IMG/VR virus record: IMGVR_UViG_3300042905_005483 | Location: 1 to 64,000 of that record | Strand: one strand, 5' to 3' | Source of the DNA: a virus | DNA length: 64,000 nucleotides | Shown: positions 1-64,000 of the stretch, piece by piece | Numbering within the stretch: the first letter of the stretch is position 1 | Layout of the letters: the number at the start of each line of letters is the position of its first letter | Notes under the pieces: model-generated | What the model saw: only the letters and a program-made list of their open reading frames with translations | What the model was told of the DNA's origin: nothing | The model's database searches: none | Translations under genes and position numbers: made by a program

Positions 1-202
1 CTTGCGTACGACCAGCGTCAGGCACTGGGTCGCCGTTTTGCTGGCGTTGGTATTGTGGAAAGGGATACGGCGGCTCAAGCGGCAAATCGTGCACGGCGTT
101 GTCTGCCAAGTAAATTTGCGGGCCGGGACCGCGCAGCGTAGATTGAAACTGCGGTTGGCGGCGCTCTTGATACAATTTTCCGCTTTTGCCGATTTGTGGC
201 AT
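1..202 (-). CDS. Hypothetical protein, 5' part only (runs off left edge)
   Basis: An open frame starts at ATG 202-200, preceded by the SD AAGGAG (minus strand), and stays open to the window edge, about 67 codons. The start MPQIGKSGKLY and the proline/glutamine-rich remainder match no family I recognise. A GTATACT promoter-like element lies at 233-238, giving a leader of about 24 nt. It is probably the first gene of a leftward unit. The strong SD and clean frame make it a likely real gene; function unknown. Confidence 0.6.
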   Translation of the reverse strand, partial: MPQIGKSGKLYQERRQPQFQSTLRGPGPQIYLADNAVHDLPLEPPYPFPQYQRQQNGDPVPDAGRTQ

Positions 203-211
203 ATCTCGCTC

Positions 212-250
212 CTTGTAAACAAGCTACTGCTCAGTATACTTGTTTGCAAG
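212..250. repeat. Inverted repeat in the leader region upstream of the 202 gene
   Basis: CTTGTAAACAAG (212-223) and CTTGTTTGCAAG (239-250) are inverted copies with one mismatch. Each half is itself nearly palindromic, and together they bracket the AGTATACT octamer at 233-240. The arrangement looks like an operator around a promoter, or an RNA hairpin in the leader. Function is inferred only. Confidence 0.4.
233..238 (-). promoter_or_regulatory. Putative GTATACT-class promoter -10 (copy 1)
   Basis: The minus strand reads AAGTATACTGAGC, about 31 nt upstream of the 202 start. The same GTATACT core occurs in front of three other minus-strand genes (4649, 52212 and 59179). I see no conserved -35 box, so it could resemble a -10-only phage late promoter. 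The octamer AGTATACT is palindromic here, so direction comes only from the neighbouring gene. Confidence 0.4.
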
Positions 251-258
251 AATAATAC

Positions 259-450
259 CTATCGCCGCGTCGGGCGTTGCTTTGAAAAGCGATCCACTGC
301 GTCCGCTGCCGCCATGCCTGTGTTGTACAAGCAGTTGGCGACAGTTTTCATGAACGTGTGGACTCCGTCTTCAAGCCATTGCAGTTCTGGTTTGGGACTG
401 CTGGCTGGATAACGGCGACGTGGCGAACTTTTTCGAGTATTATTGCGCAT
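259..450 (-). CDS. Small hypothetical protein, divergent from terminase
   Basis: 63 aa, basic N-terminus (MRNNTRKSSPRRR), no recognised domain. Its ATG (450-448) abuts the terminase ATG (451-453) in the hexamer CATATG, so the two genes diverge back to back. SD support is weak (GGTGA three bases before ATG). It sits 56 bp before the 202 gene and is probably co-oriented with it. Could be a real small gene or a chance frame. Confidence 0.45.
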   Translation of the reverse strand: MRNNTRKSSPRRRYPASSPKPELQWLEDGVHTFMKTVANCLYNTGMAAADAVDRFSKQRPTRR

Positions 451-2373
451 ATGTCACCAGAAATTAAGCGGGATCAATCCCCGCAGGAATACGCAGCCGC
501 TGAAATTCCAAACGCTGGAGTTCAGACGCTGCTACAAGACTTGCTGTCAATCGACCTCACTGACCGCAAATCAGTGCTGGAGCGATCTGCTGTTCTACAG
601 GCTCTGGCAAAGAATCGCGCGTTTCCGTCGTTGGAACCGATACTCCCATTAGTTCTAAACCTTAACGGCAAACCGTATGGTTTAACTAATCATTACCCGT
701 TCAGCCCACTTTTTCGTTGCCTTATGCCGAAAAATCAGGTCTGGTGCACGGGGAGGCAGGTATCGAAATCCACATCGCTTGCAGCACACGGAGTTGTGTT
801 TGCCAACTCGGTGCCGTTTTTCAAAACGTTATTTGTCACTCCGCTGTACGAACAGATACGGCGGTTCAGCAACAACTATGTTCGACCTTTTATTGACCAG
901 TCGCCTGTGAAGGCGCTGTGGTCAGGCACGAGCACAGAGAACTCAGTGCTTCAGCGTTCGTTCAAGAACAATTCGATGATGTTGTTCAGTTTCGCGCTGA
1001 TGGACTCAGATCGTGTTCGTGGTGTCTCCGCGGACCGGGTGTGCATCGACGAAGTGCAGGACATGGACCCCGACCATATTCCTATTATTCAGGAAACTAT
1101 GTCGTACTCCAAATGGGGGACTATGTACTACACCGGGACCCCGAAGACGCTCGACAATTTAATTTATGGCCTGTATAAGCGTTCGTCGCAGGCCGAATGG
1201 TTTATTCCATGCCTCTCTTGCGGTAAGTGGAACATCCCGTCGTTGGAATACGATCTCGACGCGATGATAGGCGAATATAACATTCACATTAGCGAAAAGC
1301 AGCCGGGCACAGTGTGTGCGAAATGTCGGAAAGCTATTACTCCACGGCATGGTCGTTGGGTGCACAGATTTCCAGAACGCCGATGGCGCTTTGCTGGATA
1401 TCATGTTCCGCAGATGATCCTGCCGCTTCATTTTTCCGACGCAGAGAAATGGGCTACACTGCTTTTGAAGCGTGAAGGTTATGGCAACATGACGCAGGCC
1501 CAGTTCTACAACGAAGTCATGGGCGAGAGCGTCGACACAGGGCAAAAGCTTATCAGCGAGACAGAGCTAAAAGCCGCGTGCTTGTTACCGTGGGAAAACA
1601 AAAAAGAACCCTTGCCAGAATGTACGGCAAATCTTGAGCATTACCGACATAGAATACTGGCAATCGACTGGGGCGGTGGCGGTGAAGAAGGCATTAGCTT
1701 CACCGTACTTGCCGTTCTCGGGTTCAGACATGACGGCACTATCGACGTGTTGTGGGCGAAAAGATTGCTTATCGGTGGCGATCATCTTGCTGAGGCTGTT
1801 GAGTGCATGAGGTGGTCGAGTCACTTCAACTGCGATTTTGTTGCTCACGACTACACGGGTGCCGGAACCGTGCGCGAAACCGTTATGGTGCAAGCCGGTT
1901 TCAACCTCGATCGCGTATTGGCCGTGCGGCTTGTTAGGTCTGCTGCTCAAGACCTACTTGTGTACAAACCGCCTACGCCAATCAATCACCGCGCTCACTA
2001 CAGTCTAGATAAAACACGTTCATTGCTGTACACGTGCCAAGCGATCAAACTGAAGCAAATACGCTTCTTCCAATATGACTGGTCGTCTCAGGATTCGCCG
2101 GGTCTTGTCTCTGACTTTCTGGCGCTCGTTGAAAATAAGACCGATTCGCGCCTCGGGAGTGACATCTACACGATTACGCGCAATACGTTACTTACCGACG
2201 ACTTTGCGCAGGCTGTAAATATTGGCGCTGCCGCGGCATGGCACATAACCGATTCGTGGCCGAACTTTGCGCAATTAGCGGGTTTGACCCGAATGGCGCA
2301 GCGGTCGGTGGAGGGTCAGCAGGCGGATTGGGATTCAGCCGATATGGACGATCGCTTTTTTAACATGCCGTGA
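451..2373 (+). CDS. terL: Terminase large subunit
   Basis: DNA-packaging motor: an ATPase plus a nuclease that cuts concatemeric DNA and pumps it into the procapsid. In the 640-aa product I see a Walker A variant GRQVSKST (residues 101-108), Walker B VCIDE (197-201, catalytic E201), coupling motif TGTP (228-231), a Cys4 zinc site inserted between the domains (CLSC 254-257, CAKC 289-292), and an RNase H-like nuclease beginning ILAIDWGGG (D406) with later acidic positions in FVAHD and the DDFAQA segment near the C-terminus. The chosen start is ATG 451; the frame is open to GTG 358, but neither site has a good SD. One of only three plus-strand genes here, ending where the convergent DUF4314 gene ends. 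Identification is confident; the start is less so. Confidence 0.92.
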   Translation: MSPEIKRDQSPQEYAAAEIPNAGVQTLLQDLLSIDLTDRKSVLERSAVLQALAKNRAFPSLEPILPLVLNLNGKPYGLTNHYPFSPLFRCLMPKNQVWCTGRQVSKSTSLAAHGVVFANSVPFFKTLFVTPLYEQIRRFSNNYVRPFIDQSPVKALWSGTSTENSVLQRSFKNNSMMLFSFALMDSDRVRGVSADRVCIDEVQDMDPDHIPIIQETMSYSKWGTMYYTGTPKTLDNLIYGLYKRSSQAEWFIPCLSCGKWNIPSLEYDLDAMIGEYNIHISEKQPGTVCAKCRKAITPRHGRWVHRFPERRWRFAGYHVPQMILPLHFSDAEKWATLLLKREGYGNMTQAQFYNEVMGESVDTGQKLISETELKAACLLPWENKKEPLPECTANLEHYRHRILAIDWGGGGEEGISFTVLAVLGFRHDGTIDVLWAKRLLIGGDHLAEAVECMRWSSHFNCDFVAHDYTGAGTVRETVMVQAGFNLDRVLAVRLVRSAAQDLLVYKPPTPINHRAHYSLDKTRSLLYTCQAIKLKQIRFFQYDWSSQDSPGLVSDFLALVENKTDSRLGSDIYTITRNTLLTDDFAQAVNIGAAAAWHITDSWPNFAQLAGLTRMAQRSVEGQQADWDSADMDDRFFNMP

Positions 2374-2592
2374 TTAGACGAGCGGCAAAATTTCAAGAAA
2401 GTCCGGTGGGCAAACGCACGACAATGTGCGCCCGTTGTCCCACCGCACGTATACTTGTTTCTTTTTGTCTTGCCCCCAATCTATGTCAACAACACCCTCG
2501 ACCGTACCTTCGGTTCCCTCAGGAATTGGGTCGGGATCATCGGGCATAAACACAAGGCGAACACGGTCGCCTTTCTTTCCTTGAAAGGCCAT
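2374..2592 (-). CDS. DUF4314-like small protein
   Basis: 72 aa with the hallmark KGDRVRLVFM, then DDPDPIPEGTEGTV, then VYVRWDNGRTLS, matching my memory of the DUF4314 family, a small SH3-like beta domain frequent in phages and mobile elements with no known biochemical role. Its ATG overlaps the stop of the upstream gene (TAATG), implying translational coupling. It converges on terL with no gap. Family assignment is from recognition, function unknown. Confidence 0.75.
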   Translation of the reverse strand: MAFQGKKGDRVRLVFMPDDPDPIPEGTEGTVEGVVDIDWGQDKKKQVYVRWDNGRTLSCVCPPDFLEILPLV

Positions 2593-3047
2593 TAGTCGTC
2601 TCCAGCCTCAACGAGTCTTGTTTTAAGCTCGTCTCCTTTAGCGGTGATGGTAAACACAAAATTGTTTTTATCCGAGTCAAACTCCTGCTCAAAGAGCTCT
2701 TGTTTTACGCCCTCGGATACGACGTTGCCCATAACAGCGTCGCACAATTCTGTCATCATATCGTCAATTTTTTTACGCGCTTCCTGCTCGGTGTCGCCCC
2801 CGACAGCGTAAACAGCGTCGTCTACGACAGCGTGTTTCTTGACGATATTTTCAGTTTCTTCCAACGAAAGATGACAGTGCTGCTTGCTAGCGCGGTCATC
2901 ATTGCGCTCTAGTCCGCTTATGGCAGCCACGAAACGCCCGTACATAATAAGGGCAGCGTCGCGCACAGCGTCCATAGAGCTTAACTGATATTTGGCGTCC
3001 GTGTCATCGTAGTCGCCATCAAACGTTGGCATGTGGTTCGCTGGCAT
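2592..3047 (-). CDS. Hypothetical protein
   Basis: 151 aa, acidic and mostly helical by composition, no domain recognised. Two starts are possible: ATG 3047 (MPANHM) or ATG 3032 (MPTFDG); neither has a clear SD, and the longer one overlaps the preceding gene by 29 nt. It lies in a run of tightly packed small minus-strand genes (4.2-2.4 kb) that look like one transcription unit. Function cannot be stated. Confidence 0.65.
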   Translation of the reverse strand: MPANHMPTFDGDYDDTDAKYQLSSMDAVRDAALIMYGRFVAAISGLERNDDRASKQHCHLSLEETENIVKKHAVVDDAVYAVGGDTEQEARKKIDDMMTELCDAVMGNVVSEGVKQELFEQEFDSDKNNFVFTITAKGDELKTRLVEAGDD

Positions 3048-3369
3048 TCGCCGCGAGTCGGGCGGCGGCTACTGCTGCGTCGTAAGCCCCCCGCGCCAAG
3101 ATTCGCGTGCGGACAGCTTCGCGCTGTCGTTCCAGATAACTCTGATACTCGTCGTCAGTATTCACAACTGATTCCGCAGACGAGAACGAATGCGGCTTTC
3201 CCGTCAACGTGTTGTCGCCACGGGACATGATGCGCTCGATAGCTGCGAGCTTGATATTGATACGCGCGTCTTCCAGCGCTTGCTCGGCCACTACGGCAGC
3301 GGCGAGATGCTCAGCCTTCTCTTCAATGCTTCGTACAAAATCGACCATTGTTTGCTCCAGTATGTTCAC
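3019..3369 (-). CDS. Hypothetical helical protein
   Basis: 116 aa, alanine/glutamate-rich and probably alpha-helical throughout (residues 1-50 and 75-116 look coiled). The central stretch RGDNTLTGKPHSFSSAESV reads like a conserved phage motif, but I cannot name the family. It overlaps the alpha-CTD-like gene by 4 nt upstream and the 151-aa gene downstream, consistent with an operon. Confidence 0.65.
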   Translation of the reverse strand: MNILEQTMVDFVRSIEEKAEHLAAAVVAEQALEDARINIKLAAIERIMSRGDNTLTGKPHSFSSAESVVNTDDEYQSYLERQREAVRTRILARGAYDAAVAAARLAANASEPHANV

Positions 3370-3593
3370 GTGTCGTCCCTCAGCGATAGCCCGCGATCTC
3401 TGAGTTTTTCCCGAACCTCATTAAGACTCGTCACGCCAAAGTTCTTGCATTCGATCAAGTCTTCAGCGCTCTTGGCAACAAGGTCGCCAATTGTCTCGAC
3501 GTTCAGCTTTCTAAAGCACTTGCGGGCGCGGACGGAAAAATTGAAGTAACTGACTGGCAGGTTGAGGATGTCAGCCTCCGGATCGTTCGTCAT
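3366..3593 (-). CDS. RNA polymerase alpha C-terminal-domain-like protein
   Basis: 75 aa, essentially a free-standing alpha-CTD: the helix-hairpin-helix region reads SVRARKCFRKL, then ETIGDLVAKS, then NFGVTSLNEVREKL and RGLSL. Compared with E. coli alpha-CTD as I remember it, the positions of R265, C269, G296, S299 and E302 are kept, while N268 and K298 are changed (to K and T). The alpha-CTD contacts UP elements and activators, so this protein could bind DNA or compete with the host domain. The start is ATG 3593, not the longer frame to 3797, because a better gene (3571-3789) occupies that stretch in another frame. Fold confidence is high; role is inferred. Confidence 0.8.
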   Translation of the reverse strand: MTNDPEADILNLPVSYFNFSVRARKCFRKLNVETIGDLVAKSAEDLIECKNFGVTSLNEVREKLRDRGLSLRDDT

Positions 3594-3789
3594 ATTTAGC
3601 CTGTTGTTCCTTCCTAGTGGGAATTCTTTTTGGGTATTTCTCTGGGTGGCACAGTTGGCACGAAGATGCGTTACAACCGTTGTGCGTTTTTCTGTACCGC
3701 CCTGTTTTGCCGTGGTCGTAGCCGTAGCGATTGCGTGCCTCTTCGCGTCGCCGCTCAATGATGTGTTTTTCTTGATGGTACCGCTGCAT
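3571..3789 (-). CDS. Small Cys/Lys-rich hypothetical protein
   Basis: 72 aa, very basic. The segment NGCNASSCQLCHPEKYPKR contains C-x4-C-x2-C-H, a likely single zinc knuckle seen in many small phage proteins. ATG follows a good SD (GAGGTGA, 5 nt). It overlaps the alpha-CTD-like gene by 23 nt, so the two are probably translated together. Nucleic-acid binding is plausible but not shown. Confidence 0.7.
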   Translation of the reverse strand: MQRYHQEKHIIERRREEARNRYGYDHGKTGRYRKTHNGCNASSCQLCHPEKYPKRIPTRKEQQAKYDERSGG

Positions 3790-3798
3790 GGAGTCACC

Positions 3799-4176
3799 TC
3801 ACACGTCTAGGTTTTCTGCGATCGCCTTTAACCGATTTAACTCGGCCGCTGCTGGTGGGCCGGCTATTTGCGCGTTAGTGGGTGGAATCACGGCGCTGTG
3901 CGGGATAAACTGCCAGCACATAACGTACGCCCCGTCTTCGCCGTCTAGCGTTTCTCGGTCGCTTATTGGCGCGTCCTCGTCAAGCATAAGCGCCGGATTA
4001 ATTATCAACCGCTCGACGGCGTTGATGTAGGCCGGCCGCCATGCCGAGCCGTACACAAGCGAATCCCTTAAAATTGTTTTTGCCAGTTCGCTTCCCGGTT
4101 TGATGTCTTTCAACTGCTCAAACGTCAGACGAAGCCAGATTACGGTATCGTCTGGGTTTGGTTTTGTTTCCGGCAT
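3799..4176 (-). CDS. Hypothetical protein
   Basis: 125 aa, no recognised domain. ATG 4176 has an SD AAGGTAAAATAA spacing and begins within 10 nt of the upstream acetyltransferase stop, so co-transcription is likely. The C-terminal third is alanine/proline-rich. Function unknown. Confidence 0.65.
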   Translation of the reverse strand: MPETKPNPDDTVIWLRLTFEQLKDIKPGSELAKTILRDSLVYGSAWRPAYINAVERLIINPALMLDEDAPISDRETLDGEDGAYVMCWQFIPHSAVIPPTNAQIAGPPAAAELNRLKAIAENLDV

Positions 4177-4186
4177 TTATTTTACC

Positions 4187-4627
4187 TTATGAGTCGCAGT
4201 AGATGACTATGGCGCAGCCACATTGCTCCGCCAGTTTTATGACCTCTGGCGCATACACCGAAACAGGGCGCAACCTGTTCACAAAACCCGCAGCTATCAA
4301 GGCCTGCAGGCCAATACGCCCAATACCTTTGCGGCGATGATTTTCGTCCACAAAGCACTCGACTGTTTGCGCCATAATTGGATTGCCTTTGAACTTCTCA
4401 GGCCATGGTCGTGTTCCGACCCACCCAACCAGTTCGTCGTTGATCCAAATCAGCGCTAGCGTCATAGCCGGTTTTAATCCCGGCGTGACAGTTACGTAGC
4501 GTTTAATGAGCTCTTTTTGAATGGAGCTATCGCTACCGGAGTCTGGCCAAGACAGTCGCGACATAATCGTCGTGACTTCTGTCGTGGTCAGGTTGTTGAT
4601 GTCTTTGCAGCAAATTTTGAATATCAT
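4187..4627 (-). CDS. GNAT-family N-acetyltransferase
   Basis: 146 aa. Motif A of the GNAT fold is clear: VECFVDENHRRKGIGRIGLQAL (residues 89-110, in two halves around RRKGIG), which binds the acetyl-CoA pyrophosphate. The preceding strand LIWINDELVGWVGTRPW fits beta 2-3. The start is ATG 4627 with SD AAGGAGG six nt upstream; the in-frame TTG at 4657 lies inside the GTATACT promoter-like element and is rejected. The substrate cannot be told. Phage GNATs may modify host proteins or inactivate defences, but that is inference. Confidence 0.8.
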   Translation of the reverse strand: MIFKICCKDINNLTTTEVTTIMSRLSWPDSGSDSSIQKELIKRYVTVTPGLKPAMTLALIWINDELVGWVGTRPWPEKFKGNPIMAQTVECFVDENHRRKGIGRIGLQALIAAGFVNRLRPVSVYAPEVIKLAEQCGCAIVIYCDS

Positions 4628-4633
4628 GTCGCG

Positions 4634-4654
4634 CCTCCTTGCAACGACAGTATA
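4634..4654 (-). promoter_or_regulatory. GTATACT-class promoter -10 (copy 2) and strong SD
   Basis: TTTTGTATACTGTCG places the -10-like TATACT at 4649-4654, between tRNA-Thr and the GNAT gene. AAGGAGG at 4634-4640 fixes the ATG at 4627. A transcript starting about 7 nt after the -10 would have a leader of about 15 nt. Confidence 0.4.
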
Positions 4655-4669
4655 CAAAATTAACGCAAA

Positions 4670-4742
4670 AGCCGGCGGTCGGACTCGAACCGACGACCTG
4701 CTGATTACAAATCAGCGGCTCTACCAACTGAGCTACACCGGC
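4670..4742 (-). tRNA. tRNA-Thr (anticodon TGT)
   Basis: Complete cloverleaf on the minus strand: acceptor GCCGGTG/CGCCGGC, D-arm GCTC/GAGC, anticodon stem GCTGA/TCAGC with loop TTTGTAA (anticodon TGT, decoding ACA), and T-arm GTCGG-TTCGAGT-CCGAC. The discriminator base is T and no CCA is encoded, so host CCA addition is needed. It probably supplements host tRNA for ACA codons. Confidence 0.95.
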
Positions 4743-4751
4743 ATTTGCGTA

Positions 4752-4779
4752 ATTATGCACAATTTACCTACATAGGCAA
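4752..4779 (-). promoter_or_regulatory. Putative sigma70-like promoter for tRNA-Thr
   Basis: Minus strand TTGCCT (4774-4779), 16-nt spacer, CATAAT (4752-4757). The expected transcription start falls at about 4745, within a few nucleotides of the tRNA 5' end. Matches to TTGACA/TATAAT are 4/6 and 5/6. Confidence 0.45.
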
Positions 4780-4791
4780 ACTGCGCTGCGA

Positions 4792-5811
4792 TCAGCGCGT
4801 AAGCGCGCCGGTCTTCTTGCCCCGTTTCGCGAGTATGGCGTGTTCCTCGATGAGGTAATTCTCCATATCAACGAGTCCGCCGTTTTGGAAATCGGCTTGC
4901 CTGCCTCCGGGGCCGACAAAGCGCTCAACGCAAGCCAAAATACGGCTCAAGCGCTCGCGTCGATGACCAGCACCGCCGCCGCCTTTCTTTGCCATAATTT
5001 TTGTCATGGCGTAAACCGCGTCGTGGCGTTTGCCGTTTTTCACGCCGGCGTCATTCTGATGCAGCCGGAAAAACTCGACGACGTCGGCTACGTTTTTTCC
5101 AAGCTCAGTGTACTTAAAATGCGCCAACAAGAACGCTGCCGTTGGCGGTCCCGCAAAACGCCCGTACGTCGGGGCGATCGCGTCGAGGGCGCGGAGTTGC
5201 TCTTGAAAAAACTTTACGCAAGTCAGCACGGACGTTTTGCGTAAATTGGCAGGCGCCCCGTCGATCTCGTACAGCCGACTTATTTCCCACAGCGCTTCTT
5301 TCAAAGAAGAGACGATGCCTTTGCACCCGCGGAAAAACGCCGAGTCATATTTAATACCGAACTGTTTGAACGCGCTAAACAATTGATCAGCCGCGTCTTT
5401 ACCCTGCCCGGTGCCGTCTAACGTATAGTACTCGTCGATAACGGCTTCTTCGTCCTTTACGTGATATACGACCACGTCGACATAGTCCGGCACGGCGTCA
5501 GTTAGGCCGTTAACCCAACCGTAACAACGAGTATGCGAGTCAAGTTTATATTTTGCCCCCGTCTCTGTTACGGCCATATGCACTGTACAGTGAGCTTTGC
5601 GCAGTGTGCTGAGATAAAACTTGGCCTTCTCGCGCCAGTGTCGCTCAGTATTGCGCTGAACGGGGGCGTCGGGAATAGCCAGCCACTGCTTTAGCGGCAT
5701 TCGTCTGACGCTATTGTCGTTTCTTTTTCGGGTCGGCGGCTGGGCAACGGCGGCTTTCTTAGCTGATCTCGACGCCATTCCGCGGGTTTGAGGGTGCTCT
5801 TTACGAGCCAT
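4792..5811 (-). CDS. ParB/Srx-like N-terminal-domain protein
   Basis: 339 aa. Residues about 38-125 resemble phage ParB-like proteins: MPLKQWLAIPDAPVQRNTERH, then KLDSHTRCYGW (cf. the KLDGHTR motif), then a beta segment VDVVVYHVKDEEAVIDEYYTLDG. The rest is helical, with a basic Gly-rich linker around 285-295 (KKGGGGAGHRRER). ParB/sulfiredoxin-fold domains bind or cleave DNA or nucleotides; the role here is unknown. Basic N-terminal 40 residues look disordered. SD AAAAGGA precedes ATG. Confidence 0.55.
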   Translation of the reverse strand: MARKEHPQTRGMASRSAKKAAVAQPPTRKRNDNSVRRMPLKQWLAIPDAPVQRNTERHWREKAKFYLSTLRKAHCTVHMAVTETGAKYKLDSHTRCYGWVNGLTDAVPDYVDVVVYHVKDEEAVIDEYYTLDGTGQGKDAADQLFSAFKQFGIKYDSAFFRGCKGIVSSLKEALWEISRLYEIDGAPANLRKTSVLTCVKFFQEQLRALDAIAPTYGRFAGPPTAAFLLAHFKYTELGKNVADVVEFFRLHQNDAGVKNGKRHDAVYAMTKIMAKKGGGGAGHRRERLSRILACVERFVGPGGRQADFQNGGLVDMENYLIEEHAILAKRGKKTGALTR

Positions 5812-5841
5812 GTGTGTGTTCCTTTTTGAAAACTACACGTG

Positions 5842-6312
5842 TTACGCAGAAACTAACGCTGCGTTTTGTGTTGGCCAAAAATATGGTAAATCGTCGGGCT
5901 CACTCCAGCCGAACTGTGAGTAATGCCTTGAGTCTTTGCGCAGCAACGAACTGCGGTGAGACGCGTGCAATTCCGCCGCGCCGAACCATGGCGGGTAGCG
6001 GTTTATTGCAACGGTAGGTCTGAGCTGAGAATACGCCGCTAGAAACTCGTCGCGCAGTCGGTCCTTAAACCCGCGCGACCGCCATTCTCGGCAGACTACG
6101 ATGCTATATGTCAGCAACGCAGTTTCGTATCCCGACCACATAAGAACAGCCGGGTGAGACTGCCAGCCTCTTTTTCCGGGTATGTGGGCGCCAATCGGCA
6201 CCCCGAGGCAGAGAAGTATTTGTTTACACTCTACCCGTTGTTTGCCCAGACGTTTGTTGTCAAGGCACTGCGCCGACCGCCGAAAACTCGGCAGGGGCAG
6301 GAAAGTTTGCAT
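5842..6312 (-). CDS. MSMEG_6728 / pyrimidine-dimer-glycosylase-like (Pyr_excise) family protein
   Basis: 156 aa. Opening MQTFLPLPSFRRSAQCLD then NKRLGKQRVECKQIL, followed by the segment with SHPAVLMWSGYE, fits a family annotated MSMEG_6728 and placed near the T4 endonuclease V fold. Whether it is an active DNA glycosylase cannot be judged. Start coupled to the preceding stop (TAA-CT-ATG). Confidence 0.55.
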   Translation of the reverse strand: MQTFLPLPSFRRSAQCLDNKRLGKQRVECKQILLCLGVPIGAHIPGKRGWQSHPAVLMWSGYETALLTYSIVVCREWRSRGFKDRLRDEFLAAYSQLRPTVAINRYPPWFGAAELHASHRSSLLRKDSRHYSQFGWSEPDDLPYFWPTQNAALVSA

Positions 6313-6314
6313 AG

Positions 6315-6644
6315 TTATTCGTCGAAGTAGTCGTCGTCCTCAAAATCTTCTTTGTAAGCCGGGTCATCGTCTACAAAATCTTCGTCTTCTTCTTCGTCGT
6401 CTTCCCAGCCATTTTCGTCTTCTTCGTCGTCCTCTTCTTCCTCGTCGTCTTCGTCGTCTTCCCAGTCGTCGTCTTCTTCATCTTCGTCTTCGTCAACGTA
6501 CCAATTGACGCGGGCCGGGGGTTGTTCTAACAAATCGTCGTCGTCCTCGTCATCGTCGTCGCTAACAAACTGCCACTCCTCCTCGATGAAATCATCATCA
6601 AGGCCGTCGCCGCGGGAGAGGTCGAAACGATTGTTACGTGTCAT
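6315..6644 (-). CDS. Extremely acidic low-complexity protein
   Basis: 109 aa; from residue 17 nearly every position is D or E, interspersed with W, Y and F (DDDWEDDEDDEEEEDD and similar). No fold expected; a DNA-mimic or a chaperone-like acidic tail are possible readings. ATG is coupled to the upstream primase-like stop (TAA-TT-ATG). The DNA is a GA/TC-rich tract on the coding strand, so slippage during replication could vary its length. Confidence 0.7.
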   Translation of the reverse strand: MTRNNRFDLSRGDGLDDDFIEEEWQFVSDDDDEDDDDLLEQPPARVNWYVDEDEDEEDDDWEDDEDDEEEEDDEEDENGWEDDEEEDEDFVDDDPAYKEDFEDDDYFDE

Positions 6645-6646
6645 AA

Positions 6647-9289
6647 TTAACCCGTGTGTTTAGCCGAGTGCAGCGCCGGTGCTGTTAGCAGCGTGTCACA
6701 CCACGACGAAGGAATCCATACACCGACAGTATTGTTAATAATTTCTTCCTTGATGAGCAAGTCGTTTTCTTGGAGCGCCTCAATAAATCCGACCCAGTTG
6801 ATCGGCGTACTGCGTAAGCTGAAAAAGTAATTGTCGACTGCCCGCCTGTTAATCCACCATGCGTTATGTTGTTTTATGAAGTAATTGCTGGGTTGTTGTC
6901 TTTTGAGCGGCTGCGGCACGACCTTGATTCGATTTTGGTTTATTGCGTGCCGCAGTTCTTGTTTCAACAATTCGTGTGTGTTTATCGAATTGTAAATAAT
7001 TCGGCGCGCAAATTCTAGATTGAATGTCTCGCCGTACGTTTTTTGTAGCCAGTCGCTTAGGTCGCCGAGTATAGCGGCTACGTAGTCATTTTGGCGATAA
7101 ACGTTAGCCCACCGATGCCGAAGCCTGTCTTGTAAATAATTCGGTAGTACGTACGCTAGCGCCGAACAGTCGGGGGCTGTTTCGGCCACGCCGGGCGCGA
7201 TGGTTTGCCAGCCGTAGCTTGTGGCTGAAATTGCGCATTGTTTTGTGGTGCGGATAATAACGGGCTGCAGATGATAGTGCGGAATAATCCGGCTAAACAC
7301 GCTATCGTGGAATACGTTTAAAACGCAGGCCGGCCAGTCGTGCTGGGCCAAAATGCGTTCGACAGTATTGCCCATCGAGTTCTTTTTGATATTAGTTGTC
7401 TGGGTGAGTCGGCAGTTAAGGGCGGCCGCTACCTTGGCTCCGGCGCTGAAATTTTCTGGCGTCAGGGCTAAAGCAATCGGGCTTCGCTTCAGGATCGGCG
7501 CGACCAGATTACCTATTACATGCGCAGCAGTTGCCCAGACAAACGCGTTTGAGTTTGACGCGGTAAGTAGCGGTTGTATCCCGGGGGCGAGAATATGGGG
7601 CTCCGGGAAATTGTCTGCATACGTTTGTCCGGGTAGAAGCTCGTGCCGCTGGATGTCACCGGCGGCTGTGATCTCGTAGCGCGCAAACCGGAACGAGTTC
7701 GTAAGCTCGTCCCAGCCAAGCTTGGCGCGAACAGACGCTATTTCCGGCGGATGCATTTGCATGGCTATAAGCAGGCTTTTTCGGTTCCAGCGCGTGTCGT
7801 AGACCAGCAACTTGCCGTTGTTGGCTAGAACGGTGGAGGCGTACTTAAACAGTCCCTGCCGGTCTACTAGTTCTGCCGCAACCGTAAAATCGAATGAAAA
7901 GCCTGCTCCAGAAACGCTGCCGACGTAAACCCGGCTGCCGTCATCCGCCTGCAGAACTTTTTTTATCCGCGGGCTGGCGTTTGAAATCTGAAACCCGTTG
8001 CCTGTCCACCACCCGGTTTCACGGGCGATTGGGACCCAGCGCTGTCGGACACTGATCTGCTGCGGCGGGCTGCTCTTTTTGGCGGCTAGCACAGCATCTA
8101 CAAAGCCATCCGAAAACGCGTGATCAAAAGACGTCAAAAACCCGCTGAGTTTGTCAGGCGAGATTACGAGCCGCTGGCAGAACGATTTTGCCGCCACTTC
8201 GGTCTGGTTGCGCAACGCATTTGCTAAGGCGCTCGGCCATGTCTCTGCGCCTAATAGTAGGTCGCGAAGCCGCCCGATCGCTTTTTCGTGAAAGTTGTAC
8301 TGGTCGCGCTGCCTGAAGTGAGTGCTGCTTACGGCTACATAGCCGCGGGCGTTACATGCGCGCCCAATGTTTTCTGGGGTGTAGGTAGGTGTGTAAAAAA
8401 TTCTTTTGGCGGGCGGCATGCCCTGCCAGCTATTTCCGTAGCTATTTGCTTCGGGGCCGGTGTAACTGCCTAACAGTGGAAGCAGTTCAAACTTGTTTTT
8501 TAGATGTGCGCATTGCGCACGAAGCACCCAGAGGATGTCGTCTGAAATGAATTGGTTGTCGCGAAATTTTTGGTTTGGTGGCAGGACGCTAGCCTGCAGA
8601 AAGAAGTAGCCCGCTTCGGGCTTTATTTTTTTGTAATGCGCAAGTGGTATGAATGTCTGTTTTGATTCAAGTCGCTCGTTGTATTGGAGCAGTAAAAATC
8701 CAGTTAGGCGTCCGGGCAAGTCATGAAAAGGAAATACAATACCGGACCCATCTTCGCGTAATCGAGCTGGTTTTGATCTTCCCAGCGTCGAACAAATCTT
8801 TGTAATCTGCGCATAATCAGCTACTCCTACAATCGTGTTAAAGTTGTCTCCGGCTTCACGGTGCACACCCCAGTCCCGAAGGCGGGTGGCTACAATGTCG
8901 TCCGCGTGGGACCACGTTTGCGCAAACGAGTCAGAAATGAACGTTTCTAGCGCGGTAAGCCGGGGGTAAAATTTCTCGTATTCTGTTACAGTCTGGTCGA
9001 TTTTGTCTTCAGATAGGCAACCTTGCTCGCTGAATTTTACGATGGTTTCTGGTAAACTTAAATTCCACACTGCTGCGCCAAAGGTGATAAAATCGCCGTG
9101 CGCTCGGCAGTTGGTACAATTTAGCCAAACGCCGTTTGTGGCGGCGTCTTCAAACAGGTGTAGTCCATTTTGCCGACAGATAGGACAATTGACCACGGCC
9201 GGGAACGCCGGGTGTTCCGGCGACACGGCCAGAGCCGTCAGCGCGGTTAAATGACTATTCGGGCGAATAACACAGGCAGGAAAACCCAT
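6647..9289 (-). CDS. Primase-like zinc-ribbon protein
   Basis: 880 aa from ATG 9289 (a GTG at 9295 is possible). Residues about 35-60 form a Cys4 zinc ribbon (CPIC...CTNC), like the DnaG/T7 gp4 template-recognition domain. At about 180-200 the stretch IVFPFHDLPGRLTGFLLL resembles the first motif of the DnaG catalytic core. I see no Walker A motif, so it is probably not a helicase. The long remainder is unrecognised. Its ATG overlaps that of the divergent 9288 gene in CATG. Primase activity is inferred; it may be a replication protein of another kind. Confidence 0.5.
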   Translation of the reverse strand: MGFPACVIRPNSHLTALTALAVSPEHPAFPAVVNCPICRQNGLHLFEDAATNGVWLNCTNCRAHGDFITFGAAVWNLSLPETIVKFSEQGCLSEDKIDQTVTEYEKFYPRLTALETFISDSFAQTWSHADDIVATRLRDWGVHREAGDNFNTIVGVADYAQITKICSTLGRSKPARLREDGSGIVFPFHDLPGRLTGFLLLQYNERLESKQTFIPLAHYKKIKPEAGYFFLQASVLPPNQKFRDNQFISDDILWVLRAQCAHLKNKFELLPLLGSYTGPEANSYGNSWQGMPPAKRIFYTPTYTPENIGRACNARGYVAVSSTHFRQRDQYNFHEKAIGRLRDLLLGAETWPSALANALRNQTEVAAKSFCQRLVISPDKLSGFLTSFDHAFSDGFVDAVLAAKKSSPPQQISVRQRWVPIARETGWWTGNGFQISNASPRIKKVLQADDGSRVYVGSVSGAGFSFDFTVAAELVDRQGLFKYASTVLANNGKLLVYDTRWNRKSLLIAMQMHPPEIASVRAKLGWDELTNSFRFARYEITAAGDIQRHELLPGQTYADNFPEPHILAPGIQPLLTASNSNAFVWATAAHVIGNLVAPILKRSPIALALTPENFSAGAKVAAALNCRLTQTTNIKKNSMGNTVERILAQHDWPACVLNVFHDSVFSRIIPHYHLQPVIIRTTKQCAISATSYGWQTIAPGVAETAPDCSALAYVLPNYLQDRLRHRWANVYRQNDYVAAILGDLSDWLQKTYGETFNLEFARRIIYNSINTHELLKQELRHAINQNRIKVVPQPLKRQQPSNYFIKQHNAWWINRRAVDNYFFSLRSTPINWVGFIEALQENDLLIKEEIINNTVGVWIPSSWCDTLLTAPALHSAKHTG

Positions 9290-10472
9290 GAGCACAATTC
9301 CGCTGGATCATGTTCACGACGTAAGTGGTCGGGAGACACATCGTTTAACGACTCTATTCGCGCCGCCCGATTTTGTAAAGAACGCCTCGGAAGCGCAGCG
9401 GGCCCCGAACAGCGAAATGCCGCGACACCTGTACGCCGACCCTCTTAACAAACTATATCCGTGCCATACAGCCGCAGCGACGTGGCTGTCTGCCGTGTAC
9501 TTTGCCGACAAAGCCGCCGAGTTTAAACCGGCTGACGCATCGGCTATCAGGACTAGGATACACGATTCCGCGCAATATTTCGGCATTCTTGGGCAGGTCT
9601 ACGCCGTAGAGAAGAAGGCAGCTGCGGACCAAACACGGGGCGTGGACGAGCTGAACGACGCTGATTTCGCCATTGTCTGGGTTGCCGAAAACGGCAGCAA
9701 AGACCGGCACTGGCCCCTTCGGAATGCACCGGAAGTGAAGTTTGCTGCCGCGCACTTTGAGAAGTTCCGCGACGAGTTTGTATTCACAGACCGACATGTG
9801 ATCGCCAACAAGATTCTCGAAAAGGCCGCGGCGTATAATGCCGACATTAACGAGCAGGTGCATATGCTGTCTCTGTCGGCTGGTTACGGCGCCTGTGCCG
9901 CCAAGGTAGCCGGCGAGATGCTGCGTGAGCGGGCGGCGCTTGTCCGTCGGAGCAACGCCGCTGCCGGGCAAGAACTGTCCAAGCTGGCGAGCGCTGTTGA
10001 CGCCAATCCGGACGCCGCGAGAACTCAGGATATGCGGCTCAAGATTGCGGCAGCGGTTGACGCGTTCGACCGCGAGAACAAGCTTGAGCGCCTCTACGGC
10101 TCCGGCGGGCTTGAGCGTCCGGAAGAAATTCTTTTTGCCGTGACGGAAAAAGCCGCCCGCGACTTTATGTCAAATAACGTCGAAACGACAACGGGCAATG
10201 TGTACGCCATCGACGACCTCGAAAAGCTTGCTGTTGAAGAAGTGCGCAACTGGCTCGGTGACGACTTCGCCGACGCTGTCTCGTCCGGCGGTGTTTACAT
10301 GGACCGCGATAAGATTGCGGCCATTGTGCCGACGCTTGACCGCGGTATGGCCGGCATGCTGGATCGCCTCATGCAGGAAAAGAAGATCGCCGCGGTTGTG
10401 CAGACCAAAGCCGCCAGCGACATGCTTCCGCTGGAAAAACTTTACGAGCTCGCGCAGGCTGACAACGCCTGA
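9288..10472 (+). CDS. Hypothetical protein, possibly virion-associated
   Basis: 394 aa on the plus strand, ATG 9288 with SD CAGGAAAA. Composition is alanine-rich and helical after residue 160. The N-terminal part (MPRHLYADPLNKLYPCHTAAATWLSA) looks conserved but I cannot name the family. Transcription ends at a strong UUCG-loop terminator (10504). Its ATG shares bases with that of the divergent primase-like gene, so promoters for both must sit inside the opposite gene. A structural or internal head protein is only a guess. Confidence 0.75.
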   Translation: MSTIPLDHVHDVSGRETHRLTTLFAPPDFVKNASEAQRAPNSEMPRHLYADPLNKLYPCHTAAATWLSAVYFADKAAEFKPADASAIRTRIHDSAQYFGILGQVYAVEKKAAADQTRGVDELNDADFAIVWVAENGSKDRHWPLRNAPEVKFAAAHFEKFRDEFVFTDRHVIANKILEKAAAYNADINEQVHMLSLSAGYGACAAKVAGEMLRERAALVRRSNAAAGQELSKLASAVDANPDAARTQDMRLKIAAAVDAFDRENKLERLYGSGGLERPEEILFAVTEKAARDFMSNNVETTTGNVYAIDDLEKLAVEEVRNWLGDDFADAVSSGGVYMDRDKIAAIVPTLDRGMAGMLDRLMQEKKIAAVVQTKAASDMLPLEKLYELAQADNA

Positions 10473-10493
10473 CGCACTGATGTCCCAGCCGGG

Positions 10494-10751
10494 TCATCCC
10501 TTGCGCCTCGCCTTCGGGCGGGGCGTTTTTTTAGGTTTGTCGTGTATTCTTTCGACGACACTCGACAGCGGCGCGAGAATTTGACAGAGAATTTTTAACT
10601 CTTCGTTCGTCAGCCGATCAGCTTCTGCTGACGTCAAGTCCCTGTCGAGTTTTTCTATCGCCGCCCACACCATCTCAAAAAGGTACGTCCGCGTCTTCTT
10701 GTTCGCGGCGTCTGTGATTTTCTTGTTGGTTTTTGGAAACTTCTTCGCCAA
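10494..10751 (-). CDS. Small basic hypothetical protein (TTG start)
   Basis: 85 aa with lysine-rich ends (MAKKFPKTNKK; KPKKTPRPKARRKG) and a helical core. Starts at TTG 10751 inside the upstream gene, with a weak GAG SD. Its last codons overlap the plus-strand terminator of the convergent 9288 gene. Nucleic-acid binding is possible from charge only. Confidence 0.55.
   Translation of the reverse strand: MAKKFPKTNKKITDAANKKTRTYLFEMVWAAIEKLDRDLTSAEADRLTNEELKILCQILAPLSSVVERIHDKPKKTPRPKARRKG
10504..10532 (+). terminator. Rho-independent terminator of the 9288 gene
   Basis: Nine-bp stem CGCCTCGCC / GGCGGGGCG (one G-U pair) around a TTCG tetraloop, followed by seven T. Textbook intrinsic terminator, 32 nt after the plus-strand stop; it lies within the 3' end of the convergent gene. 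Confidence 0.9.
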
Positions 10752-10965
10752 AAATTCTCAACCATAACCGCGACAACAAGGTTGGCGGCTGTGGTTGCTC
10801 CTGTAAGTGTGTAGCTAGTTCTGCCGGGTTTACGTTTTGTGAGCTGATTCCGCTCTCTTGCCGGCACTGCTCTAGATACTCTAAATACGCTGCGTAGTGG
10901 TCTTGCTCTGTGTAACTCTCATACGGCGGGTATGGATTGTCGATCATCCGATCGTTCCAGCCCAT
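10675..10965 (-). CDS. Small hypothetical protein
   Basis: 96 aa from ATG 10965 (MGWNDRMIDNPYPPYESY), 9 nt after a GGAG SD; the frame to TTG 10980 would remove that SD. Aromatic/acidic N-terminus, then helix with PQPPTLLSRLWLRIFG, possibly an amphipathic or membrane-contacting segment. Overlaps csrA by 47 nt and the following gene by 77 nt. Confidence 0.65.
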   Translation of the reverse strand: MGWNDRMIDNPYPPYESYTEQDHYAAYLEYLEQCRQESGISSQNVNPAELATHLQEQPQPPTLLSRLWLRIFGEEVSKNQQENHRRREQEDADVPF

Positions 10966-11137
10966 TTTCTTTTTCTCCAAGTTTAATGAGTTCTTTTCGC
11001 AGTATGTTGACGGTAGCCGGCGCCGTGATGCCGAGCCGCACGCGATCTTGCGTTAGCTCCATCACCTTTAACACGATGGCGTCGGGGCCGCTTCCGATGA
11101 TGATTTCTTCATTCTTTTTGCGCGCCAGCACCAACAT
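10919..11137 (-). CDS. csrA: CsrA/RsmA-type carbon storage regulator
   Basis: 72 aa, a full CsrA: MLVLARKKNEEIIIG, then LKVMELTQDRVRLGITAP, then VNILRKELI. CsrA is a beta-stranded homodimer that binds GGA in RNA hairpin loops and usually blocks ribosome access. RNA-contact positions L4, R6 and the C-terminal arginine (R47 here, R44 in E. coli) are present. The C-terminal tail (residues 54-72) is longer and more charged than usual. The leader lacks a GGA hairpin, so self-repression of the known type is not evident. Candidate targets inside this phage are the hairpins at 30369, 52162, 61027 and 61651. Identification is firm; the target set is inferred. Confidence 0.93.
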   Translation of the reverse strand: MLVLARKKNEEIIIGSGPDAIVLKVMELTQDRVRLGITAPATVNILRKELIKLGEKENGLERSDDRQSIPAV

Positions 11138-11145
11138 AAATGAGC

Positions 11146-11823
11146 CTATTTTCTTGTGGTCATTTGCCGGAGAAGCGTGACCATTTCTTCTGTTTTGCCG
11201 TTTTGCAGTTTTAGCGCGGCAAACTGATCGGCCAGTCGCTTTGTCCGGTTAATGATTGTTTGATTGATGTCTTCTTTCTTGCCCTCTTCGAGATCGTACA
11301 CCGCGTTAAACATTGCGGGGTCGTCCGAAAAATCCTCCATGTTTGGGGAAACGCGCCCCATGCGAAGCGCAATACGTAAAATATCTGGCGGATTCATCAG
11401 CCCTTCAGAATCTAGCACCGCGCCAATGTACGCCCGAATCTCGTCGTTAAAAGGTTCCAGTTCGTTGTCTTCGGGCGGGTAGATAATCATCGCCTCTGTG
11501 ATACCCCACGCTACCTCTTCGGCGTCGGCTGGGTCCCACATGTCGGGGCGGTAGTCATCCCCCGACAGCACATTGCAGAACGTAATAAAGTCCGGCAAGC
11601 TGCGATAAAATTTGTCGGTGGTGAGCATCTGCACCGCGACCATGAGCTTGTCCAGCGACCCCTGTGGCAAGTCGACGTCAAACTCCTGCTCTATTTCAAG
11701 GGTAGCAGTAGTCGGGTCCCAGTCAAGCGCCTCAGTGCCAAAGGCGTCCAAATAGGCCGCTAGCAGCACAGAAGCAAAGGTTTCAGGACTCCGCCACATT
11801 TCCTGCATCGGGTTTTTCGACAT
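11146..11823 (-). CDS. Hypothetical protein
   Basis: 225 aa, acidic, helical, no recognised domain. ATG 11823 has SD AAGGA. The gene ends 8 nt before csrA and overlaps the upstream 169-aa gene by 41 nt, so it may form an operon with csrA (12292 to 10494). Confidence 0.7.
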   Translation of the reverse strand: MSKNPMQEMWRSPETFASVLLAAYLDAFGTEALDWDPTTATLEIEQEFDVDLPQGSLDKLMVAVQMLTTDKFYRSLPDFITFCNVLSGDDYRPDMWDPADAEEVAWGITEAMIIYPPEDNELEPFNDEIRAYIGAVLDSEGLMNPPDILRIALRMGRVSPNMEDFSDDPAMFNAVYDLEEGKKEDINQTIINRTKRLADQFAALKLQNGKTEEMVTLLRQMTTRK

Positions 11824-12292
11824 GCAAACCGTTCCTTTTTTCGATGTTCAACCGGGCGCGCTTGGTGAGCTCGTTTAAATTGTACCCGATTGTTTCCATT
11901 GGTACGCCCTTTGGCGAGACGCCCATGTCGCCTGTTTCGAGGTCGAGAAACCCGAAATTCTTAGTCCACGTGCAATAGCGTTCGTCGGCAAAAACTAGCT
12001 GGTTTAAACAACTGTCGCAACCGGCGCCGAACGGGCCGCGATACATCTCGGTCAGGATGAGGGTGCGTTGCGCGGCTTGCAGAAACGGCAGCTTCTCTAA
12101 AAGGTCGGCAAGCAGCAGAAACATGAAGTCGGTGCTGTTTAATTCGTCGGCGTCGCTTGGCATGTTTTTACCGAGTACGCCGGTGAAAAGAGCCCGTGTT
12201 TGTAGCTTGCTCAAACATAACGCCGGTGTTACCATACCAAGCGCAAGTGGTTGTTTTTCCTTTTTTTCGGAGACCGTTTCCATGGCTTCCAT
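11783..12292 (-). CDS. Hypothetical Cys-containing protein
   Basis: 169 aa from ATG 12292 (MEAMETVSEKKEKQPL), SD AAGGA 8 nt upstream. The frame is open further to 12502, but that part is the antisense of the plus-strand 12282 gene. Middle section has GAGCDSCLNQLVF (C-x2-C) and a later cysteine, perhaps metal-binding. Divergent from, and overlapping by 11 nt, the plus-strand gene. Confidence 0.65.
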   Translation of the reverse strand: MEAMETVSEKKEKQPLALGMVTPALCLSKLQTRALFTGVLGKNMPSDADELNSTDFMFLLLADLLEKLPFLQAAQRTLILTEMYRGPFGAGCDSCLNQLVFADERYCTWTKNFGFLDLETGDMGVSPKGVPMETIGYNLNELTKRARLNIEKRNGLHVEKPDAGNVAES

Positions 12293-12560
12293 TGTTGATT
12301 CCTTATCGGTGTTATCAAATACCCGCGGCGAGTTTGTTGCCGAAGGTCGCAGTATAGAGGAACTTCTGTCGCCCGACACTGCCAATCTAGTCCTGAAAGA
12401 AGCCGCGTCAAAAGGACTGCACCGGCCGGGTGTTTCTAACGCCGGCGGTCCGTACCCGGTTGACGCCGACGGAAAGACCGACGACGAGCTGCTGATGGGC
12501 AAGCGCGGCCCGGTCGCGGGTTATCGACGAGACTTCACAGTCTTAGCGTCGATTACTTGA
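12282..12560 (+). CDS. Small hypothetical protein on plus strand
   Basis: 92 aa from ATG 12282, SD GGAG 9 nt upstream (MASIVDSLSVLSNTRGEF). The product looks like a folded or linker protein with ASKGLHRPGVSNAGGPYPVDADGKTDDELL; no family recognised. Its start overlaps that of the minus-strand 12292 gene and its 3' end overlaps the convergent 13038 gene by 8 nt. Coding is judged from SD and composition. Confidence 0.6.
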   Translation: MASIVDSLSVLSNTRGEFVAEGRSIEELLSPDTANLVLKEAASKGLHRPGVSNAGGPYPVDADGKTDDELLMGKRGPVAGYRRDFTVLASIT

Positions 12561-13038
12561 CGTCTTCTGATTGGTCTTCTCCGTACTTTGTCGTCCACGC
12601 TAATCGGGCGGCGTAGAATTGCGCTACGCCGTCCGATATGTTTTCAAAGCGCTCGACGATGTTTGGGATAATCATCGTTTTGAAGACAGTCATAATAGTT
12701 TTCTGCAGTTCCGCGATAGCCGTGGCTGTATATCGCGCCGCTTTTGCTTTAGCTACTGCTTCTTGCACTTCGGGCGATGCGTCGAGGATGAGTTGCAGAA
12801 ATCGGGGGTTGAGGAACTGAATATCGGGGCCGTACTTATTTACGAGCTCGATGTTAATTGGCACGCTCCAGATCGGCGGGCCGGACCAGACGTCGCCGCG
12901 TTTTAAGCCGGGCGCCGGAAACCGAATTTTTGACAAGTCCCAACCGAAGGCGGCCATGTCATCATTTGGTTCCGGCATCGAATACGCGGTTTTCGGGGTC
13001 GGTTGTACCTGCAACGTTTTGTCAATTTTTTTGGCCAT
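12553..13038 (-). CDS. Hypothetical protein
   Basis: 161 aa; the N-terminal half is rich in proline and aromatic residues (RFPAPGLKRGDVWSGPPIW), the C-terminal half is helical. No recognised family. The short leader from the 13092-13121 hairpin contains no classical SD, so translation may be weak. Confidence 0.65.
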   Translation of the reverse strand: MAKKIDKTLQVQPTPKTAYSMPEPNDDMAAFGWDLSKIRFPAPGLKRGDVWSGPPIWSVPINIELVNKYGPDIQFLNPRFLQLILDASPEVQEAVAKAKAARYTATAIAELQKTIMTVFKTMIIPNIVERFENISDGVAQFYAARLAWTTKYGEDQSEDVK

Positions 13039-13091
13039 AAGTTGTAATAGCTAAGGGAAAGTGGCAATAGCAAAATTTAGCACGACTACGA

Positions 13092-13121
13092 GTCGAAACA
13101 ATCTGCGTAGATTGTTACGAC
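13092..13121 (-). terminator. Strong hairpin between two minus-strand genes
   Basis: Perfect 8-bp stem AACAATCT/AGATTGTT with a 4-nt loop, extended by GTCG/CGAC after one mismatch. Located 19 nt after the stop of the 13140 gene. There is only a short T stretch, so it may be a terminator or an RNA-processing hairpin. Confidence 0.5.
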
Positions 13122-13139
13122 TGCATAGCCGTGCATGTT

Positions 13140-13586
13140 TTACCACGAATCGTGGCTAGGTCCGTCATCATCGAACGTGTCGATGTCATCGTCATAAGTG
13201 TAGTCCCTAATGCCCGCAGTGCAGGCGACATATGCGTCACGTTGGACGCGCTGTTCGATGTCGTCAGGTGGGTCCTGAAAACCATCGTAGTCTTCGTTGT
13301 TGCGGAGGTGCGCCGCAACAATCTCAAAGAAATCAGTGGCGGCAAACCCGCGCATTTTTGGAAGCGTCCGTTCCATGATCTTGGTGTACCACAATCCGAC
13401 GCGATGCCAGAACTTGTCTGGAAACGCCGCGTCGTATTTAGCCATGACGCGGTCCACCAGCGTCTGACTCGTCTTCGGTACACCCCGCTTCTGCCGATGT
13501 CGCAGATGGTGTTTGATACGCGCCTTGACGTGTTCTACCACGTCTTCAGATACGACAAAATCCCTTATAGTCGCAGTTGCAGCCAT
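13140..13586 (-). CDS. Hypothetical protein
   Basis: 148 aa from ATG 13586 (SD GGAG); the longer frame to 13631 lacks an SD. Basic helical N-terminal part (VKARIKHHLRHRQKRG) and an acidic Asp/Tyr-rich C-terminus. No family recognised. It has its own CTAAAT-N17-CATATT promoter, shared with the MoxR and 57974 genes, so it is probably an early or middle gene set within the fibre and late region. Confidence 0.65.
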   Translation of the reverse strand: MAATATIRDFVVSEDVVEHVKARIKHHLRHRQKRGVPKTSQTLVDRVMAKYDAAFPDKFWHRVGLWYTKIMERTLPKMRGFAATDFFEIVAAHLRNNEDYDGFQDPPDDIEQRVQRDAYVACTAGIRDYTYDDDIDTFDDDGPSHDSW

Positions 13587-13633
13587 TTCGCGTCTCCAGA
13601 GTGACCCGCTGATAATGAGATAGCGGGGCATCT

Positions 13634-13662
13634 AATATGCCGCGAAATTGCGAAAAATTTAG
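13634..13662 (-). promoter_or_regulatory. CTAAAT-N17-CATATT promoter, copy P1
   Basis: -35-like CTAAAT (13657-13662), 17-nt spacer TTTTCGCAATTTCGCGG, -10-like CATATT (13634-13639). The predicted leader to ATG 13586 is about 40 nt. Spacer positions GC, ATTT and G-y-G agree with P2 and P3. Confidence 0.65.
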
Positions 13663-13675
13663 CGCGTCTTTTCCC

Positions 13676-13981
13676 CTAAAATGTGACTTGCGCGGTCTGA
13701 TTGCCGGCGGTCGTGTACACGATCCGAATTTTTTGCGTGTTGAAGAGTTTTTTAAGCTCAGCGCGCTTTTCTGTGCTCAGCCCCGCGAGACACGCCTTTA
13801 TTCGCGCGATCTCGGCGCGTCGTCGTTCTTGCCGTTTTTGTGAGCAGCTGCTGCAACCGCCAGTAGCGTTTGTTAAAAAAATGTCTTTTTTGCCGAACAA
13901 GCACGGAATAGTGTTTGTAAACGCCGTGTCGTTCAGCATTGAAAAGATTAGGCTGTCTTCAATAACAACAAGGTCGCGCAT
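13676..13981 (-). CDS. Hypothetical protein
   Basis: 101 aa from ATG 13981, 2 nt after the TAA of the FN3 gene, so translation is probably coupled. Contains GGCSSCSQKRQERRR (C-x2-C next to a basic helix) at about residues 42-56. No family recognised. Last gene of the leftward fibre operon. Confidence 0.6.
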   Translation of the reverse strand: MRDLVVIEDSLIFSMLNDTAFTNTIPCLFGKKDIFLTNATGGCSSCSQKRQERRRAEIARIKACLAGLSTEKRAELKKLFNTQKIRIVYTTAGNQTAQVTF

Positions 13982-13983
13982 GG

Positions 13984-14811
13984 TTATGGTGCCGGTTGAA
14001 CTGGGGTGACAGCGTTGCTTGTTGTTACAAACGGCCCGGGGCCAATGATGTTTACAGCAGCAACACGAAATTTGTAACCAACGCCGTTTGTCAAACCGGT
14101 AACAATGCGGTTTGTTGCAACCGAAGCCGCGGACGACACGGTTATCCAGTTGGGAGTGCCGGTCGCCAGCGTTCTTTGCACAAGATAATTTGTTATCGGT
14201 GCGCCGCCGTTGTTTGTCGGCGCTGCCCAGCCTAAAGTCACTCGCGCGTTCCCGACGGTGGTCACGAGACCTGTCGGGGCGGCTGGAGCAACCGGCGGTG
14301 TGCCAAACCACATGGCGCCACCCGGCAGTAAATCGTCCATCGTGTCCAGTGTCTGCTTAAGCCGCTGGACATCTTCTGTCACGTCTTGGACAAACCCCTT
14401 TACCTCCGCACGCGACCGCAGCAGAACGTCTACATAGTTCAACCGGAACCAAGCCGGCCGGGAGTTCGCAATGGGTTCGTCTTCAGGGTACTCCTCTAGG
14501 TCGACCGGCGAGCACACATGATCAAAGCTTCCTACGCGTTCTTCATCGCCGGGTTTCAGCGGCAGCAACTGGTACGCGAACACTTTGGGCGACATTAACG
14601 TTGCGCTGTCGGCTGTAATGCGCACGCGAATACCGTCTGTCGAGTGGTAGTTGTAGCGGCTGACCTCCCACACTAAATGGATATTGCGTCCGCTGTCCGG
14701 AGCTGGCGGCGGCGGTGGCAACTCCGGCGAATAAAAGTTCAAGGTCAGCGCGCCATCGAGCTGAATTGCGCCGGGGTAATCTTGATTGTTGCAGCAGTTT
14801 TCTGTAGTCAT
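13984..14811 (-). CDS. FN3-domain virion protein
   Basis: 275 aa. Residues about 175-275 form one fibronectin type III domain (APAAPTGLVTTVGNARVTLGW ... ITNYLVQRT ... GLTNGVGYKFRVAAVN). The N-terminal part has a PPPPP linker (about residue 35) and a beta-rich region. FN3 and Ig-like domains decorate phage tails and capsids and are thought to bind cell-surface glycans weakly. Starts 6 nt after the upstream Ig-like gene; the ORF extension to 14985 is antisense of nothing but lacks an SD and is rejected. Confidence 0.8.
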   Translation of the reverse strand: MTTENCCNNQDYPGAIQLDGALTLNFYSPELPPPPPAPDSGRNIHLVWEVSRYNYHSTDGIRVRITADSATLMSPKVFAYQLLPLKPGDEERVGSFDHVCSPVDLEEYPEDEPIANSRPAWFRLNYVDVLLRSRAEVKGFVQDVTEDVQRLKQTLDTMDDLLPGGAMWFGTPPVAPAAPTGLVTTVGNARVTLGWAAPTNNGGAPITNYLVQRTLATGTPNWITVSSAASVATNRIVTGLTNGVGYKFRVAAVNIIGPGPFVTTSNAVTPVQPAP

Positions 14812-14816
14812 GTTTA

Positions 14817-15095
14817 TTACGTCAGTGGTTGTATAACGCCGGTAATGTTTACGGGTCCCGGAACACTTGAACGCACGTAGCCGAGCGCGAGCCCTTCTGC
14901 GTTCGTCGGCCCGGGTTGTTGAATTGTGACGTCTCCGCGATCGGCCGTGAGCACCACTGTTCGACCAGCGACGGGGCGGTGACAATCGTCGCGGAGGCGT
15001 ACAGTCACAACGCCGGCGTCATCCCCGTCGGCGCGGACCTGCGGTTTAGTTCCGTAAAGCAATTTTGATGTGTTGGGGCTGGCTTTAAGGCTCAT
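14817..15095 (-). CDS. Single Ig-like (Big_1-type) domain protein
   Basis: 92 aa, one invasin/intimin-type immunoglobulin fold: VTVRLRDDCHRPVAGRTVVLT, then TNAEGLALGYVRSS, then NITGVI. Likely a surface decoration for fibre or tail. ATG overlaps the upstream stop (ATGA). Confidence 0.7.
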   Translation of the reverse strand: MSLKASPNTSKLLYGTKPQVRADGDDAGVVTVRLRDDCHRPVAGRTVVLTADRGDVTIQQPGPTNAEGLALGYVRSSVPGPVNITGVIQPLT

Positions 15096-15475
15096 AATAC
15101 AAACTCGTATTTGTGCGCATCGTCCACGCCGGTTTTACGGAAATAAACGTTTAAAGTGATGGTTTCATTTTCTCGCGGCACAACGTTGGTAGAGTACTTA
15201 ATAAATTCTGCCACGGCTTGCTTAGATAATTCGTCGCCCGCAGCTTGCAGTGCTTCAAGTTTTGTCAGCAAATTTTCTAGGCAGTCCATCACAAGGCTAG
15301 TGTTGGCACGGCAGCCGCACCCAGCCGCGGCAATGGATTCTTTGTACCGCGCCACACAATCTGTTATTTCTTGCTGCTGCGTAACGAGCGACGGGTTCTT
15401 TTCGAAAAAATCAGGTCGCATCACAAGATGAATTAGATTGTCTCGGCTGAATGAAACACTGCGCGTGCGTTGCAT
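15092..15475 (-). CDS. Hypothetical fibre-region protein
   Basis: 127 aa. N-terminus [16 protein letters not shown], a helical middle with AGCGCRAN, and a beta C-terminus [13 protein letters not shown]. No family recognised. ATG has SD AAGGAG; a sigma70-like promoter and hairpin lie just upstream (15500-15528). It starts the small decoration operon 15475-13676. Confidence 0.65.
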
Positions 15476-15499
15476 AGGTACCGCTCCTTGGTTGTTTCG

Positions 15500-15528
15500 A
15501 TTGTCGAAACTTATATCGTTTTTGTCAA
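15500..15528 (-). promoter_or_regulatory. Sigma70-like promoter with hairpin
   Basis: TTGACA (15523-15528), 17-nt spacer, GACAAT (15500-15505), overlapping a 7-bp hairpin GTTTCGA-CAA-TCGAAAC (15494-15510). It lies between the stop of the 1989-aa fibre gene and the 15475 gene. The hairpin could instead act as an attenuator or weak terminator. Confidence 0.4.
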
Positions 15529-15529
15529 A

Positions 15530-18500
15530 TCACGCTAGCGCTGCGTTTTTTATTGCAAGCCGCAGTGCGGGGTTGGTGTTTACAGCCGCAATAATTTGTT
15601 GCAATAACGCTTCAGTTAATGTGCTCGGCCCTGCTGGCCCTGTGGGGCCTGTCGCGCCCTGCGGCCCCGGCGAGCCCGGCGGTCCGCAAGGACCTATCGG
15701 ACCTGTCGGGCCTAATGGGCCGCTCGGGCCAGTTGGTCCGGAAGGGCCTGCTGGTCCAGACGGCCCAAGCGGTCCTTGTGGGCCTTCTGGACCGTCGGCG
15801 CCTTGAACACCCGGAGGACCCTGCGCCCCCTGCGGCCCGGCGTTACCTATTTGACCTTGCGGTCCTTCTGGACCCTGCGGACCTTGAACACCTTCAGGAC
15901 CCTGCGGCCCAATAGGCCCTTGCGGCCCGCTCGGCCCTGTAGCGCCCGTCGGCCCTGTCGGCCCTGTTTCGCCTAAACCACGCGGTCCAGAGGGCCCTGC
16001 TGGCCCTGTAGCGCCCGTTGGGCCCGTGGGCCCCTTCGGACCGCTTGGGCCTGACAGGCCCGTTACACCCTGAAAGCCGCGTGGCCCTGAAGGCCCTGTA
16101 GGCCCTGTCGGCCCTGTCGGACCAGACGGCCCGAGAGGCCCTTCTACGCCTTGCGGCCCAGCGACCCCGGTAGCTCCAGTTGGCCCTGTAGGCCCTGTCG
16201 GACCAGACGGTCCCGTCGGCCCAAGCGGGCCTTCTATACCTTGCGGGCCATCCGGGCCTGTGGCGCCGGTAGGTCCTGTCGGCCCTGTCGGACCAGACGG
16301 TCCCGCCGGGCCGGTTGGGCCTAAAGGAATTTCAAAGTCGAGCAATACGTCGCCGGCCGTATCTTCTCGGGCGGTAACCTTCGCCGCGCATGTGATATCC
16401 AGCTCGGAGCAAATGTACGCATTATTTGGACCTGTCGGCCCGGTGAGGCCGATTGAAATCACGTTGCCAACATCCACGCGGCGAGCTCGCGGTAAATTAA
16501 ACCCGAGATGCTTATCGCCGCTGAACGGGTCCGTACTCACCATCACAATCGGGTCATCTATCGGGTCTATGGCAAACGAGTTTGACGTGAACGCTATTGC
16601 TCGCGGCAACGAGAAGTTAATGTCGTAGCCGCTGTCGTCGCCGTTTGCGATAAGCGCAACAGTCGGGTCGTTTACGGGGTCTAGTGTCGTCGTAGTACCA
16701 ATCGCAAGAGACTTAGCGCCCGGCAGGGTGAAAGTAAATTCGTAATCGCCGCCGCCGGTTTGCGCTAACTCTACAGCAGGGTCATCGCCCGCACCCCCGA
16801 TATTGGTGGCGGCAACTGTAAACTCTGGCGCCCGCGGCAGACTAAACGTCAAATCTACGTCACCGGCTGTGGTTGTTTGTGATACCGATGGATCGACGTT
16901 AGGCGCTACAACCGTGGTTGGTTGAACGTTGATCTCGGCTGCTCTGGGAAGCTTGAAGTCAACGGTGACGTCGCCGGCTTGAATCTGGAAATCGACTTCT
17001 GGGTCTTGATCGGGATCAAGGACCTCGAAATCTCCTTTTGTAACAGTTGCTGCGCGCGGTAATGAGAACGTTAAATCTACGTCGCCGGCGTTGGGTTGCC
17101 CGACAGCTGTAGGCACAGTATCTGGCGTTAATACCGTGACTGGTTTTACATTTATTTTTGCCGCGCGCGGTAGTTTGAAGTCGAGCGTTAGGTCGCCCTG
17201 CGCGCCGCCGCCCTGCGCGGTAATATCAGGGTCGATGTCCGGCGCGACAATCTGTACGTTTCCTTTGGTTACGTACGGTGCGCGCTGCAGATAAAACTCT
17301 AATATTGGTGCTTCTGGTGTACCCGAGACGTTTAAGTATGGTTGCGCCGGCGGGGTTACAAGCGGCTGCATAACAAATGCGCTGATGAGCGGTAGCGGGC
17401 CGGCCGGGCCTGAAGGACCAGACGGGCCAGTCAGACCCGGCGGACCAGTAACGCCCGTGAATCCGCGCGGGCCAGTTGGTCCTGTCGCGCCGGTTGGGCC
17501 GCACGGACCCGTCGGACCGCGGGGACCCGTGGCGCCGCTAGGGCCGGTGTAACAAAAGACCGTGCCAGAACTTCCGCCGCTTCCGCTGCTGCCGCCGTAG
17601 CCGCCACCACCACCACCGCCACCGCCAGCACTCGCCCCGCTGCTGCATTCAACCGTGTTGAAATCAAGCGTAAGCGTTAACTCAGAGTACGTGTCTTTGT
17701 CGACAATTGACAATTCACCGCTGGCGACACTGTCTGGCGTAACCGTGACTTTACCGGCCTTCAACGGGTTGGTTACAATTTTTACTTTTTGCTCGACAAC
17801 CTTGGGTGAGGTATTGCAGCCCGCGCCGCCTGATTTTATCTCTTCTTCAATCTGTACTTCTCTGATCGCGCAATAGGTGTCGTTTGCGTAGCCACCGTAG
17901 CCGAAGTTGTCGGTGTCACACCCAGTGATTTCAACCTCTTTTACTTTGTACACACTCGACGCGATGTTGAGCTTTGTCTCCGCGGATATCCAAAACTTGC
18001 ACTTATCGCTTTGGTCTTGTTTGACGTACAGCTTGGTTTTGTCGTCGCCGCCACAGCCATCGCCGTCGACGGGGTCGTAGTATTTTGCGCTTAAAGACTG
18101 CGATTCGGGAGGGCCACCGGAGTAACTGCCGGATATGTCGTATACGAAATACGGCTTGCACCACGGCCACTCAATAGTGAAGTCTAAGAACGTGTTGTCG
18201 AAGTACCCGGCGTTGCAGTTCTGGCGCGGCGTTAACCGAAACACCGGTTCTCGGTCGATATCGACTTTCCTCAAATCGATTGTGCCCACCTGAATTTTTA
18301 TGCACGGTGGTTTCGGTATTTTGATTTGCAGATCAAAGTCAACATTGAAGATACACTGCGGCGGGCGGTTGGTGCCGGTGTTCAGCTGATGCTGCGTAAT
18401 CGAATTAAAATAAAGCTGCGTGCTCGGCACTTCGTAGTCGGCTCGCACCGTTTGGCGCCGAATAGTAATCTGCGGGCACGGTGGGCGAGGAAGCTTAAAA

Positions 18501-21499
18501 TCAATGTCAATGTCGAAATCAAACTGGCACTCGTCAGGCGTTTTGCATGCCGCCGACGTGTTTGTGGTCGGAATGATCTGAAACTTAGCTGTGCCGGGGA
18601 ACGGGGTTTGTGAGTCCTCGTAAGTCGACTTGATTTTGTTTGTAGCTTTGGTCTGCAGCTTCGGGCATTTTGGTTTCGGTATCGGTACGATGACGTCGAT
18701 ATCGAATTCCCACTCACAATCATCTGGCTTGGTGCACGACGTAGACGGAGTTGCCGCGACTTTTGTGATAGTGAATTTGCTCGATTTGCCGGTTACGCAA
18801 GACGAACCCTCGTAACCGACCGTCACGAACCCGCCAGATTTTTTGTTCGTCAGCGTTACGCACGGCGGCTTCGGGATCGGGACGACAATCTCAATGTCAA
18901 ATTCCCATTCGCACTTCTTTACCGTGTTGCAGGTATCTTGCGTTGTGGTCGTGACTTGTGTAATCGCAAATTTGGACGACTTACCCGCAACCGTCGAACA
19001 ACCTTCGTAGCCGACGGAAACAAAGTCTCCAGACGTCTTGCGCTTGAGGCTAACGCATGGCGGTTTCGGGATCGGAACGACAATCTCAATGTCGAATTCC
19101 CATTCGCACTTTTTCAGCGTCACGCCATTGACCGTCGTAGTGCCGGTGATAGGCGTAATGGTGAAGCGCGATGTTTTGCCAACAACTTTTTCACAGCCCT
19201 CGTAGCCGACGGAGACAAAGTTGTCCGTGGTTTTACGTTTCAGCGTAACGCATGGCGGCTCAGGGATCGGTACGACAATCTCAATGTCGAATTCCCATTC
19301 GCATTTTTTTACCGTCGTGCAGCCGTCTGTTTCTGTAGTGGTGACCGGCGTTATTGCAAAGCGCGAACTGCGCCCCGCGACTGGCGTCTGACCCTGATAG
19401 CCGACGTACACAAACGTGCCGGATGTTTTGCGCTTAAGGCTGACACACGGGGGTTTAGGAATAGGAACGACAACTTCGATGTCGAACTCCCATTCGCATT
19501 TTTTTACCGTAGTGCAACCGTCTGTCTCAGTACTGATGACGGGCGTAATCGCAAACTTGGATGTTTTGCCGACAACTTTTTCGCAGCCTTCGTAGCCGAC
19601 GGAAACGAAATCGCCCGATGTTTTGCGCTTTAGGCTTACGCACGGCGGTTTGGGGATTGGTACGACAATCTCGATGTCGAATTCCCATTCGCATTTCTTT
19701 ACTGTAGTGCAGCCATCTGTCTCAGTGCTAATGACAGGCGTGATCGCAAATTTCGATGTCTTGCCAGCGACCTTTTCACAGCCCGCGTAGCCGACGGAAA
19801 CAAAGTCGCCGGACGTTTTACGTTTAAGACTGACACACGGCGGCTTCGGGATCGGTACGACAATCTCAATGTCAAATTCCCATTCGCATTTTGGTACTGT
19901 ATTGCAGCCGGCAGTGGGTGCCGACACTACGGGCGTAATAGCGAAGTAGGACGTCTTGCCCGCGACATTCGTGCAGCCCTCGTAGCCAACGTAGACAAAG
20001 TTGCCGGTTTTCTTGCGCTTAAGATTTACGCAAGGCGGCTTGGGGATAGGCACGACAATCTCAATGTCGAACTCCCATTCGCAGCGCTTGACGGTGGTGC
20101 AGCCGTCGGTGTCGTTGTACTCGGTCTTTCGAATACTGAACTGGCTTTGCTTATCCTTGACGCACGGCGAGTCTTCGTAGCCCACATACACAAACGTCGA
20201 GCGGTCTGGGCTTTTGCTCAGCACGACACACGGCGGCTTAGGGATGGGCACGACAATTCGCAGGTCGACTTCCCAGCCGCACGTTTTTACCGTTCTGCAA
20301 CCATCGGTCGTAGTTGTTGTAACCGGAGTAATTGCAAAATACGATGATTTGCCGACAACATCCGGACAGCCGTCGTATCCAACAGATACGAAATCGTTCG
20401 GGTCGCTTACCTGTCTAAGAATTGGACACGGTGGTTTCGGGATAGGAATCTTTAGAACTAAATCAACGTCAAACTCGCAGCGCCCCGGATCGCCACAGCC
20501 CGTGCTCGGTATCGGGTCCGCGACTACTTCAAATGAGTTGTCGCCGGCTACGCAGTCTTCGCCTTCGTAGCCGACCGATACGTCAAATACACGCCGGCGA
20601 ATGACTGGGCACGGCGGCGGGGGTATCGGTACATTAATCGCTAATTCAAAGTCATAGCGGCATGTGTCTGCTGTCCGGCAATTGTCTCCCGGAATTGGTA
20701 TAGAGGTAATAGAAAACGTACTGGGCGCGCACGGGCTCGCAGCTGATGTGTACGCGGAAGAAACCGTGAATTGCTTTCTGTTTAAGATTGGACACGGTTG
20801 CTTTGGAACCGGCACCACAATTTCTAGGTCGAAGACGTATTGGCACGTCTCTGGCGTGTCACAGTCGCCCGGAATCGTTGACTGTGTGACCTTAAAAGAA
20901 TTTTTTTTGCCGGCCAGACAGCTCGAACCTGTAAACCCAGTATCGACAGTGAATGTGCCGCGCCTGATTACGGGGCATGGCGGGCGCGGAATTGGTATGG
21001 CTATATCAAAACCGATATCGAACTCGCAGCGCTCCGGTGTGGTGCACGTCGCCGGAATAATCGTTTTGTCTACAATTAGCTCGGCCCGCGGCGATACGCA
21101 AGAATCGTAGCCGACCTCAATCTGCGAAGGCCCAGAGCGAATTGTCGGGCACGGCGGCGGCGGGATTGGTACGTTGATGTCCAGCGCCAGTTCGTAGTTA
21201 CACGGGTCTGTCGCTGTTTTAGTTATGCTGAGCTTTGCTTCGGGAAGGCGTTTAATAAAGCAATTGTTGGTGGGCGGCTGATATCCCACGCGGATTTCGC
21301 CAACTACCGGCCCGAAAACAGGACAAATTACGCCGACTTCCGTGTCCGGTTCAGGCGGCACGGGCGGCAACTCGCACTCAAAGATTGGCAGCGGTAAGGG
21401 CGCTATCTGGCAATCAGCGTCGGCAACGAAGCTGAAATTAACGCGCTCTACCTCGCGAATATTGCACGATGAACCGGCGAATAAATTGTCAATTACCAT
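15530..21499 (-). CDS. Giant repetitive fibre: 16 beta modules plus two collagen-like shafts
   Basis: 1989 aa from ATG 21499 (SD AAGG; GTG 21508 possible). Residues about 30-1150 contain 16 modules of about 62-66 aa, each carrying VPIPKPPC or a variant followed by VGYEGC-like strands; modules 7-12 are nearly identical. About 1150-1300 is beta-rich, then a Gly/Ser stretch near 1300, a first collagen-like Gly-X-Y block (about 1316-1368), eight shorter modules ending FxLPRA (about 1400-1700), and a long C-terminal Gly-X-Y block (about 1726-1958) rich in GPTGPTG. The last 30 residues ([17 protein letters not shown]) form a helix, perhaps a trimerisation unit. Almost certainly a long trimeric fibre or whisker; attachment point unknown. 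Confidence 0.85.
18860..20280. repeat. Tandem DNA repeat within the fibre gene, period about 195-198 bp
   Basis: The phrase around GGTACGACAATCTCAATGTC recurs roughly every 195-198 bp (for example near 19070, 19265, 19660 and 19855) with few substitutions. Copies in 19.0-19.9 kb are the closest. Such near-identity makes the region prone to recombination and to assembly collapse. Confidence 0.8.
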
Positions 21500-22505
21500 C
21501 GCAGCCACCTTGAATATTCTGATTCATGTTCAAGTGGAGCGTGGCTGTTTCGCCTTCGTCTGGCCCGCGCATGCTGAAGTTAACGCCGCCTATTAAGTTT
21601 ACATTACCGCCCCCGATTCCGTTAATCGTGAATATCAAGTCTTTGCACGCAGGCCCGCCGCTCAAAAATTTGCTGCGCACTTCGGGTTTGCCGTTTGCCG
21701 CCGCGACCTCTAGCGGTTTTTCCTCGTTCGGCGTAAAGGGGATTTCGCCCGAGTTCTCGCACAGGGCGCTGTCTTCTGCTGTGCCGCCGCCCTTTACTGC
21801 GCCGATGTTAATACTGTTGTTGCGCGTCTTTTGAATAATCTGGCAGTTGTATCCTTCGCGAAACAGCAAATTGCCGTGCATGCATTCTTTGTTTACGATA
21901 ACTGTTTTATTCGGCAAAACGCTTGCGCCGCTGTTGTTGCACACCGGCACAGTTACGCGGCGATAATTGCCTACGCTGACACTGCGAAGATAGGCTTTGC
22001 GTAAATTCTGCACGCGTGCCGGTTCAATCCTGTACGCGTTATTCGCAAACACTAACTCGTGTGTTACCGCGCCACTGTCTGTGTTTGGCGCCCCGAACTG
22101 TTCCACCATGCTCGCCGCCAATTCGGTTAGGCGGCCGGTGACCATAAACCCAGACCAGACAGGGTCTGTTCCGCAGCTCGCGGCGTCGTCGGCTGATTCG
22201 GCGTACTCGGTCACCCACTCAATAGTTGGCGGCGTGCCAACATTTGGCGCGGCCCGCGCAAAAATAATCGGTTGCGAAACGCCCGTGACCCGAAACACAA
22301 ATTTGAAGTCTGTGCGCCCGGTAACGCATATACGCTGCACGCGCTCTAACCAAATGTAATCTGTCGTCTCATCGTAATCTGCGTCCAACCCCATAATGAA
22401 ACCGGCGTCAACAATAACGTTAGTCGGCAACGCGTCCGCAGCCGAGTTGTAAATAAACGGATAGGCGCGGTACTCGTTGTCGTTGTAAAAGCCGGGACGC
22501 GACAT
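21489..22505 (-). CDS. Adhesin/fibre paralog A of the R-x-YP family
   Basis: 338 aa. N-terminus [15 protein letters not shown] shares R-x-Y-P-F/L with three neighbouring products, followed by a beta-rich domain. Near the C-terminus [16 protein letters not shown] matches the INGxx...GN-x-(I/L) motif found once in each gene of this cluster. Probably a tail-fibre or receptor-binding component. It ends inside the start of the 1989-aa fibre gene. Confidence 0.65.
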
Positions 22506-22507
22506 GT

Positions 22508-23290
22508 TTAGACACTCCCGCCAAGCGCCTCAAAGACAAGTCCGCCGTTCGTCGGATAAATTCGGACTACCGTGTCGTCCCGGCCCGCCGGCAAATTTTT
22601 GTCTGTGGCTGTAATTGTGAAATTTCCAAACTCGTCGGGACCGCACCCGTTGATTGTCTTCAAATACGGTTTGGGCGGCGCTGCCGCAGCGGCGTCATCA
22701 CAAGCTACGCGCCTGTACAGCGGCACCCCGACGACATCGACGCGAATGGTGCGGTCTCCCTCTGCGCGCACTACCACGCCGGCATCTCCGATTATCCAAA
22801 CATCGCCTGTTAAAAAACTATCTTCGCGGTCAGACTGGATTGCGCGTACGCCGGGCTCTTTTGCTGGAATAAAAGTTGTCGTTACAAATTGCGCCGACCG
22901 CTGCCCGAAAGTGTATGTGCCAATACCCCAACTCAAAAACTGTGACATTTTTTCGTTGTCTACAAGCACTAAACCGGCGGGCCTGTCGTACTGATCAAAA
23001 AACGGCATAATCCCGTTGCTTGGTGGCTCGCGCCAATCGTACACACCACGAACTATTACGCTCGGGTTCGCGGTTTCTACGACAAATTCAAAATTCAGCG
23101 CTGACACAATCAACCGGCTCAAAAATATCGCCTCCCCGCCGCCTATTGGATGAAACGTGGCGTCGATAAAACACGCGGGGTCTATCGTTAAACTAATTTC
23201 TGCCGGCTTTAGGCTAGACCCGTCCGTAAAGGGGTACCGCGAGTCGCTTTGCTCGTCGCGGAACTGTGGGAATAAAATGCGCTCTGACAT
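22508..23290 (-). CDS. Adhesin/fibre paralog B of the R-x-YP family
   Basis: 260 aa. N-terminus RDEQSDSRYPFTDGSS, central beta strands, and YLKTINGCGPDEFGNFTITA at about residues 213-232. Short version of the family: only N-terminal anchor, one beta domain and the ING motif. Adjacent genes are 2-3 nt apart, so translation is coupled. Confidence 0.65.
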   Translation of the reverse strand: MSERILFPQFRDEQSDSRYPFTDGSSLKPAEISLTIDPACFIDATFHPIGGGEAIFLSRLIVSALNFEFVVETANPSVIVRGVYDWREPPSNGIMPFFDQYDRPAGLVLVDNEKMSQFLSWGIGTYTFGQRSAQFVTTTFIPAKEPGVRAIQSDREDSFLTGDVWIIGDAGVVVRAEGDRTIRVDVVGVPLYRRVACDDAAAAAPPKPYLKTINGCGPDEFGNFTITATDKNLPAGRDDTVVRIYPTNGGLVFEALGGSV

Positions 23291-23293
23291 GGA

Positions 23294-25054
23294 TCACTCG
23301 CTGACGGTAAAACGATTGAAGTAGGTCCATGATCTGCTGGCAAATAAGCCGTATAAACCGGTGGGATTACCGTATTTTTCAAATGTAAGCGGCACCATTA
23401 ATTCTACCGTACGGGCCGCTGTTTCGAGCTCTTTTACGACAACTTTTATTGTTACGCCAGTGCCTGTAAAAATAGGCGTTACAGACATCTCATACCAGTT
23501 GCCAGTAATCACCGGAAACGTGGCGTAGCCCTCGGCGATAAAGCTATCGTTAACGTACCGCAACAGGCGCAGCTCGCCACGGCTAACATCCAACACTGCC
23601 GCAAGGTATTTCACTTGCGGAGGAACGCTTCCAGTGTCGTGCACATAATTAATGACTATGCCGCCGTTGCGGTCTAATCCTTCGCTGCCAATTTTAAACT
23701 GCGCGCTAATTGTTTTGTTATAGGCCCAGTCTGTCGCGCAATTTTTAAGCGTTGCGATGCTTGTCGAACTGCTGTTTACCGCCGCGTACGTGTTCCGCGC
23801 TGTTTTAATCGTTTGATCTTCGCTCGGCGCGGCTTCTTGCCCAGTGCCACACGGGACGCAGCCAAACGGCGCTTGCGTGTTGAGTTTTTTGAACGACCCG
23901 CGCCGCGTTTCAAATAGTGGCGGTTCGTCGCCGCAAGAACAAAAATCAATGCAGGCCGGCAGATTTAAGCACGGATAGTCTTGCATGGCGGTGAGGGTAA
24001 ACGTGGTTGCAGGTATAGCGTCTGTTGGGTCTGGCCAGCCGCAAATAGCGTCTACGGCTGTTGTCGGCTCCCAGTTAATTGTGCCGCTAGTTTGACTAAC
24101 TGCTTTGTAATAAGTCACTGGGTCGCTTTGAACCTGCACTACTTTTCCTTGTACAAATTCAGTGATAGCGTAAAGCGCGCTCAGCGTCTCCACGACGTCT
24201 GGGCAGCAGAGGTCTTTAAATGACGCGCGCCGTGTGTTGGTACTCGTGCACACTTGCGCTAACGTGGTTGGTGTCAAAACGTCAATACCGCCGCAATTTT
24301 GAAATGGTAACGCTGTCAACGGTCCGCCAAAAACAATATTGATGTTTCCGTGACAGTCGGGCGATACGCCGTTAATAGTTTCAATTGGTGTTTTAGGGCA
24401 CGTTCCGCTCTCGGGTCGTTGCCCGCAAGAACCAGTAAAATACGTAAACGGGTTGTAACTAAGTGACGCGTCATCTTTGCTTAATCGCAAGACGATTGCT
24501 TGCGCTGTTTTACCGGCCACCGCTAACGAAGAATGAAACACCGCTTCTATCGGCGGCTCACCAATTATTTTTACAATGCCGGACAGCGTGGTATTTAAAC
24601 CAGTTTTACTGATACTGGGGATCGGCAGTGGTTTGTACGCACGCGCACACCGCGCATTAATCAACGTTTGTCTTGGCGACGAAAAACGCCCTGCAAACAT
24701 TTCTTCTATGCCCGGACCAAAAGTGATCCAGCCGGCTACTCCGGGAACAATAGCTGTGATGTCGTAGTTCACATATGGGCTGACTGGGCGCGGGGCTCGC
24801 ACGGCCGCGACGGTCATGCCTTCTGTGGTTGGGTTTTCAGACACGCCTATTAGAATCGTCACAATTCCCGGGGCAGATGTGGCTCCCTGCACGTACGCGT
24901 ATTTTCCGAGTGTTTCTGGAAAACGTATATGTGCGTCTACTAACAGGTTGCTAGGCATAGCAACATGCTCGTCTGTTTCTGACGTCGCCAAGTCGTCGAG
25001 CGGGTATTCCCGAGTCGACTGCAGGTTGTACCAGTTAAGATTTCTTACGCTCAT
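23294..25054 (-). CDS. Adhesin/fibre paralog C with lectin-like C-terminal domain
   Basis: 586 aa. N-terminus NLQSTREYPLDDLATS; PIETINGVSPDCHGNINIVFG at about 227-247; a Cys-rich middle (about 340-400, with CIDFCSCGD and CVPCGTG). Residues about 415-586 resemble a concanavalin A/LamG-like jelly roll (GGIVINYVHDTG, then LDVSRGELRLLRYVND, then GNWYEMSV). Likely glycan-binding adhesin; fold assignment is by eye. Confidence 0.6.
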   Translation of the reverse strand: MSVRNLNWYNLQSTREYPLDDLATSETDEHVAMPSNLLVDAHIRFPETLGKYAYVQGATSAPGIVTILIGVSENPTTEGMTVAAVRAPRPVSPYVNYDITAIVPGVAGWITFGPGIEEMFAGRFSSPRQTLINARCARAYKPLPIPSISKTGLNTTLSGIVKIIGEPPIEAVFHSSLAVAGKTAQAIVLRLSKDDASLSYNPFTYFTGSCGQRPESGTCPKTPIETINGVSPDCHGNINIVFGGPLTALPFQNCGGIDVLTPTTLAQVCTSTNTRRASFKDLCCPDVVETLSALYAITEFVQGKVVQVQSDPVTYYKAVSQTSGTINWEPTTAVDAICGWPDPTDAIPATTFTLTAMQDYPCLNLPACIDFCSCGDEPPLFETRRGSFKKLNTQAPFGCVPCGTGQEAAPSEDQTIKTARNTYAAVNSSSTSIATLKNCATDWAYNKTISAQFKIGSEGLDRNGGIVINYVHDTGSVPPQVKYLAAVLDVSRGELRLLRYVNDSFIAEGYATFPVITGNWYEMSVTPIFTGTGVTIKVVVKELETAARTVELMVPLTFEKYGNPTGLYGLFASRSWTYFNRFTVSE

Positions 25055-25057
25055 GAC

Positions 25058-27508
25058 TTATACCGGGAATACTGTTTTGCCGTCGGTTGTGCAGAATAGC
25101 GCCTCTGATTTTATTGCCGTGGCGTCAACACGGGTGACGGTTGCCGGGCTGTCTGCGCAACCGGTGCGGATACGCTGCCCCGTCGCAATTTCGACTGCTG
25201 TTAACGCGCCGTCGATCGTGTACGGACTTTTTACAGAGAATTTTACGCGGAACTGCAGGTATGCATTTGCGCCAGCAGTGATTTGATTAAACGGCGCAGA
25301 AAATTGTGTTGTAATTCGGCCGGTCTGCTGATTGACAGTTGTTGTTTTTGTAATTGCAACCGGCCGGCCGTTTACACCTTTTGCGTACATGGCCGTCTTA
25401 CCGGCGACAACTTCCGCTGACGCTACTACCTCTCGCGGTGTAAGTGAGACAGTGATTAAGCTGTTGTTTATGCATTCTTGACACGGATTGCAGATCATCG
25501 CCACAACGTCCATGTACGGGCATCGCTGCGGGACCAAAAGAAGTTTCAGCGGATTGATGCTGCATGATTGTTGCGCGAGCCAGCGTTCAATATTTGCTTC
25601 GTGCTGGAATTTTACATTGTTAACTCGGTCGCCAATCTGCACGTAGAACGCCTGAACACGGTTTATCTCTTCTGCCACCGCAGCGTAGTCGTTGCACTCG
25701 CAGCACGGCCCGCAGTTTCCGCCAAGCTGCTGCGGCACGGTGGGTGATGGAATAACGTACGCAGCACCTGCTGGACGAGTCGTCGGTTTTTTTGCCCAAA
25801 GGCAGTCAGTGGCAGCAATAACAAAGTCGCCGCCGGGAGCAGCAGCGCCATTAATCTTAGTAATCGATTGTGCGACGATTGACGTGTCCGGGCAGCTTGA
25901 ATACTTCCCGGCGCCACTTCCGGCAATAGCGCTAAATGTAATAGCCGTGTTTACACGAAAATTGTTGATTGTTGAATCACCCGCTGCAATTGTCGTATTG
26001 AATCCGTTTTTAAAGCTGATTCGCCCGGTGTACGGCCCGCAGACCGCGGCGCAGTTTGGGCTACTCTTTACAGACAGACTGCGCAGTCTTTTTGGCATTT
26101 TGTAAACAGCGCGAGAGTCAATCTGCGCGTTTACTGGTGTCAGATATTTGTCGTAATTTCGACGTCTCGGCCCTTCGCCGTTTTTGAAGGCGTCTGGTTG
26201 CCATGTTTTGTAAGCCAAAAGAGAACAAACCTGATTGCTCTTTTTCCAGCTATACAGCGTATAATCAGCGCCCCATTCTTTGATGCTGTCAGCGGTCCCG
26301 CCGGCAAAAGTGTCGAACACTACCGTGCCAGCAGAATCTACGATTTGAATATCTGCTTTAGCGGCGTCTCGTGGCGTTGGAAATCCGTCGGGCCGTCCGT
26401 AATCCACGCAGCCAACGTTGTACAGATGTTTTATTTTAAGCGGCGGCACTACTTTGGGGCCCGCCCCGTATTCGCCGAGGTCATCGAAACTTAATTCAAA
26501 GTCAGCGATGAGGTAACGCACCTCGTCTGTCGGCGCTACGAGCGGATAATCGAGGCCGCTTTGCGGTTGCACTACGCCCACGCCAGCTCTGCCGCGTTCT
26601 GACGACAAGAAAGTGCTGTAAGCGTTTAAGTTAGCCGGCGTCAGCGTGTAACCGCCACCGAGCGACAACATAGCGTCGTTTATGGCGTGCCGACATGCGT
26701 AAATTGACTCGCCACTATTCGCGGTAAAAAAGGTAGTTACAATGATTGGCGTGTTGTCTACGATCAAAAAAGTGGGGCTGCCGGAATCGTACTTTCTAAT
26801 ACCGCGCATAGCGTCAGCCGGCCCAAGACCCGAACCAAGAACATCAACCACTATCTCGTTTGGTACTTGTGGCGGTATTTGTACACGGCGTAACAATACG
26901 CTCTTGTCTTGGTTCAGCGATATTCCCAGTAACTCTTCAGCAAAATCGCTGTCGTTGTAATTCATCGCAAACTTTTCTCTCCAGTTGTCTGGGAGAATTC
27001 GCGCGAACGTTATTGTCGGCGGGACATCGCTGTCTAACACGCCTACCGTAAAGTCGCCGGCGGCTGATTCCTGCACGGCTGTTATTGTTTTTGTCACAGT
27101 TTGGTTGTCTCTTGTGACAAACCGAATAAGACTCCCAGCTGGCGGATAAAAATCGTCGTGTTGGCAAAAAATTACGTGTCGCGGACTGATGAGCGTGCCC
27201 GCCATATGGTGGCTGCTCGACGGCAGAATGCCGCCGGCAAGGCGCAGCGTCGGATGCATGTTCCACGGCGAACAGCACGTTAAATCGATGTCGTACGCCC
27301 AGCAATTTGGATTGCGTACAAAATTAGCGGTCGCGTTTAAATCGGTTTCGCCGCCGGCGCGGTTGACGTTGTTTTCATAAAAGTTGAGAAACAGGTCTAA
27401 GCCATAAAGACCGTTCGCCTGCACGCCGTCGAAATAGCGCGATTTAAAATTTTTGCCGACCAGCAAATTTTTAATGTAGTCGGATGTGACGCTGTTTCCG
27501 CATGCCAT
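25058..27508 (-). CDS. Tail/fibre protein with trypsin-like (S1-fold) domain
   Basis: 816 aa. Residues about 85-265 carry a chymotrypsin-type triad pattern: GTLISPRHVIFCQHDD (H117, cf. LTAAHC), TVGVLDSDV (D159), and KYDSGSP (S242, cf. GDSGGP). The middle is Cys-rich (GGNCGPCCECNDY; ICNPCQEC). SITKINGAAAPGGDFVIAATD at about 555-575 fits the cluster's ING motif. May cleave host surface protein, process fibres, or be an inactive fold; all three are inference. Confidence 0.6.
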   Translation of the reverse strand: MACGNSVTSDYIKNLLVGKNFKSRYFDGVQANGLYGLDLFLNFYENNVNRAGGETDLNATANFVRNPNCWAYDIDLTCCSPWNMHPTLRLAGGILPSSSHHMAGTLISPRHVIFCQHDDFYPPAGSLIRFVTRDNQTVTKTITAVQESAAGDFTVGVLDSDVPPTITFARILPDNWREKFAMNYNDSDFAEELLGISLNQDKSVLLRRVQIPPQVPNEIVVDVLGSGLGPADAMRGIRKYDSGSPTFLIVDNTPIIVTTFFTANSGESIYACRHAINDAMLSLGGGYTLTPANLNAYSTFLSSERGRAGVGVVQPQSGLDYPLVAPTDEVRYLIADFELSFDDLGEYGAGPKVVPPLKIKHLYNVGCVDYGRPDGFPTPRDAAKADIQIVDSAGTVVFDTFAGGTADSIKEWGADYTLYSWKKSNQVCSLLAYKTWQPDAFKNGEGPRRRNYDKYLTPVNAQIDSRAVYKMPKRLRSLSVKSSPNCAAVCGPYTGRISFKNGFNTTIAAGDSTINNFRVNTAITFSAIAGSGAGKYSSCPDTSIVAQSITKINGAAAPGGDFVIAATDCLWAKKPTTRPAGAAYVIPSPTVPQQLGGNCGPCCECNDYAAVAEEINRVQAFYVQIGDRVNNVKFQHEANIERWLAQQSCSINPLKLLLVPQRCPYMDVVAMICNPCQECINNSLITVSLTPREVVASAEVVAGKTAMYAKGVNGRPVAITKTTTVNQQTGRITTQFSAPFNQITAGANAYLQFRVKFSVKSPYTIDGALTAVEIATGQRIRTGCADSPATVTRVDATAIKSEALFCTTDGKTVFPV

Positions 27509-27512
27509 CGCG

Positions 27513-28460
27513 TCACCCCGTAGTTGTGTCGCATCCAGAGCTGCTCAGGCGACTGCCGAGCACAACTAGACTCATCTGAGTTACTTCGGAACCAAGCCGT
27601 GTCACGAAGTTTTGCAGCGTAGTAATACCGTCGCCGAAGCGATCGATTTGCGACAACACCGCGTTTAGCTCTGAGCAGCCGCAGCACGGTTGCGCGCAGA
27701 TGTCGCTGATTTTAATACCACCCGCGATCGTTTCTATTTCAATGCAGTCATTTGGCGCAATCTCGAAGTTGCCGTTTATGCCCGTCTGTCCGTTTATGCT
27801 GGTAATGCAGTCAGCCGTGTCCGGAATCTGGCAGAGACAGTTTTGATTGAGGTTTTCACCCGAGATCGCCTGAAACACGATTTGAGTTTCTGCGCCGGAA
27901 GTTATTACGTTTAGCCGTACGTTAGGCCCAGCCACAAGCGTTACGTCGCCGTAAATAGGCGCGCTTGTTTCGGTATTGTTGATAACCTGCAGGCGTGACA
28001 CAGCGCGCAGCATCGGGCGGATTGCGCCCGGCTCTAGTTCAGCAGACGCGCTGGTAAACGTGTACAGCCCCGACGGCAGCAGATCGATCTCGTCGAGGTT
28101 GCCAATTACGATGTAGCCCACTGAATCGTAAAAGTTATCAATACCGATCAGTGCGTACGCCCGGTTAGCGATGAACGAGCTACGCGCAATGTTTGTGGCG
28201 GCTACGTCTACAGTGTTTGTGCCGTCAGAGTAGCCGACAACGATGTTAAACCCGGTCGGCGAGATCAACAGCGACTTGATGAAGAAACCAGCCGGCGTAA
28301 AAGTCGTACCAGAGTGGATTGGCAGGTAGAGCTCTACGATGAAACTGTCGGGGATCGTGATTACGCTACTGGTGTCTACTTTGGAAGCGCGCTCAGTCAG
28401 TGGGTAAGCCCGCTGCGAGTTATGATTTAGCCACTGTAGATTCCAATTTCCAATAGGCAT
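27513..28460 (-). CDS. Adhesin/fibre paralog D of the R-x-YP family
   Basis: 315 aa. N-terminus WNLQWLNHNSQRAYPLTERAS, then a beta domain (SFIVELYLPIHSG ... FFIKSLLISPTGFNIVVGY), the CITSINGQTGINGNFEI motif at about 213-229, and GCSELNAVLSQIDRFGDGI near the C-terminus, a helical segment possibly for oligomerisation. Best-preserved example of the family. Only 4 nt separate it from the 27508 gene. Confidence 0.65.
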   Translation of the reverse strand: MPIGNWNLQWLNHNSQRAYPLTERASKVDTSSVITIPDSFIVELYLPIHSGTTFTPAGFFIKSLLISPTGFNIVVGYSDGTNTVDVAATNIARSSFIANRAYALIGIDNFYDSVGYIVIGNLDEIDLLPSGLYTFTSASAELEPGAIRPMLRAVSRLQVINNTETSAPIYGDVTLVAGPNVRLNVITSGAETQIVFQAISGENLNQNCLCQIPDTADCITSINGQTGINGNFEIAPNDCIEIETIAGGIKISDICAQPCCGCSELNAVLSQIDRFGDGITTLQNFVTRLGSEVTQMSLVVLGSRLSSSGCDTTTG

Positions 28461-28463
28461 GGC

Positions 28464-30374
28464 TTAGCTGCCTGCGTCAATGATGATGCCTGATACGCGT
28501 AAAATGCCGACTTCTGGATACGTGTCTGATACGCTGTAAGCGCGTTGAATTGTTACAAGTACCGTGTCGCCGGGAGCAACAGTAAATAAACCGCTATCGC
28601 GCTGAACGACTTGATCGCGCAGCACTAAAATACTCTGCCCGTTGCTCGGGAACGCAAGCGCAGTGTCGCTTGCGGGCAGCGGGGTTGCGCCCGTTCCGGG
28701 AACGTTTATTTTGCGGTACGTAAGAGTAAGCGCGGGTAGTGCTGTTGTGTTGCCCGTCAATGCGCCGCCGCGACCAAACAGCTGCACACGTATTTTCATC
28801 TGTAGCGACGCCGGCGCGCTTAAGCTTACGTACGGGATGTTGAACCGCAGCCGCAGCGACGACTCTTGGGCGCCCGGAAGACCAAGATAAGGAATATCTT
28901 TGTACAACCGCTCGACGGCGTCGTTTAAGCGCACAATCTGCGGAGCCACTTCGCGTTCAGCGAACTGGTTGTTGAAATTTATCCGGACTAAACCCTGATG
29001 CGCTAATACATTTTCACCGGCCGAGAAATCGAACGCTGTTTTTTCTGCATTTGTAAGCGGCCGCGTACGCGTGCTGGTCAGGCTAAGCTGGGTCAGGTTG
29101 TGGGCGACGACACCCTCAGCAACCCATATTTTTTGCAGCTTATTTTTTTCGATTACGTCACCAAGAACTTTGCCGTTTGCGTCTACGCCAAGCGGCGCGC
29201 AATCGACGACCTGCAGATTCAGGTCTAGTTCGAGGTCGCCAGTGTTTCCGGGCTCGCCATCGCAATTTAAAACTTCGATCGGGCTTTCTGGCGCAGGAGC
29301 CAGACTTGTTACCACTGTGCGGTCGTTTCCGAGCAGCATGCGAAGGAAAATAACCGTGACACGCATAGCCTCTGAACGCGGGCACTCGGCACGATTGGCG
29401 AGCACCTCTGTAATGTTATTTATTCCAGCTCCTGCCACAGCCGGAGAGGCCGGCCACGGTACGTCTGTCTGGCAGTCGCTCATCCACCAAATGCCATTTA
29501 CGTCGCAGACGGCTAAACCCGCAGGACCGAGCGGTATTTCCGTGCCGCCGACAAGCGACGTTCCTTTGTCCCAAAGCATGGACACTGATTGAATTGGCAC
29601 GGGCGGCCACACCCGAGAAAGCGCCGGGTGTTTCGAGATGTTGTAACCGAACACTGCGCCAGCCGGAGCTTTGCCGTTAAACACAGTGTGATTTGCCGGC
29701 AGCCAACCCGGAAGAGCCGACGACGGCGATACAATGGCTACCTTGTTGTTTGAGACCGCTTGTCCTGTGCCGGCAGGGGCGGCAATAAGATCAAACCTGT
29801 AGTGCGTGTGGTCGTTCGTGTAATCGCGCAGCTGCGGCATTACGATTACGCGTAACGCGTCAGAGCAGTTATCCCGCGGGCCCTGCACGTAGCACACGCT
29901 TACCGTAACAGGCGGTTGTTGTTTTGTTAACTTTCCCGGCTCACTGGCAGACAGAAAATACCGACCCGGGGCGACTGTTTGTCCGACAGACGCATTCAAA
30001 TTTTCAAATGTCACCAAACCGCGGAGAACGATGTCTCCCCGGTCAGCTGCTTTTTTGCGCAAACACATGCCGACGCACTCAGCCGACGGCAGTACCACAA
30101 TAGCTTGTGTTGCTGTATCGACTTCTGTAGCTACGAGAGCACGTTCGTATCGCTGCGCGACGTGATTCCAAAAGACAGGTTGTCCCGGTAATACGTCTGA
30201 CGCAATCGTCGCATCAACGTCAAATAGCGCACGGCCGGCGTCTGAAGCGTCGAGCCTGTCCTTGAGGTAATCGGTGCGGTCCTCTAGCGTCCGGTCGGGG
30301 CGGTTAACTACCCCGGCATCGACGGGCTCTCCCGGCGTAACGTGTCGAATGTTGTGAAGCCAATTTCCGGACAT
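28464..30374 (-). CDS. Large tail-fibre/baseplate-attached protein
   Basis: 636 aa, beta-rich. N-terminus MSGNWLHNIRHVTPGEPVDAG then NRPDRTLEDRTDYLKDRLD resembles the baseplate-anchoring start of several myovirus fibres. The C-terminus (about 500-636) is a beta sandwich. ATG 30374 is inside a CsrA-type hairpin (30369-30382), and an SD GGAGG lies six nt upstream. Likely the first fibre translated after the baseplate genes. Confidence 0.6.
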   Translation of the reverse strand: MSGNWLHNIRHVTPGEPVDAGVVNRPDRTLEDRTDYLKDRLDASDAGRALFDVDATIASDVLPGQPVFWNHVAQRYERALVATEVDTATQAIVVLPSAECVGMCLRKKAADRGDIVLRGLVTFENLNASVGQTVAPGRYFLSASEPGKLTKQQPPVTVSVCYVQGPRDNCSDALRVIVMPQLRDYTNDHTHYRFDLIAAPAGTGQAVSNNKVAIVSPSSALPGWLPANHTVFNGKAPAGAVFGYNISKHPALSRVWPPVPIQSVSMLWDKGTSLVGGTEIPLGPAGLAVCDVNGIWWMSDCQTDVPWPASPAVAGAGINNITEVLANRAECPRSEAMRVTVIFLRMLLGNDRTVVTSLAPAPESPIEVLNCDGEPGNTGDLELDLNLQVVDCAPLGVDANGKVLGDVIEKNKLQKIWVAEGVVAHNLTQLSLTSTRTRPLTNAEKTAFDFSAGENVLAHQGLVRINFNNQFAEREVAPQIVRLNDAVERLYKDIPYLGLPGAQESSLRLRFNIPYVSLSAPASLQMKIRVQLFGRGGALTGNTTALPALTLTYRKINVPGTGATPLPASDTALAFPSNGQSILVLRDQVVQRDSGLFTVAPGDTVLVTIQRAYSVSDTYPEVGILRVSGIIIDAGS

Positions 30375-30382
30375 CCTTGTCC
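30369..30382 (-). promoter_or_regulatory. CsrA-type hairpin covering the start codon of the 30374 fibre gene
   Basis: Minus-strand GGAC-AAGGAT-GTCC: 4-bp stem, ANGGAN hexaloop, C-G closing pair. It contains ACAAGGAUGU, the full core of the CsrA SELEX consensus as I recall it. The AUG starts in the loop. Binding would block initiation. Confidence 0.6.
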
Positions 30383-30392
30383 TCCGACATGT

Positions 30393-31034
30393 TTACTTGA
30401 AAGAGATATCCCATGTTATGCCAATCTGAGACGAAGCTGTTTTGGCAACTTGATTGCCTGACGCTAGAACCGTCCGAGCAAACACGGCGTCTTTTGTGCG
30501 GTCGCTGAACACCGGCGCAGCGACGAGCGCTACGGCGTAAACCTTGCTGTTGTGTGCCGGCGAGAATGCTTTTCCGTGAACACCTGTGCTTCCGGCTGTC
30601 TGCGCAAAAAACGTTAATTTGTTGAACTGCTGCTCTAGCGGCAAATCGTCGAGGTTTGCTTCGGTGCCGCTTGCGACGCTGCTGGTCGGCTCGATGATTA
30701 ACGGGATACGTAAAAAGTCGCGGTTGCCGGACAGGCTGTTGTAGTAACCAATGCTGTCGGAGCGCGGAAAGCTGGAAGAAACAGACACAGCCGTCCCCGC
30801 AAGCGCAGCTGCCGAAGATTGATTCTCAAACTCAATGTACATCGCCGAGATGTGGTAACTGTCCCTGTTCGGCTGAAACCGGTAACCAAGCTGCCTCGAT
30901 GCGATAAAACCCCACGAATACTGAATCTGGTTAGGCTGATCGCCGACGAGAGATTTCTCGCCGCCGACCGGGCAATCCCAAATCGTTACGTGGCCGTTTA
31001 CGAAAGACGCCGGAATTACGCTATTTTCGTCCAT
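30393..31034 (-). CDS. Baseplate/fibre hypothetical protein
   Basis: 213 aa from ATG 31034 (MDENSVIPASFVNGHV), just downstream of the preceding TAG; SD AGGCG. The longer frame to 31085 overlaps the upstream gene and is rejected. Predicted all-beta; the segment about residues 55-80 contains FENQSSAAALAGTAV. Function inferred only from position between baseplate and fibre genes. Confidence 0.6.
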   Translation of the reverse strand: MDENSVIPASFVNGHVTIWDCPVGGEKSLVGDQPNQIQYSWGFIASRQLGYRFQPNRDSYHISAMYIEFENQSSAAALAGTAVSVSSSFPRSDSIGYYNSLSGNRDFLRIPLIIEPTSSVASGTEANLDDLPLEQQFNKLTFFAQTAGSTGVHGKAFSPAHNSKVYAVALVAAPVFSDRTKDAVFARTVLASGNQVAKTASSQIGITWDISFK

Positions 31035-31041
31035 TGTTCGC

Positions 31042-32745
31042 CTATTGGCAGGTGCCGGATAAAAGTCGGGCAAAAGCGCCTTCATCGATTACGTACGTAT
31101 CGTCAATATTGTCGCTGGCTGGTTCGGCGCCCGTGAACGTAGCCGGCACGTCGTCGAGCATTTTGTCGCCGTCAATTTCCTCTGTTTTTCCTGACAGCTC
31201 AAACACAACAATCATGGCCGTCTGCGGCGGAATTAAGCGCCGCAGGTGCCGGATATTATGTAAATTGAGCGCGTCTACGCCAAGCGCAGCCACCACTATT
31301 CTAACAACAAAAACGTTGTTTCTGAGCACGTTTTCAATTAGAAACCGCATAGGGTTAATATTCTGCGGTAAATCGTCTATTGTGGGCTCGTCGGTGGCCT
31401 GCTCGCGGCGGTCTAGAATGTGCGCGAGCGTCCCGGTCCGCTTGTTTTTCACAACGCACGGGTCGGCTGCGGCTTCCGCCAACGCTATTCCGCGCGCGTG
31501 CAGCATGTCAAAGAACTGCGTCGCGTCAGCCGGGAAACCGCCTAATTTAAACTTTACGTACGTGTAGCCGGTTGGGTGCTCCGTCGTTATCTCTAGCGGA
31601 ATAACTTTGTTCTCAAAAACAAGGTCACCCAAAAAGCACGACGGTAAAAACCCGTTGTCCACGGCGAGAGCCAGCAGCTCTTTGCGGGGATTGGCGATCG
31701 TGGTTATGACTATCCCGCTGTCGTTTTCGGTGACGATCGGCTCGAATATCTGAGTGGCCAACTCGTCGCTTTTTGTGGCGGGTAAGATGTTTTCGTCACC
31801 CGGCATTTTGTAAGAGTGAAGATTGAAAAACTCCAGCACCTCGAAACAGCGGACAAGCTGCGACCCCGCGGCAAGAACGGCGCCAACGCTGACGAGCGGT
31901 TCGGCGGGTTCTTGAAACCGATACACGGCCGAATCTGAGGCAATAACCAACCCACGGCTGTCGTAAAAAACAGCTTCGATGGTTTCTTTATTTTCCGCCG
32001 TCAGCGGTATGCCGCACAGAGCCGAAAACGCCAAGTCGATGTCTTTAGCCGTTGCGCCGCCATTCACGAGCCCGTTGGTAATGGCGTTCATCAGTAGCTT
32101 TGAGTTTTCACTGCTACTCAGTTGTAAACCAAGCGCATAAGCAAATTGCGTAAACACGTACTGGTAGTCAAAGTCGCCGCAAAACCCCCACAGCGTGATT
32201 TCTTCATCGTCCGCAGCTTCTTGCACTGGCGCCCGCAGAAAGCTTTCATTGTTGAACGGGTCTGCCGTAAACCGTATAGCTCCGGCAACTGGGTCAACAA
32301 TAAAGTCTACTCCGCCAAGCAGCACTGAGGTGGGAAACACAATTTTGTTGAAAATCTGCTGCACATTTTTTAGAGTTGGCGGCACTGGAAAAGAAAACAA
32401 CGCGCTTTCAGGTGGCACATCAAATTGCAGCTTGCCATTAAAATAAATGTCGGGTTGATCGAACGCGGCGGCGTTGATTTGATTGCTGTTTAGTTCACTC
32501 TTGCGAATGACGATTGGTACCAGCAACTCTTCGTGAAAAATTGGGACTTCGTAGCGGCTCGTGGCCGCAACGACTTCTAGCAGATTACGATGCGCCTGCG
32601 CTGAACCAAGGCCGAGCGCTGTCACGTAAGACAGCAACTGGTCCGATCCGGTGTAGGTCTTTGCCCAGAAGGTGCCGAGTACAGTTAACAAATTACGGGC
32701 CCGGTCAAAATCTGAACCGGGGTAGACGTATTCTGGTTTTGCCAT
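31042..32745 (-). CDS. Baseplate protein (unassigned wedge or fibre-anchor)
   Basis: 567 aa. N-terminal 60 residues helical (FDRARNLLTVLGTFWAKTYTG), then mixed alpha/beta; contains FFDMLHARGIALAEAA at about 415. Directly downstream of baseplate J, a position often held by tail-protein-I-like wedge components. I see no domain I can name. C-terminal 70 residues are acidic. Confidence 0.6.
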   Translation of the reverse strand: MAKPEYVYPGSDFDRARNLLTVLGTFWAKTYTGSDQLLSYVTALGLGSAQAHRNLLEVVAATSRYEVPIFHEELLVPIVIRKSELNSNQINAAAFDQPDIYFNGKLQFDVPPESALFSFPVPPTLKNVQQIFNKIVFPTSVLLGGVDFIVDPVAGAIRFTADPFNNESFLRAPVQEAADDEEITLWGFCGDFDYQYVFTQFAYALGLQLSSSENSKLLMNAITNGLVNGGATAKDIDLAFSALCGIPLTAENKETIEAVFYDSRGLVIASDSAVYRFQEPAEPLVSVGAVLAAGSQLVRCFEVLEFFNLHSYKMPGDENILPATKSDELATQIFEPIVTENDSGIVITTIANPRKELLALAVDNGFLPSCFLGDLVFENKVIPLEITTEHPTGYTYVKFKLGGFPADATQFFDMLHARGIALAEAAADPCVVKNKRTGTLAHILDRREQATDEPTIDDLPQNINPMRFLIENVLRNNVFVVRIVVAALGVDALNLHNIRHLRRLIPPQTAMIVVFELSGKTEEIDGDKMLDDVPATFTGAEPASDNIDDTYVIDEGAFARLLSGTCQ

Positions 32746-32753
32746 AGTTGCAC

Positions 32754-34409
32754 TTAGTCGGTAAAGCCGGCGGTGGCTGTTGTTATGGCGATATCCGCTA
32801 CGCCGACGAGAAACGCGGTAGTTCTCCCGGTGACCAAGCGTTGCGGGTCGTTAGGTATTGTGAGCAGCGTATTGTCTCGCAGGTAAGCAATCGTGCCGTC
32901 AGGGCGGTGAATTTTTCCAAACATATCAATCTCGCGAATCGCTTGTCGGCCGCTGAGATACTTGTGCGCGGCGCCGCTAATAATCGACGAATGCAGTTGT
33001 CCGCCAAAACCAATATTGCCGATAGCTTTTACAATAGCTAGTTTGATTTCAGCGATTGTCGAATCTAAGACGGGCTCGCTGGCTTCCGTTTGAATCGTAA
33101 ACGATATTCTGGTGAAACACGGTACAGCCGCTTTTACCAGAATGTCTGTGCCCCGCGCCCGCGTGTCACGAGACGTTAAAAAGTCATGAATCTCGGCGAC
33201 AAGCGGCATGCTGCGTGTAGTGACTGCGTACTGCGCCGTCGTCACGTTCGGGATAAGGTTATTCTCCGTGGTTGGCAGCACGGTTTCGTCTTCAAACTGA
33301 ATGATCGCGTACTGATAGCGCGTGTATGCGCTCTCATGTAAGTACTTGATGTCAGGAACGTATGCGATGTCTGTTAAATTAGCGCCGCGGTCTTCCATTA
33401 AGATTTTGTGCGCTTCATCGTCCTTGCTGGGAGTCGTAACGCGAACAATGTCGTAAAAACCGGGTGTGATCTCGCGGTCAAGGTTGACTTGCCACACGCT
33501 GCCTACGTCGCCGGGGCCTATGTACTTCGCCGGCAGAAAGTTTGTTACCTCTTGCCCTGTAAAATTTGTCTGCACGTATACGTCTACTTTGCCGCCGCCA
33601 GAAATAGGAAACAGGCCGTGCTGGTCTCTTTGCTGTTCTGGGTCGCCGCACCCAAGCACAGAGCAGTGCAGCATATTTTCAAACTTGCTTTGCGCCCGTA
33701 TTAAAGCCTCGTAGCTCTTGCGCCCGCCGATTGTCTTAGCGGCCAAACCAGTGGCTAGCTTTTGTAAGTATTCTTCGTTGGTGCTCGCGTCACGGCCGGC
33801 AATAAAGTCGCTCGCAGCAAAAAGTTCTAATACGTTGTTCTGAGCGAAATTTGGAATCAGTTTCGTGCCGCGGGGTATGTTACCGCTGGCGCCTACCTCC
33901 ACGGCCTGCACTGTAATGTTCGCCGCGTACGTGCCGTCACCAACAACAACGAGCTTTTTGTCGTTGTCGTCCCGCGGTTGCGCAGTTGGCGGTATAAGCA
34001 CAAAGTCGTTCGTAGTCACAAATTCAATATCGTCGGCAGAGAGTATTACCCCGGCCGCAATGTTTGTCAGCACCGGCAGATTAACCACAACTGTCACAAG
34101 CCCGGTTGCTTCTGTGCCACTGTCTCGCACAACGTTGTAGTTCGACAAAACGCGGTCAACGAGTTCTACTTCTGCCAGCGCCGGGTTTTTTATGATCTGC
34201 CAAAGACTATTGCTCTGCAGTACGAGATCGATGTTTTCTCGAACGGCTGCGGCCAGCACGCTATTGAAATACAGCACAAGGTCGTGAAACGCTCCGCGGG
34301 TGAGCTCGACTTCTGGGTGGCGCTCCTGCATTAGTTGCGTGAACGTCGCAAAAATCGCCTCGACCTTTTCGGGCGCTAACTCGTCTAGTTTCGTGATTTC
34401 TAGTGGCAT
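32754..34409 (-). CDS. Baseplate J-like wedge protein
   Basis: 551 aa. The gpJ/T4 gp6-like core is recognisable: ITVQAVEVGASGNIPRGTKLI, then LELFAASDFIAGRDASTNEEYLQKL, preceding a helical and a C-terminal beta domain (ILVKAAVPCFTRISFTIQ). It forms the baseplate wedge ring that triggers sheath contraction. N-terminal helices (ELTRGAFHDLVLYF) fit the family. Downstream of a gp25-like gene, as expected in myoviruses. Confidence 0.85.
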   Translation of the reverse strand: MPLEITKLDELAPEKVEAIFATFTQLMQERHPEVELTRGAFHDLVLYFNSVLAAAVRENIDLVLQSNSLWQIIKNPALAEVELVDRVLSNYNVVRDSGTEATGLVTVVVNLPVLTNIAAGVILSADDIEFVTTNDFVLIPPTAQPRDDNDKKLVVVGDGTYAANITVQAVEVGASGNIPRGTKLIPNFAQNNVLELFAASDFIAGRDASTNEEYLQKLATGLAAKTIGGRKSYEALIRAQSKFENMLHCSVLGCGDPEQQRDQHGLFPISGGGKVDVYVQTNFTGQEVTNFLPAKYIGPGDVGSVWQVNLDREITPGFYDIVRVTTPSKDDEAHKILMEDRGANLTDIAYVPDIKYLHESAYTRYQYAIIQFEDETVLPTTENNLIPNVTTAQYAVTTRSMPLVAEIHDFLTSRDTRARGTDILVKAAVPCFTRISFTIQTEASEPVLDSTIAEIKLAIVKAIGNIGFGGQLHSSIISGAAHKYLSGRQAIREIDMFGKIHRPDGTIAYLRDNTLLTIPNDPQRLVTGRTTAFLVGVADIAITTATAGFTD

Positions 34410-34411
34410 GG

Positions 34412-34921
34412 TTAAGCCTGCGGAATAATTTCGATTGGGACGACTACCTGTCGCGAAGACCCGGCGCGGCTGTTAATTTTAACACGTAGTTGAAGATACG
34501 TCGCGCTGGTTGCCGTCTTCTGGCCAACAGTGTTATCCGGGACAATAGTCGACGAAAGCAGCTCCGCCGAAAGAAAGCGCTCGTCGTCGGGCATATCGGC
34601 GTATTCTTCGTTTATCAGGTTTCGGCGTACAACAACGGCTGAAAAAGAAAACTCTGTCTCAACGTTTAGCTTGGTTAAGAATTTGCCGGTTCGCGCCGCC
34701 CGCATAAAATTGCAGCCGCGTTTGGGCTTGCCGGGCATAGACCCTACTTCAGTCATAAATTCCAGCAGCCACCGCTGGGCTAGCTTTTGCGGGCCAACGC
34801 AAATAGCGCCGTTGTCGGTCTCGTTGAATAGCTCCAAACCGAGACGCGTTTTTTTCTTGGTGTTAACGTTTCGTAACGCCAAGTAGTCGTATTTACGATT
34901 TGCATAGTCGCTTAGTGCCAT
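34412..34921 (-). CDS. Probable gp25-like baseplate wedge protein
   Basis: 169 aa. Position immediately before baseplate J and size suggest the gp25/gpW role that nucleates sheath assembly. RWLLEFMTEVGSMPGKPKRGCNF could correspond to the region near the family's conserved EPR, but no EPR is visible. C-terminus YLQLRVKINSRAGSSRQ is a beta hairpin. Inference mostly from synteny. Confidence 0.45.
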   Translation of the reverse strand: MALSDYANRKYDYLALRNVNTKKKTRLGLELFNETDNGAICVGPQKLAQRWLLEFMTEVGSMPGKPKRGCNFMRAARTGKFLTKLNVETEFSFSAVVVRRNLINEEYADMPDDERFLSAELLSSTIVPDNTVGQKTATSATYLQLRVKINSRAGSSRQVVVPIEIIPQA

Positions 34922-34927
34922 AACGTA

Positions 34928-35386
34928 TTACCCTGTTTTTGCGCCTTCTTCCAGCGCCTTGTCGATAGTCGATTTCAAATGGCCAAAAACGCCTTTTACC
35001 GGAATGCTGTGCCCGTCTAATCTTCCGTGCGCAAGTGACGCGCAGCGGACAAAACTGGCGTGGCGTGTTCTGAAAGCCCGCTCCTCGACGGCCATAAAGT
35101 CGGCCTGCCACTTCATCGCGAAAAGGTCGCCGGTGGTGCCCGCGGCTTGATCGCTGTTAGTTAGTATGCTGTCAGAGTATATTTGATTGATGTTGTTGCG
35201 CTGCCAGTTCGGTTCGTGCAACGAAGGCACGTCTAGCGGGTCAACAACTCCGTCGGGAGTCCACCACTCGCGATAACCGCCGTGGTCACGAAAATGTGTT
35301 TTCGCTTTGTCGGCTTTTTTTTCTAGGTCGCTGACGCGCTTTATAAACTGCCCGTCAACCACGCCCTTTTTTGTCCCGTGACCCAT
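34928..35386 (-). CDS. Hypothetical protein in baseplate cluster
   Basis: 152 aa. N-terminal coiled segment (FIKRVSDLEKKADKAKTHF) followed by REWWTPDGVVDPLDVPSLHEPNW. No family recognised. ATG has SD AAAGGTG. It separates the sigma-factor gene from baseplate genes and is co-transcribed. Confidence 0.6.
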   Translation of the reverse strand: MGHGTKKGVVDGQFIKRVSDLEKKADKAKTHFRDHGGYREWWTPDGVVDPLDVPSLHEPNWQRNNINQIYSDSILTNSDQAAGTTGDLFAMKWQADFMAVEERAFRTRHASFVRCASLAHGRLDGHSIPVKGVFGHLKSTIDKALEEGAKTG

Positions 35387-35395
35387 ACTGCACCT

Positions 35396-36199
35396 TTAAA
35401 AGTTGTGATCGTATCGTTTGTCGAGCATCACTTGAATTTTTGCCGCCCGCTGACTGACCGCCCCGGGAGTAATGTTCAAGCGTTTAGCGATATCTTGCGT
35501 AGACGCCCGACGTCGGCCGTTGCGACCCAATGTCATGTCCATGATTAGCTTGTCGGTCGGGCTTAGGTCGTCGTACACAAAACCTAACCAAGCATCTGCT
35601 GACGAGGTCGCGCCCGGTAAGGTGCTGGCTACTTCTGCGGGTGAATTCTCGCTATCGGCTACTGCGGCTGTCATGCCCTCTGAAAGCGGCTGATGGAAAC
35701 CCCTAATTTTACGAATGCGTTTAACAGACAAGCCCGTGTAATCTGCGACCTCGTCGTCAGACGGGTCCCGATTAAACTTGTCGCGTAACTCGTTTTCCGC
35801 AGAATCAAGCTTTTGGAAATCAAGTCCAACTTGCTCTGGGATACTGATAATGTTTTGTTCTTTTGCGTTTAGCCGACGAAGACCCTGCATTTGCGACAGC
35901 AAGTGTGTGCGTACGTTGCCGCGTTGCGGATCGTAGGTTTTTAGCGCGTTCAGCGCCATCAGGCGCGCCTTCGAGCGCATGGTTGGGCTCGTTGTGCGCC
36001 CGACATAACTCGACAACGCAGTGTCGATTGTAGGTTGCACGGAGGTAAGTATTTGATCATTGCTTTCTGGCGTAGGATTAGCCAACCACGAACTAAACTG
36101 CGTGTTGAAATCGTTTTCAGCCGCTTCGTTTTTTGAAAAAGGCGGCGCAACATCGCCAAGTATAGACCCAGACGGTTTGTAGTTTTGGTTTGCGCTCAT
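35396..36199 (-). CDS. Sigma-70-family RNA polymerase sigma factor
   Basis: 267 aa. Region 2-like: MRSKARLMALNALKTYDPQ then GNVRTHLLSQMQGLRR (about 74-108). Region 3-like: IPEQVGLDF ... ELRDKFNRDPSDDEVADYTGLS (about 119-160). Region 4 helix-turn-helix: RRASTQDIAKRLNITPGAVSQRAAKIQ (about 230-256). The N-terminal 50 residues are unrelated and lack region 1. It should redirect host RNA polymerase to phage promoters such as the GTATACT or CTAAAT/CATATT classes. It overlaps the hub gene by 4 nt, so it is made with late proteins. Confidence 0.85.
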   Translation of the reverse strand: MSANQNYKPSGSILGDVAPPFSKNEAAENDFNTQFSSWLANPTPESNDQILTSVQPTIDTALSSYVGRTTSPTMRSKARLMALNALKTYDPQRGNVRTHLLSQMQGLRRLNAKEQNIISIPEQVGLDFQKLDSAENELRDKFNRDPSDDEVADYTGLSVKRIRKIRGFHQPLSEGMTAAVADSENSPAEVASTLPGATSSADAWLGFVYDDLSPTDKLIMDMTLGRNGRRRASTQDIAKRLNITPGAVSQRAAKIQVMLDKRYDHNF

Positions 36200-37866
36200 C
36201 GCAAGATATTATCTCCGGTCGCTTCTTTTGTTAGTGGGCCGCCATACCACGGTGTTTGGTACAGCGGCGGTTTTTCGTTAGTTAGCTGCGCGTCATTGTT
36301 CTCTGCCTCGCTGCGTAAGTTGGTTAGCACGAGCGAAGTTCCGGCAGAATGTTGTTCCGCGTTTATTACAAAAGACACCTTTGTGACGCTTGCGTACATG
36401 TGATTCGGCTCGCCGCCGTTTGACAAAGGATTTACTGGCGGTGGCGGCGGGGGCACCTCTATGGCAACCATGCTGCCGGGCGCGATATCAAATCGTAACT
36501 TGCCCGACAATTCGCCGTATCGCTGGTTTAGAATTTCTGTTTTATACCAATGCTCGCAATAACGTGAAGCGACGCCTTTTTCACGTTCAATTGTAAGCGG
36601 CGGACGGATTGTCACACTGCCGGTTGGCGTTGACGACCCCTGACCGGGCGAATGTGTATCAACTTCTGGGTACAAGGCTTCGTGCGCATAACCGCCAACC
36701 GACGTGCAATTGTGTAGCCATGTCGGCAGCTCACGAACCATTATCACGCCCTTACGGCTAGTCGGGATTGTGGGATATTTTGCTACTGGCGGGCACTGGG
36801 ATATCGACGGCGCCGCGGCTTCTCGCCCGCCGCCGAGATTGGAGTTACTGACAAATGGATAAAACACGCTGATTGACTCAAGTAGCTGCCGCTGACTTGA
36901 ATTAAAATTTGCGTAATTGTAATCGTTTAGTCTGATCGTGCGCCAAGCTGTGCCGTCAGCTGAAATGCGCAATCCGCCAAAAAACGGTATGACTGTTGCA
37001 AATGTTGTTCCGGGTGATATCGCAAACAAGAAGCTCGCCGCCAGTTCGCCGACCAGTTTGCTCCAAATAGTGTTATACGCTAACCCATTTGTCAGCATTT
37101 TTGAGATGCCAGTTTGCGCATTTACACTGAGCAGCGGCCCGTCGACGTTGGGCAGGTCCATTGAAAGCGGAAGCGCTGTCGGCGCGCCGTCTGGTATTTT
37201 ATTTAAACCGTCCTCCACAATTTTATTGTTGTTATCACTACCGAGGCACGTTCCTTGCGTTATGGGGTTCTTTCGGTTGGAGAGGCCCAGCAGCACTGGT
37301 TTTAAAACGCTGCCCCATAAGTCGTTCTCCATGTTTGGTTTGGTTATCAAATTCAGATACGGGTCCGCAAAAGGAACAGGCGCCCCCAAGTTTGAACCGG
37401 GCATACTCGCGAGCGAGCCATACAGTGCTGTTTGCGCCATATCAGCCGGTGTGCCCGGATACCAGTTGCCGTTTAGGATAGAGCCGCAGTTCAAGTCATC
37501 AAGCCAGTGCACGAAATGCAGAATGTAATTTGCGTTTGTGTCTGAACGTTGAATTCCTATACCGACATAGTAACCTTCAAAAACTCGGTGCGTGCCCGAG
37601 GGTGATTTCCAAGTTCTTCCAAACGGTGTCTCGATTGTGACGTCGATGGTCGCCTTCATGCGCGGCAGTAACGTGTTGAGCGCGCCGTGGATTTTTGAGG
37701 GCTGCATCGTGCGCATATTTATGCCGCAAGCAATTACAGCCGTAGCCGTTGGAATGTCGTTTAATCCATAGGTAGCCGAAACCGCGACAACCTCGTCTTC
37801 AAAGACGGTGCCTTCAATATCTACTTTAACTTTAAACTTGGAGTATACGAAGTTGTCGGCTGACAT
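36196..37866 (-). CDS. Probable baseplate hub protein
   Basis: 556 aa, beta-rich N-terminus (FVYSKFKVKVDIEGTVFEDEVVAVSATYGLNDIPTA, shown in parts) that resembles the start of gp27/gpD-like hub proteins. A PPPPPP turn occurs at about 486. Placement after the tape measure and before the wedge genes supports a hub role. Domain identity is inferred, not proven. Confidence 0.5.
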   Translation of the reverse strand: MSADNFVYSKFKVKVDIEGTVFEDEVVAVSATYGLNDIPTATAVIACGINMRTMQPSKIHGALNTLLPRMKATIDVTIETPFGRTWKSPSGTHRVFEGYYVGIGIQRSDTNANYILHFVHWLDDLNCGSILNGNWYPGTPADMAQTALYGSLASMPGSNLGAPVPFADPYLNLITKPNMENDLWGSVLKPVLLGLSNRKNPITQGTCLGSDNNNKIVEDGLNKIPDGAPTALPLSMDLPNVDGPLLSVNAQTGISKMLTNGLAYNTIWSKLVGELAASFLFAISPGTTFATVIPFFGGLRISADGTAWRTIRLNDYNYANFNSSQRQLLESISVFYPFVSNSNLGGGREAAAPSISQCPPVAKYPTIPTSRKGVIMVRELPTWLHNCTSVGGYAHEALYPEVDTHSPGQGSSTPTGSVTIRPPLTIEREKGVASRYCEHWYKTEILNQRYGELSGKLRFDIAPGSMVAIEVPPPPPPVNPLSNGGEPNHMYASVTKVSFVINAEQHSAGTSLVLTNLRSEAENNDAQLTNEKPPLYQTPWYGGPLTKEATGDNILR

Positions 37867-38804
37867 TATTTCCTCGACAGTTCATTTAAGCGATAAATCA
37901 GCGCTAAAACGATTCCGCTTAGTTTATAGGCCGGCAGTGGATGTGTCTCCCACAGATTCAAAAACGTCGCGTACGGTTCTGCTGGTTTGACGCCAAATAA
38001 CTCCAAGTAAAGCGGCTCGCCCAAAAACTCTAAGTTGGGGAGTGTGGTTATAAGCGCTGAAGTCGGATTCGTTAAAACATTGACACGCCACGCTGCGGTA
38101 ACCGTATCTATTAAGTCATCAGCCGAGAGCATGGACAAGATGTTCATGCCGGCGGGACGCTCTAAAAGAAGTTCGCCGTTGGTGGCTGCCGAGTAATTCT
38201 CTACTACAAAAATATCGCCGATCTCGGTAATTAGCCGCTCGTACACGGTCGCCGAGTCTACGCGGGCGTTTAGCTGCGTGTTCGGAAGCGTTAAAACCGG
38301 CGTAATACCAGACACGTCCTTCGACGATAGCTCGCTCGTATCCGGCTTTGCGACGAGTATTGTTTTTTCATTCGGCGACCCGACAGCTTTTTTCCCGAAT
38401 ACTGCTGTGTATGTGTACTCGCTCCTGCCAATCGCGTCGCTGGCAAACGCAGTACCGGCAATGCTCAGCCGGGCGGGGGCGCCGACGATTTGCTCGACAA
38501 ATACTTTTTTAGCCGGACCGTAGAAATCAGTAGCTGTTTTTCGCCAATACGTAATTCGCGGATCGAGCGCGCGTAAGAACGTATCGAGCTCGGTCTGGTG
38601 GATGTAACTTAGCAGCTCATACGCGCGAAAATTCAAAAAGTAATTGTCAGGTCTGCTGCCGAACAAAATCTTGTGGACAGTGTCTAGCGCGGTTGGAAGT
38701 TTTTGCGGCTTAAACCCCGGCGGTATGTATTCGTAGCCTACGTCATCTACACCCACAGAATCTGGATGCTGATTAAGCAGCAATGTTCTCGCGTGATTAA
38801 TCAT
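37866..38804 (-). CDS. Baseplate/hub-associated hypothetical protein
   Basis: 312 aa from ATG 38804 (MINHARTLLL), SD GGAG; the TTG start at 38828 overlaps the upstream gene. Mixed alpha/beta with VYERLITEIGDIFVVENY (about 195-215). No family recognised; likely a hub or wedge component. Confidence 0.55.
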   Translation of the reverse strand: MINHARTLLLNQHPDSVGVDDVGYEYIPPGFKPQKLPTALDTVHKILFGSRPDNYFLNFRAYELLSYIHQTELDTFLRALDPRITYWRKTATDFYGPAKKVFVEQIVGAPARLSIAGTAFASDAIGRSEYTYTAVFGKKAVGSPNEKTILVAKPDTSELSSKDVSGITPVLTLPNTQLNARVDSATVYERLITEIGDIFVVENYSAATNGELLLERPAGMNILSMLSADDLIDTVTAAWRVNVLTNPTSALITTLPNLEFLGEPLYLELFGVKPAEPYATFLNLWETHPLPAYKLSGIVLALIYRLNELSRK

Positions 38805-38805
38805 C

Positions 38806-39282
38806 TCAGTTCTCCGGGAGTATTTCAAAGCGCATCGACCAGTGACCCATAGCGCCGGTTTCGCTCTCGTTCGTGACGTCTAACTTCATGCCTGTCAAAA
38901 ACCCTAAAAACGTTCCGGTAGACTCGCTGTCGCGCAACACTATTGTCAAAATGCTTGTTGCCCGGCTAATTCGGTTCGATTTGTACCACTCATAGGCTTT
39001 TACCAACCCGCCTTTGCCGCCAGAGCACGGTTTGGCGAAACCAACGCCGCCTATTTGCAACGTGCCGATTCGGTCGCCGAACGAGTAGGCGTAAATAAAA
39101 TCATTAAGCGTATGCAGAAACTGATAGTTGCCGCTCAGCTCTAGCGACATGTTTGTCACAATAGCGCTGTCGACTAAGTCCCCGCTTCCCCCGGATACAG
39201 AGATGAAAAAATTGTCTGTCTCGCTGCAGCCCTCGCGGACCACGCCGACAACACCGGAGCAGGGAGTAAATACTGAGGCCAT
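38806..39282 (-). CDS. Tail protein downstream of tape measure (tube-like?)
   Basis: 158 aa, all-beta. SLELSGNYQFLHTLNDFIYAYSFGDRIGTLQIGG then ILTIVLRDSESTGTFLGFLTGMKL and WSMRFEI could be a tube-fold protein such as a tail-tube initiator (T4 gp54-like). This comes from pattern and location only. ATG has SD AGGTGA; it ends in an overlap with the next gene's start. Confidence 0.5.
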   Translation of the reverse strand: MASVFTPCSGVVGVVREGCSETDNFFISVSGGSGDLVDSAIVTNMSLELSGNYQFLHTLNDFIYAYSFGDRIGTLQIGGVGFAKPCSGGKGGLVKAYEWYKSNRISRATSILTIVLRDSESTGTFLGFLTGMKLDVTNESETGAMGHWSMRFEILPEN

Positions 39283-39289
39283 AATTCAC

Positions 39290-42200
39290 CTATGCGTTTT
39301 TGGAGCCGCCCGGAGCAGACATCATCGGCGCGGGGTCTTTCACAATAGGCGCGCCGCCGTCTATATGCACGCTGCGGCTGCTTGTTGCGGCCAGCATTGC
39401 TTCTTGCAGCCCGTTTAACGACAGCGTACCGGTTAGCCGCACTTCTTGATTGCCGCCAGCAGCGCCGCCGGTTGCAGCCGGTTGTACGGTCAGCTGGCGG
39501 ACTATTTGTTCAATGCCGCCTAAGCCCGCCGGGCTGCCCTGCAAACCACCACCAATCCGGGCGACATCTTCTGTGGCGCGTCCGCTGGTTGGTGTTGATT
39601 CTCGCCCGGAGCCTATTCTTGACGAGGACCGTATTTCTTCCGCAAGTGCCACACTGGGACCATCGAGCATTGGACGTGTATATTCAGTTGTCGAAGCGAC
39701 ATTGGCGCGGCCCGCCGCTCGGGCGGCCGGGTCGACCCCGTCGCTCACCGCCGGACGTGTATATGCAATTGTCGGATCGGCCCCGTCGCGGCCGGCACTT
39801 ATGCTTGCGGCGCGTGAGTGTGAAACGCCCTCCGCAAATCGAGTTGCGTCTTCTTTACTGGGTTGTTCGTACGCGACGCCGGTCGCAGCCTTCACGCCTT
39901 CTTTTTCATAAACAGCTTTTACTGCTGCAGCGGCCGTTCTCGTCGCGTCCACCCCTGCCGGTTTTGGCTTTTCTGCTATTTGGTCTGGTTTCGGTTTGTC
40001 CGCAGAAGACGTGTCTGTCGGCTTGCTGGCTTTGCTAGATTTGCTGTCTGGCGTGTCAATTTTTCGCGCGCTTATTTCGCCCGTTATGAAAGCACGCGCT
40101 TCTTCTTCAGAGATTTTCGACGCCGCCGACATTTTCTTTACGGCGTCATTTACTTCGGCAGACGACATCGATTTTTTGTCGCCTACAGCTGCGCCAACAA
40201 TCTCTTTTGCCTGCTGACTGTGTTTTTGCTGCTTGTCTTTGGAGTACTCCAAGTTATCGCCAACAAAGTAACCTAGTCCGAGACCGCTAGAGTTTTTTGC
40301 GCGTTCTTCTTGAATACCCTGCATCATTTCGGTAGCGCTTTCGCGGCTGATGCCGAGTTCGTCGGATAAACGCATAGCGGCATCTTTCACCTCAGCGTCA
40401 GAAAACGCGGAGCTGTTACCGGTAGAGTCCACGCGCGAATAATGCTCGTTGACCATGGCGTTGGCGCGGTCACGAATAGCCATTGACGCCACTGCCGCCT
40501 CTTCGCGAGAACCGCCTAAAGAAATTTCTTTGCCGTTGTCGTCGACGAAGCGCACGCCGTGGAGCACAACAGTTTGAGCGTCGATGCTCGTCTGGTCTAC
40601 AACGCCTTCGTCTGTTTGCTTCATCATCCCCGACTGCTTGTCTGTCAGGCCGAGAGACGCAGGATCGATGTTACGCGCTTCTTGCTGTGCATTTAAAACT
40701 GAACGCAAGTCTTCCGTGTCTTCTTTGTTTAATTGCCAGCCAGAAATATCTTCGTCGATTTTTTCGTTTAACTTACGTTTACCTTCTTCAGAGCTGTCGA
40801 GCACGAGGTCTTGATACTCACGAATTTCTTCGTCGGTCATTTTTACGTCGAACTCGCGCAGCGCAGAACTGACGCCTTCTTTTGTTTTCTCCGCGTCTTT
40901 GCCGTAAAAATAAGACGCTTCGATACGCTGCAGCCGTTCGGCTCGCGCTTCTTGTCCTTCTCGCGCCTGACCCTTTGCCCCGCGGGCCTCTTTAATGAGC
41001 TGCGCCTCCGAGATGGCGTTCTGGTCGTGGCGAACTTCTCGGTCAACGGATTCCATAAATTCGTCGTTTAGACGAAGTTCTTGCAGTTTCTCTTCTGTAC
41101 TCATACCCTCGCCGGCGCCACCTACGAGCTGCTTATAATCGCGAGCTACGGCGTCCTCGTCGATCGCGCCTTCTTTGTCGTATCGCTTCGTAATCGTTTT
41201 GTTTCGCGCGGTGTCGAGCTCTTTTCCAGAAATTACTCTAGTCTTCGCTTTTTTAAGGTTGCCGGTCGGATCGGCAAGCTTCATCAGCTCATCGTAATTC
41301 TTGTTTTCGGCGAGCGTGTCGATATACGAGTCCGTGACGAACACGTCTTTCATACGGTCGCCAAGGGCCTCAAATCCCGGTTCCATTTTCGACATATACT
41401 TCTGCGCCACTTCGCTGTTTTTGATCTGTGGCGCTGCGGCATCCATAAAACCGCTGAGAGTAAATTTTTCGCCGCTTTCGCCGATCTCGCGGAAGTAGTC
41501 TGACAGTCGTTGCAGCGGGCCGGACTCATGCCCCATGGCGGCATTTTTTTTCTGCTCAGCTCTCGCGCCGGCGCGGGCACTTTCTTGCGCAAACTCGTGT
41601 GCCGCGCCTCGGCCATACTTCTGCGTGTATGTCACGAGATTCAGATCAGCGCCCGGGATTGCCGCGAGCGCCATGCCAGCCGTGGAGGCGTATTGGTCGA
41701 TGAGCGCGGGGTCGTTTTTAAATCGCCCCGCAAACTCTTTAGCTTGCGCTTCAGCTTCTGCGTCTGCCACGCCAGAATCTTTAAGCTTTTGCGCAACCTC
41801 GACTTCCAGTTGTGTATCAAAGTATTTTTTACGCTCTGCCGGCGACTTGTCTCCGGTGTCAAGCACCATCTGATTAACGACCGCTGACGCAAGATCAAAT
41901 CGTCTGCTGCGCTCTTGCGGATCAGCGCCCGAAAATAGTTTGTCGTCGCTTTCTAGCTCGGCAGCGGTAACCGACCGCGTCGCATTGTAGGCGTACTGCC
42001 GGCCCTCAACGGCTTGCGTTTGATAACCAAAGAGTTTGTTATCCAGCGTTTTTTCTTCGGTAAGCGGATCGTAAAAAGCACTATCAAATCCGCCGCCCTT
42101 ACCGTTGTTTGAGTTTACAAAAATTTCTCGCGCCGCCCCGGGACCATAGCGACCAATCATCTCGACTAAGTTCTTTTGCTCGCCCGTATTTGGGTCGGTA

Positions 42201-44104
42201 TACACGCCTTCGCTATTTGGGTCGCGATACGCTTCGACAGCAGCTTCTAATTCTGTGCCCGCGTATTTTTGCGGGTCGGCGTCATAAAGTCGCGCAAGCG
42301 TTGCCGCGGCCTTGGCGTTATTCGACGCGGCGCCCGCCTGCACCGAACGACCGACAGACTCCATGGCCTGTTCTTTATTCATTGCGCCAAATCGGCCGGT
42401 GGAGAACGCGCCGCTCTCCTGCATGACTTTAATTGCCGCCAGCGTGGCGTTTGTACCCTGCACTGCGCTAGCGTCATTAAGGCCAAACATGCGCCCCTGC
42501 ATCGTTACGTTTGTAGACAGCTGCGCCAACTGATTCATACCTACGCCAGTTTCTTTGGCGAGCGACTGCATTTTGCGTAATTCCGCCTCTACGCGGCCGG
42601 GCTCGAACTGCCCAGCCGTGCCGTTGGTTAACGCGTCTAGCATTTTGAGCAACGCTGGTACAGGCGCATTTGGATTACCGTTGTCGCCGAACAGGTCTCG
42701 GATGGCGCCAAGCGCTCCTGAATACTTCTCCAGCGTTCCCGCAGCGCGGCTAGCGTCAGCGTCAACCGTAAGTAAATCCATACCGCCTTGTTTTTCAAGG
42801 TCTTCGATCGACATCGCGTCTGCGTCACCGCGCGCGTATTTAGTCGCTTCTTTTTCCGTCTTCCGCAGTTCTTTAACGGCTTCTGGTGTTTTTGTATCTA
42901 TCAGGCGATCTTGCTGCTCTGAGGACAAGCTCTTGAACGCCGGGTCTGTTTTTTCAAAGTCGGCGCGGACCATTTTTCGCGCTAGTCGCTCAACGGTCTC
43001 GTCATCGCGTTGCGTTTCTCCAACTGTGCGCATCCGGTCGTCAGCCGACATGTGCCCAACCGCTTCAGGCATTAGGCCGCGTTCGAACAGCTCCTGCTGC
43101 ATCTGCCCGACCTGCCCAGCCATAAAACCGTGCATGCGATTGACCGGCGCTTGTTCAGCCGCTTTGCGCAGCTGCCCGATTGTTGCTTCACCCCTGTCAA
43201 GTACGCCGGCTTCGTCAACAGCCCGGTCAAATTTGGACAGTTCTTTAGCGCGCTCTTCGGTTGTGACTGCCGTGCCGTTTTTGACGTATTTTTTATACAT
43301 GCGCGAGACTTCGGCGTCCGCGTTGTCCATGTCGACCATGCGGGTGACGACTTCTTCGTCATTAATAATGTCTGCCTCTGGTTTGCCGGCAGCGTCTTTA
43401 AGCTTTTGCCGCGCCTCGTCGATTCGGTTGTTGCGCATTGGGTTAATGCCACGCTTTTTTCGCGCATCGGCCTCAATGCTGTCGAGGTTCCCTTCTTGCT
43501 CGTATAAGTGCGAGTACACGCCCTCTGTAAAAGATGTCAATGAGTCGGCTGTCATCCGCTGACCACCCATGGGGTCAGACCGGAAAAACCCAGTCTTGGC
43601 GATTGCCGAATTCAGTGACGTGATGTCGCCTTTGCTCCCGTACATCGCCGCTTCAAGCGTCTCTGGGCCCATGACAGAGCTGGCAATGGCTTTGACAATC
43701 GGGTGCGTTAAAACGCCCGCGGCCGTGTCGGCTTGCTCGCGGTTTAACTGCGTAATCGGGTCGTCGGTGAAAGCGCTCCGCATACCCAGCAGACCTTGCG
43801 CAACCGGGCCACGAGCACCGCCGGCCACCGACAAAGAAGACGTTAACATTTCGCGCTGATAGTTTCTCATGGCGTGACTGTCCATGAGATTCTGCGTTGG
43901 CATTAATTGCGGGATAAAGTTTTCCGGGCCAGCGGCGGCCTCCAAAAGCGGGCCGGCGAACATAGCCACCAGTGAGCCCATATCTGAATTTCCAAGCCCG
44001 AATTGCGCCGGGGCATACGGCGTCGGGTACAGAAATGGGTACTGCCCCTGACCCGTGCCAGCCATTTGGAGCGCATTGTTAAATTGGTCAGCTGGGTTGT
44101 TCAT
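39290..44104 (-). CDS. Tape-measure-like protein
   Basis: 1604 aa, longest helical protein here: many K/E/A-rich coiled segments (residues about 200-1330) with polar tails. It follows the chaperone-like genes and precedes hub genes, as tape measures do. ATG 44104 (MNNPADQFNNALQM) has a poor SD and overlaps the upstream gene by 17 nt; TTG 44140 is the alternative. Residues about 1380-1560 are a low-complexity Ala/Ser/Thr/Pro/Lys region, and the C-terminus holds a beta repeat (QEVRLTGTLSLNGLQ). No transmembrane or lysozyme domain is visible. Confidence 0.75.
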   Translation of the reverse strand: MNNPADQFNNALQMAGTGQGQYPFLYPTPYAPAQFGLGNSDMGSLVAMFAGPLLEAAAGPENFIPQLMPTQNLMDSHAMRNYQREMLTSSLSVAGGARGPVAQGLLGMRSAFTDDPITQLNREQADTAAGVLTHPIVKAIASSVMGPETLEAAMYGSKGDITSLNSAIAKTGFFRSDPMGGQRMTADSLTSFTEGVYSHLYEQEGNLDSIEADARKKRGINPMRNNRIDEARQKLKDAAGKPEADIINDEEVVTRMVDMDNADAEVSRMYKKYVKNGTAVTTEERAKELSKFDRAVDEAGVLDRGEATIGQLRKAAEQAPVNRMHGFMAGQVGQMQQELFERGLMPEAVGHMSADDRMRTVGETQRDDETVERLARKMVRADFEKTDPAFKSLSSEQQDRLIDTKTPEAVKELRKTEKEATKYARGDADAMSIEDLEKQGGMDLLTVDADASRAAGTLEKYSGALGAIRDLFGDNGNPNAPVPALLKMLDALTNGTAGQFEPGRVEAELRKMQSLAKETGVGMNQLAQLSTNVTMQGRMFGLNDASAVQGTNATLAAIKVMQESGAFSTGRFGAMNKEQAMESVGRSVQAGAASNNAKAAATLARLYDADPQKYAGTELEAAVEAYRDPNSEGVYTDPNTGEQKNLVEMIGRYGPGAAREIFVNSNNGKGGGFDSAFYDPLTEEKTLDNKLFGYQTQAVEGRQYAYNATRSVTAAELESDDKLFSGADPQERSRRFDLASAVVNQMVLDTGDKSPAERKKYFDTQLEVEVAQKLKDSGVADAEAEAQAKEFAGRFKNDPALIDQYASTAGMALAAIPGADLNLVTYTQKYGRGAAHEFAQESARAGARAEQKKNAAMGHESGPLQRLSDYFREIGESGEKFTLSGFMDAAAPQIKNSEVAQKYMSKMEPGFEALGDRMKDVFVTDSYIDTLAENKNYDELMKLADPTGNLKKAKTRVISGKELDTARNKTITKRYDKEGAIDEDAVARDYKQLVGGAGEGMSTEEKLQELRLNDEFMESVDREVRHDQNAISEAQLIKEARGAKGQAREGQEARAERLQRIEASYFYGKDAEKTKEGVSSALREFDVKMTDEEIREYQDLVLDSSEEGKRKLNEKIDEDISGWQLNKEDTEDLRSVLNAQQEARNIDPASLGLTDKQSGMMKQTDEGVVDQTSIDAQTVVLHGVRFVDDNGKEISLGGSREEAAVASMAIRDRANAMVNEHYSRVDSTGNSSAFSDAEVKDAAMRLSDELGISRESATEMMQGIQEERAKNSSGLGLGYFVGDNLEYSKDKQQKHSQQAKEIVGAAVGDKKSMSSAEVNDAVKKMSAASKISEEEARAFITGEISARKIDTPDSKSSKASKPTDTSSADKPKPDQIAEKPKPAGVDATRTAAAAVKAVYEKEGVKAATGVAYEQPSKEDATRFAEGVSHSRAASISAGRDGADPTIAYTRPAVSDGVDPAARAAGRANVASTTEYTRPMLDGPSVALAEEIRSSSRIGSGRESTPTSGRATEDVARIGGGLQGSPAGLGGIEQIVRQLTVQPAATGGAAGGNQEVRLTGTLSLNGLQEAMLAATSSRSVHIDGGAPIVKDPAPMMSAPGGSKNA

Positions 44105-44450
44105 TTTTTGGCGCCACGTGTTGGCGATAATATTTAACAAGATTGTCTGTAGCGCTATCCATTGTACTATTTTTTGTTTCCGTTTCCGGGTCTGGCAGCC
44201 ACGGGAAAATAATCTGCTCTAAACCACGAAGCGACGTAATAGCCGCCTTTTTCGCGATTTCGAAACCGCCCTCTTTCAGCGACCCGTGGCTGAGATACGC
44301 GCACCAGTGTTGGTGGGTGTATTCAACCAGTTTTTGGTCGTCTGCCCGCTCTAGCTCGTGTAAAACGAGCCGGTGCTTGATGCGCCAGAATTTTTCAGAG
44401 GGATTGGCCCGGGAGTAATCAATTGCTCCCGTCGTAGCGGCCCGCACCAT
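44088..44450 (-). CDS. Tail assembly chaperone-like protein B
   Basis: 120 aa from ATG 44450 (MVRAATTGAIDYSRANP), 8 nt after the upstream TAG. Helical, Trp-containing (KFWRIKHRLVLHELER). It occupies the place of the frameshifted tail-assembly chaperone just before the tape measure. Its frame is -1 relative to the upstream gene and remains open through the overlap, with a run of five T near the stop, so a frameshift fusion is possible. Confidence 0.5.
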   Translation of the reverse strand: MVRAATTGAIDYSRANPSEKFWRIKHRLVLHELERADDQKLVEYTHQHWCAYLSHGSLKEGGFEIAKKAAITSLRGLEQIIFPWLPDPETETKNSTMDSATDNLVKYYRQHVAPKNEQPS

Positions 44451-44458
44451 ATAAGCCG

Positions 44459-45466
44459 CTACGCGATCCCGTTCCAAAAACTTGGGTCTAGTGCCTGCGC
44501 TTCTAGCGTCTCCAGCAACCGTTGAAATCGCCTTAAATGCGCCCCAACGAGCCGTCTAGTAACTTCTTGGGCCAGCACATCCTTGTTGATTTTGCTCAGC
44601 TGCTGCACCAACGGATTGTTCTCGTCGCTTTCCGGCAGCGGGCTGACTAACGCTACTTCTGGGACACTGGCCACAAGTTTACCGTCAAGCGTAGTCATCT
44701 CGTCGAGCGAGCACGCCAGCCGATAATCCATCATCTGCACAAACCACTCAGCCTCGGTCGCGATCTTTTTAGCCTGCTGATCAATGACGAGCTGCCGATA
44801 AATCGCTTTGTTCTCTTCGGCGAGCATGCTGCGAAATGTTACACGGACCTTTCCGCCAAATAACTCGTAGGTGCGCCTAAATCGCTGGCCGCCAAGAAGC
44901 GCAATCAAAAACTCTTCTTTGTCGGCATCGGTTGGCGTGATTTCAAACTTTTGCTTCATGTCCCAGCCACACCGGGGGCAGAAAGGCGGCCCGTTTACTG
45001 GCGTAGGGCTAGGGGCGGGCGGGGCTGGCGCCACAGCAACCTTTTCTTCTACTGGCGCTGCAGCCGTAGCCGTTGTTTCGGTTTTCTCTGTTGCGGCTTC
45101 AGTCGTGTCGCGGTCGTCGATAATTTGCGGATTATCCGCAAGCACTTTTTTAAACGATTCGGCTAAAGACGGCGGCATTTTATCGAACAGTTTTGCCTGT
45201 TGTTGGTCTTTCTGTTCTTTTTGGTCTAACTCTTTTTTCGCGACCTTGGCTTCGGCGAGCATGTCCTTAATTTGTTTAGTCTGCTCTTCGTTCAACATGG
45301 TAGCGTCTACGAGCACGTTGAAATTTTTCGACGGCGGCAACGTCTCGCGAAAAGACATAAGTAGCGAGCCCAGATCAGCCGGAATCGGTTCTTTGTCTTT
45401 CCAGCCAAACTGTTCTAGCGTCTTTTTTGTAAAATCAGATAACGCGCTGTTGTCTGCTAATTCCAT
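44459..45466 (-). CDS. Tail assembly chaperone-like protein A with zinc knuckle
   Basis: 335 aa from ATG 45466 (MELADNSALSDF), SD AAGGA. Residues about 78-105 coiled and charged; 135-160 a Thr/Ala/Pro linker; FCPRCGWDMKQKFEI at about 163-177 is half of a zinc ribbon; the C-terminal half is helical. It corresponds in place to tail assembly chaperones that wrap the tape measure. The zinc motif is unusual for that role, so assignment is tentative. Confidence 0.5.
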   Translation of the reverse strand: MELADNSALSDFTKKTLEQFGWKDKEPIPADLGSLLMSFRETLPPSKNFNVLVDATMLNEEQTKQIKDMLAEAKVAKKELDQKEQKDQQQAKLFDKMPPSLAESFKKVLADNPQIIDDRDTTEAATEKTETTATAAAPVEEKVAVAPAPPAPSPTPVNGPPFCPRCGWDMKQKFEITPTDADKEEFLIALLGGQRFRRTYELFGGKVRVTFRSMLAEENKAIYRQLVIDQQAKKIATEAEWFVQMMDYRLACSLDEMTTLDGKLVASVPEVALVSPLPESDENNPLVQQLSKINKDVLAQEVTRRLVGAHLRRFQRLLETLEAQALDPSFWNGIA

Positions 45467-45467
45467 T

Positions 45468-48377
45468 TTACGTCCTTGGTGTAATGGGATAATTGCCGTC
45501 AAGTGTTTTTTTGTTGTTGTTTTTGAATTTGGGTTGCTGGTACTCGCCCGCGAGGCCGGGTGATTCGCCGCGTTCTTTGTCGATGTACCCGCCCTCTATT
45601 TGCACAATAGAGAAGTCTTGTTCGACATACGCCGGCTCGTCCTTCAGCCACTTCTTACCGGGGAACGGCCACGTTTCGTCACACGCCTTGTTTTTAACAG
45701 GCCGCTCTGTCCACTTAGCGGGTTCTTGGCCTCCGAGCCGCGCCATCTGCTGCCAACGATCTTCATACAGCACGAAGTCGGGTATCTTGTAGTCTTCGTC
45801 GCGCCGGAACGAGAACTCAATCTTGTTAATCGTGTCGTCGTTGCCGGCGCGCTTTTCGCCATACCACAGAGCCTCTAGCACCTGCTCGTCAATCTGCATG
45901 CCGATGTCCGGCACGTCTTCGGTACTAAGCGTCGCGAACGTTTCGATCGCCTCGTTGACGATTCTTTCGCAACCACTTTCGGCGTCGCAGGGGGCTACGA
46001 ATATCGCGCCAGATGTGGCCGCTTTCTTTGTGATAATGTGGCCGGCAGCAGCTAAGAAACCCGCGCTACCATTACACATCACGTCGCCGTTTGCGAAGAT
46101 GCTCCCCGTAGTACCGACCGGGCCGCACAGGAGCGTAATGTCTTCCCTAAAAAGATTAGCGCGGCCAACGAACCCGTTTTGAGACCCAAAAAACTGATAT
46201 ACAGCGCCTGTCTCATTTACATAGCTGTACATGTTTTTCGACTTGGTCACAATGTCGCTGTCGCCCTTTGCGGCATCTAATACGATTTGCCCCGGCTTGA
46301 TCTCGCCGCCACCTGTGCGCATGTAAATCTGATGCGCCAGACTGACAACATTAGATTCTGGCGCGCGCATCACAATACCGGCAAAGCGAATTTCGTCGCC
46401 GCATTGTTCAAAGTCGTATTCGACAGTCTTGCCGCGGCTCTCAAGTAGAATCCCGCCTTCGTGCTGAGACTGTTCATTACCAGCAAAAACCAGCACGTGC
46501 TCTTCGGCTTTAATGCGGACATTCTTTTCGGTCGACGAGATGTCCACGCTTTTATTGGCGCGCGTAATAACGTCGTTGCCGCCCCACAGTTGCACGTCTC
46601 TTCCGCTCTTGCACCACACGTCACCGGGAGCAGAGATAAACACGCAACCACCGGACATGCGAATTTCGGCGCCATACCCGTCGCCGATAACGACCGTGCC
46701 TTCTTCCAGCAGCGAAATAAACGACTCTGTTTCCCAAAATTTTTGTGTGTTGTACCTGTGGTCAATCTTCCAGTTCTTCGGCGACTCTTCTTTTAGGTAC
46801 ATCTTCGCGCCGGCAAGCTGGCCGAAGTCCGGTATTTTTTGGTTGTAGTTCGCGTACCCCTCGCTGCGCAGGTCTTGCTCTTCCCACGTCTTGTAATCTT
46901 TCGCGTGCCAATAAAATGGGTGCAGACCGGCATAGTTAAACAAATACCCGTGCAGGTCGAGCACCGCGGCGGCCCGCTGCATGTTCGGGTACTGCTGGTC
47001 CGTTGTTTCAAAGTCACCCGTAATTTTGTGGTCTGGGCCGCTGCCGAACTTACTGGCAGCTTTGTAATTCTTGCTGGCCTCATCACCCTGCTCGACGTCT
47101 TCGGGCCGTTTGATGCGCTGCGGGATCGGCAACAGAATGCGTTTTGAGATAACTACGCCCTTTGCAGACGTAATAAACAGTCGCCCATCAAGGCCGCTGT
47201 TGTGTTCTTGCAGGCCGTATACCGGTTTTTCTTGATGGTCTTTTTGCTTATCAGGCCCGGACGAGCAATTAATTGGCGGGACGTTCTTAGCCTCTATTTG
47301 CGAATCGTAGGGCGTGTCCCCCGGAGAACCCGGCTCGCCTTTGTATGTCCAGCGCTGTAAACCGGGCGGCGGGGCATGAGTAACGTATCGGCCACCCTGA
47401 CCCAAATAACCGTAAAATGTTTGCGTGCGGTGATACGGCTGCGCAAACTCGTGAATGTTTTCCCACCGCGAGTAATACGGCTTACCGCTAAAGCAGTTAT
47501 AGGTTTTCGGTTCGTATTCTTGAATTACCGGGATGCCGGGTTCAAGATTGCCTACACCCTCCCACGGATACGGCGTGTAACCTTGCGTGTCGTTGCACTC
47601 CGCCTGATCCATGTAGGCGTCGCGCTCTGAGCCGGCAGTCCACAGTTGCAAGTTGTAGCCAGACAGGCGCAATAGCTGATCGTGATAAAATGCGTATAGA
47701 CCGCAGAACTCGTTAATTCCCACGCGCACCATGAAATCATCTAATGTGATTCCAGCGCCCGTGGTTGTTATCGCGCCCCACTCGCTGGCCAACGTGGCAT
47801 CCACAGGGCGCCAATTGCTGTAGTCAGACATGTAGCCGGCGTGTTCCATTTTAAGGTAACGCTTGTGGCAGTCGTCTACGCGCGTTCTCGATGCCGCTGA
47901 GATGTAGTCGTGATAGGCCACACGGCCGACGTCAATGTACGGCGGCACGGCACCGAGAATAACGCCTTTCTGGTCTCGGTTGTGCACCATGACCACTACG
48001 TGCGTACCCGGAGAATACGTACTGATAGACGTAGCGCCAAAAGGCGACTGGCTGTTGTGACTAGCTGCCGAAGCAATAATCGGACAGTCAGCTTCACCGC
48101 CCAAATTAACGCGATAGCAGTTTGCGATCGCGGTGCCGTCGGCGATCGTGCCTACGTGTAATCGTGGCGTGTCGATCGAGCTGTTATGAAAAGCCGGAGC
48201 TGTACTGTTGGGGTCAGCAGCGGGAGATAACTGCGCGCCGTAAGCGCTCGTCGAGTTTCGGCTACCGTACTGCGTGTCATTTTGCAGGCGGCGTGTTCCG
48301 ATAGTGGGGTCTTGATAATATTGAGACCCCGAGCTGTACGGGGACGCTGACGGCCCCGGCCGGTTACCTTCGCTCAT
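45468..48377 (-). CDS. Tail spike / puncturing protein (gp5/VgrG-like OB and beta-helix)
   Basis: 969 aa. Residues about 72-150 form an OB fold of gp5/gpV type (TIADGTAIANCYRVNLGG ... YSPGTHVVVMVHNRDQKGVILGAVP). Residues about 580-690 are short repeated strands (VVIGDGYGAEIRMSGG, ISAPGDVWCKSGRDVQLWG, KNVRIKAEEHVLVFAG), typical of a needle-like beta-helix. No lysozyme domain is visible. It forms the membrane-puncturing tip on the hub. The SD GGTGG is embedded in a GCAA-tetraloop hairpin at 48383-48394. Confidence 0.7.
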   Translation of the reverse strand: MSEGNRPGPSASPYSSGSQYYQDPTIGTRRLQNDTQYGSRNSTSAYGAQLSPAADPNSTAPAFHNSSIDTPRLHVGTIADGTAIANCYRVNLGGEADCPIIASAASHNSQSPFGATSISTYSPGTHVVVMVHNRDQKGVILGAVPPYIDVGRVAYHDYISAASRTRVDDCHKRYLKMEHAGYMSDYSNWRPVDATLASEWGAITTTGAGITLDDFMVRVGINEFCGLYAFYHDQLLRLSGYNLQLWTAGSERDAYMDQAECNDTQGYTPYPWEGVGNLEPGIPVIQEYEPKTYNCFSGKPYYSRWENIHEFAQPYHRTQTFYGYLGQGGRYVTHAPPPGLQRWTYKGEPGSPGDTPYDSQIEAKNVPPINCSSGPDKQKDHQEKPVYGLQEHNSGLDGRLFITSAKGVVISKRILLPIPQRIKRPEDVEQGDEASKNYKAASKFGSGPDHKITGDFETTDQQYPNMQRAAAVLDLHGYLFNYAGLHPFYWHAKDYKTWEEQDLRSEGYANYNQKIPDFGQLAGAKMYLKEESPKNWKIDHRYNTQKFWETESFISLLEEGTVVIGDGYGAEIRMSGGCVFISAPGDVWCKSGRDVQLWGGNDVITRANKSVDISSTEKNVRIKAEEHVLVFAGNEQSQHEGGILLESRGKTVEYDFEQCGDEIRFAGIVMRAPESNVVSLAHQIYMRTGGGEIKPGQIVLDAAKGDSDIVTKSKNMYSYVNETGAVYQFFGSQNGFVGRANLFREDITLLCGPVGTTGSIFANGDVMCNGSAGFLAAAGHIITKKAATSGAIFVAPCDAESGCERIVNEAIETFATLSTEDVPDIGMQIDEQVLEALWYGEKRAGNDDTINKIEFSFRRDEDYKIPDFVLYEDRWQQMARLGGQEPAKWTERPVKNKACDETWPFPGKKWLKDEPAYVEQDFSIVQIEGGYIDKERGESPGLAGEYQQPKFKNNNKKTLDGNYPITPRT

Positions 48378-48382
48378 TTTAC

Positions 48383-48394
48383 CACCTTGCGGTG
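48383..48394 (-). promoter_or_regulatory. GNRA hairpin overlapping the spike gene SD
   Basis: CACC-GCAA-GGTG: a 4-bp stem with a GNRA loop containing part of the SD, 5 nt before ATG 48377. Might limit translation or protect the mRNA end. Short, so only moderately supported. Confidence 0.4.
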
Positions 48395-48436
48395 AGGTTA
48401 CGGGCCGAAGCCCCGGGCAGTTACGCCCAATACCAT

Positions 48437-48469
48437 AAACCCCGGCTGCGTTTTGCGCAACCGGGGTTT
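48437..48469 (-). terminator. Hairpin terminator after the tube gene
   Basis: AAACCCCGG arms flank a G/C-rich core with one mismatch, about 14 bp and a 5-nt loop. Located 30 nt after the tube stop. There is no long T tract, so partial readthrough to the spike gene is likely; it may set the high tube/sheath to low spike ratio. Confidence 0.6.
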
Positions 48470-48498
48470 ACTCGTTTAAGTTTAATCAACCGTTTGAA

Positions 48499-48927
48499 TC
48501 AACCGTAGTCGATGTCGATAAAGATCAGATTGATCGACTCCGTGATGACAACGTCCTGAGCTGTTACGGTAGCGCCGAGGGCCGTCGCAAGCGCCTTCTT
48601 AAGGGTGTAAGTGACCGCACCGCCGGTGCAACCAAAGCCCTGTAGTTGGCAATCTTGCGGCAAGCATAGGTCGCCAAGCGCTTTTACGATACCAGTAAAA
48701 CCTGCGGCACCGGCAACGACGCGTTGCAGCGTACCCTGCCCTTGGCGCCGATTACCGACGTAATAGGTCTTGTTTGTACCGATTTCATACAACAGATTCA
48801 CGTTACGAGTTAACGTAAATTGAAACTGTTGCGCCACGGCAGCGTCCTGCCCCGCAATCTTTAACGTAATATTCTCGACTTTTACGCCGCCATTGTGCGT
48901 CTGTTCGACGCCGAAAGGGATAGCCAT
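48499..48927 (-). CDS. Tail tube protein
   Basis: 142 aa, beta-rich: MAIPFGVEQTHNGGVKVEN, then QQFQFTLTRNVNLLYEIGT, then QDVVITESINLIFIDIDY. Size, fold type and position directly after the sheath match myovirus tube proteins, which stack as hexameric rings inside the sheath. SD GAGG. Confidence 0.75.
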   Translation of the reverse strand: MAIPFGVEQTHNGGVKVENITLKIAGQDAAVAQQFQFTLTRNVNLLYEIGTNKTYYVGNRRQGQGTLQRVVAGAAGFTGIVKALGDLCLPQDCQLQGFGCTGGAVTYTLKKALATALGATVTAQDVVITESINLIFIDIDYG

Positions 48928-48948
48928 TTTTTACCTCGTTGCAGTAAG

Positions 48949-51900
48949 TTAGACCACTAAGTGCAGTTCGATGTTGTTGAGCGGAGCCGGAACAACCAGA
49001 TCAAGAACAATCTCGATCCGATCCTTCAGCAGCGGATGAATCTGCAGCTTGCGGATCGAGCCGTTGATTAACTGCGAGCCGAGTTCTGCAGTGTTGCCGT
49101 TAGACTTCAAGAAATCGATGACGCGCGTTACTTCGAACTCTAGCACCTTAACCATTCCGGGCTGCGCGTTCGTGCGGCCGATGTACGGACGCAGACGACG
49201 GTAGAACAGGTACGACATCGAGTCGACGTTGCGGCGGATCATCTCTTCCCGACGATTCAGGTCGAGGTTGTCCGTCGTCAGCGCGTGCCGCGTGTGCGGC
49301 GTGCCGTCACGGTCTTCCGTCACAATCCAGACGCCAGCTTCAGCCATACGGTTAAGTTGCGTTTCATTGAAGTACTTGTAGGACCGCGTGAAGTCGTCGA
49401 AACCGGCTACCTCTACGTTGGTAAGCGGCTGGTGCGGGACCACGCCCGACGTCAGACCGGCCAGCGCAGCGGCTAAGTAATAGCCGGGCTGTGTTGTGCC
49501 GGCCTCGCCGACCTGATCCGGCCACACGGCGCAAACCCGACGGTTCGACAGCGAACCAGCCTGTTCGGCAATGTGGTCGGCAACTTCGTTGCGGTTCCGG
49601 TTGTGCCAGATTTCAAACTGCTGCGGCGTTGTTACAGCGACGTCACCGCCGGTGTACAGGAGCAGCGAGTTTTCCGACAGAACCTTGTCTACAACGTACT
49701 CTTCGTACTGCACGTCGCCGAAACCGTCGGTGGTGTAGTTGTACCGAACGATGTCGCCGGGGCGTACGTCATTTGTAATAAAGTAACCGCTGGCGTTGTT
49801 GTTGCCGGTCGGAACTTGCAGCAGCGTGTACTGCGTGTTCGTCGCGTTCGGGTCATCGGCAAGCGTGGCCAGAACGGCTTCGGGCATAACCTCGGCAAGA
49901 ACGCCCCGAATTCGGGCGCCTTCGCCGACAACCAGCTGATGAGTCTCGGCGCGGAGCGCAAAGTAACCAGCTTTCCAGTTGTTAGCGTACTCGTTCGACT
50001 CGGCGCCGATGTGGGCGGCCCACAGGTTCTGCACCATACGGTCAAACGTCATCGGGACAAGGTTATAGAAGTCGTCGCGACCCTTGAGACGCTCAAGGAC
50101 CTGCACCCAGCTGTCCAGCTCTTTCGGATCGTGCACGGCTGTGTACTTCACAGCGGTACCGTTCGAATTAGCAAGCGCCTTGTAAACGCCCCACTTCAGC
50201 GGGTTGTCCGGGTGAAGCTGGCCGGGAATGTTATCAAGATCGGCCACGTCGCTCATGGCGTTAACTTCGTCGCTCAGGTCGAACACCCACTCGCGGTATT
50301 CGGCGTACAGCGTGCCGCCCTCAACGGGCAGCGGCTGCTCTGCGCCGGCATCTGTCCACTCTGGGTGATACGCCACAATGCCTTCTTGTACGCAAATCTG
50401 CGTATCTTCAAACCAGTAGTTGGTCATCGGGGCGTAACCGATACGATTCTTCGAAACCTGAATGTTGTCCTTGATGAACAGCTTCAGGTCGAGCGACGGG
50501 AACTTCAGCACATCAGCGTCGTCGTCGTTTACAAACGTCAACGTCGTGGTACCTAAATTCAACGTCCCGGTGTTAGTTAACAGGTAACCCTTGGTAGCCT
50601 GTGTCGAGCCGTGCGTAACGCGGACAAACGAGCCGGCGATGAGTACGTCATTGCCAGTGGTCCGTGTCCAATTGCCCACGGTAGCCGGGTCGCCCGACGC
50701 GGCCGGAACGACATACAGACCGTTCTGCGCAGCGTTGGTTTGATTCTTTAAGAGAACCTTGTCGCCCGACTGGAGCGCGACGCCGTCAATAGTTGGCGTG
50801 CCGCTCAGGCTGACGACGTTGGCTGTCGAAGCGAGCTTGGCCGTGTGGAGCTTTTTGGCGAGCATCGACTTTTCTCGCATAGCAACCGGGAGGTCGTCAC
50901 GGAGAATGAGCTTGCGCACTTCGCCGGCCTTGGCCGAAACAACAGTGACGTAGAACTTGTCACCCTTACGGAGACCCTGTGTCGACGTCAACACAATTTT
51001 TACGCCGCTGGTGCCGATACCGACCTCTACACCAGAGGCAGTTACTTCGGTTGGGCCGGAGAAATCAAGACCTTTTACCGTGCGAACAGTGATCGCCGGG
51101 AGAGCAGCCCAGTAACCGCCCTTGGTGACTTCGACGACGTAAATGTCGTTCTTGTCGCCGGTATAGGCGCCGAGGATGTCATCGCCGTCCATAGTGAAGT
51201 TACCGTCGGCGGCCGACGCGATAGTCGTGGCGGTGACGCTTTGAGTTACGCTTACAGTCCACTGCTGGCCGACGAGGAAAGTGTCGCCGCTGCCGGCAGT
51301 CACGGCAAACGTGACTTTGAGGCCGCGCGTACCGATAGTTGTCGGCGAGCCGAAAGCCGCCGCTGTTACTTCGGCGACGTCGTCGCGGCGAGAAGCCGAT
51401 CGAACGCGAAGTCGCGCAGCGTTGCATCCGCTAATCGAGCTCTTTACGACTGTAATGGTATAAGTCTCTTCTACGTCGCCGCTGGGCAGGCCGTTGTAGA
51501 GCGAACCATCGACGGCGTTGATTACAACCGAGTTGTCGAGCGCCCCGCCGTCAGCGTGAACTTGCGCTGAGCTAGTTGTAGCGCTATGGCCCGCGCAGTT
51601 GTTGTCGTCGACCACAGCCGGCTTAATGCGCGACGGGACGTTGTCCGAAGCAAAGCCCGCGACAGATGTCCACAGTGTGGTCTCTTCGCAGTTGTTATCG
51701 GCGCTTACCGTGCGCAGATAAACAACGTCACCAAGTTGAACGTCGCGGTCATTAAACTCTGTCGATCGCGGGTACGCCGCGGTGTTCGACTTAAAGGAGA
51801 GGTCGTCCGACGTGATCCAGTTCGGAAGCACTCGCTGGTTTGTTTCTACAGCGGTGATTGTGGTTTCGACGTCGCTCAGGTTGTGCTCGTAATACTTGAG

Positions 51901-52158
51901 CAGCGCGTTGTCGATGTACAGCTTGACGTAATCAAGGTCGACAAGCGAGCCGGGCTTACGCTGCGGCCACGGGTAGCAAACGTCGTCAGTTTGGTTATAT
52001 GCGCCGAGGCGGATGGTTTGTTTTTCATCAGAGTCGCTATACCGGTGCAGCACGCCGTTCGGGCCGGTGATGTGCGCGCGCAGCGGCTCAGTGATTTCGG
52101 TGGGGACGATTGAGAATTCTTGGAATACAAGAACTTGCGGTTTTACGTAGCTCGACAT
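48949..52158 (-). CDS. Contractile tail sheath protein with inserted beta domains
   Basis: 1069 aa, much longer than T4 gp18 (about 660 aa). The N-terminus (VKPQVLVFQEFSIVPTE) and C-terminus (YRRLRPYIGRTNAQPG ... RVIDFLKSNG ... IEIVLDLVVPAPLNNIELHL) fit the sheath handshake and core domains. Inserted are two related beta domains (about 220-420; each has a GTRGLK/GTSGVK-like strand) and at about 438-545 a domain like those in tail fibres (TANVVSLSGTPTIDGVALQ, then GDKVLLKNQT and NGLYVV). The SD sits in a CsrA-type hairpin at 52162-52177 and a GTATACT promoter lies at 52212. Confidence 0.82.
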   Translation of the reverse strand: MSSYVKPQVLVFQEFSIVPTEITEPLRAHITGPNGVLHRYSDSDEKQTIRLGAYNQTDDVCYPWPQRKPGSLVDLDYVKLYIDNALLKYYEHNLSDVETTITAVETNQRVLPNWITSDDLSFKSNTAAYPRSTEFNDRDVQLGDVVYLRTVSADNNCEETTLWTSVAGFASDNVPSRIKPAVVDDNNCAGHSATTSSAQVHADGGALDNSVVINAVDGSLYNGLPSGDVEETYTITVVKSSISGCNAARLRVRSASRRDDVAEVTAAAFGSPTTIGTRGLKVTFAVTAGSGDTFLVGQQWTVSVTQSVTATTIASAADGNFTMDGDDILGAYTGDKNDIYVVEVTKGGYWAALPAITVRTVKGLDFSGPTEVTASGVEVGIGTSGVKIVLTSTQGLRKGDKFYVTVVSAKAGEVRKLILRDDLPVAMREKSMLAKKLHTAKLASTANVVSLSGTPTIDGVALQSGDKVLLKNQTNAAQNGLYVVPAASGDPATVGNWTRTTGNDVLIAGSFVRVTHGSTQATKGYLLTNTGTLNLGTTTLTFVNDDDADVLKFPSLDLKLFIKDNIQVSKNRIGYAPMTNYWFEDTQICVQEGIVAYHPEWTDAGAEQPLPVEGGTLYAEYREWVFDLSDEVNAMSDVADLDNIPGQLHPDNPLKWGVYKALANSNGTAVKYTAVHDPKELDSWVQVLERLKGRDDFYNLVPMTFDRMVQNLWAAHIGAESNEYANNWKAGYFALRAETHQLVVGEGARIRGVLAEVMPEAVLATLADDPNATNTQYTLLQVPTGNNNASGYFITNDVRPGDIVRYNYTTDGFGDVQYEEYVVDKVLSENSLLLYTGGDVAVTTPQQFEIWHNRNRNEVADHIAEQAGSLSNRRVCAVWPDQVGEAGTTQPGYYLAAALAGLTSGVVPHQPLTNVEVAGFDDFTRSYKYFNETQLNRMAEAGVWIVTEDRDGTPHTRHALTTDNLDLNRREEMIRRNVDSMSYLFYRRLRPYIGRTNAQPGMVKVLEFEVTRVIDFLKSNGNTAELGSQLINGSIRKLQIHPLLKDRIEIVLDLVVPAPLNNIELHLVV

Positions 52159-52161
52159 ACG

Positions 52162-52177
52162 AAGGCCTCCATGCCCT
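52162..52177 (-). promoter_or_regulatory. CsrA-type hairpin over the sheath SD
   Basis: Minus AGGGC-ATGGAG-GCCTT: 5-bp stem (one G-U pair), hexaloop AUGGAG, SD GGAGG at 52166-52170, 7 nt before ATG 52158. Same loop as at 61027 and 61651 with a different stem sequence. Confidence 0.7.
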
Positions 52178-52211
52178 AAATTGTGTGCGGTGCGGTAATC
52201 GCGTACTCAGT

Positions 52212-52240
52212 AGTATACACAACCACTATTCTAAACAAAA
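52212..52240 (-). promoter_or_regulatory. Putative late promoter of the sheath gene (GTATACT, copy 3)
   Basis: TATACT at 52212-52217 on the minus strand; a weak TTTTGT (52235-52240) lies 17 nt upstream. The predicted leader of about 47 nt contains the hairpin. This is the clearest late-gene context for the motif. Confidence 0.5.
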
Positions 52241-52253
52241 CAACTACCGCGTT

Positions 52254-52973
52254 TTAATACGACAACAAATCTGAAGCCTTGAAGACAATCCGCTTGAGGC
52301 GCGGGACGTATGGTTGAATCGACCAATTCTCCTCTGCTACATACGTCACAGTGACAGGGACGGCGTATCCCTGAACCACTTCTTGCACTTCCCCAACACC
52401 GCCAACTTCGCTGACAAAGAATTTATGCAATTCCAGTTGCGACCGTATTAACGGCGAGAAAAGTATCAAAAATTTGCAAACTTCGGCGGCCAAGAACTCA
52501 GTCTCGGCGCCTGTTCCGGACATACAGTAAATTGTATGACTTCCTTGCCAAAAACCAAAATAAGATTCTTTGCCGGTGTAAAGATTAGTTTCCAACCGGT
52601 CACCAATGGTCTGTTTCAACCATGTCCACGAGTTTCGTTTAATTAGTACCGCCGGTCGCTTGTCGGCCGAATTGGGTGTCCAGCGAGTAATGCTCTCAAT
52701 AAGAATGCCCTTTTGCGGCGGCACTCCAATGTCTGGTTCTGGCTGCCATTGGTTAAGCAGCTCTATTTGTCGCCTAACTCTTGGCTCTTCAATATGTTGC
52801 GGATCGGTAAAGTGCCCGATGAGTAATTGACGTAAAAGGCCGGTCATGACGTGGGGGCGCATGCCGTAAGAGCACAGCGCACTAACTTTGTCTACGCGGT
52901 TTTCCGGCTGGCTACCTTCCGGAAACTGCGCCTCGACCTCTGGCGGGTTCGGCGGCGTTGGGCAGTCGCTCAT
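52254..52973 (-). CDS. Neck/tail-completion hypothetical protein
   Basis: 239 aa from ATG 52973 (MSDCPTPPNPPEVEAQF), SD AAAGGA. The upstream extension to 53165 overlaps another gene and is rejected. C-terminal beta part (FFVSEVGGVGEVQEVVQGYAVPVTVTYVAEENW in two strands) would suit a tail terminator that joins sheath to neck. Based on location before the sheath. Confidence 0.55.
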   Translation of the reverse strand: MSDCPTPPNPPEVEAQFPEGSQPENRVDKVSALCSYGMRPHVMTGLLRQLLIGHFTDPQHIEEPRVRRQIELLNQWQPEPDIGVPPQKGILIESITRWTPNSADKRPAVLIKRNSWTWLKQTIGDRLETNLYTGKESYFGFWQGSHTIYCMSGTGAETEFLAAEVCKFLILFSPLIRSQLELHKFFVSEVGGVGEVQEVVQGYAVPVTVTYVAEENWSIQPYVPRLKRIVFKASDLLSY

Positions 52974-53067
52974 GGCGTATCCTTTGGGCGCGATTTGTTT
53001 ATTGAGATTTTCGGCAGGGCTATTTTTATTCTGCCGGGCTGCAGCCGCTTTTTCCCCGGACTTAGCT

Positions 53068-54297
53068 TTATATGGTCCAGAAGTCGTTTTCTTTTTTCGT
53101 CGGCCATGTCGGGGCGCTCTTTGCGGGTGTCGCTGTTTTAACAGATGCGGTAGGCGGTGGCGCAACCACAGTTACAAAATCTACGTCTGGGCCGAACTCG
53201 CCAGTCTTTTCATAAAGAATAGCGTAGTTGCCGGGATTTACATTAACGCCCTGCACCCAGCGGCCGTTTGCGGTTGTGCTCGTTTTTGCGAGCGCCATAG
53301 TCCGGGCAATTTGCGGGCCGTTTACGTCATATACGTTTCTGTTAAACACGTATACCGTAGCGCCGCTGATTGGGCACCCCGTCGGAGACAGGTAGGCGTA
53401 CCGATCGTTGCCGTTGTAGTTATGGTTTAAGATGACATCGCCGCACCCAACAGTAGGGCCTTCTGTCGACGGGTCGCGCGTGGGCGACTCTCCGCCGACT
53501 TCAAATGTGTAAATACCGTCTGTAAACGGCGCGAGGTTTAACTGCACCTGATACACCAGCGGCACATTCCTCATAGCCGCGACAACTTGAATTGTGTCAA
53601 TTATCCAGCGTTCGTCGCTGGCGGCGTTTACCCACACGTCATATTTATTTAAAGCCGGAAAACCAATTACGCGTGCTTGGACAACGGCGTTGTCGCGTGT
53701 GGGCCCGCGGGCCTGCGCATCGCCTTCTTCTTGAATTGTCTGTAAAGATAAATCCCAGCATTGCAACGGCTGCGGCGGAAAATAGCCGACCTCAAAACCA
53801 GTGCCGCTACAGACCGGGCAATACGAGTCGAGTACTTCCTGCGTCAGCTTTTCTCGGCAGCGCGGGCACGGCTTTCCGAAACGCATAGCCTTAATAAGAT
53901 ACCCGGGCGTCGACACAAATTGATGCCGTAGCTGTTCTTTACGGATAATTTCTTGCGACAACACCCAGTCGCGCTCGTTTAACTCGCCAAAGCAACCTGC
54001 AGATTGCGAGACATAGACAGTTGTTGGCGTTGTTAATTTAACGCGATAATGCGTAAGCAGGGAATATCCGGATAGTCGCCACGCCGAGTCATACGCCACA
54101 TAAGCGTTTGTTAACGGCGGCCCGACATCGGCCCAGTCTGAAGAGTTTGTTAAACCAGATTTGCTGACTTGCAGCTGGTAGACATGCGGCCCGGGATCGC
54201 GGAATAGCGGCTCAAGTTGCCACCAAACCCGGGTTGTTCCGCGGACCATGTGATCCACGGAAACACGGCGGAACGGAAAAGTTTTTTGGTACGTCAT
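53068..54297 (-). CDS. Neck protein with DnaJ-like zinc finger and SpaA-type beta domain
   Basis: 409 aa. Cys4 zinc site CPRCREKLTQEVLDSYCPVC at about residues 143-162. About 295-380 looks like a carboxypeptidase-regulatory/SpaA-type fold (GCPISGATVYVFNR ... TTANGRWVQGVNVNPGNYAILYE). Sits between the accessory island and the sheath, as neck proteins do. SD poor. Confidence 0.5.
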   Translation of the reverse strand: MTYQKTFPFRRVSVDHMVRGTTRVWWQLEPLFRDPGPHVYQLQVSKSGLTNSSDWADVGPPLTNAYVAYDSAWRLSGYSLLTHYRVKLTTPTTVYVSQSAGCFGELNERDWVLSQEIIRKEQLRHQFVSTPGYLIKAMRFGKPCPRCREKLTQEVLDSYCPVCSGTGFEVGYFPPQPLQCWDLSLQTIQEEGDAQARGPTRDNAVVQARVIGFPALNKYDVWVNAASDERWIIDTIQVVAAMRNVPLVYQVQLNLAPFTDGIYTFEVGGESPTRDPSTEGPTVGCGDVILNHNYNGNDRYAYLSPTGCPISGATVYVFNRNVYDVNGPQIARTMALAKTSTTANGRWVQGVNVNPGNYAILYEKTGEFGPDVDFVTVVAPPPTASVKTATPAKSAPTWPTKKENDFWTI

Positions 54298-54617
54298 ACC
54301 ATTATTCTACTGGAGCGCTGATAGCTAAAGAAACGGCCCCAAAGGGGCCATTTCGATTCCCCCCTCCGCCAATTGCTCAGCGGAAGTGGCTCAGTGCTCG
54401 CCGAACGTGGCGGCAACCGCTTAAAGCAGGCGCACCGAGAAAGCCTACGCTACCCGGACTAGACGAATAGCGCGTGTTAGTATAGTTCTGTGATATTCCG
54501 CGGGCACGACGGCCCGCGTGACCTTCGCACAGACGAAAAGTCCCAGATTGAGCGACCCCCCATCGAGCGCGCTTTCGACAGGGGATATGCGCGGCCGCTT
54601 CTAGGCAGCAAACCGCG
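54298..54617. other. About 320-bp gap with terminator and hairpins, no gene seen
   Basis: Contains the 54325-54350 terminator, TCCGC-GCGGA (near 54364-54383) and a CGCGGGC-ACGACG-GCCCGCG hairpin (near 54498-54517). No convincing reading frame. With the adjacent 54618-54959 segment it makes the longest weakly coding stretch of the window; it might encode a structured RNA, but I cannot fold it by hand into a known class. Confidence 0.4.
54325..54350 (-). terminator. Terminator of the MoxR-VWA operon
   Basis: GGCCCC-TTT-GGGGCC stem followed on the minus strand by GTTTCTTT. Separates the accessory island from the neck genes. Confidence 0.75.
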
Positions 54618-54887
54618 TTACAAAATCCGGGGCCGGTCTGGTTTGACCGAAACGATGTCGCGGCGTTTCGCTATTAGGCGACGTTCCGCAATAAAGTCTC
54701 GTGTCTCCCCTGTGGGACTAACCTGCCATTGTCCCCTCAAAGCGTCGGACACAGCTCCGCTATGTTTACGACTTTTGTCCTCACGAGCCTTCAAGAACCC
54801 GTGTTTGTTTGTCGTCCCTTTATTTCGGCTACATGGAAAACAATTAATCCCTGCAGACGAAGGCTCCGGGCTGATTACCCCGGGCAT
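54618..54887 (-). CDS. Possible small protein, reached by coupling, readthrough or frameshift
   Basis: 89 aa from ATG 54887: SSAGINCFPCSRNKG (C-x2-C) and a basic C-terminus (DFIAERRLIAKRRDIVSV). Its frame is open right back to the TAA of the VWA gene (114 codons after that stop, same frame). A perfect SD AGGAGGT serves instead a 5-codon frame (MHWPR, 54892-54909) that ends 4 nt before this ATG, so stop-restart coupling is possible. May be an extension of the VWA protein or a chance frame. Confidence 0.4.
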   Translation of the reverse strand: MPGVISPEPSSAGINCFPCSRNKGTTNKHGFLKAREDKSRKHSGAVSDALRGQWQVSPTGETRDFIAERRLIAKRRDIVSVKPDRPRIL

Positions 54888-54891
54888 CGCT

Positions 54892-54909
54892 TTATCTAGG
54901 CCAGTGCAT
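54892..54909 (-). CDS. Five-codon leader ORF (MHWPR)
   Basis: ATG CAC TGG CCT AGA TAA, preceded at 6 nt by AGGAGGT (54915-54921), the best SD in the neighbourhood. It stops 4 nt before ATG 54887. It would be a translation-coupling leader, if used at all. Confidence 0.3.
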   Translation of the reverse strand: MHWPR

Positions 54910-54959
54910 AAATTACCTCCTGCGGCGTAAAACGGAGTGCCGCTGTTAATGGTGCGCGC

Positions 54960-56369
54960 TTAAGAAAGAGCCAGTTCTAGCCCGCCGAGAATAGACGCCT
55001 GATCAACGCAACCGTAGATCATTGTGACCTTGTTGCGTGTTTCAGCTGTCCAATTCTCGCCGTACAAGTTATTGGCGTCAGACGGCACAACCGTGGGTCG
55101 ACGACGACTCACTGGAATATTGTGCAACCACACTAATCGCACCACTTTTTTTAGCGCCGCGATTTCTCGATACAACTCCGCGGCGTCGTGGTCGCCAATG
55201 GCGACTACTATCCGGATGTTATACCGCGACCGACCGCTTGTTATCTCGGAAAACAGCGCTTCTGTTTTCGTCAAGTTTGCCAAGTTGGGTCGACCGTTAA
55301 ACCACGGCACGTAATCTTCCTCCACCTCTCCGTTAGAGTGTGGGAAAACCAGTACGTCAGAGCCAGAGACTCCAGCGTACCCTGCCGCATTAGCGACGTC
55401 ACACGCCGCTTGAGCCTGTCGGGCGCAAGACGGCGAGACGTCGGGCAAGAACAGCGTGACGGGACGACCGGCGTTGCTGTCCTCCTTAAACGCGTTACCA
55501 AGTGGACGCCGGACAAGCATCCTCTTGACAACTTTTCGCGCACTCAAAATTGGGATAGGCGTGAGGCGGTCACCAGCTGCGCCGCTTTCATGCACTAACT
55601 TATTAATGAGTTCCGCTGTTTTGTTCCGCAGTTGAGGCGGAACGACCCGCAGGCGGCCATGTGTGCCGGCTGCGCGTCGTCGAGCCTCCAACGACGGAGC
55701 ACTCTCAATACCAGCAACGCCGCTGATTTTAGATGCCTGTTTCCGGGCGTCCTTCAGCTGCTTTCTGGCTTTCTTTATCACAACATCTATCGCCGAAGCT
55801 TGCAGACTGCCGCGTGCTTTCGCGGCGGCTTTCTGCTTCTCCAATTCCTTTAACCGCGCACGTAAATCTTTTTCCTCGTCGGAAAGCCTTTCACGCTCAG
55901 TTTTTGGTTTTGGAGTTTCTTGGGCGGCGGGAGTTGGTTCCCAGTTCTCGGGCTGCGGTGGTTCCGCGGCCGTATCTTTGGCGGGCGGAGGATCAAACCC
56001 GCCAGAAGGTGCCTGCTGGGGCTCCTCCTGCGGTGCTCCGTTTGATTTACCGCTACCGCCTTGAGCCCGCCCAGACTTATTTCTGGGCTCCAGCAACTGG
56101 CTGAGTGTGGCACGATGGCCGTGCCGCTTTGTCAACCGGTCAATAAGCGCCGTGATGTTGTTCACGGTTTTGGGGCCGCAATTACCGCACGGGCAGTTCT
56201 CGCGAACGTGCCCTTGTCGAAGAAGCGGGCTCGTAAATTCTTCGGCGTATACGCCCTTGATAAACTCCGCGAACTCTGCCCGCTCTCGCGGGTCCGTAAA
56301 CCTAACATCGCGGGTAGTTTTCACGGACTTCGACAGCATTCGCTGCAACTTCCGCAGTGTCAGGCTCAT
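54960..56369 (-). CDS. VWA-domain protein (partner of MoxR ATPase)
   Basis: 469 aa. Residues about 1-100: helical with CPCGNCG. 100-160: low-complexity Pro/Gln/Glu linker. 160-215: coiled coil. About 240-469: von Willebrand A fold with MIDAS motif D310-V-S312-P-S314 (TLFLPDVSPSCARQA) and later IRIVVAIGDHDAAELY (D on the following strand). MIDAS proteins coordinate a divalent metal and, with MoxR ATPases, remodel or activate protein complexes. SD AAGGA; starts 3 nt after the ATPase stop. Confidence 0.75.
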   Translation of the reverse strand: MSLTLRKLQRMLSKSVKTTRDVRFTDPRERAEFAEFIKGVYAEEFTSPLLRQGHVRENCPCGNCGPKTVNNITALIDRLTKRHGHRATLSQLLEPRNKSGRAQGGSGKSNGAPQEEPQQAPSGGFDPPPAKDTAAEPPQPENWEPTPAAQETPKPKTERERLSDEEKDLRARLKELEKQKAAAKARGSLQASAIDVVIKKARKQLKDARKQASKISGVAGIESAPSLEARRRAAGTHGRLRVVPPQLRNKTAELINKLVHESGAAGDRLTPIPILSARKVVKRMLVRRPLGNAFKEDSNAGRPVTLFLPDVSPSCARQAQAACDVANAAGYAGVSGSDVLVFPHSNGEVEEDYVPWFNGRPNLANLTKTEALFSEITSGRSRYNIRIVVAIGDHDAAELYREIAALKKVVRLVWLHNIPVSRRRPTVVPSDANNLYGENWTAETRNKVTMIYGCVDQASILGGLELALS

Positions 56370-56371
56370 GG

Positions 56372-57211
56372 TTACTTCCTTTTGAACTCCCCGAACAGTA
56401 CAGCTTCGGGTTTGCTGAATGCCTGTTTAAGGGCCTCCGTGTCCTTGGTTTCTTTTACAAGAAACGCTTCGATCAAAGTGGCTACGTCGTCCGTGCTTAC
56501 GCACAGGTCTCGCGCCATAAGCAAGTGACGAAGCTCCTGCAGGGACGGCTTGGAGTCGCCGTTCTGCCGGATTGCGTTCGCCATGCGCACAATGATGCGA
56601 CAGGCCCCTCCCGGTGCGCCTGTCTGCTTGCGCAGCACATCGGTTTCGACATGCTCGGGCAGAAAGCCCATGTTTACCCGAAAGCAGCGCCGTTTAATGG
56701 CCTCGGGCAGGTCAACCTCTTCGTTCGCGGTCAGGACGATAAACATCCGGGCCGTGTTGCCGCTGTGCAGCTTGTGGCGGGCATCAGGCACCCGACCATT
56801 CTGCAAGAAGTCGAGGATAAGCGGGTAAAACCGCGACCCAGCCTTTTCGACCTCGTCCAACGTGATAACCACGTCGCAGTCGTGCGACATGCGCACAGCG
56901 CGCAGCAGCTGGCCGTCGATGTACGCCTCGTCGGCGTGCTCGACCCCGACCGCCACGCGGCCGATGTCCACACCCTGATGTAGCTCCTCATTCGTGAGCC
57001 ACGGGTGGCACGGAATAAACACCTGCTCGGCCTTGCGGCCGCGGGCGAACGCGTCGGCAAAGAACGTCTTGCCGGTGCCGGGCGGGCCGACCAGTAAACC
57101 ACCGCGCGGTTCCTTCCCGCGGGCCTCGTGCATCCATCTGGCCAGCAGGGCCTCGCCTCGTCGAGCGAAATAGCCGGGCAGAAGATCGCACACTCCGTCT
57201 GCAATACTCAT
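56372..57211 (-). CDS. MoxR/dynein-like AAA+ ATPase
   Basis: 279 aa from ATG 57211 with SD AAGGAG; the longer frame to 57259 lacks one. Walker A GPPGTGKT (42-49), Walker B VVITLDE (114-120), sensor-type TANEEVDLPEAIKRRC with arginines. The adjacent VWA gene makes the MoxR-VWA pairing explicit. Likely works as a ring that loads or extracts a partner protein; in a phage it could act on host complexes or on virion assembly. Driven by promoter P2 and preceded by a terminator. Confidence 0.8.
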   Translation of the reverse strand: MSIADGVCDLLPGYFARRGEALLARWMHEARGKEPRGGLLVGPPGTGKTFFADAFARGRKAEQVFIPCHPWLTNEELHQGVDIGRVAVGVEHADEAYIDGQLLRAVRMSHDCDVVITLDEVEKAGSRFYPLILDFLQNGRVPDARHKLHSGNTARMFIVLTANEEVDLPEAIKRRCFRVNMGFLPEHVETDVLRKQTGAPGGACRIIVRMANAIRQNGDSKPSLQELRHLLMARDLCVSTDDVATLIEAFLVKETKDTEALKQAFSKPEAVLFGEFKRK

Positions 57212-57247
57212 CGCAAGCTCCTTCATAGCGGAAACGGGGACACAAAT

Positions 57248-57276
57248 AATATGACGCAAAATCGCGCCTAATTTAG
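57248..57276 (-). promoter_or_regulatory. CTAAAT-N17-CATATT promoter, copy P2
   Basis: CTAAAT (57271-57276), 17-nt spacer TAGGCGCGATTTTGCGT, CATATT (57248-57253). Leader to ATG 57211 about 30 nt. The -35 lies within an imperfect palindrome CCTAATTTAGG. Confidence 0.65.
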
Positions 57277-57289
57277 GTCACCGATAGCT

Positions 57290-57322
57290 AAGAAAAAGCG
57301 AGCACCGGTTTTGGTGCCCGCT
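57290..57322 (-). terminator. Terminator of the 57342 gene
   Basis: Stem AGCGGGCACC/GGTGCTCGCT with one mismatch and a 6-nt loop, followed on the minus strand by TTTTTCTT. Good intrinsic terminator. Confidence 0.8.
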
Positions 57323-57341
57323 CCTTCTCGCCGCGTTGAAC

Positions 57342-57974
57342 TTAGTTCGCAGACGGCTTCTTGGCGTTATCGAACAGCATCTTCATGATGTCGGCCGGCG
57401 TCACTGGTGGACGCGCCGGCTCGGGAGATTTGACCTCCTCGGGCTGCGGGCCAGAGCCATCGAGCTCTCCGAGCTTCTTTTGAATTAATTCGAAGAGGTC
57501 GTCGAGCTTCTTCTTCTCTTTTGCAACAAACTCATTCGAAATATGGGGCGCAGTCCCTTCCTTCTCCCGACGTACGCCGTCTTCATAAATCCACTCCGCG
57601 ATGTGCTCGTGGTCAACCGCAGCGTCCCACGACTTGAAAACAGCCTGAATCAGCGGCATCGAGTCGAGCAGGTCTTTGGCCATTTTCTCGCCTTTGCGGT
57701 CACCGCTGTCCTGCGCGAACTTGCCGCAGTCAGCGATTTCCCGCATAGATACGCTGGTCAGCTGTCCGCACAGCATCCGCGACCAATTCGCGAGCGTCGA
57801 CAACGCACGCTCTTTATACTCTTCAGTGGTGTGGTCCATGCCGACGGCTTTCGCGACGGCGAGCGACATAAAGTACGGATGCAGCGCGGGATCAGTGAAC
57901 ACGCCGTCGCTATTGTCGCGACAATGCTCCAAGTACTGCAGCAACATCTGGGTTGGTGGATTTACAGCCAGCAC
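57342..57974 (-). CDS. Hypothetical protein (GTG start)
   Basis: 210 aa, starting at GTG 57974 with SD AGGGAG. Helical with an acidic, Pro-rich C-terminus (ELDGSGPQPEEVKSPEPARPP). No family recognised. It has promoter P3 and its own terminator, so it is a self-contained early/middle-type unit beside the MoxR-VWA operon. Confidence 0.7.
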   Translation of the reverse strand: MLAVNPPTQMLLQYLEHCRDNSDGVFTDPALHPYFMSLAVAKAVGMDHTTEEYKERALSTLANWSRMLCGQLTSVSMREIADCGKFAQDSGDRKGEKMAKDLLDSMPLIQAVFKSWDAAVDHEHIAEWIYEDGVRREKEGTAPHISNEFVAKEKKKLDDLFELIQKKLGELDGSGPQPEEVKSPEPARPPVTPADIMKMLFDNAKKPSAN

Positions 57975-58019
57975 AGAAACTCCCTTTTTTAGTGGGCATA
58001 GGTAATCGGAACCACGTTA

Positions 58020-58048
58020 AATATGCCACAAATTTGCAACATATTTAG
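58020..58048 (-). promoter_or_regulatory. CTAAAT-N17-CATATT promoter, copy P3
   Basis: CTAAAT (58043-58048), 17-nt spacer ATGTTGCAAATTTGTGG, CATATT (58020-58025). Leader to GTG 57974 about 39 nt. Confidence 0.65.
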
Positions 58049-58052
58049 CCAG

Positions 58053-58119
58053 TGTCCGCGCAGCTGTCCACGGTTCGCGAACTGCGGACAAGCGCCATAT
58101 TCCAAATTCGCGAATTGCG
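58053..58119. repeat. Operator-like repeats and hairpin upstream of P3
   Basis: TTCGCGAACTGCG (58074-58086) and TTCGCGAATTGCG (58107-58119) are direct repeats with one mismatch, start-to-start 33 bp (about three helical turns). TGTCCGC (58053-58059) pairs with GCGGACA (58084-58090). Fits a regulator-binding site next to promoter P3. Confidence 0.5.
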
Positions 58120-58172
58120 AAAGTGCTAGGGAACAAAGCACTTACGACGCATTTTCCAGATTCTAGAATGCG

Positions 58173-59159
58173 CTAATAGCGAATTCGGATCGCGTCGGTG
58201 TAGGCGCTGTACTTATAGTTTGACGTAACTTCGCCGTAGCAGCTTTCAAGGTTAATGCTGGCTTTTGTCGCCCGCACCCACTCCCGATAAGCCTGCCACC
58301 GTGTTTGGCCGGCACGCTCGTAAGCGCCTTCTTTGTTTTGATCGTCTACGGAAAGACCGCCGGCAGAGTAATTAAACTGGTTACGGCGAAACTGCTCAGC
58401 CACCATCAAAAACAGATTAGCGCAGATGCCTTCTAACCAGTGATAGCGGAACGGGAAATTTTGTGTGTTGTAAATGCGGTCCAACGGCGGCGGAATCTCG
58501 TTCCAATACTGCACCGGACGCGTAATAGCGAGGGCGATTTCGGCGTCGTCAAACATCAGTCGGTCGAGCAGAAAACTTTCGCCGGGATTGGAGTCGCGCA
58601 GGTGTAAACGAACTTCAGCGATACTTGGGGGCCCGCCCATTTCCGCGCCGCCGTTAAAATTGCTGCGGTTAATGATTAAATGAAAGGTGTTCGAAAACAC
58701 AACGCACGGCTGGTTTTGCGCTTGCGCCGGCACATTAATTAACGCAAATTCGGCGTAGTAAATACCCGGCGTAGCTACCATTCCAGCCGTAAGCTGCGCG
58801 GTTACTTTTCCGGTTGCGGCAGCGGCAATAGTGCCGGCAACCTCAAGCGGCGAATTGACGTTTCCCCACGACAGTTGCTCTTTTAACCGTAACACGATGG
58901 CGAACGGCGTCGCGGAACATGCAGATAAGTTAACCGGCACGCCAGACTGATCGCGCATCTGCCACTCAATCGTAGCGCACTGGCCTTGTGTAATTGAGAT
59001 TGACTGCATGCGTCCTGTGACCGGCTGGCCGTTCACAGTTGAAACAACGGCGCTGAGCACGTTTTGTCCCGCGCAAGTGACTGGCGTCAAAACAGGCTGC
59101 GCAGCGTTATCGCAGCACTGGACAATGGGGTGGGCGACCGGCGTAGCGATAACAGCCAT
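58173..59159 (-). CDS. Head-tail connector / neck protein
   Basis: 328 aa. N-terminal half beta-rich, Ig-like (ISITQGQCATIEWQMRD ... PFAIVLRLKE), somewhat BppU-like. C-terminal half helical (EVRLHLRDSNPGESFLLD ... FDDAEIALAITRPVQYWNE ... YREWVRATKASI), like gp6-type adaptors that sit under the portal. SD GGAGC. Function from composition and position. Confidence 0.55.
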   Translation of the reverse strand: MAVIATPVAHPIVQCCDNAAQPVLTPVTCAGQNVLSAVVSTVNGQPVTGRMQSISITQGQCATIEWQMRDQSGVPVNLSACSATPFAIVLRLKEQLSWGNVNSPLEVAGTIAAAATGKVTAQLTAGMVATPGIYYAEFALINVPAQAQNQPCVVFSNTFHLIINRSNFNGGAEMGGPPSIAEVRLHLRDSNPGESFLLDRLMFDDAEIALAITRPVQYWNEIPPPLDRIYNTQNFPFRYHWLEGICANLFLMVAEQFRRNQFNYSAGGLSVDDQNKEGAYERAGQTRWQAYREWVRATKASINLESCYGEVTSNYKYSAYTDAIRIRY

Positions 59160-59178
59160 AAGTGTGCTCCGTGCTATA

Positions 59179-59184
59179 AGTATA
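59179..59184 (-). promoter_or_regulatory. GTATACT-class promoter -10 (copy 4)
   Basis: TTTGTATACTTATAG, 20 nt before ATG 59159 and right after the 59192-59222 terminator, so it restarts transcription for the neck gene. Confidence 0.45.
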
Positions 59185-59191
59185 CAAACAA

Positions 59192-59222
59192 CAAGGGCTG
59201 ACCGTTAAACGGCCAGCCCTTG
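59192..59222 (-). terminator. Strong terminator at the end of the head operon
   Basis: CAAGGGCTG arms extended by CCG/CGG across one A-C mismatch, with a small AT loop, followed on the minus strand by TTGTTTG. Nearly symmetric, so it may work both ways. Confidence 0.8.
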
Positions 59223-59246
59223 CGTAAACCAGATAAGAGACGACTA

Positions 59247-59660
59247 TCAGGCAGCGGGGCCTGTAGCGCCGCGAGGGCCTGTAGCACCGGTAGCGCCGGT
59301 CGGGCCGGTTGCGCCAGCCGTAGCAGCGAAGGCGCTGCCACCGTCCCACGACGGGGTTGTGGTGCCGAGCGAGCCACCCGAATTCAGGGCCAGTTCCTTG
59401 GTCACGCCGCCAGTTTCGCTGAGCAGGTAAACCGAAGGAGACTTCACGATTTCGAGTTTGTTGGTGTTCAGCGCTTCTTCAAACGCTTGAAACTTTCGTT
59501 GGCTGCGCTGGCCACCCAGCTGCGCCACAAGGTCGCCGGGTACGGTGTACGTGGCGTTGTTTGCAAGACGCGTGCCACGAACGCCTAGGAAGCCAAAGAA
59601 GCGCTCCCCGCCGGACGTATTTTTAACAATGGTGTAGAGATCAGTTGTCGTATTTGGCAT
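59247..59660 (-). CDS. Collagen-tailed head protein
   Basis: 137 aa. About 1-110 beta-rich (RFFGFLGVRGTRLANNATYTVPGDL); C-terminus [20 protein letters not shown] is seven Gly-X-Y triplets. Likely a surface-exposed fibre or head decoration trimer. SD GGAG; last gene before the terminator. Confidence 0.65.
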   Translation of the reverse strand: MPNTTTDLYTIVKNTSGGERFFGFLGVRGTRLANNATYTVPGDLVAQLGGQRSQRKFQAFEEALNTNKLEIVKSPSVYLLSETGGVTKELALNSGGSLGTTTPSWDGGSAFAATAGATGPTGATGATGPRGATGPAA

Positions 59661-59671
59661 TTTTTACTCCG

Positions 59672-60067
59672 TTACTCGGCGCTCTGTAGCGCAGCAGCGG
59701 CTGCCGCTTGAAGCGTTAACACAGCATCGGCGATTTCAGGCTGTTCAGCAGCGACGACCGCTGCTTCCTTGAAAATATCAACGTTGCTATTGGTCTTAGA
59801 ACCAGAACCGAAACCAGCCGCGGCGAGGGCGACGTCTAACTGCTGATTGACAGCTTGTAGTTCGCCGGCCTGCGCCGCGGCTGTTTTTTCCTGCTCAGCC
59901 GTGTAGAGCACGTGAAGCTTATGCGCCGCCGCCCACATTTCGGCGGCCTCTCCCTCGGTCCGCGGCGCGATGCCGTGAGCCGAAAGCTTCTCAAAGAAAT
60001 AGGGGGCTGCTAACTGACTAACGACGGTGGCGTACGCCTGTTCGGCAGCCTCTTTAACCTGACTCAT
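59672..60067 (-). CDS. Hypothetical head-region protein
   Basis: 131 aa, alanine-rich and alpha-helical (LQTLQAAAAAALQSAE-type C-terminus); contains EKLSAHGIAPRTEGEAAEMW. Could be an internal or scaffold-associated helical protein. SD AAGGAG. Not recognised. Confidence 0.6.
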   Translation of the reverse strand: MSQVKEAAEQAYATVVSQLAAPYFFEKLSAHGIAPRTEGEAAEMWAAAHKLHVLYTAEQEKTAAAQAGELQAVNQQLDVALAAAGFGSGSKTNSNVDIFKEAAVVAAEQPEIADAVLTLQAAAAAALQSAE

Positions 60068-60095
60068 GATTGTGCTCCTTGGTTATTTACACGAC

Positions 60096-61022
60096 TCAGA
60101 CAAATTCAACCTTCGCCAGACCGTTCGTGTGACCGAACGAGCCACCCTGCGTGTTGTACGAGAAGTACTCAAGCATGTAAGCTTCACGACGGATATACAT
60201 CGTGGTGGGCTCAAGCTCGTAGTTCTTTCCGATGAACTTGGGGCTGGCGAACATGTACATTTCGTTGTCCTGAACGAGGTTCCGCTTGATCGTGACGATC
60301 CAGCGGCAGTTGAGGAAGTTCGTCTCCGCCCAACCGTTCTTGATGATGTCTTGCGAGAAATCACCACCCATCTCGTCGCGGCCAAACTTGAGGAGTTCCT
60401 TGATCGTGATGTTATTCACGAGGCAGGTTTCAACCTCAAAGTGACTCGGGGTCTTCGGCATTACCTTGAGCGCGTCAACCAGCGTTTCGCGGGTGATCCC
60501 GCCGCTGATCGATTCGTACTGCACGGTATCGGACAGCGTGTTAACGGCGTCCTTTGTGCCTACGGCGAGGTTAAACGCCGTGATGAACTTCGAGTCTTCT
60601 TCAGCGAGCATGTCCTTGATCATGTTGTCGCTGAGGACCTGACGGATGTCGATGACGTACGTACGCAGCTCGTCAACGTCCTTTACAGCGCGGGGCGACA
60701 CGATCCGGTCAAACATGACGCGGTAGCGCGGGCCACGGATGTAAAAGTTGCTCGGGAGCGTGGCGAACGGAATCGACACGGCTGCCGGGGAATCGGGCTC
60801 CTTGTCGACTACCTTCACCGGCTTGTCCGTATCAACCTGACGATCGAGTTCGTCGTTGGTGATGGTTAGCGGCGGGATAATACGACGGTAGAAGCCGTCT
60901 TCACGCATCTTGGTGCGCGTGAAGTCGTTAACCGCATCAATGGCCTGCTTCTGCATGCCGGGTGTATCAAGCTGCTCAAAAAGAGTCTCGTTGAGCAGTT
61001 GGATTTCTTGCTGAGTGGGCAT
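60096..61022 (-). CDS. Major capsid protein (HK97-like)
   Basis: 308 aa from ATG 61022 (MPTQQEIQLLNETLF); the upstream in-frame ATG at 61037 lies inside the hairpin and is rejected. The first ~70 residues are an N-arm; DVDELRTYVIDIRQVLSDNMIKDMLAEEDSKF (about 118-150, shown in part elsewhere) resembles the spine helix, and the C-terminal strands YIRREAYMLEYFSY fit the A-domain. Abundance is implied by the strong, hairpin-controlled SD and the head-gene context. No portal gene is in view, so assignment rests on pattern and neighbours. Confidence 0.72.
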   Translation of the reverse strand: MPTQQEIQLLNETLFEQLDTPGMQKQAIDAVNDFTRTKMREDGFYRRIIPPLTITNDELDRQVDTDKPVKVVDKEPDSPAAVSIPFATLPSNFYIRGPRYRVMFDRIVSPRAVKDVDELRTYVIDIRQVLSDNMIKDMLAEEDSKFITAFNLAVGTKDAVNTLSDTVQYESISGGITRETLVDALKVMPKTPSHFEVETCLVNNITIKELLKFGRDEMGGDFSQDIIKNGWAETNFLNCRWIVTIKRNLVQDNEMYMFASPKFIGKNYELEPTTMYIRREAYMLEYFSYNTQGGSFGHTNGLAKVEFV

Positions 61023-61026
61023 CTTA

Positions 61027-61042
61027 AGAACCTCCATGTTCT
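61027..61042 (-). promoter_or_regulatory. CsrA-type hairpin over the capsid SD
   Basis: Minus AGAAC-ATGGAG-GTTCT: 5-bp stem, hexaloop AUGGAG, SD GGAGG (61031-61035), 8 nt before ATG 61022. Contains ACAUGGAGGU, fitting the A/U-C-ANGGAN-G-U/A RsmE consensus. Confidence 0.72.
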
Positions 61043-61053
61043 ATTAGTTAGAG

Positions 61054-61647
61054 TTAGGCGCTAGCCGCCTGTACGCCGTTCCAGTTGGCCGCGCCCGGGA
61101 GATAGACGCACCAGAACGAAAGGGCTTGAATCCCGTTGTGATTCTTGCCAGCACCGCTGGATACAACGCCGACTACCGGCTGCGCATACTGCGTAACGCT
61201 GTAGTTCGTCAGAAGACCGTCGGTAGCAGCTACGGTGCTGCCAGCGCCAGTTTTCGTAGTTACCGAAAGCAGATCGCCGGGCGTGTAGGTGTTAGCAGTC
61301 ACGAACTCCGTCGAGGAGATTTCGTAACCGCCAGTCGCTACGAGGCCGGACATCTTGCCGGTCGGCGCAACTGCGATGTGCATGAAATTCGCCGATGTCA
61401 TCGGCGAGTTGTAACCGGGGTTACTTACGTCGGCGTCGTCCGAACCGTTAAGCAGGAAGACCGCGGGGCACGTCTTGTGCGCACCCGGCACGAACTCACC
61501 GTTAGTGTTAACGTGGACAACGCGACCGCGCTTTACGTCAAACGTGACGGTAGTCGCAAGCTTCGCCGAATAATCGAGCGAGGCCATGTCGAACCAGCCC
61601 TTTTTGACGTCTAAACCGTGCGCAAACATTTGCTCAGGAACAGCCAT
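61054..61647 (-). CDS. Head decoration protein
   Basis: 197 aa, beta-rich (KLATTVTFDVKRGRVVHVNTNGEFV; ALSFWCVYLPG). Directly precedes the capsid gene, as in many phages with a gpD-like decoration protein that cements the shell. SD lies in a CsrA-type hairpin. Confidence 0.65.
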   Translation of the reverse strand: MAVPEQMFAHGLDVKKGWFDMASLDYSAKLATTVTFDVKRGRVVHVNTNGEFVPGAHKTCPAVFLLNGSDDADVSNPGYNSPMTSANFMHIAVAPTGKMSGLVATGGYEISSTEFVTANTYTPGDLLSVTTKTGAGSTVAATDGLLTNYSVTQYAQPVVGVVSSGAGKNHNGIQALSFWCVYLPGAANWNGVQAASA

Positions 61648-61650
61648 TGT

Positions 61651-61666
61651 TAGACCTCCATGTCTA
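61651..61666 (-). promoter_or_regulatory. CsrA-type hairpin over the decoration gene SD
   Basis: Minus TAGAC-ATGGAG-GTCTA: perfect 5-bp stem, hexaloop AUGGAG, SD GGAGG (61655-61659), 7 nt before ATG 61647. Contains ACAUGGAGGU. Confidence 0.72.
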
Positions 61667-61681
61667 AGTAGTTTTTAAGGA

Positions 61682-62113
61682 TCAGGTGGTGGGCGGATTC
61701 AGACCGAGACCCGTGAACAACTTCACGTCGGACGCCTTTACGCGGCCGTCACGGGCACCCACGTACCCGTTCGTCAGACTTGTGTTCGGATCGTACGACG
61801 CAGACTTTTGCTGACCAACCGGCTGGCCGAGGCGGCCGAGTTCGGCGGAGTTGCGATGCGAAGCAAGTTTTACAACAAGCTCCATGGTCGCTACTGGGTC
61901 GCGAAGGGCTTGTTCAAGCGCTTCTTTTTGATGCGGTTCGATCCGTTCATTTTCAACGCACGCCTTCACGGCGGTCGGAATCAGCGAGGCAATCTTTGTC
62001 GCCTGTGTTTCTTGGACCTGCAGCGATGCGGCAGCCTTTGTCATCGCGGCATCGGAATAACCAATGTAATCGATGATTTTTTGCACAAGTGTATTTGTGT
62101 TGTTAGCGGACAT
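61682..62113 (-). CDS. Hypothetical head-region helical protein
   Basis: 143 aa, helical and polar (LQVQETQATKIASLIPTAVKACVENERIEPHQKEALEQAL, shown in parts). Could be a scaffold-related or capsid-assembly protein given its position between the EF-hand protein and the decoration gene. SD GGAGG. Confidence 0.55.
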   Translation of the reverse strand: MSANNTNTLVQKIIDYIGYSDAAMTKAAASLQVQETQATKIASLIPTAVKACVENERIEPHQKEALEQALRDPVATMELVVKLASHRNSAELGRLGQPVGQQKSASYDPNTSLTNGYVGARDGRVKASDVKLFTGLGLNPPTT

Positions 62114-62127
62114 TAAAACCTCCGTAA

Positions 62128-63513
62128 TTATCGGTTTACCAGTTCGATTACATGCTGCTTCATTATATCACGCAACTGGCGGGAACGCTTTGTACGAGCT
62201 TCTTTGATTTGAAACTTGCCAGAGCGCTTGAAGTTGATTACAGCAGAGCCAACTTCAGTTAGGGCTTGCGCGCGGTCGGCAGCCATCTTCGGCGCAGCGT
62301 CCATACCGGGCGCAGCAGCTTCAGCAGGAATTTCGCCGCCGGCTGGGGGCATTCCACCAGCACCGCCGGCGTCTCCGCCGAGAGCGCCAGATTGAACAGC
62401 TTCAAGAAGTGCTTCCGGCGGAATGCCGAGTTCTTCTAAAGCCATCGCCAGTTCTTGAACAGCTTCGTCTTCAGACGGTTCTCCGCCCATGCCGCCGTCC
62501 ATCATGCCGCCCATGTCGCCACCGGCGGCAGGGTCACCTTCGGCTCCGGCAAGCGCAGCGGATTCGTCAGCGCCGCCCATCATAGGGGCATCGCCAGCGC
62601 CGGAGTCTTCGTCACCAGCGGTGTCGTGATCTTCGCCTTCAGACGCATCACCAAGCGCGTCGTCATTCGCACGCTTGGTTGTTAAAAATCCAATGAGCAG
62701 GTCGGCCATCTCGTCGGCTTCGCGCAGCGTGTTTGCACACACCTCGCGAACGGCGGCTTCAGCAGCCTCTTTTTCTACGCCAAGATGTGCTGCCAGCTCA
62801 TAACCGGCGCTATAAGCGGCTTCTTTGTCTCCGCGCAGCGAAGCGAGGTCCGAACCCTCAATCTTGCCGTCGTTGTCGACGTCGAGCTTGTGCTGGTCGC
62901 CCTTCAGTTTGCCGTGCTCGGCTTTTTCTTTAGCGGGCGACTCTTTTTTTTCGTCCATTTTCGCCTGAATGAAGGCCGGCATTTCAGCGGCCTTCTCGGC
63001 GTTAAGACGGGCAGTGCCGAAATTGATCAGGTTAGCGAGGATATCGTTTCCAAGATTGCCGCAAGCTTCGCGCGCAGTCTTGAAAGTTACCGAGCTGTAC
63101 TTCTCGCCGTCGTTTGTCTTGGCGGGGTGAGCTGTGCCCGGGTCGTCCTTGTCGCCCTTGTAATCCTTTTCAACCGACGGGTCTTCACCGACAGCCGTGG
63201 CCTTTGTATTGATGTTAAGTTGAACCTCGTCCTGCCGACCTTCTTGAGACATCTCAGGAGCGTTGTCGACTGAAAGGGGGCCCTGCTGCTTCTTGATGTC
63301 AGCCTCATACTCAGAAGCTCGCGCACCGGTCGCAGCGTCTCGTACGTTGTTATCAATGCTCGTTGTGGGGTGGCTCGAAGCGCCCTGATACCCACCCGGA
63401 TCGGAAGGAACGGGGCCAGCCGACTTTTCCGACGCGGCCTTGACGGCGCCCTGCGAAATTTCTTCCGCTAACGCGTTTAACTGAGCAAAAAGAGAACGTT
63501 GCATCCGTGCCAT
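62128..63513 (-). CDS. Acidic disordered head protein with EF-hand loop (scaffold candidate)
   Basis: 461 aa. Residues about 1-140 polar and disordered; about 145-185 helical; residues 211-222 form a full EF-hand/dockerin calcium loop (D-V-D-N-D-G-K-I-E-G-S-D); about 290-345 is a very acidic Gly/Met-rich section; 345-375 helical (VQELAMALEELGIPPEALLEA); C-terminus basic (KEARTKRSRQLRDIMKQH). Acidic body with a basic end, just upstream of capsid, suits a scaffold or head-core protein. SD AAGGAG. Confidence 0.65.
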   Translation of the reverse strand: MARMQRSLFAQLNALAEEISQGAVKAASEKSAGPVPSDPGGYQGASSHPTTSIDNNVRDAATGARASEYEADIKKQQGPLSVDNAPEMSQEGRQDEVQLNINTKATAVGEDPSVEKDYKGDKDDPGTAHPAKTNDGEKYSSVTFKTAREACGNLGNDILANLINFGTARLNAEKAAEMPAFIQAKMDEKKESPAKEKAEHGKLKGDQHKLDVDNDGKIEGSDLASLRGDKEAAYSAGYELAAHLGVEKEAAEAAVREVCANTLREADEMADLLIGFLTTKRANDDALGDASEGEDHDTAGDEDSGAGDAPMMGGADESAALAGAEGDPAAGGDMGGMMDGGMGGEPSEDEAVQELAMALEELGIPPEALLEAVQSGALGGDAGGAGGMPPAGGEIPAEAAAPGMDAAPKMAADRAQALTEVGSAVINFKRSGKFQIKEARTKRSRQLRDIMKQHVIELVNR

Positions 63514-63559
63514 GTTTTTCTCCTTAAAGACTGGGTCACGTCATGTGACCAGCTTCGGT

Positions 63560-64000
63560 TCAAGTAATGTAATTTTGCAGTATGCAGTGGCCTACTGTCA
63601 ACAAGTTATTTCCATATTTCTCAGTGACTGCCGTTAATGCAGCAATCTTATAGAGAGCGTAGTGCTTTGCAAGAGCATTTATCGCTGGCGTTGCCGATGC
63701 AGTCTTCTCTACAAGATGACGCGGCGTTGCACCGCGCAATGCCGCTGTATAAGCCTGTTTTTGCATACGATCTTCTAGTACGCTGTAAGTGCACGCCACT
63801 TTTTCGGCCCATAAACGCACGGCCGGCGGAGCTGCGTCTGCCGGAAAGTATACGTTATTTTCAAGTGTAGATGCAATATTTGGCTCGTTCAACAGCCGGT
63901 CAAAAATGCTAATTGTCGCAGATGATACCGCGTTCACGAGCCCAAAATCAGCTTGTTTAATTGTTAACATCAAGAAGTCGCGCACGGGTAAGACAACCGC
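63560..64000 (-). CDS. Hypothetical head-region protein, start beyond or at the right edge
   Basis: At least 141 aa. The frame is open to the window edge; possible internal starts are GTG 63985 and ATG 63970, neither with an SD, so the true start may lie outside. Helical (FLMLTIKQADFGLVNAVSS; HLVEKTASATPAINALAKHYALYKIAALTAV). No family recognised. Confidence 0.5.
   Translation of the reverse strand, partial: AVVLPVRDFLMLTIKQADFGLVNAVSSATISIFDRLLNEPNIASTLENNVYFPADAAPPAVRLWAEKVACTYSVLEDRMQKQAYTAALRGATPRHLVEKTASATPAINALAKHYALYKIAALTAVTEKYGNNLLTVGHCILQNYIT

Follow-up and report, generated by a model that had tools for sequence, protein, structure and literature searches.

The RNA sites bound by CsrA and RsmE are hexaloops of the sequence ANGGAN (review PMC7652899; see also PMC3791407). 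The SELEX consensus is RUACARGGAUGU, in which AC pairs with GU, and a six-base loop was present in 44 of the 55 selected sequences (PMC7652899). Genes for CsrA have been reported in 30 of 2517 phage genomes, or about 1% (PMC7366521). According to a 2025 paper, no earlier study had tested what csrA does for a phage during its life cycle; host manipulation was the proposed function, and knock-down of the csrA homologue of phage PTXU04 led to smaller plaques (PMC11879866). We found no description of CsrA sites on phage virion genes in the literature searched, which covered few subscription journals or preprints, and priority is not assured.

Here we describe hexaloop hairpins on the capsid, decoration, and tail-sheath genes of a phage that also carries csrA. 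These hairpins are likely to act on virion mRNAs as translational operators of the CsrA type, probably by repression, with the phage CsrA as their most likely ligand; no binding or expression data are available. What is known in this arrangement is the ligand and the shape of the operator, and what is new is the owner, a phage, and the targets, virion genes.

Hairpins on the leaders of three virion genes

The analyzed window is a 64-kb stretch of DNA (64,000 nt) taken from an IMG/VR phage record of 101.5 kb, with genes mainly on the minus strand. This record matches a 205-kb contig (G001/L004), and the capsid proteins of the two are identical. Genes and hairpins of the window are listed in Table 1.

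Table 1. Positions of the genes and candidate operators in the window (SD, Shine–Dalgarno sequence; hyphens separate stem and loop)
Feature	Position	Strand	Description
csrA, 72 aa; candidate trans-acting RNA-binding protein	10919..11137	-	PF02599, E=1.2e-17, 64 bits vs cut-off 27; phrog_9500, CsrA-like
Fourth candidate site	30369..30382	-	GGAC-AAGGAU-GUCC; 4-bp stem over the start codon (30374) of a 636-aa gene
Tail-sheath gene, 1069 aa	48949..52158	-	PHROG tail sheath, E=8e-10 and 2e-8, C-terminal part; Pfam Phage_sheath_1 sub-threshold
Hexaloop hairpin on tail-sheath SD	52162..52177	-	AGGGC-AUGGAG-GCCUU, one G-U; start codon 52158
Major capsid protein gene, 308 aa	60096..61022	-	phrog_2522 major head protein, E=8e-4 (weak)
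Hexaloop hairpin on capsid SD	61027..61042	-	AGAAC-AUGGAG-GUUCU; GGAGG formed by loop and closing G; start codon 61022
Capsid decoration protein gene, 197 aa	61054..61647	-	Model with pLDDT 82, Foldseek
Hexaloop hairpin on decoration SD	61650..61667	-	UUAGAC-AUGGAG-GUCUAA, 6 bp; start codon 61647

The capsid protein was also modeled, with modest confidence, and its top Foldseek matches are HK97-fold phage capsids, with E-values down to 3e-5. In Foldseek, the decoration model is closest to outer-shell, capsid-stabilising, and head-fibre proteins of phages, at E-values of 0.009 and weaker and a probability of up to 0.99. The sheath protein contains an inserted domain (residues ~438–544), which matches decoration and tail-fibre PHROGs at E-values of 1e-16 to 1e-18, better than those of its sheath part.

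In all three leaders (3/3), GGAG lies in the loop and not in the helix, and the three hairpins are the only ANGGAN hexaloops with a stem of at least 5 bp on either strand of the 64-kb window. The sequence CATGGAGG occurs 4 times, compared with 0.62 expected. Start-proximal ANGGAN sites with a stem of at least 5 bp number 5 in the 101.5-kb record; re-dealing of the flanks gives 0.43 (p≤0.0005), and the 55 other loop geometries average 0.20. A preliminary description, made from the sequence alone, had placed the same hairpin on three leaders and had matched its AUGGAG loop to the ANGGAN hexaloop of CsrA/RsmE; both claims held, the hairpins being found on all three leaders and the loop and closing-pair preferences in relatives agreeing with the match. 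Its claim of a 5-bp stem in all three held only in part, as the decoration stem has 6 bp.

Predicted folding energies of the 46-nt leaders range from -3.6 to -8.2 kcal/mol and are not below those of shuffled sequences (z +0.4 to +1.0). Support for the hairpins comes from covariation and geometry rather than from energy. The AUG inside the loop was considered separately as an alternative start codon; it is in frame for the capsid gene, but is replaced by ACG in several relatives and is therefore incidental.

Conservation, covariation, and further genes in related phages

A capsid-based scan yielded 62 related loci. Across about 50–65 relatives, the hairpin is kept on the capsid, decoration, and sheath genes while its stem varies in step. 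The capsid leaders have AUGGAG or ACGGAG as the loop, with stem variants such as GGAAC/GUUCC, AGAAC/GUUCU, AAGAC/GUCUU, GGCAC/GUGCU, and CGAUC/GAUCG. Stems of at least 4 bp are present in 53 of 66 capsid leaders, 53 of 64 decoration leaders, and 21 of 50 sheath leaders (41 of 50 at a threshold of 3 bp), as well as in 13 of 14 leaders of an upstream 789-aa gene, whereas 14 neighbouring genes have the hairpin in just 0–3 members each. One 205-kb contig, IMGVR_UViG_3300032321_001270 (L021 and L062), has a capsid start at both ends with different leaders and sequences, and may join two related phages.

Covariation was scored on alignments that took in leaders without a hairpin, with no selection for hairpin presence. 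The scores were 0.450 for the capsid, 0.440 for the decoration, and 0.531 for the sheath leaders, compared with 0.141, 0.163, and 0.203, respectively, after shuffling (0/500 in each case). For all three genes, covariation in the true register was at least two-fold above that in every slid register. Changes were further mapped on a tree built from capsid and decoration, and an edge was counted if both sides of a pair had changed with pairing intact. Double compensatory changes fall on 11 edges for the capsid, 5 for the decoration, and 4 for the sheath; shifted registers yield no more than 3, 1, and 2, respectively. Summed, the true register has ~20 independent double changes vs a maximum of 5 in any shifted register. 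Given their spread over 11, 5, and 4 edges of the tree, they do not represent one change inherited many times.

The preliminary description had read the compensatory stem change as a sign that RNA structure is under selection, and had named a lack of hairpin conservation in relatives as grounds for refutation. The reading held, although the three window stems alone are thin support and the relatives supply the evidence; conservation was checked and found, so the reading is not refuted.

The hairpin is not confined to the three virion genes. Seven near genomes yielded 172 ortholog groups, of which five are represented in all seven and have a hairpin of at least 4 bp in most members: capsid (7/7), decoration (7/7), the 789-aa gene (6/7), a 253-aa gene (6/7), and sheath (4/7). 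Two smaller groups, with only 3–4 members, reach 3/4 and 2/3. Neither Pfam nor PHROGs gave a function for the 253-aa and 789-aa genes. In a distant relative, G032, about 30 genes have a hairpin of at least 4 bp, and csrA is among them. The claim that the three virion genes form the regulon was thereby upheld in part: the set is larger, extending at least to the functionally unassigned 253-aa gene and, in G032, to csrA. In the 253-aa gene (G001 180896 and orthologs), the stems differ strongly (GGCAU/AUGCC, GGUGC/GCACC, and GCGC/GCGC).

The fourth candidate site of the window, on the 636-aa gene, matches the CsrA SELEX core ACARGGAUGU exactly. Its hexaloop is kept in six of the seven near genomes (five AAGGAU and one ACGGAU), with a 5-nt loop in G003, and the sequence upstream of GGAGG diverges among these genomes. 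We regard this site as supportive only, because it shows no covariation and overlaps the SD and coding sequence.

Longer hairpins, of 14–15 bp with an ACGGAG loop, are found at 6538(-) in G018 and 33385(-) in G003, with the start codon of a gene inside; their stems exceed those of the virion-gene hairpins. The encoded protein begins approximately with M-D-I-T-I-K-I-K-D-I-N, and the gene lies ~5 kb downstream of csrA in both genomes.

Loop geometry, loop identity, and tandem sites

Start-proximal ANGGA motifs with stems of at least 5 bp were compared over 56 loop geometries in 15 genomes. The hexaloop register contains 69 sites, compared with mostly 5–17 and at most 27 in the other registers, and the registers that place the SD in the helix are not the enriched ones. 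When 3' flanks were exchanged among sites within each genome, all near genomes were above chance (p≤0.0005; for G018, p=0.034 at 5 bp and 0.0005 at 4 bp). G032 has 19 SD hexaloops vs 0.69 in other geometries and vs 1.07 with re-dealt flanks. G035 has 10 hexaloops vs 1.14 by re-dealt flanks, located on genes other than capsid and decoration; enrichment in the csrA-positive G028 is significant only at 4 bp or more; and the distant, csrA-less G041 shows no enrichment (0 vs 1.08 expected). G036, G042, G045, and G033 were left out of this genome-wide scan.

The identity of the loop and closing pair was analyzed in 107 strong hairpins, scored without requiring A. Of these, 83 have A as the first loop base, compared with 29% of unpaired SDs, and 59 are closed by C-G. 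This pair closes the loop in 34/36 capsid and 30/34 decoration leaders, most of which have A-U or U-A next to it, and the second pair in sheath leaders is G-C. Loop position 6 is not G in a third of the strong hairpins, and AAGGAC and ACGGAC loops exist. SD function accounts for neither the A at loop position 1 nor the closing C.

Some genes contain more than one site. In G005, G015, G018, and G032, some gene starts carry two hexaloops at a spacing of 18–45 nt, and a second, upstream hexaloop is present in 10 of 144 genes with an SD hexaloop vs 11 of 904 without (odds ratio 6, p=1.6e-4). The upstream loops of these tandems, ACGGAU for example, are not used as an SD. By analogy, the tandem layout is that expected for a two-faced CsrA dimer, for which binding data are lacking. 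No second hexaloop was found in the capsid, decoration, and sheath leaders of the window, and no CsrB/RsmZ-like decoys (at least 4 hexaloops within 200 nt) were found in the scanned genomes. Adjacent 7-bp ANGGAN hexaloops, 26–27 nt apart, immediately precede the start of a 203–234 aa gene in G015 (32030-32056(-)) and G018 (87759-87786(-)); between these two phages, the stems covary, and the first stem of the pair differs by compensatory changes.

These data bear on three readings that do not invoke CsrA. The first is an intrinsic structure of the T4 type, as in e, soc, and 49, in which the SD is blocked in early read-through transcripts, late transcripts start inside the hairpin, and no protein is involved. 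In its favor, such a structure is known from soc, which encodes a decoration protein in T4 (PMC3014915). However, the T4 structures hold the SD or AUG in a helix, whereas GGA is unpaired in a six-base loop here; geometries with GGA elsewhere are not similarly enriched; and no selection would be expected for the A at loop position 1, the C-G closing pair, or tandem loops that are not SDs. We therefore consider this reading very unlikely. No more credible is a RegB-like phage endoribonuclease that switches the genes off by cutting GGAG in the loop. No RegB match was found in 14 genomes, which is weak evidence as the control set was also empty, but loop position 6 is not G in a third of the strong hairpins, loops ending in GGAC occur, and the tandem spacing would be left unexplained. 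The third reading assigns the hairpin to another phage RNA-binding protein or to a virion protein itself, as in coat-type autoregulation. Phage autogenous hairpin operators exist (T4 gene 43, PMC3014915), and one loop is common to unrelated virion genes. Against this, the loop recurs on functionally unrelated genes and in distant relatives, it equals the motif of a known ligand, and the phage has csrA, which leaves this possibility remote as well.

By contrast with these readings, the presence of CsrA-type sites on the virion genes is a strong claim, made without binding data and drawn from covariation, gene specificity, geometry, and loop preference.

The phage csrA gene and the proposed control of virion proteins

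The statement of the preliminary description that the phage encodes CsrA held, on the basis of the domain match and of RNA-contact residues. In an alignment with RsmE from the RsmE-hcnA complex (2jpp), the phage protein keeps L4, R6, the VR of VRxG, and the R44-equivalent arginine. An IMG/VR protein search with this CsrA returned only its own twin.

All 11 near-clade contigs of at least 190 kb contain csrA, and the most distant csrA-less relatives (L057/G041, L058, and L061) have no hairpins. The association is nevertheless imperfect, which limits the claim, since hairpins occur in two csrA-less contigs and are missing from csrA-positive phages. No csrA is detectable in G029 (162 kb) or G037 (183 kb), and hairpins are still enriched in both (p 0.02 at 5 bp or more; 0.0005 and 0.02 at 4 bp or more); these contigs may be incomplete, or possibly use the CsrA of the host. 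Conversely, G035 and G036 have csrA and no good hairpin on capsid or decoration.

The csrA leader itself shows no clear site in the near clade. In G032 (L141), csrA (11200-11745 (-)) encodes a single 163-aa chain in which two CsrA domains are fused in tandem, and the SD of this gene carries AUCGA-AAGGAG-UCGAU with a 5-bp stem; autoregulation of this fused-dimer CsrA is possible. Outside the clade, cultured csrA phages (F116, part of phi297, three Vibrio phages, and Providencia PSTCR8lys) have 0–1 SD hexaloops vs 0.4–1.2 expected. F116 (L209) has a second annotated CsrA-like regulator among its head genes besides the known one (16229-16600 and 33363-33569). PTXU04 has two candidate hexaloops with a stem of at least 5 bp; at 35869(-) of this phage (L214), ACGCC-ACGGAU-GGCGU lies upstream of the gp36 start, and PTXU04, the phage of the csrA knock-down, is a possible laboratory test case.

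It could be argued that host CsrA is the binder, so that the phage reads host physiology while its own csrA serves elsewhere, for example in host takeover or CRISPR silencing. This view is supported by the hairpins of G029 and G037 without detectable csrA and by published proposals that set phage CsrA on host targets, immune systems included (PMC11879866; PMC12038007). Speaking against it, csrA is kept in all 11 near-complete near-clade contigs, the csrA of G032 itself belongs to the regulon, and the most distant csrA-less relatives lack hairpins. Host CsrA is thus an unlikely binder. The phage's own CsrA is the likely one, an inference that is favored by co-occurrence and is made without binding data and from environmental contigs without a host. 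Control internal to the phage, as proposed in the preliminary description, is in the same way favored by this co-occurrence and not shown, as the csrA-less contigs of 162 and 183 kb carry some hairpins.

In the mechanism that we propose for phage CsrA, a short stem would show A-N-G-G-A-N as a hexaloop in which GGAG(G) doubles as the SD, and a CsrA dimer bound there would mask the SD and keep the 30S subunit away. Because CsrA over the SD would block 30S, translation of the capsid, decoration, sheath, and nearby 789-aa proteins would be held down or metered. This hold is inferred to last until CsrA is out-titrated or falls, and would place capsid, decoration, and sheath, the most abundant virion proteins, under the control. 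Repression, rather than activation, is inferred from the SD overlap in the absence of expression data. In a bolder reading, toward which we lean only slightly, the lineage captured csrA and evolved virion operators, making a bacterial global regulator into a phage-internal timer or stoichiometry control, and one relative expanded this to ~20–30 genes with a self-regulating, tandem-fused CsrA.

If CsrA targets the capsid, decoration, and sheath mRNAs of the phage itself, this is a concrete, testable alternative to host manipulation, and defined leaders, mutants, and a predicted consensus are at hand for binding and reporter assays. If true, a bacterial global regulator would have been turned into a control of virion assembly.

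The T4 e/soc/49 hairpins and RegB share with the present system post-transcriptional control at phage initiation regions, including that of a decoration gene, but involve a paired SD or AUG, or an unrelated nuclease, in contrast to the fixed hexaloop with unpaired GGA described here. Other phage CsrA homologues (F116, phi297, PTXU04, and Vibrio phages) are likewise PF02599 genes in phage genomes, but differ in their proposed host targets and in the absence of SD-hexaloop enrichment from the six that were scanned. Repression by CsrA/RsmA/RsmE at the glgC, hcnA, and psl leaders is alike in the ANGGAN hexaloop, the C-G closing pair, GGA over the SD, candidate paired sites in some genes, and a PF02599 protein from the same genome; the phage differs in having virion genes as targets and, in near-clade capsid, decoration, and sheath leaders, a single clear site for which no tethering partner was found. 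Finally, in the Hag-FliW-CsrA system of Bacillus (PMC6529632), CsrA likewise acts at the SD of an abundant protein from which a large assembly is built, with one filament gene as the target there and several virion genes here.
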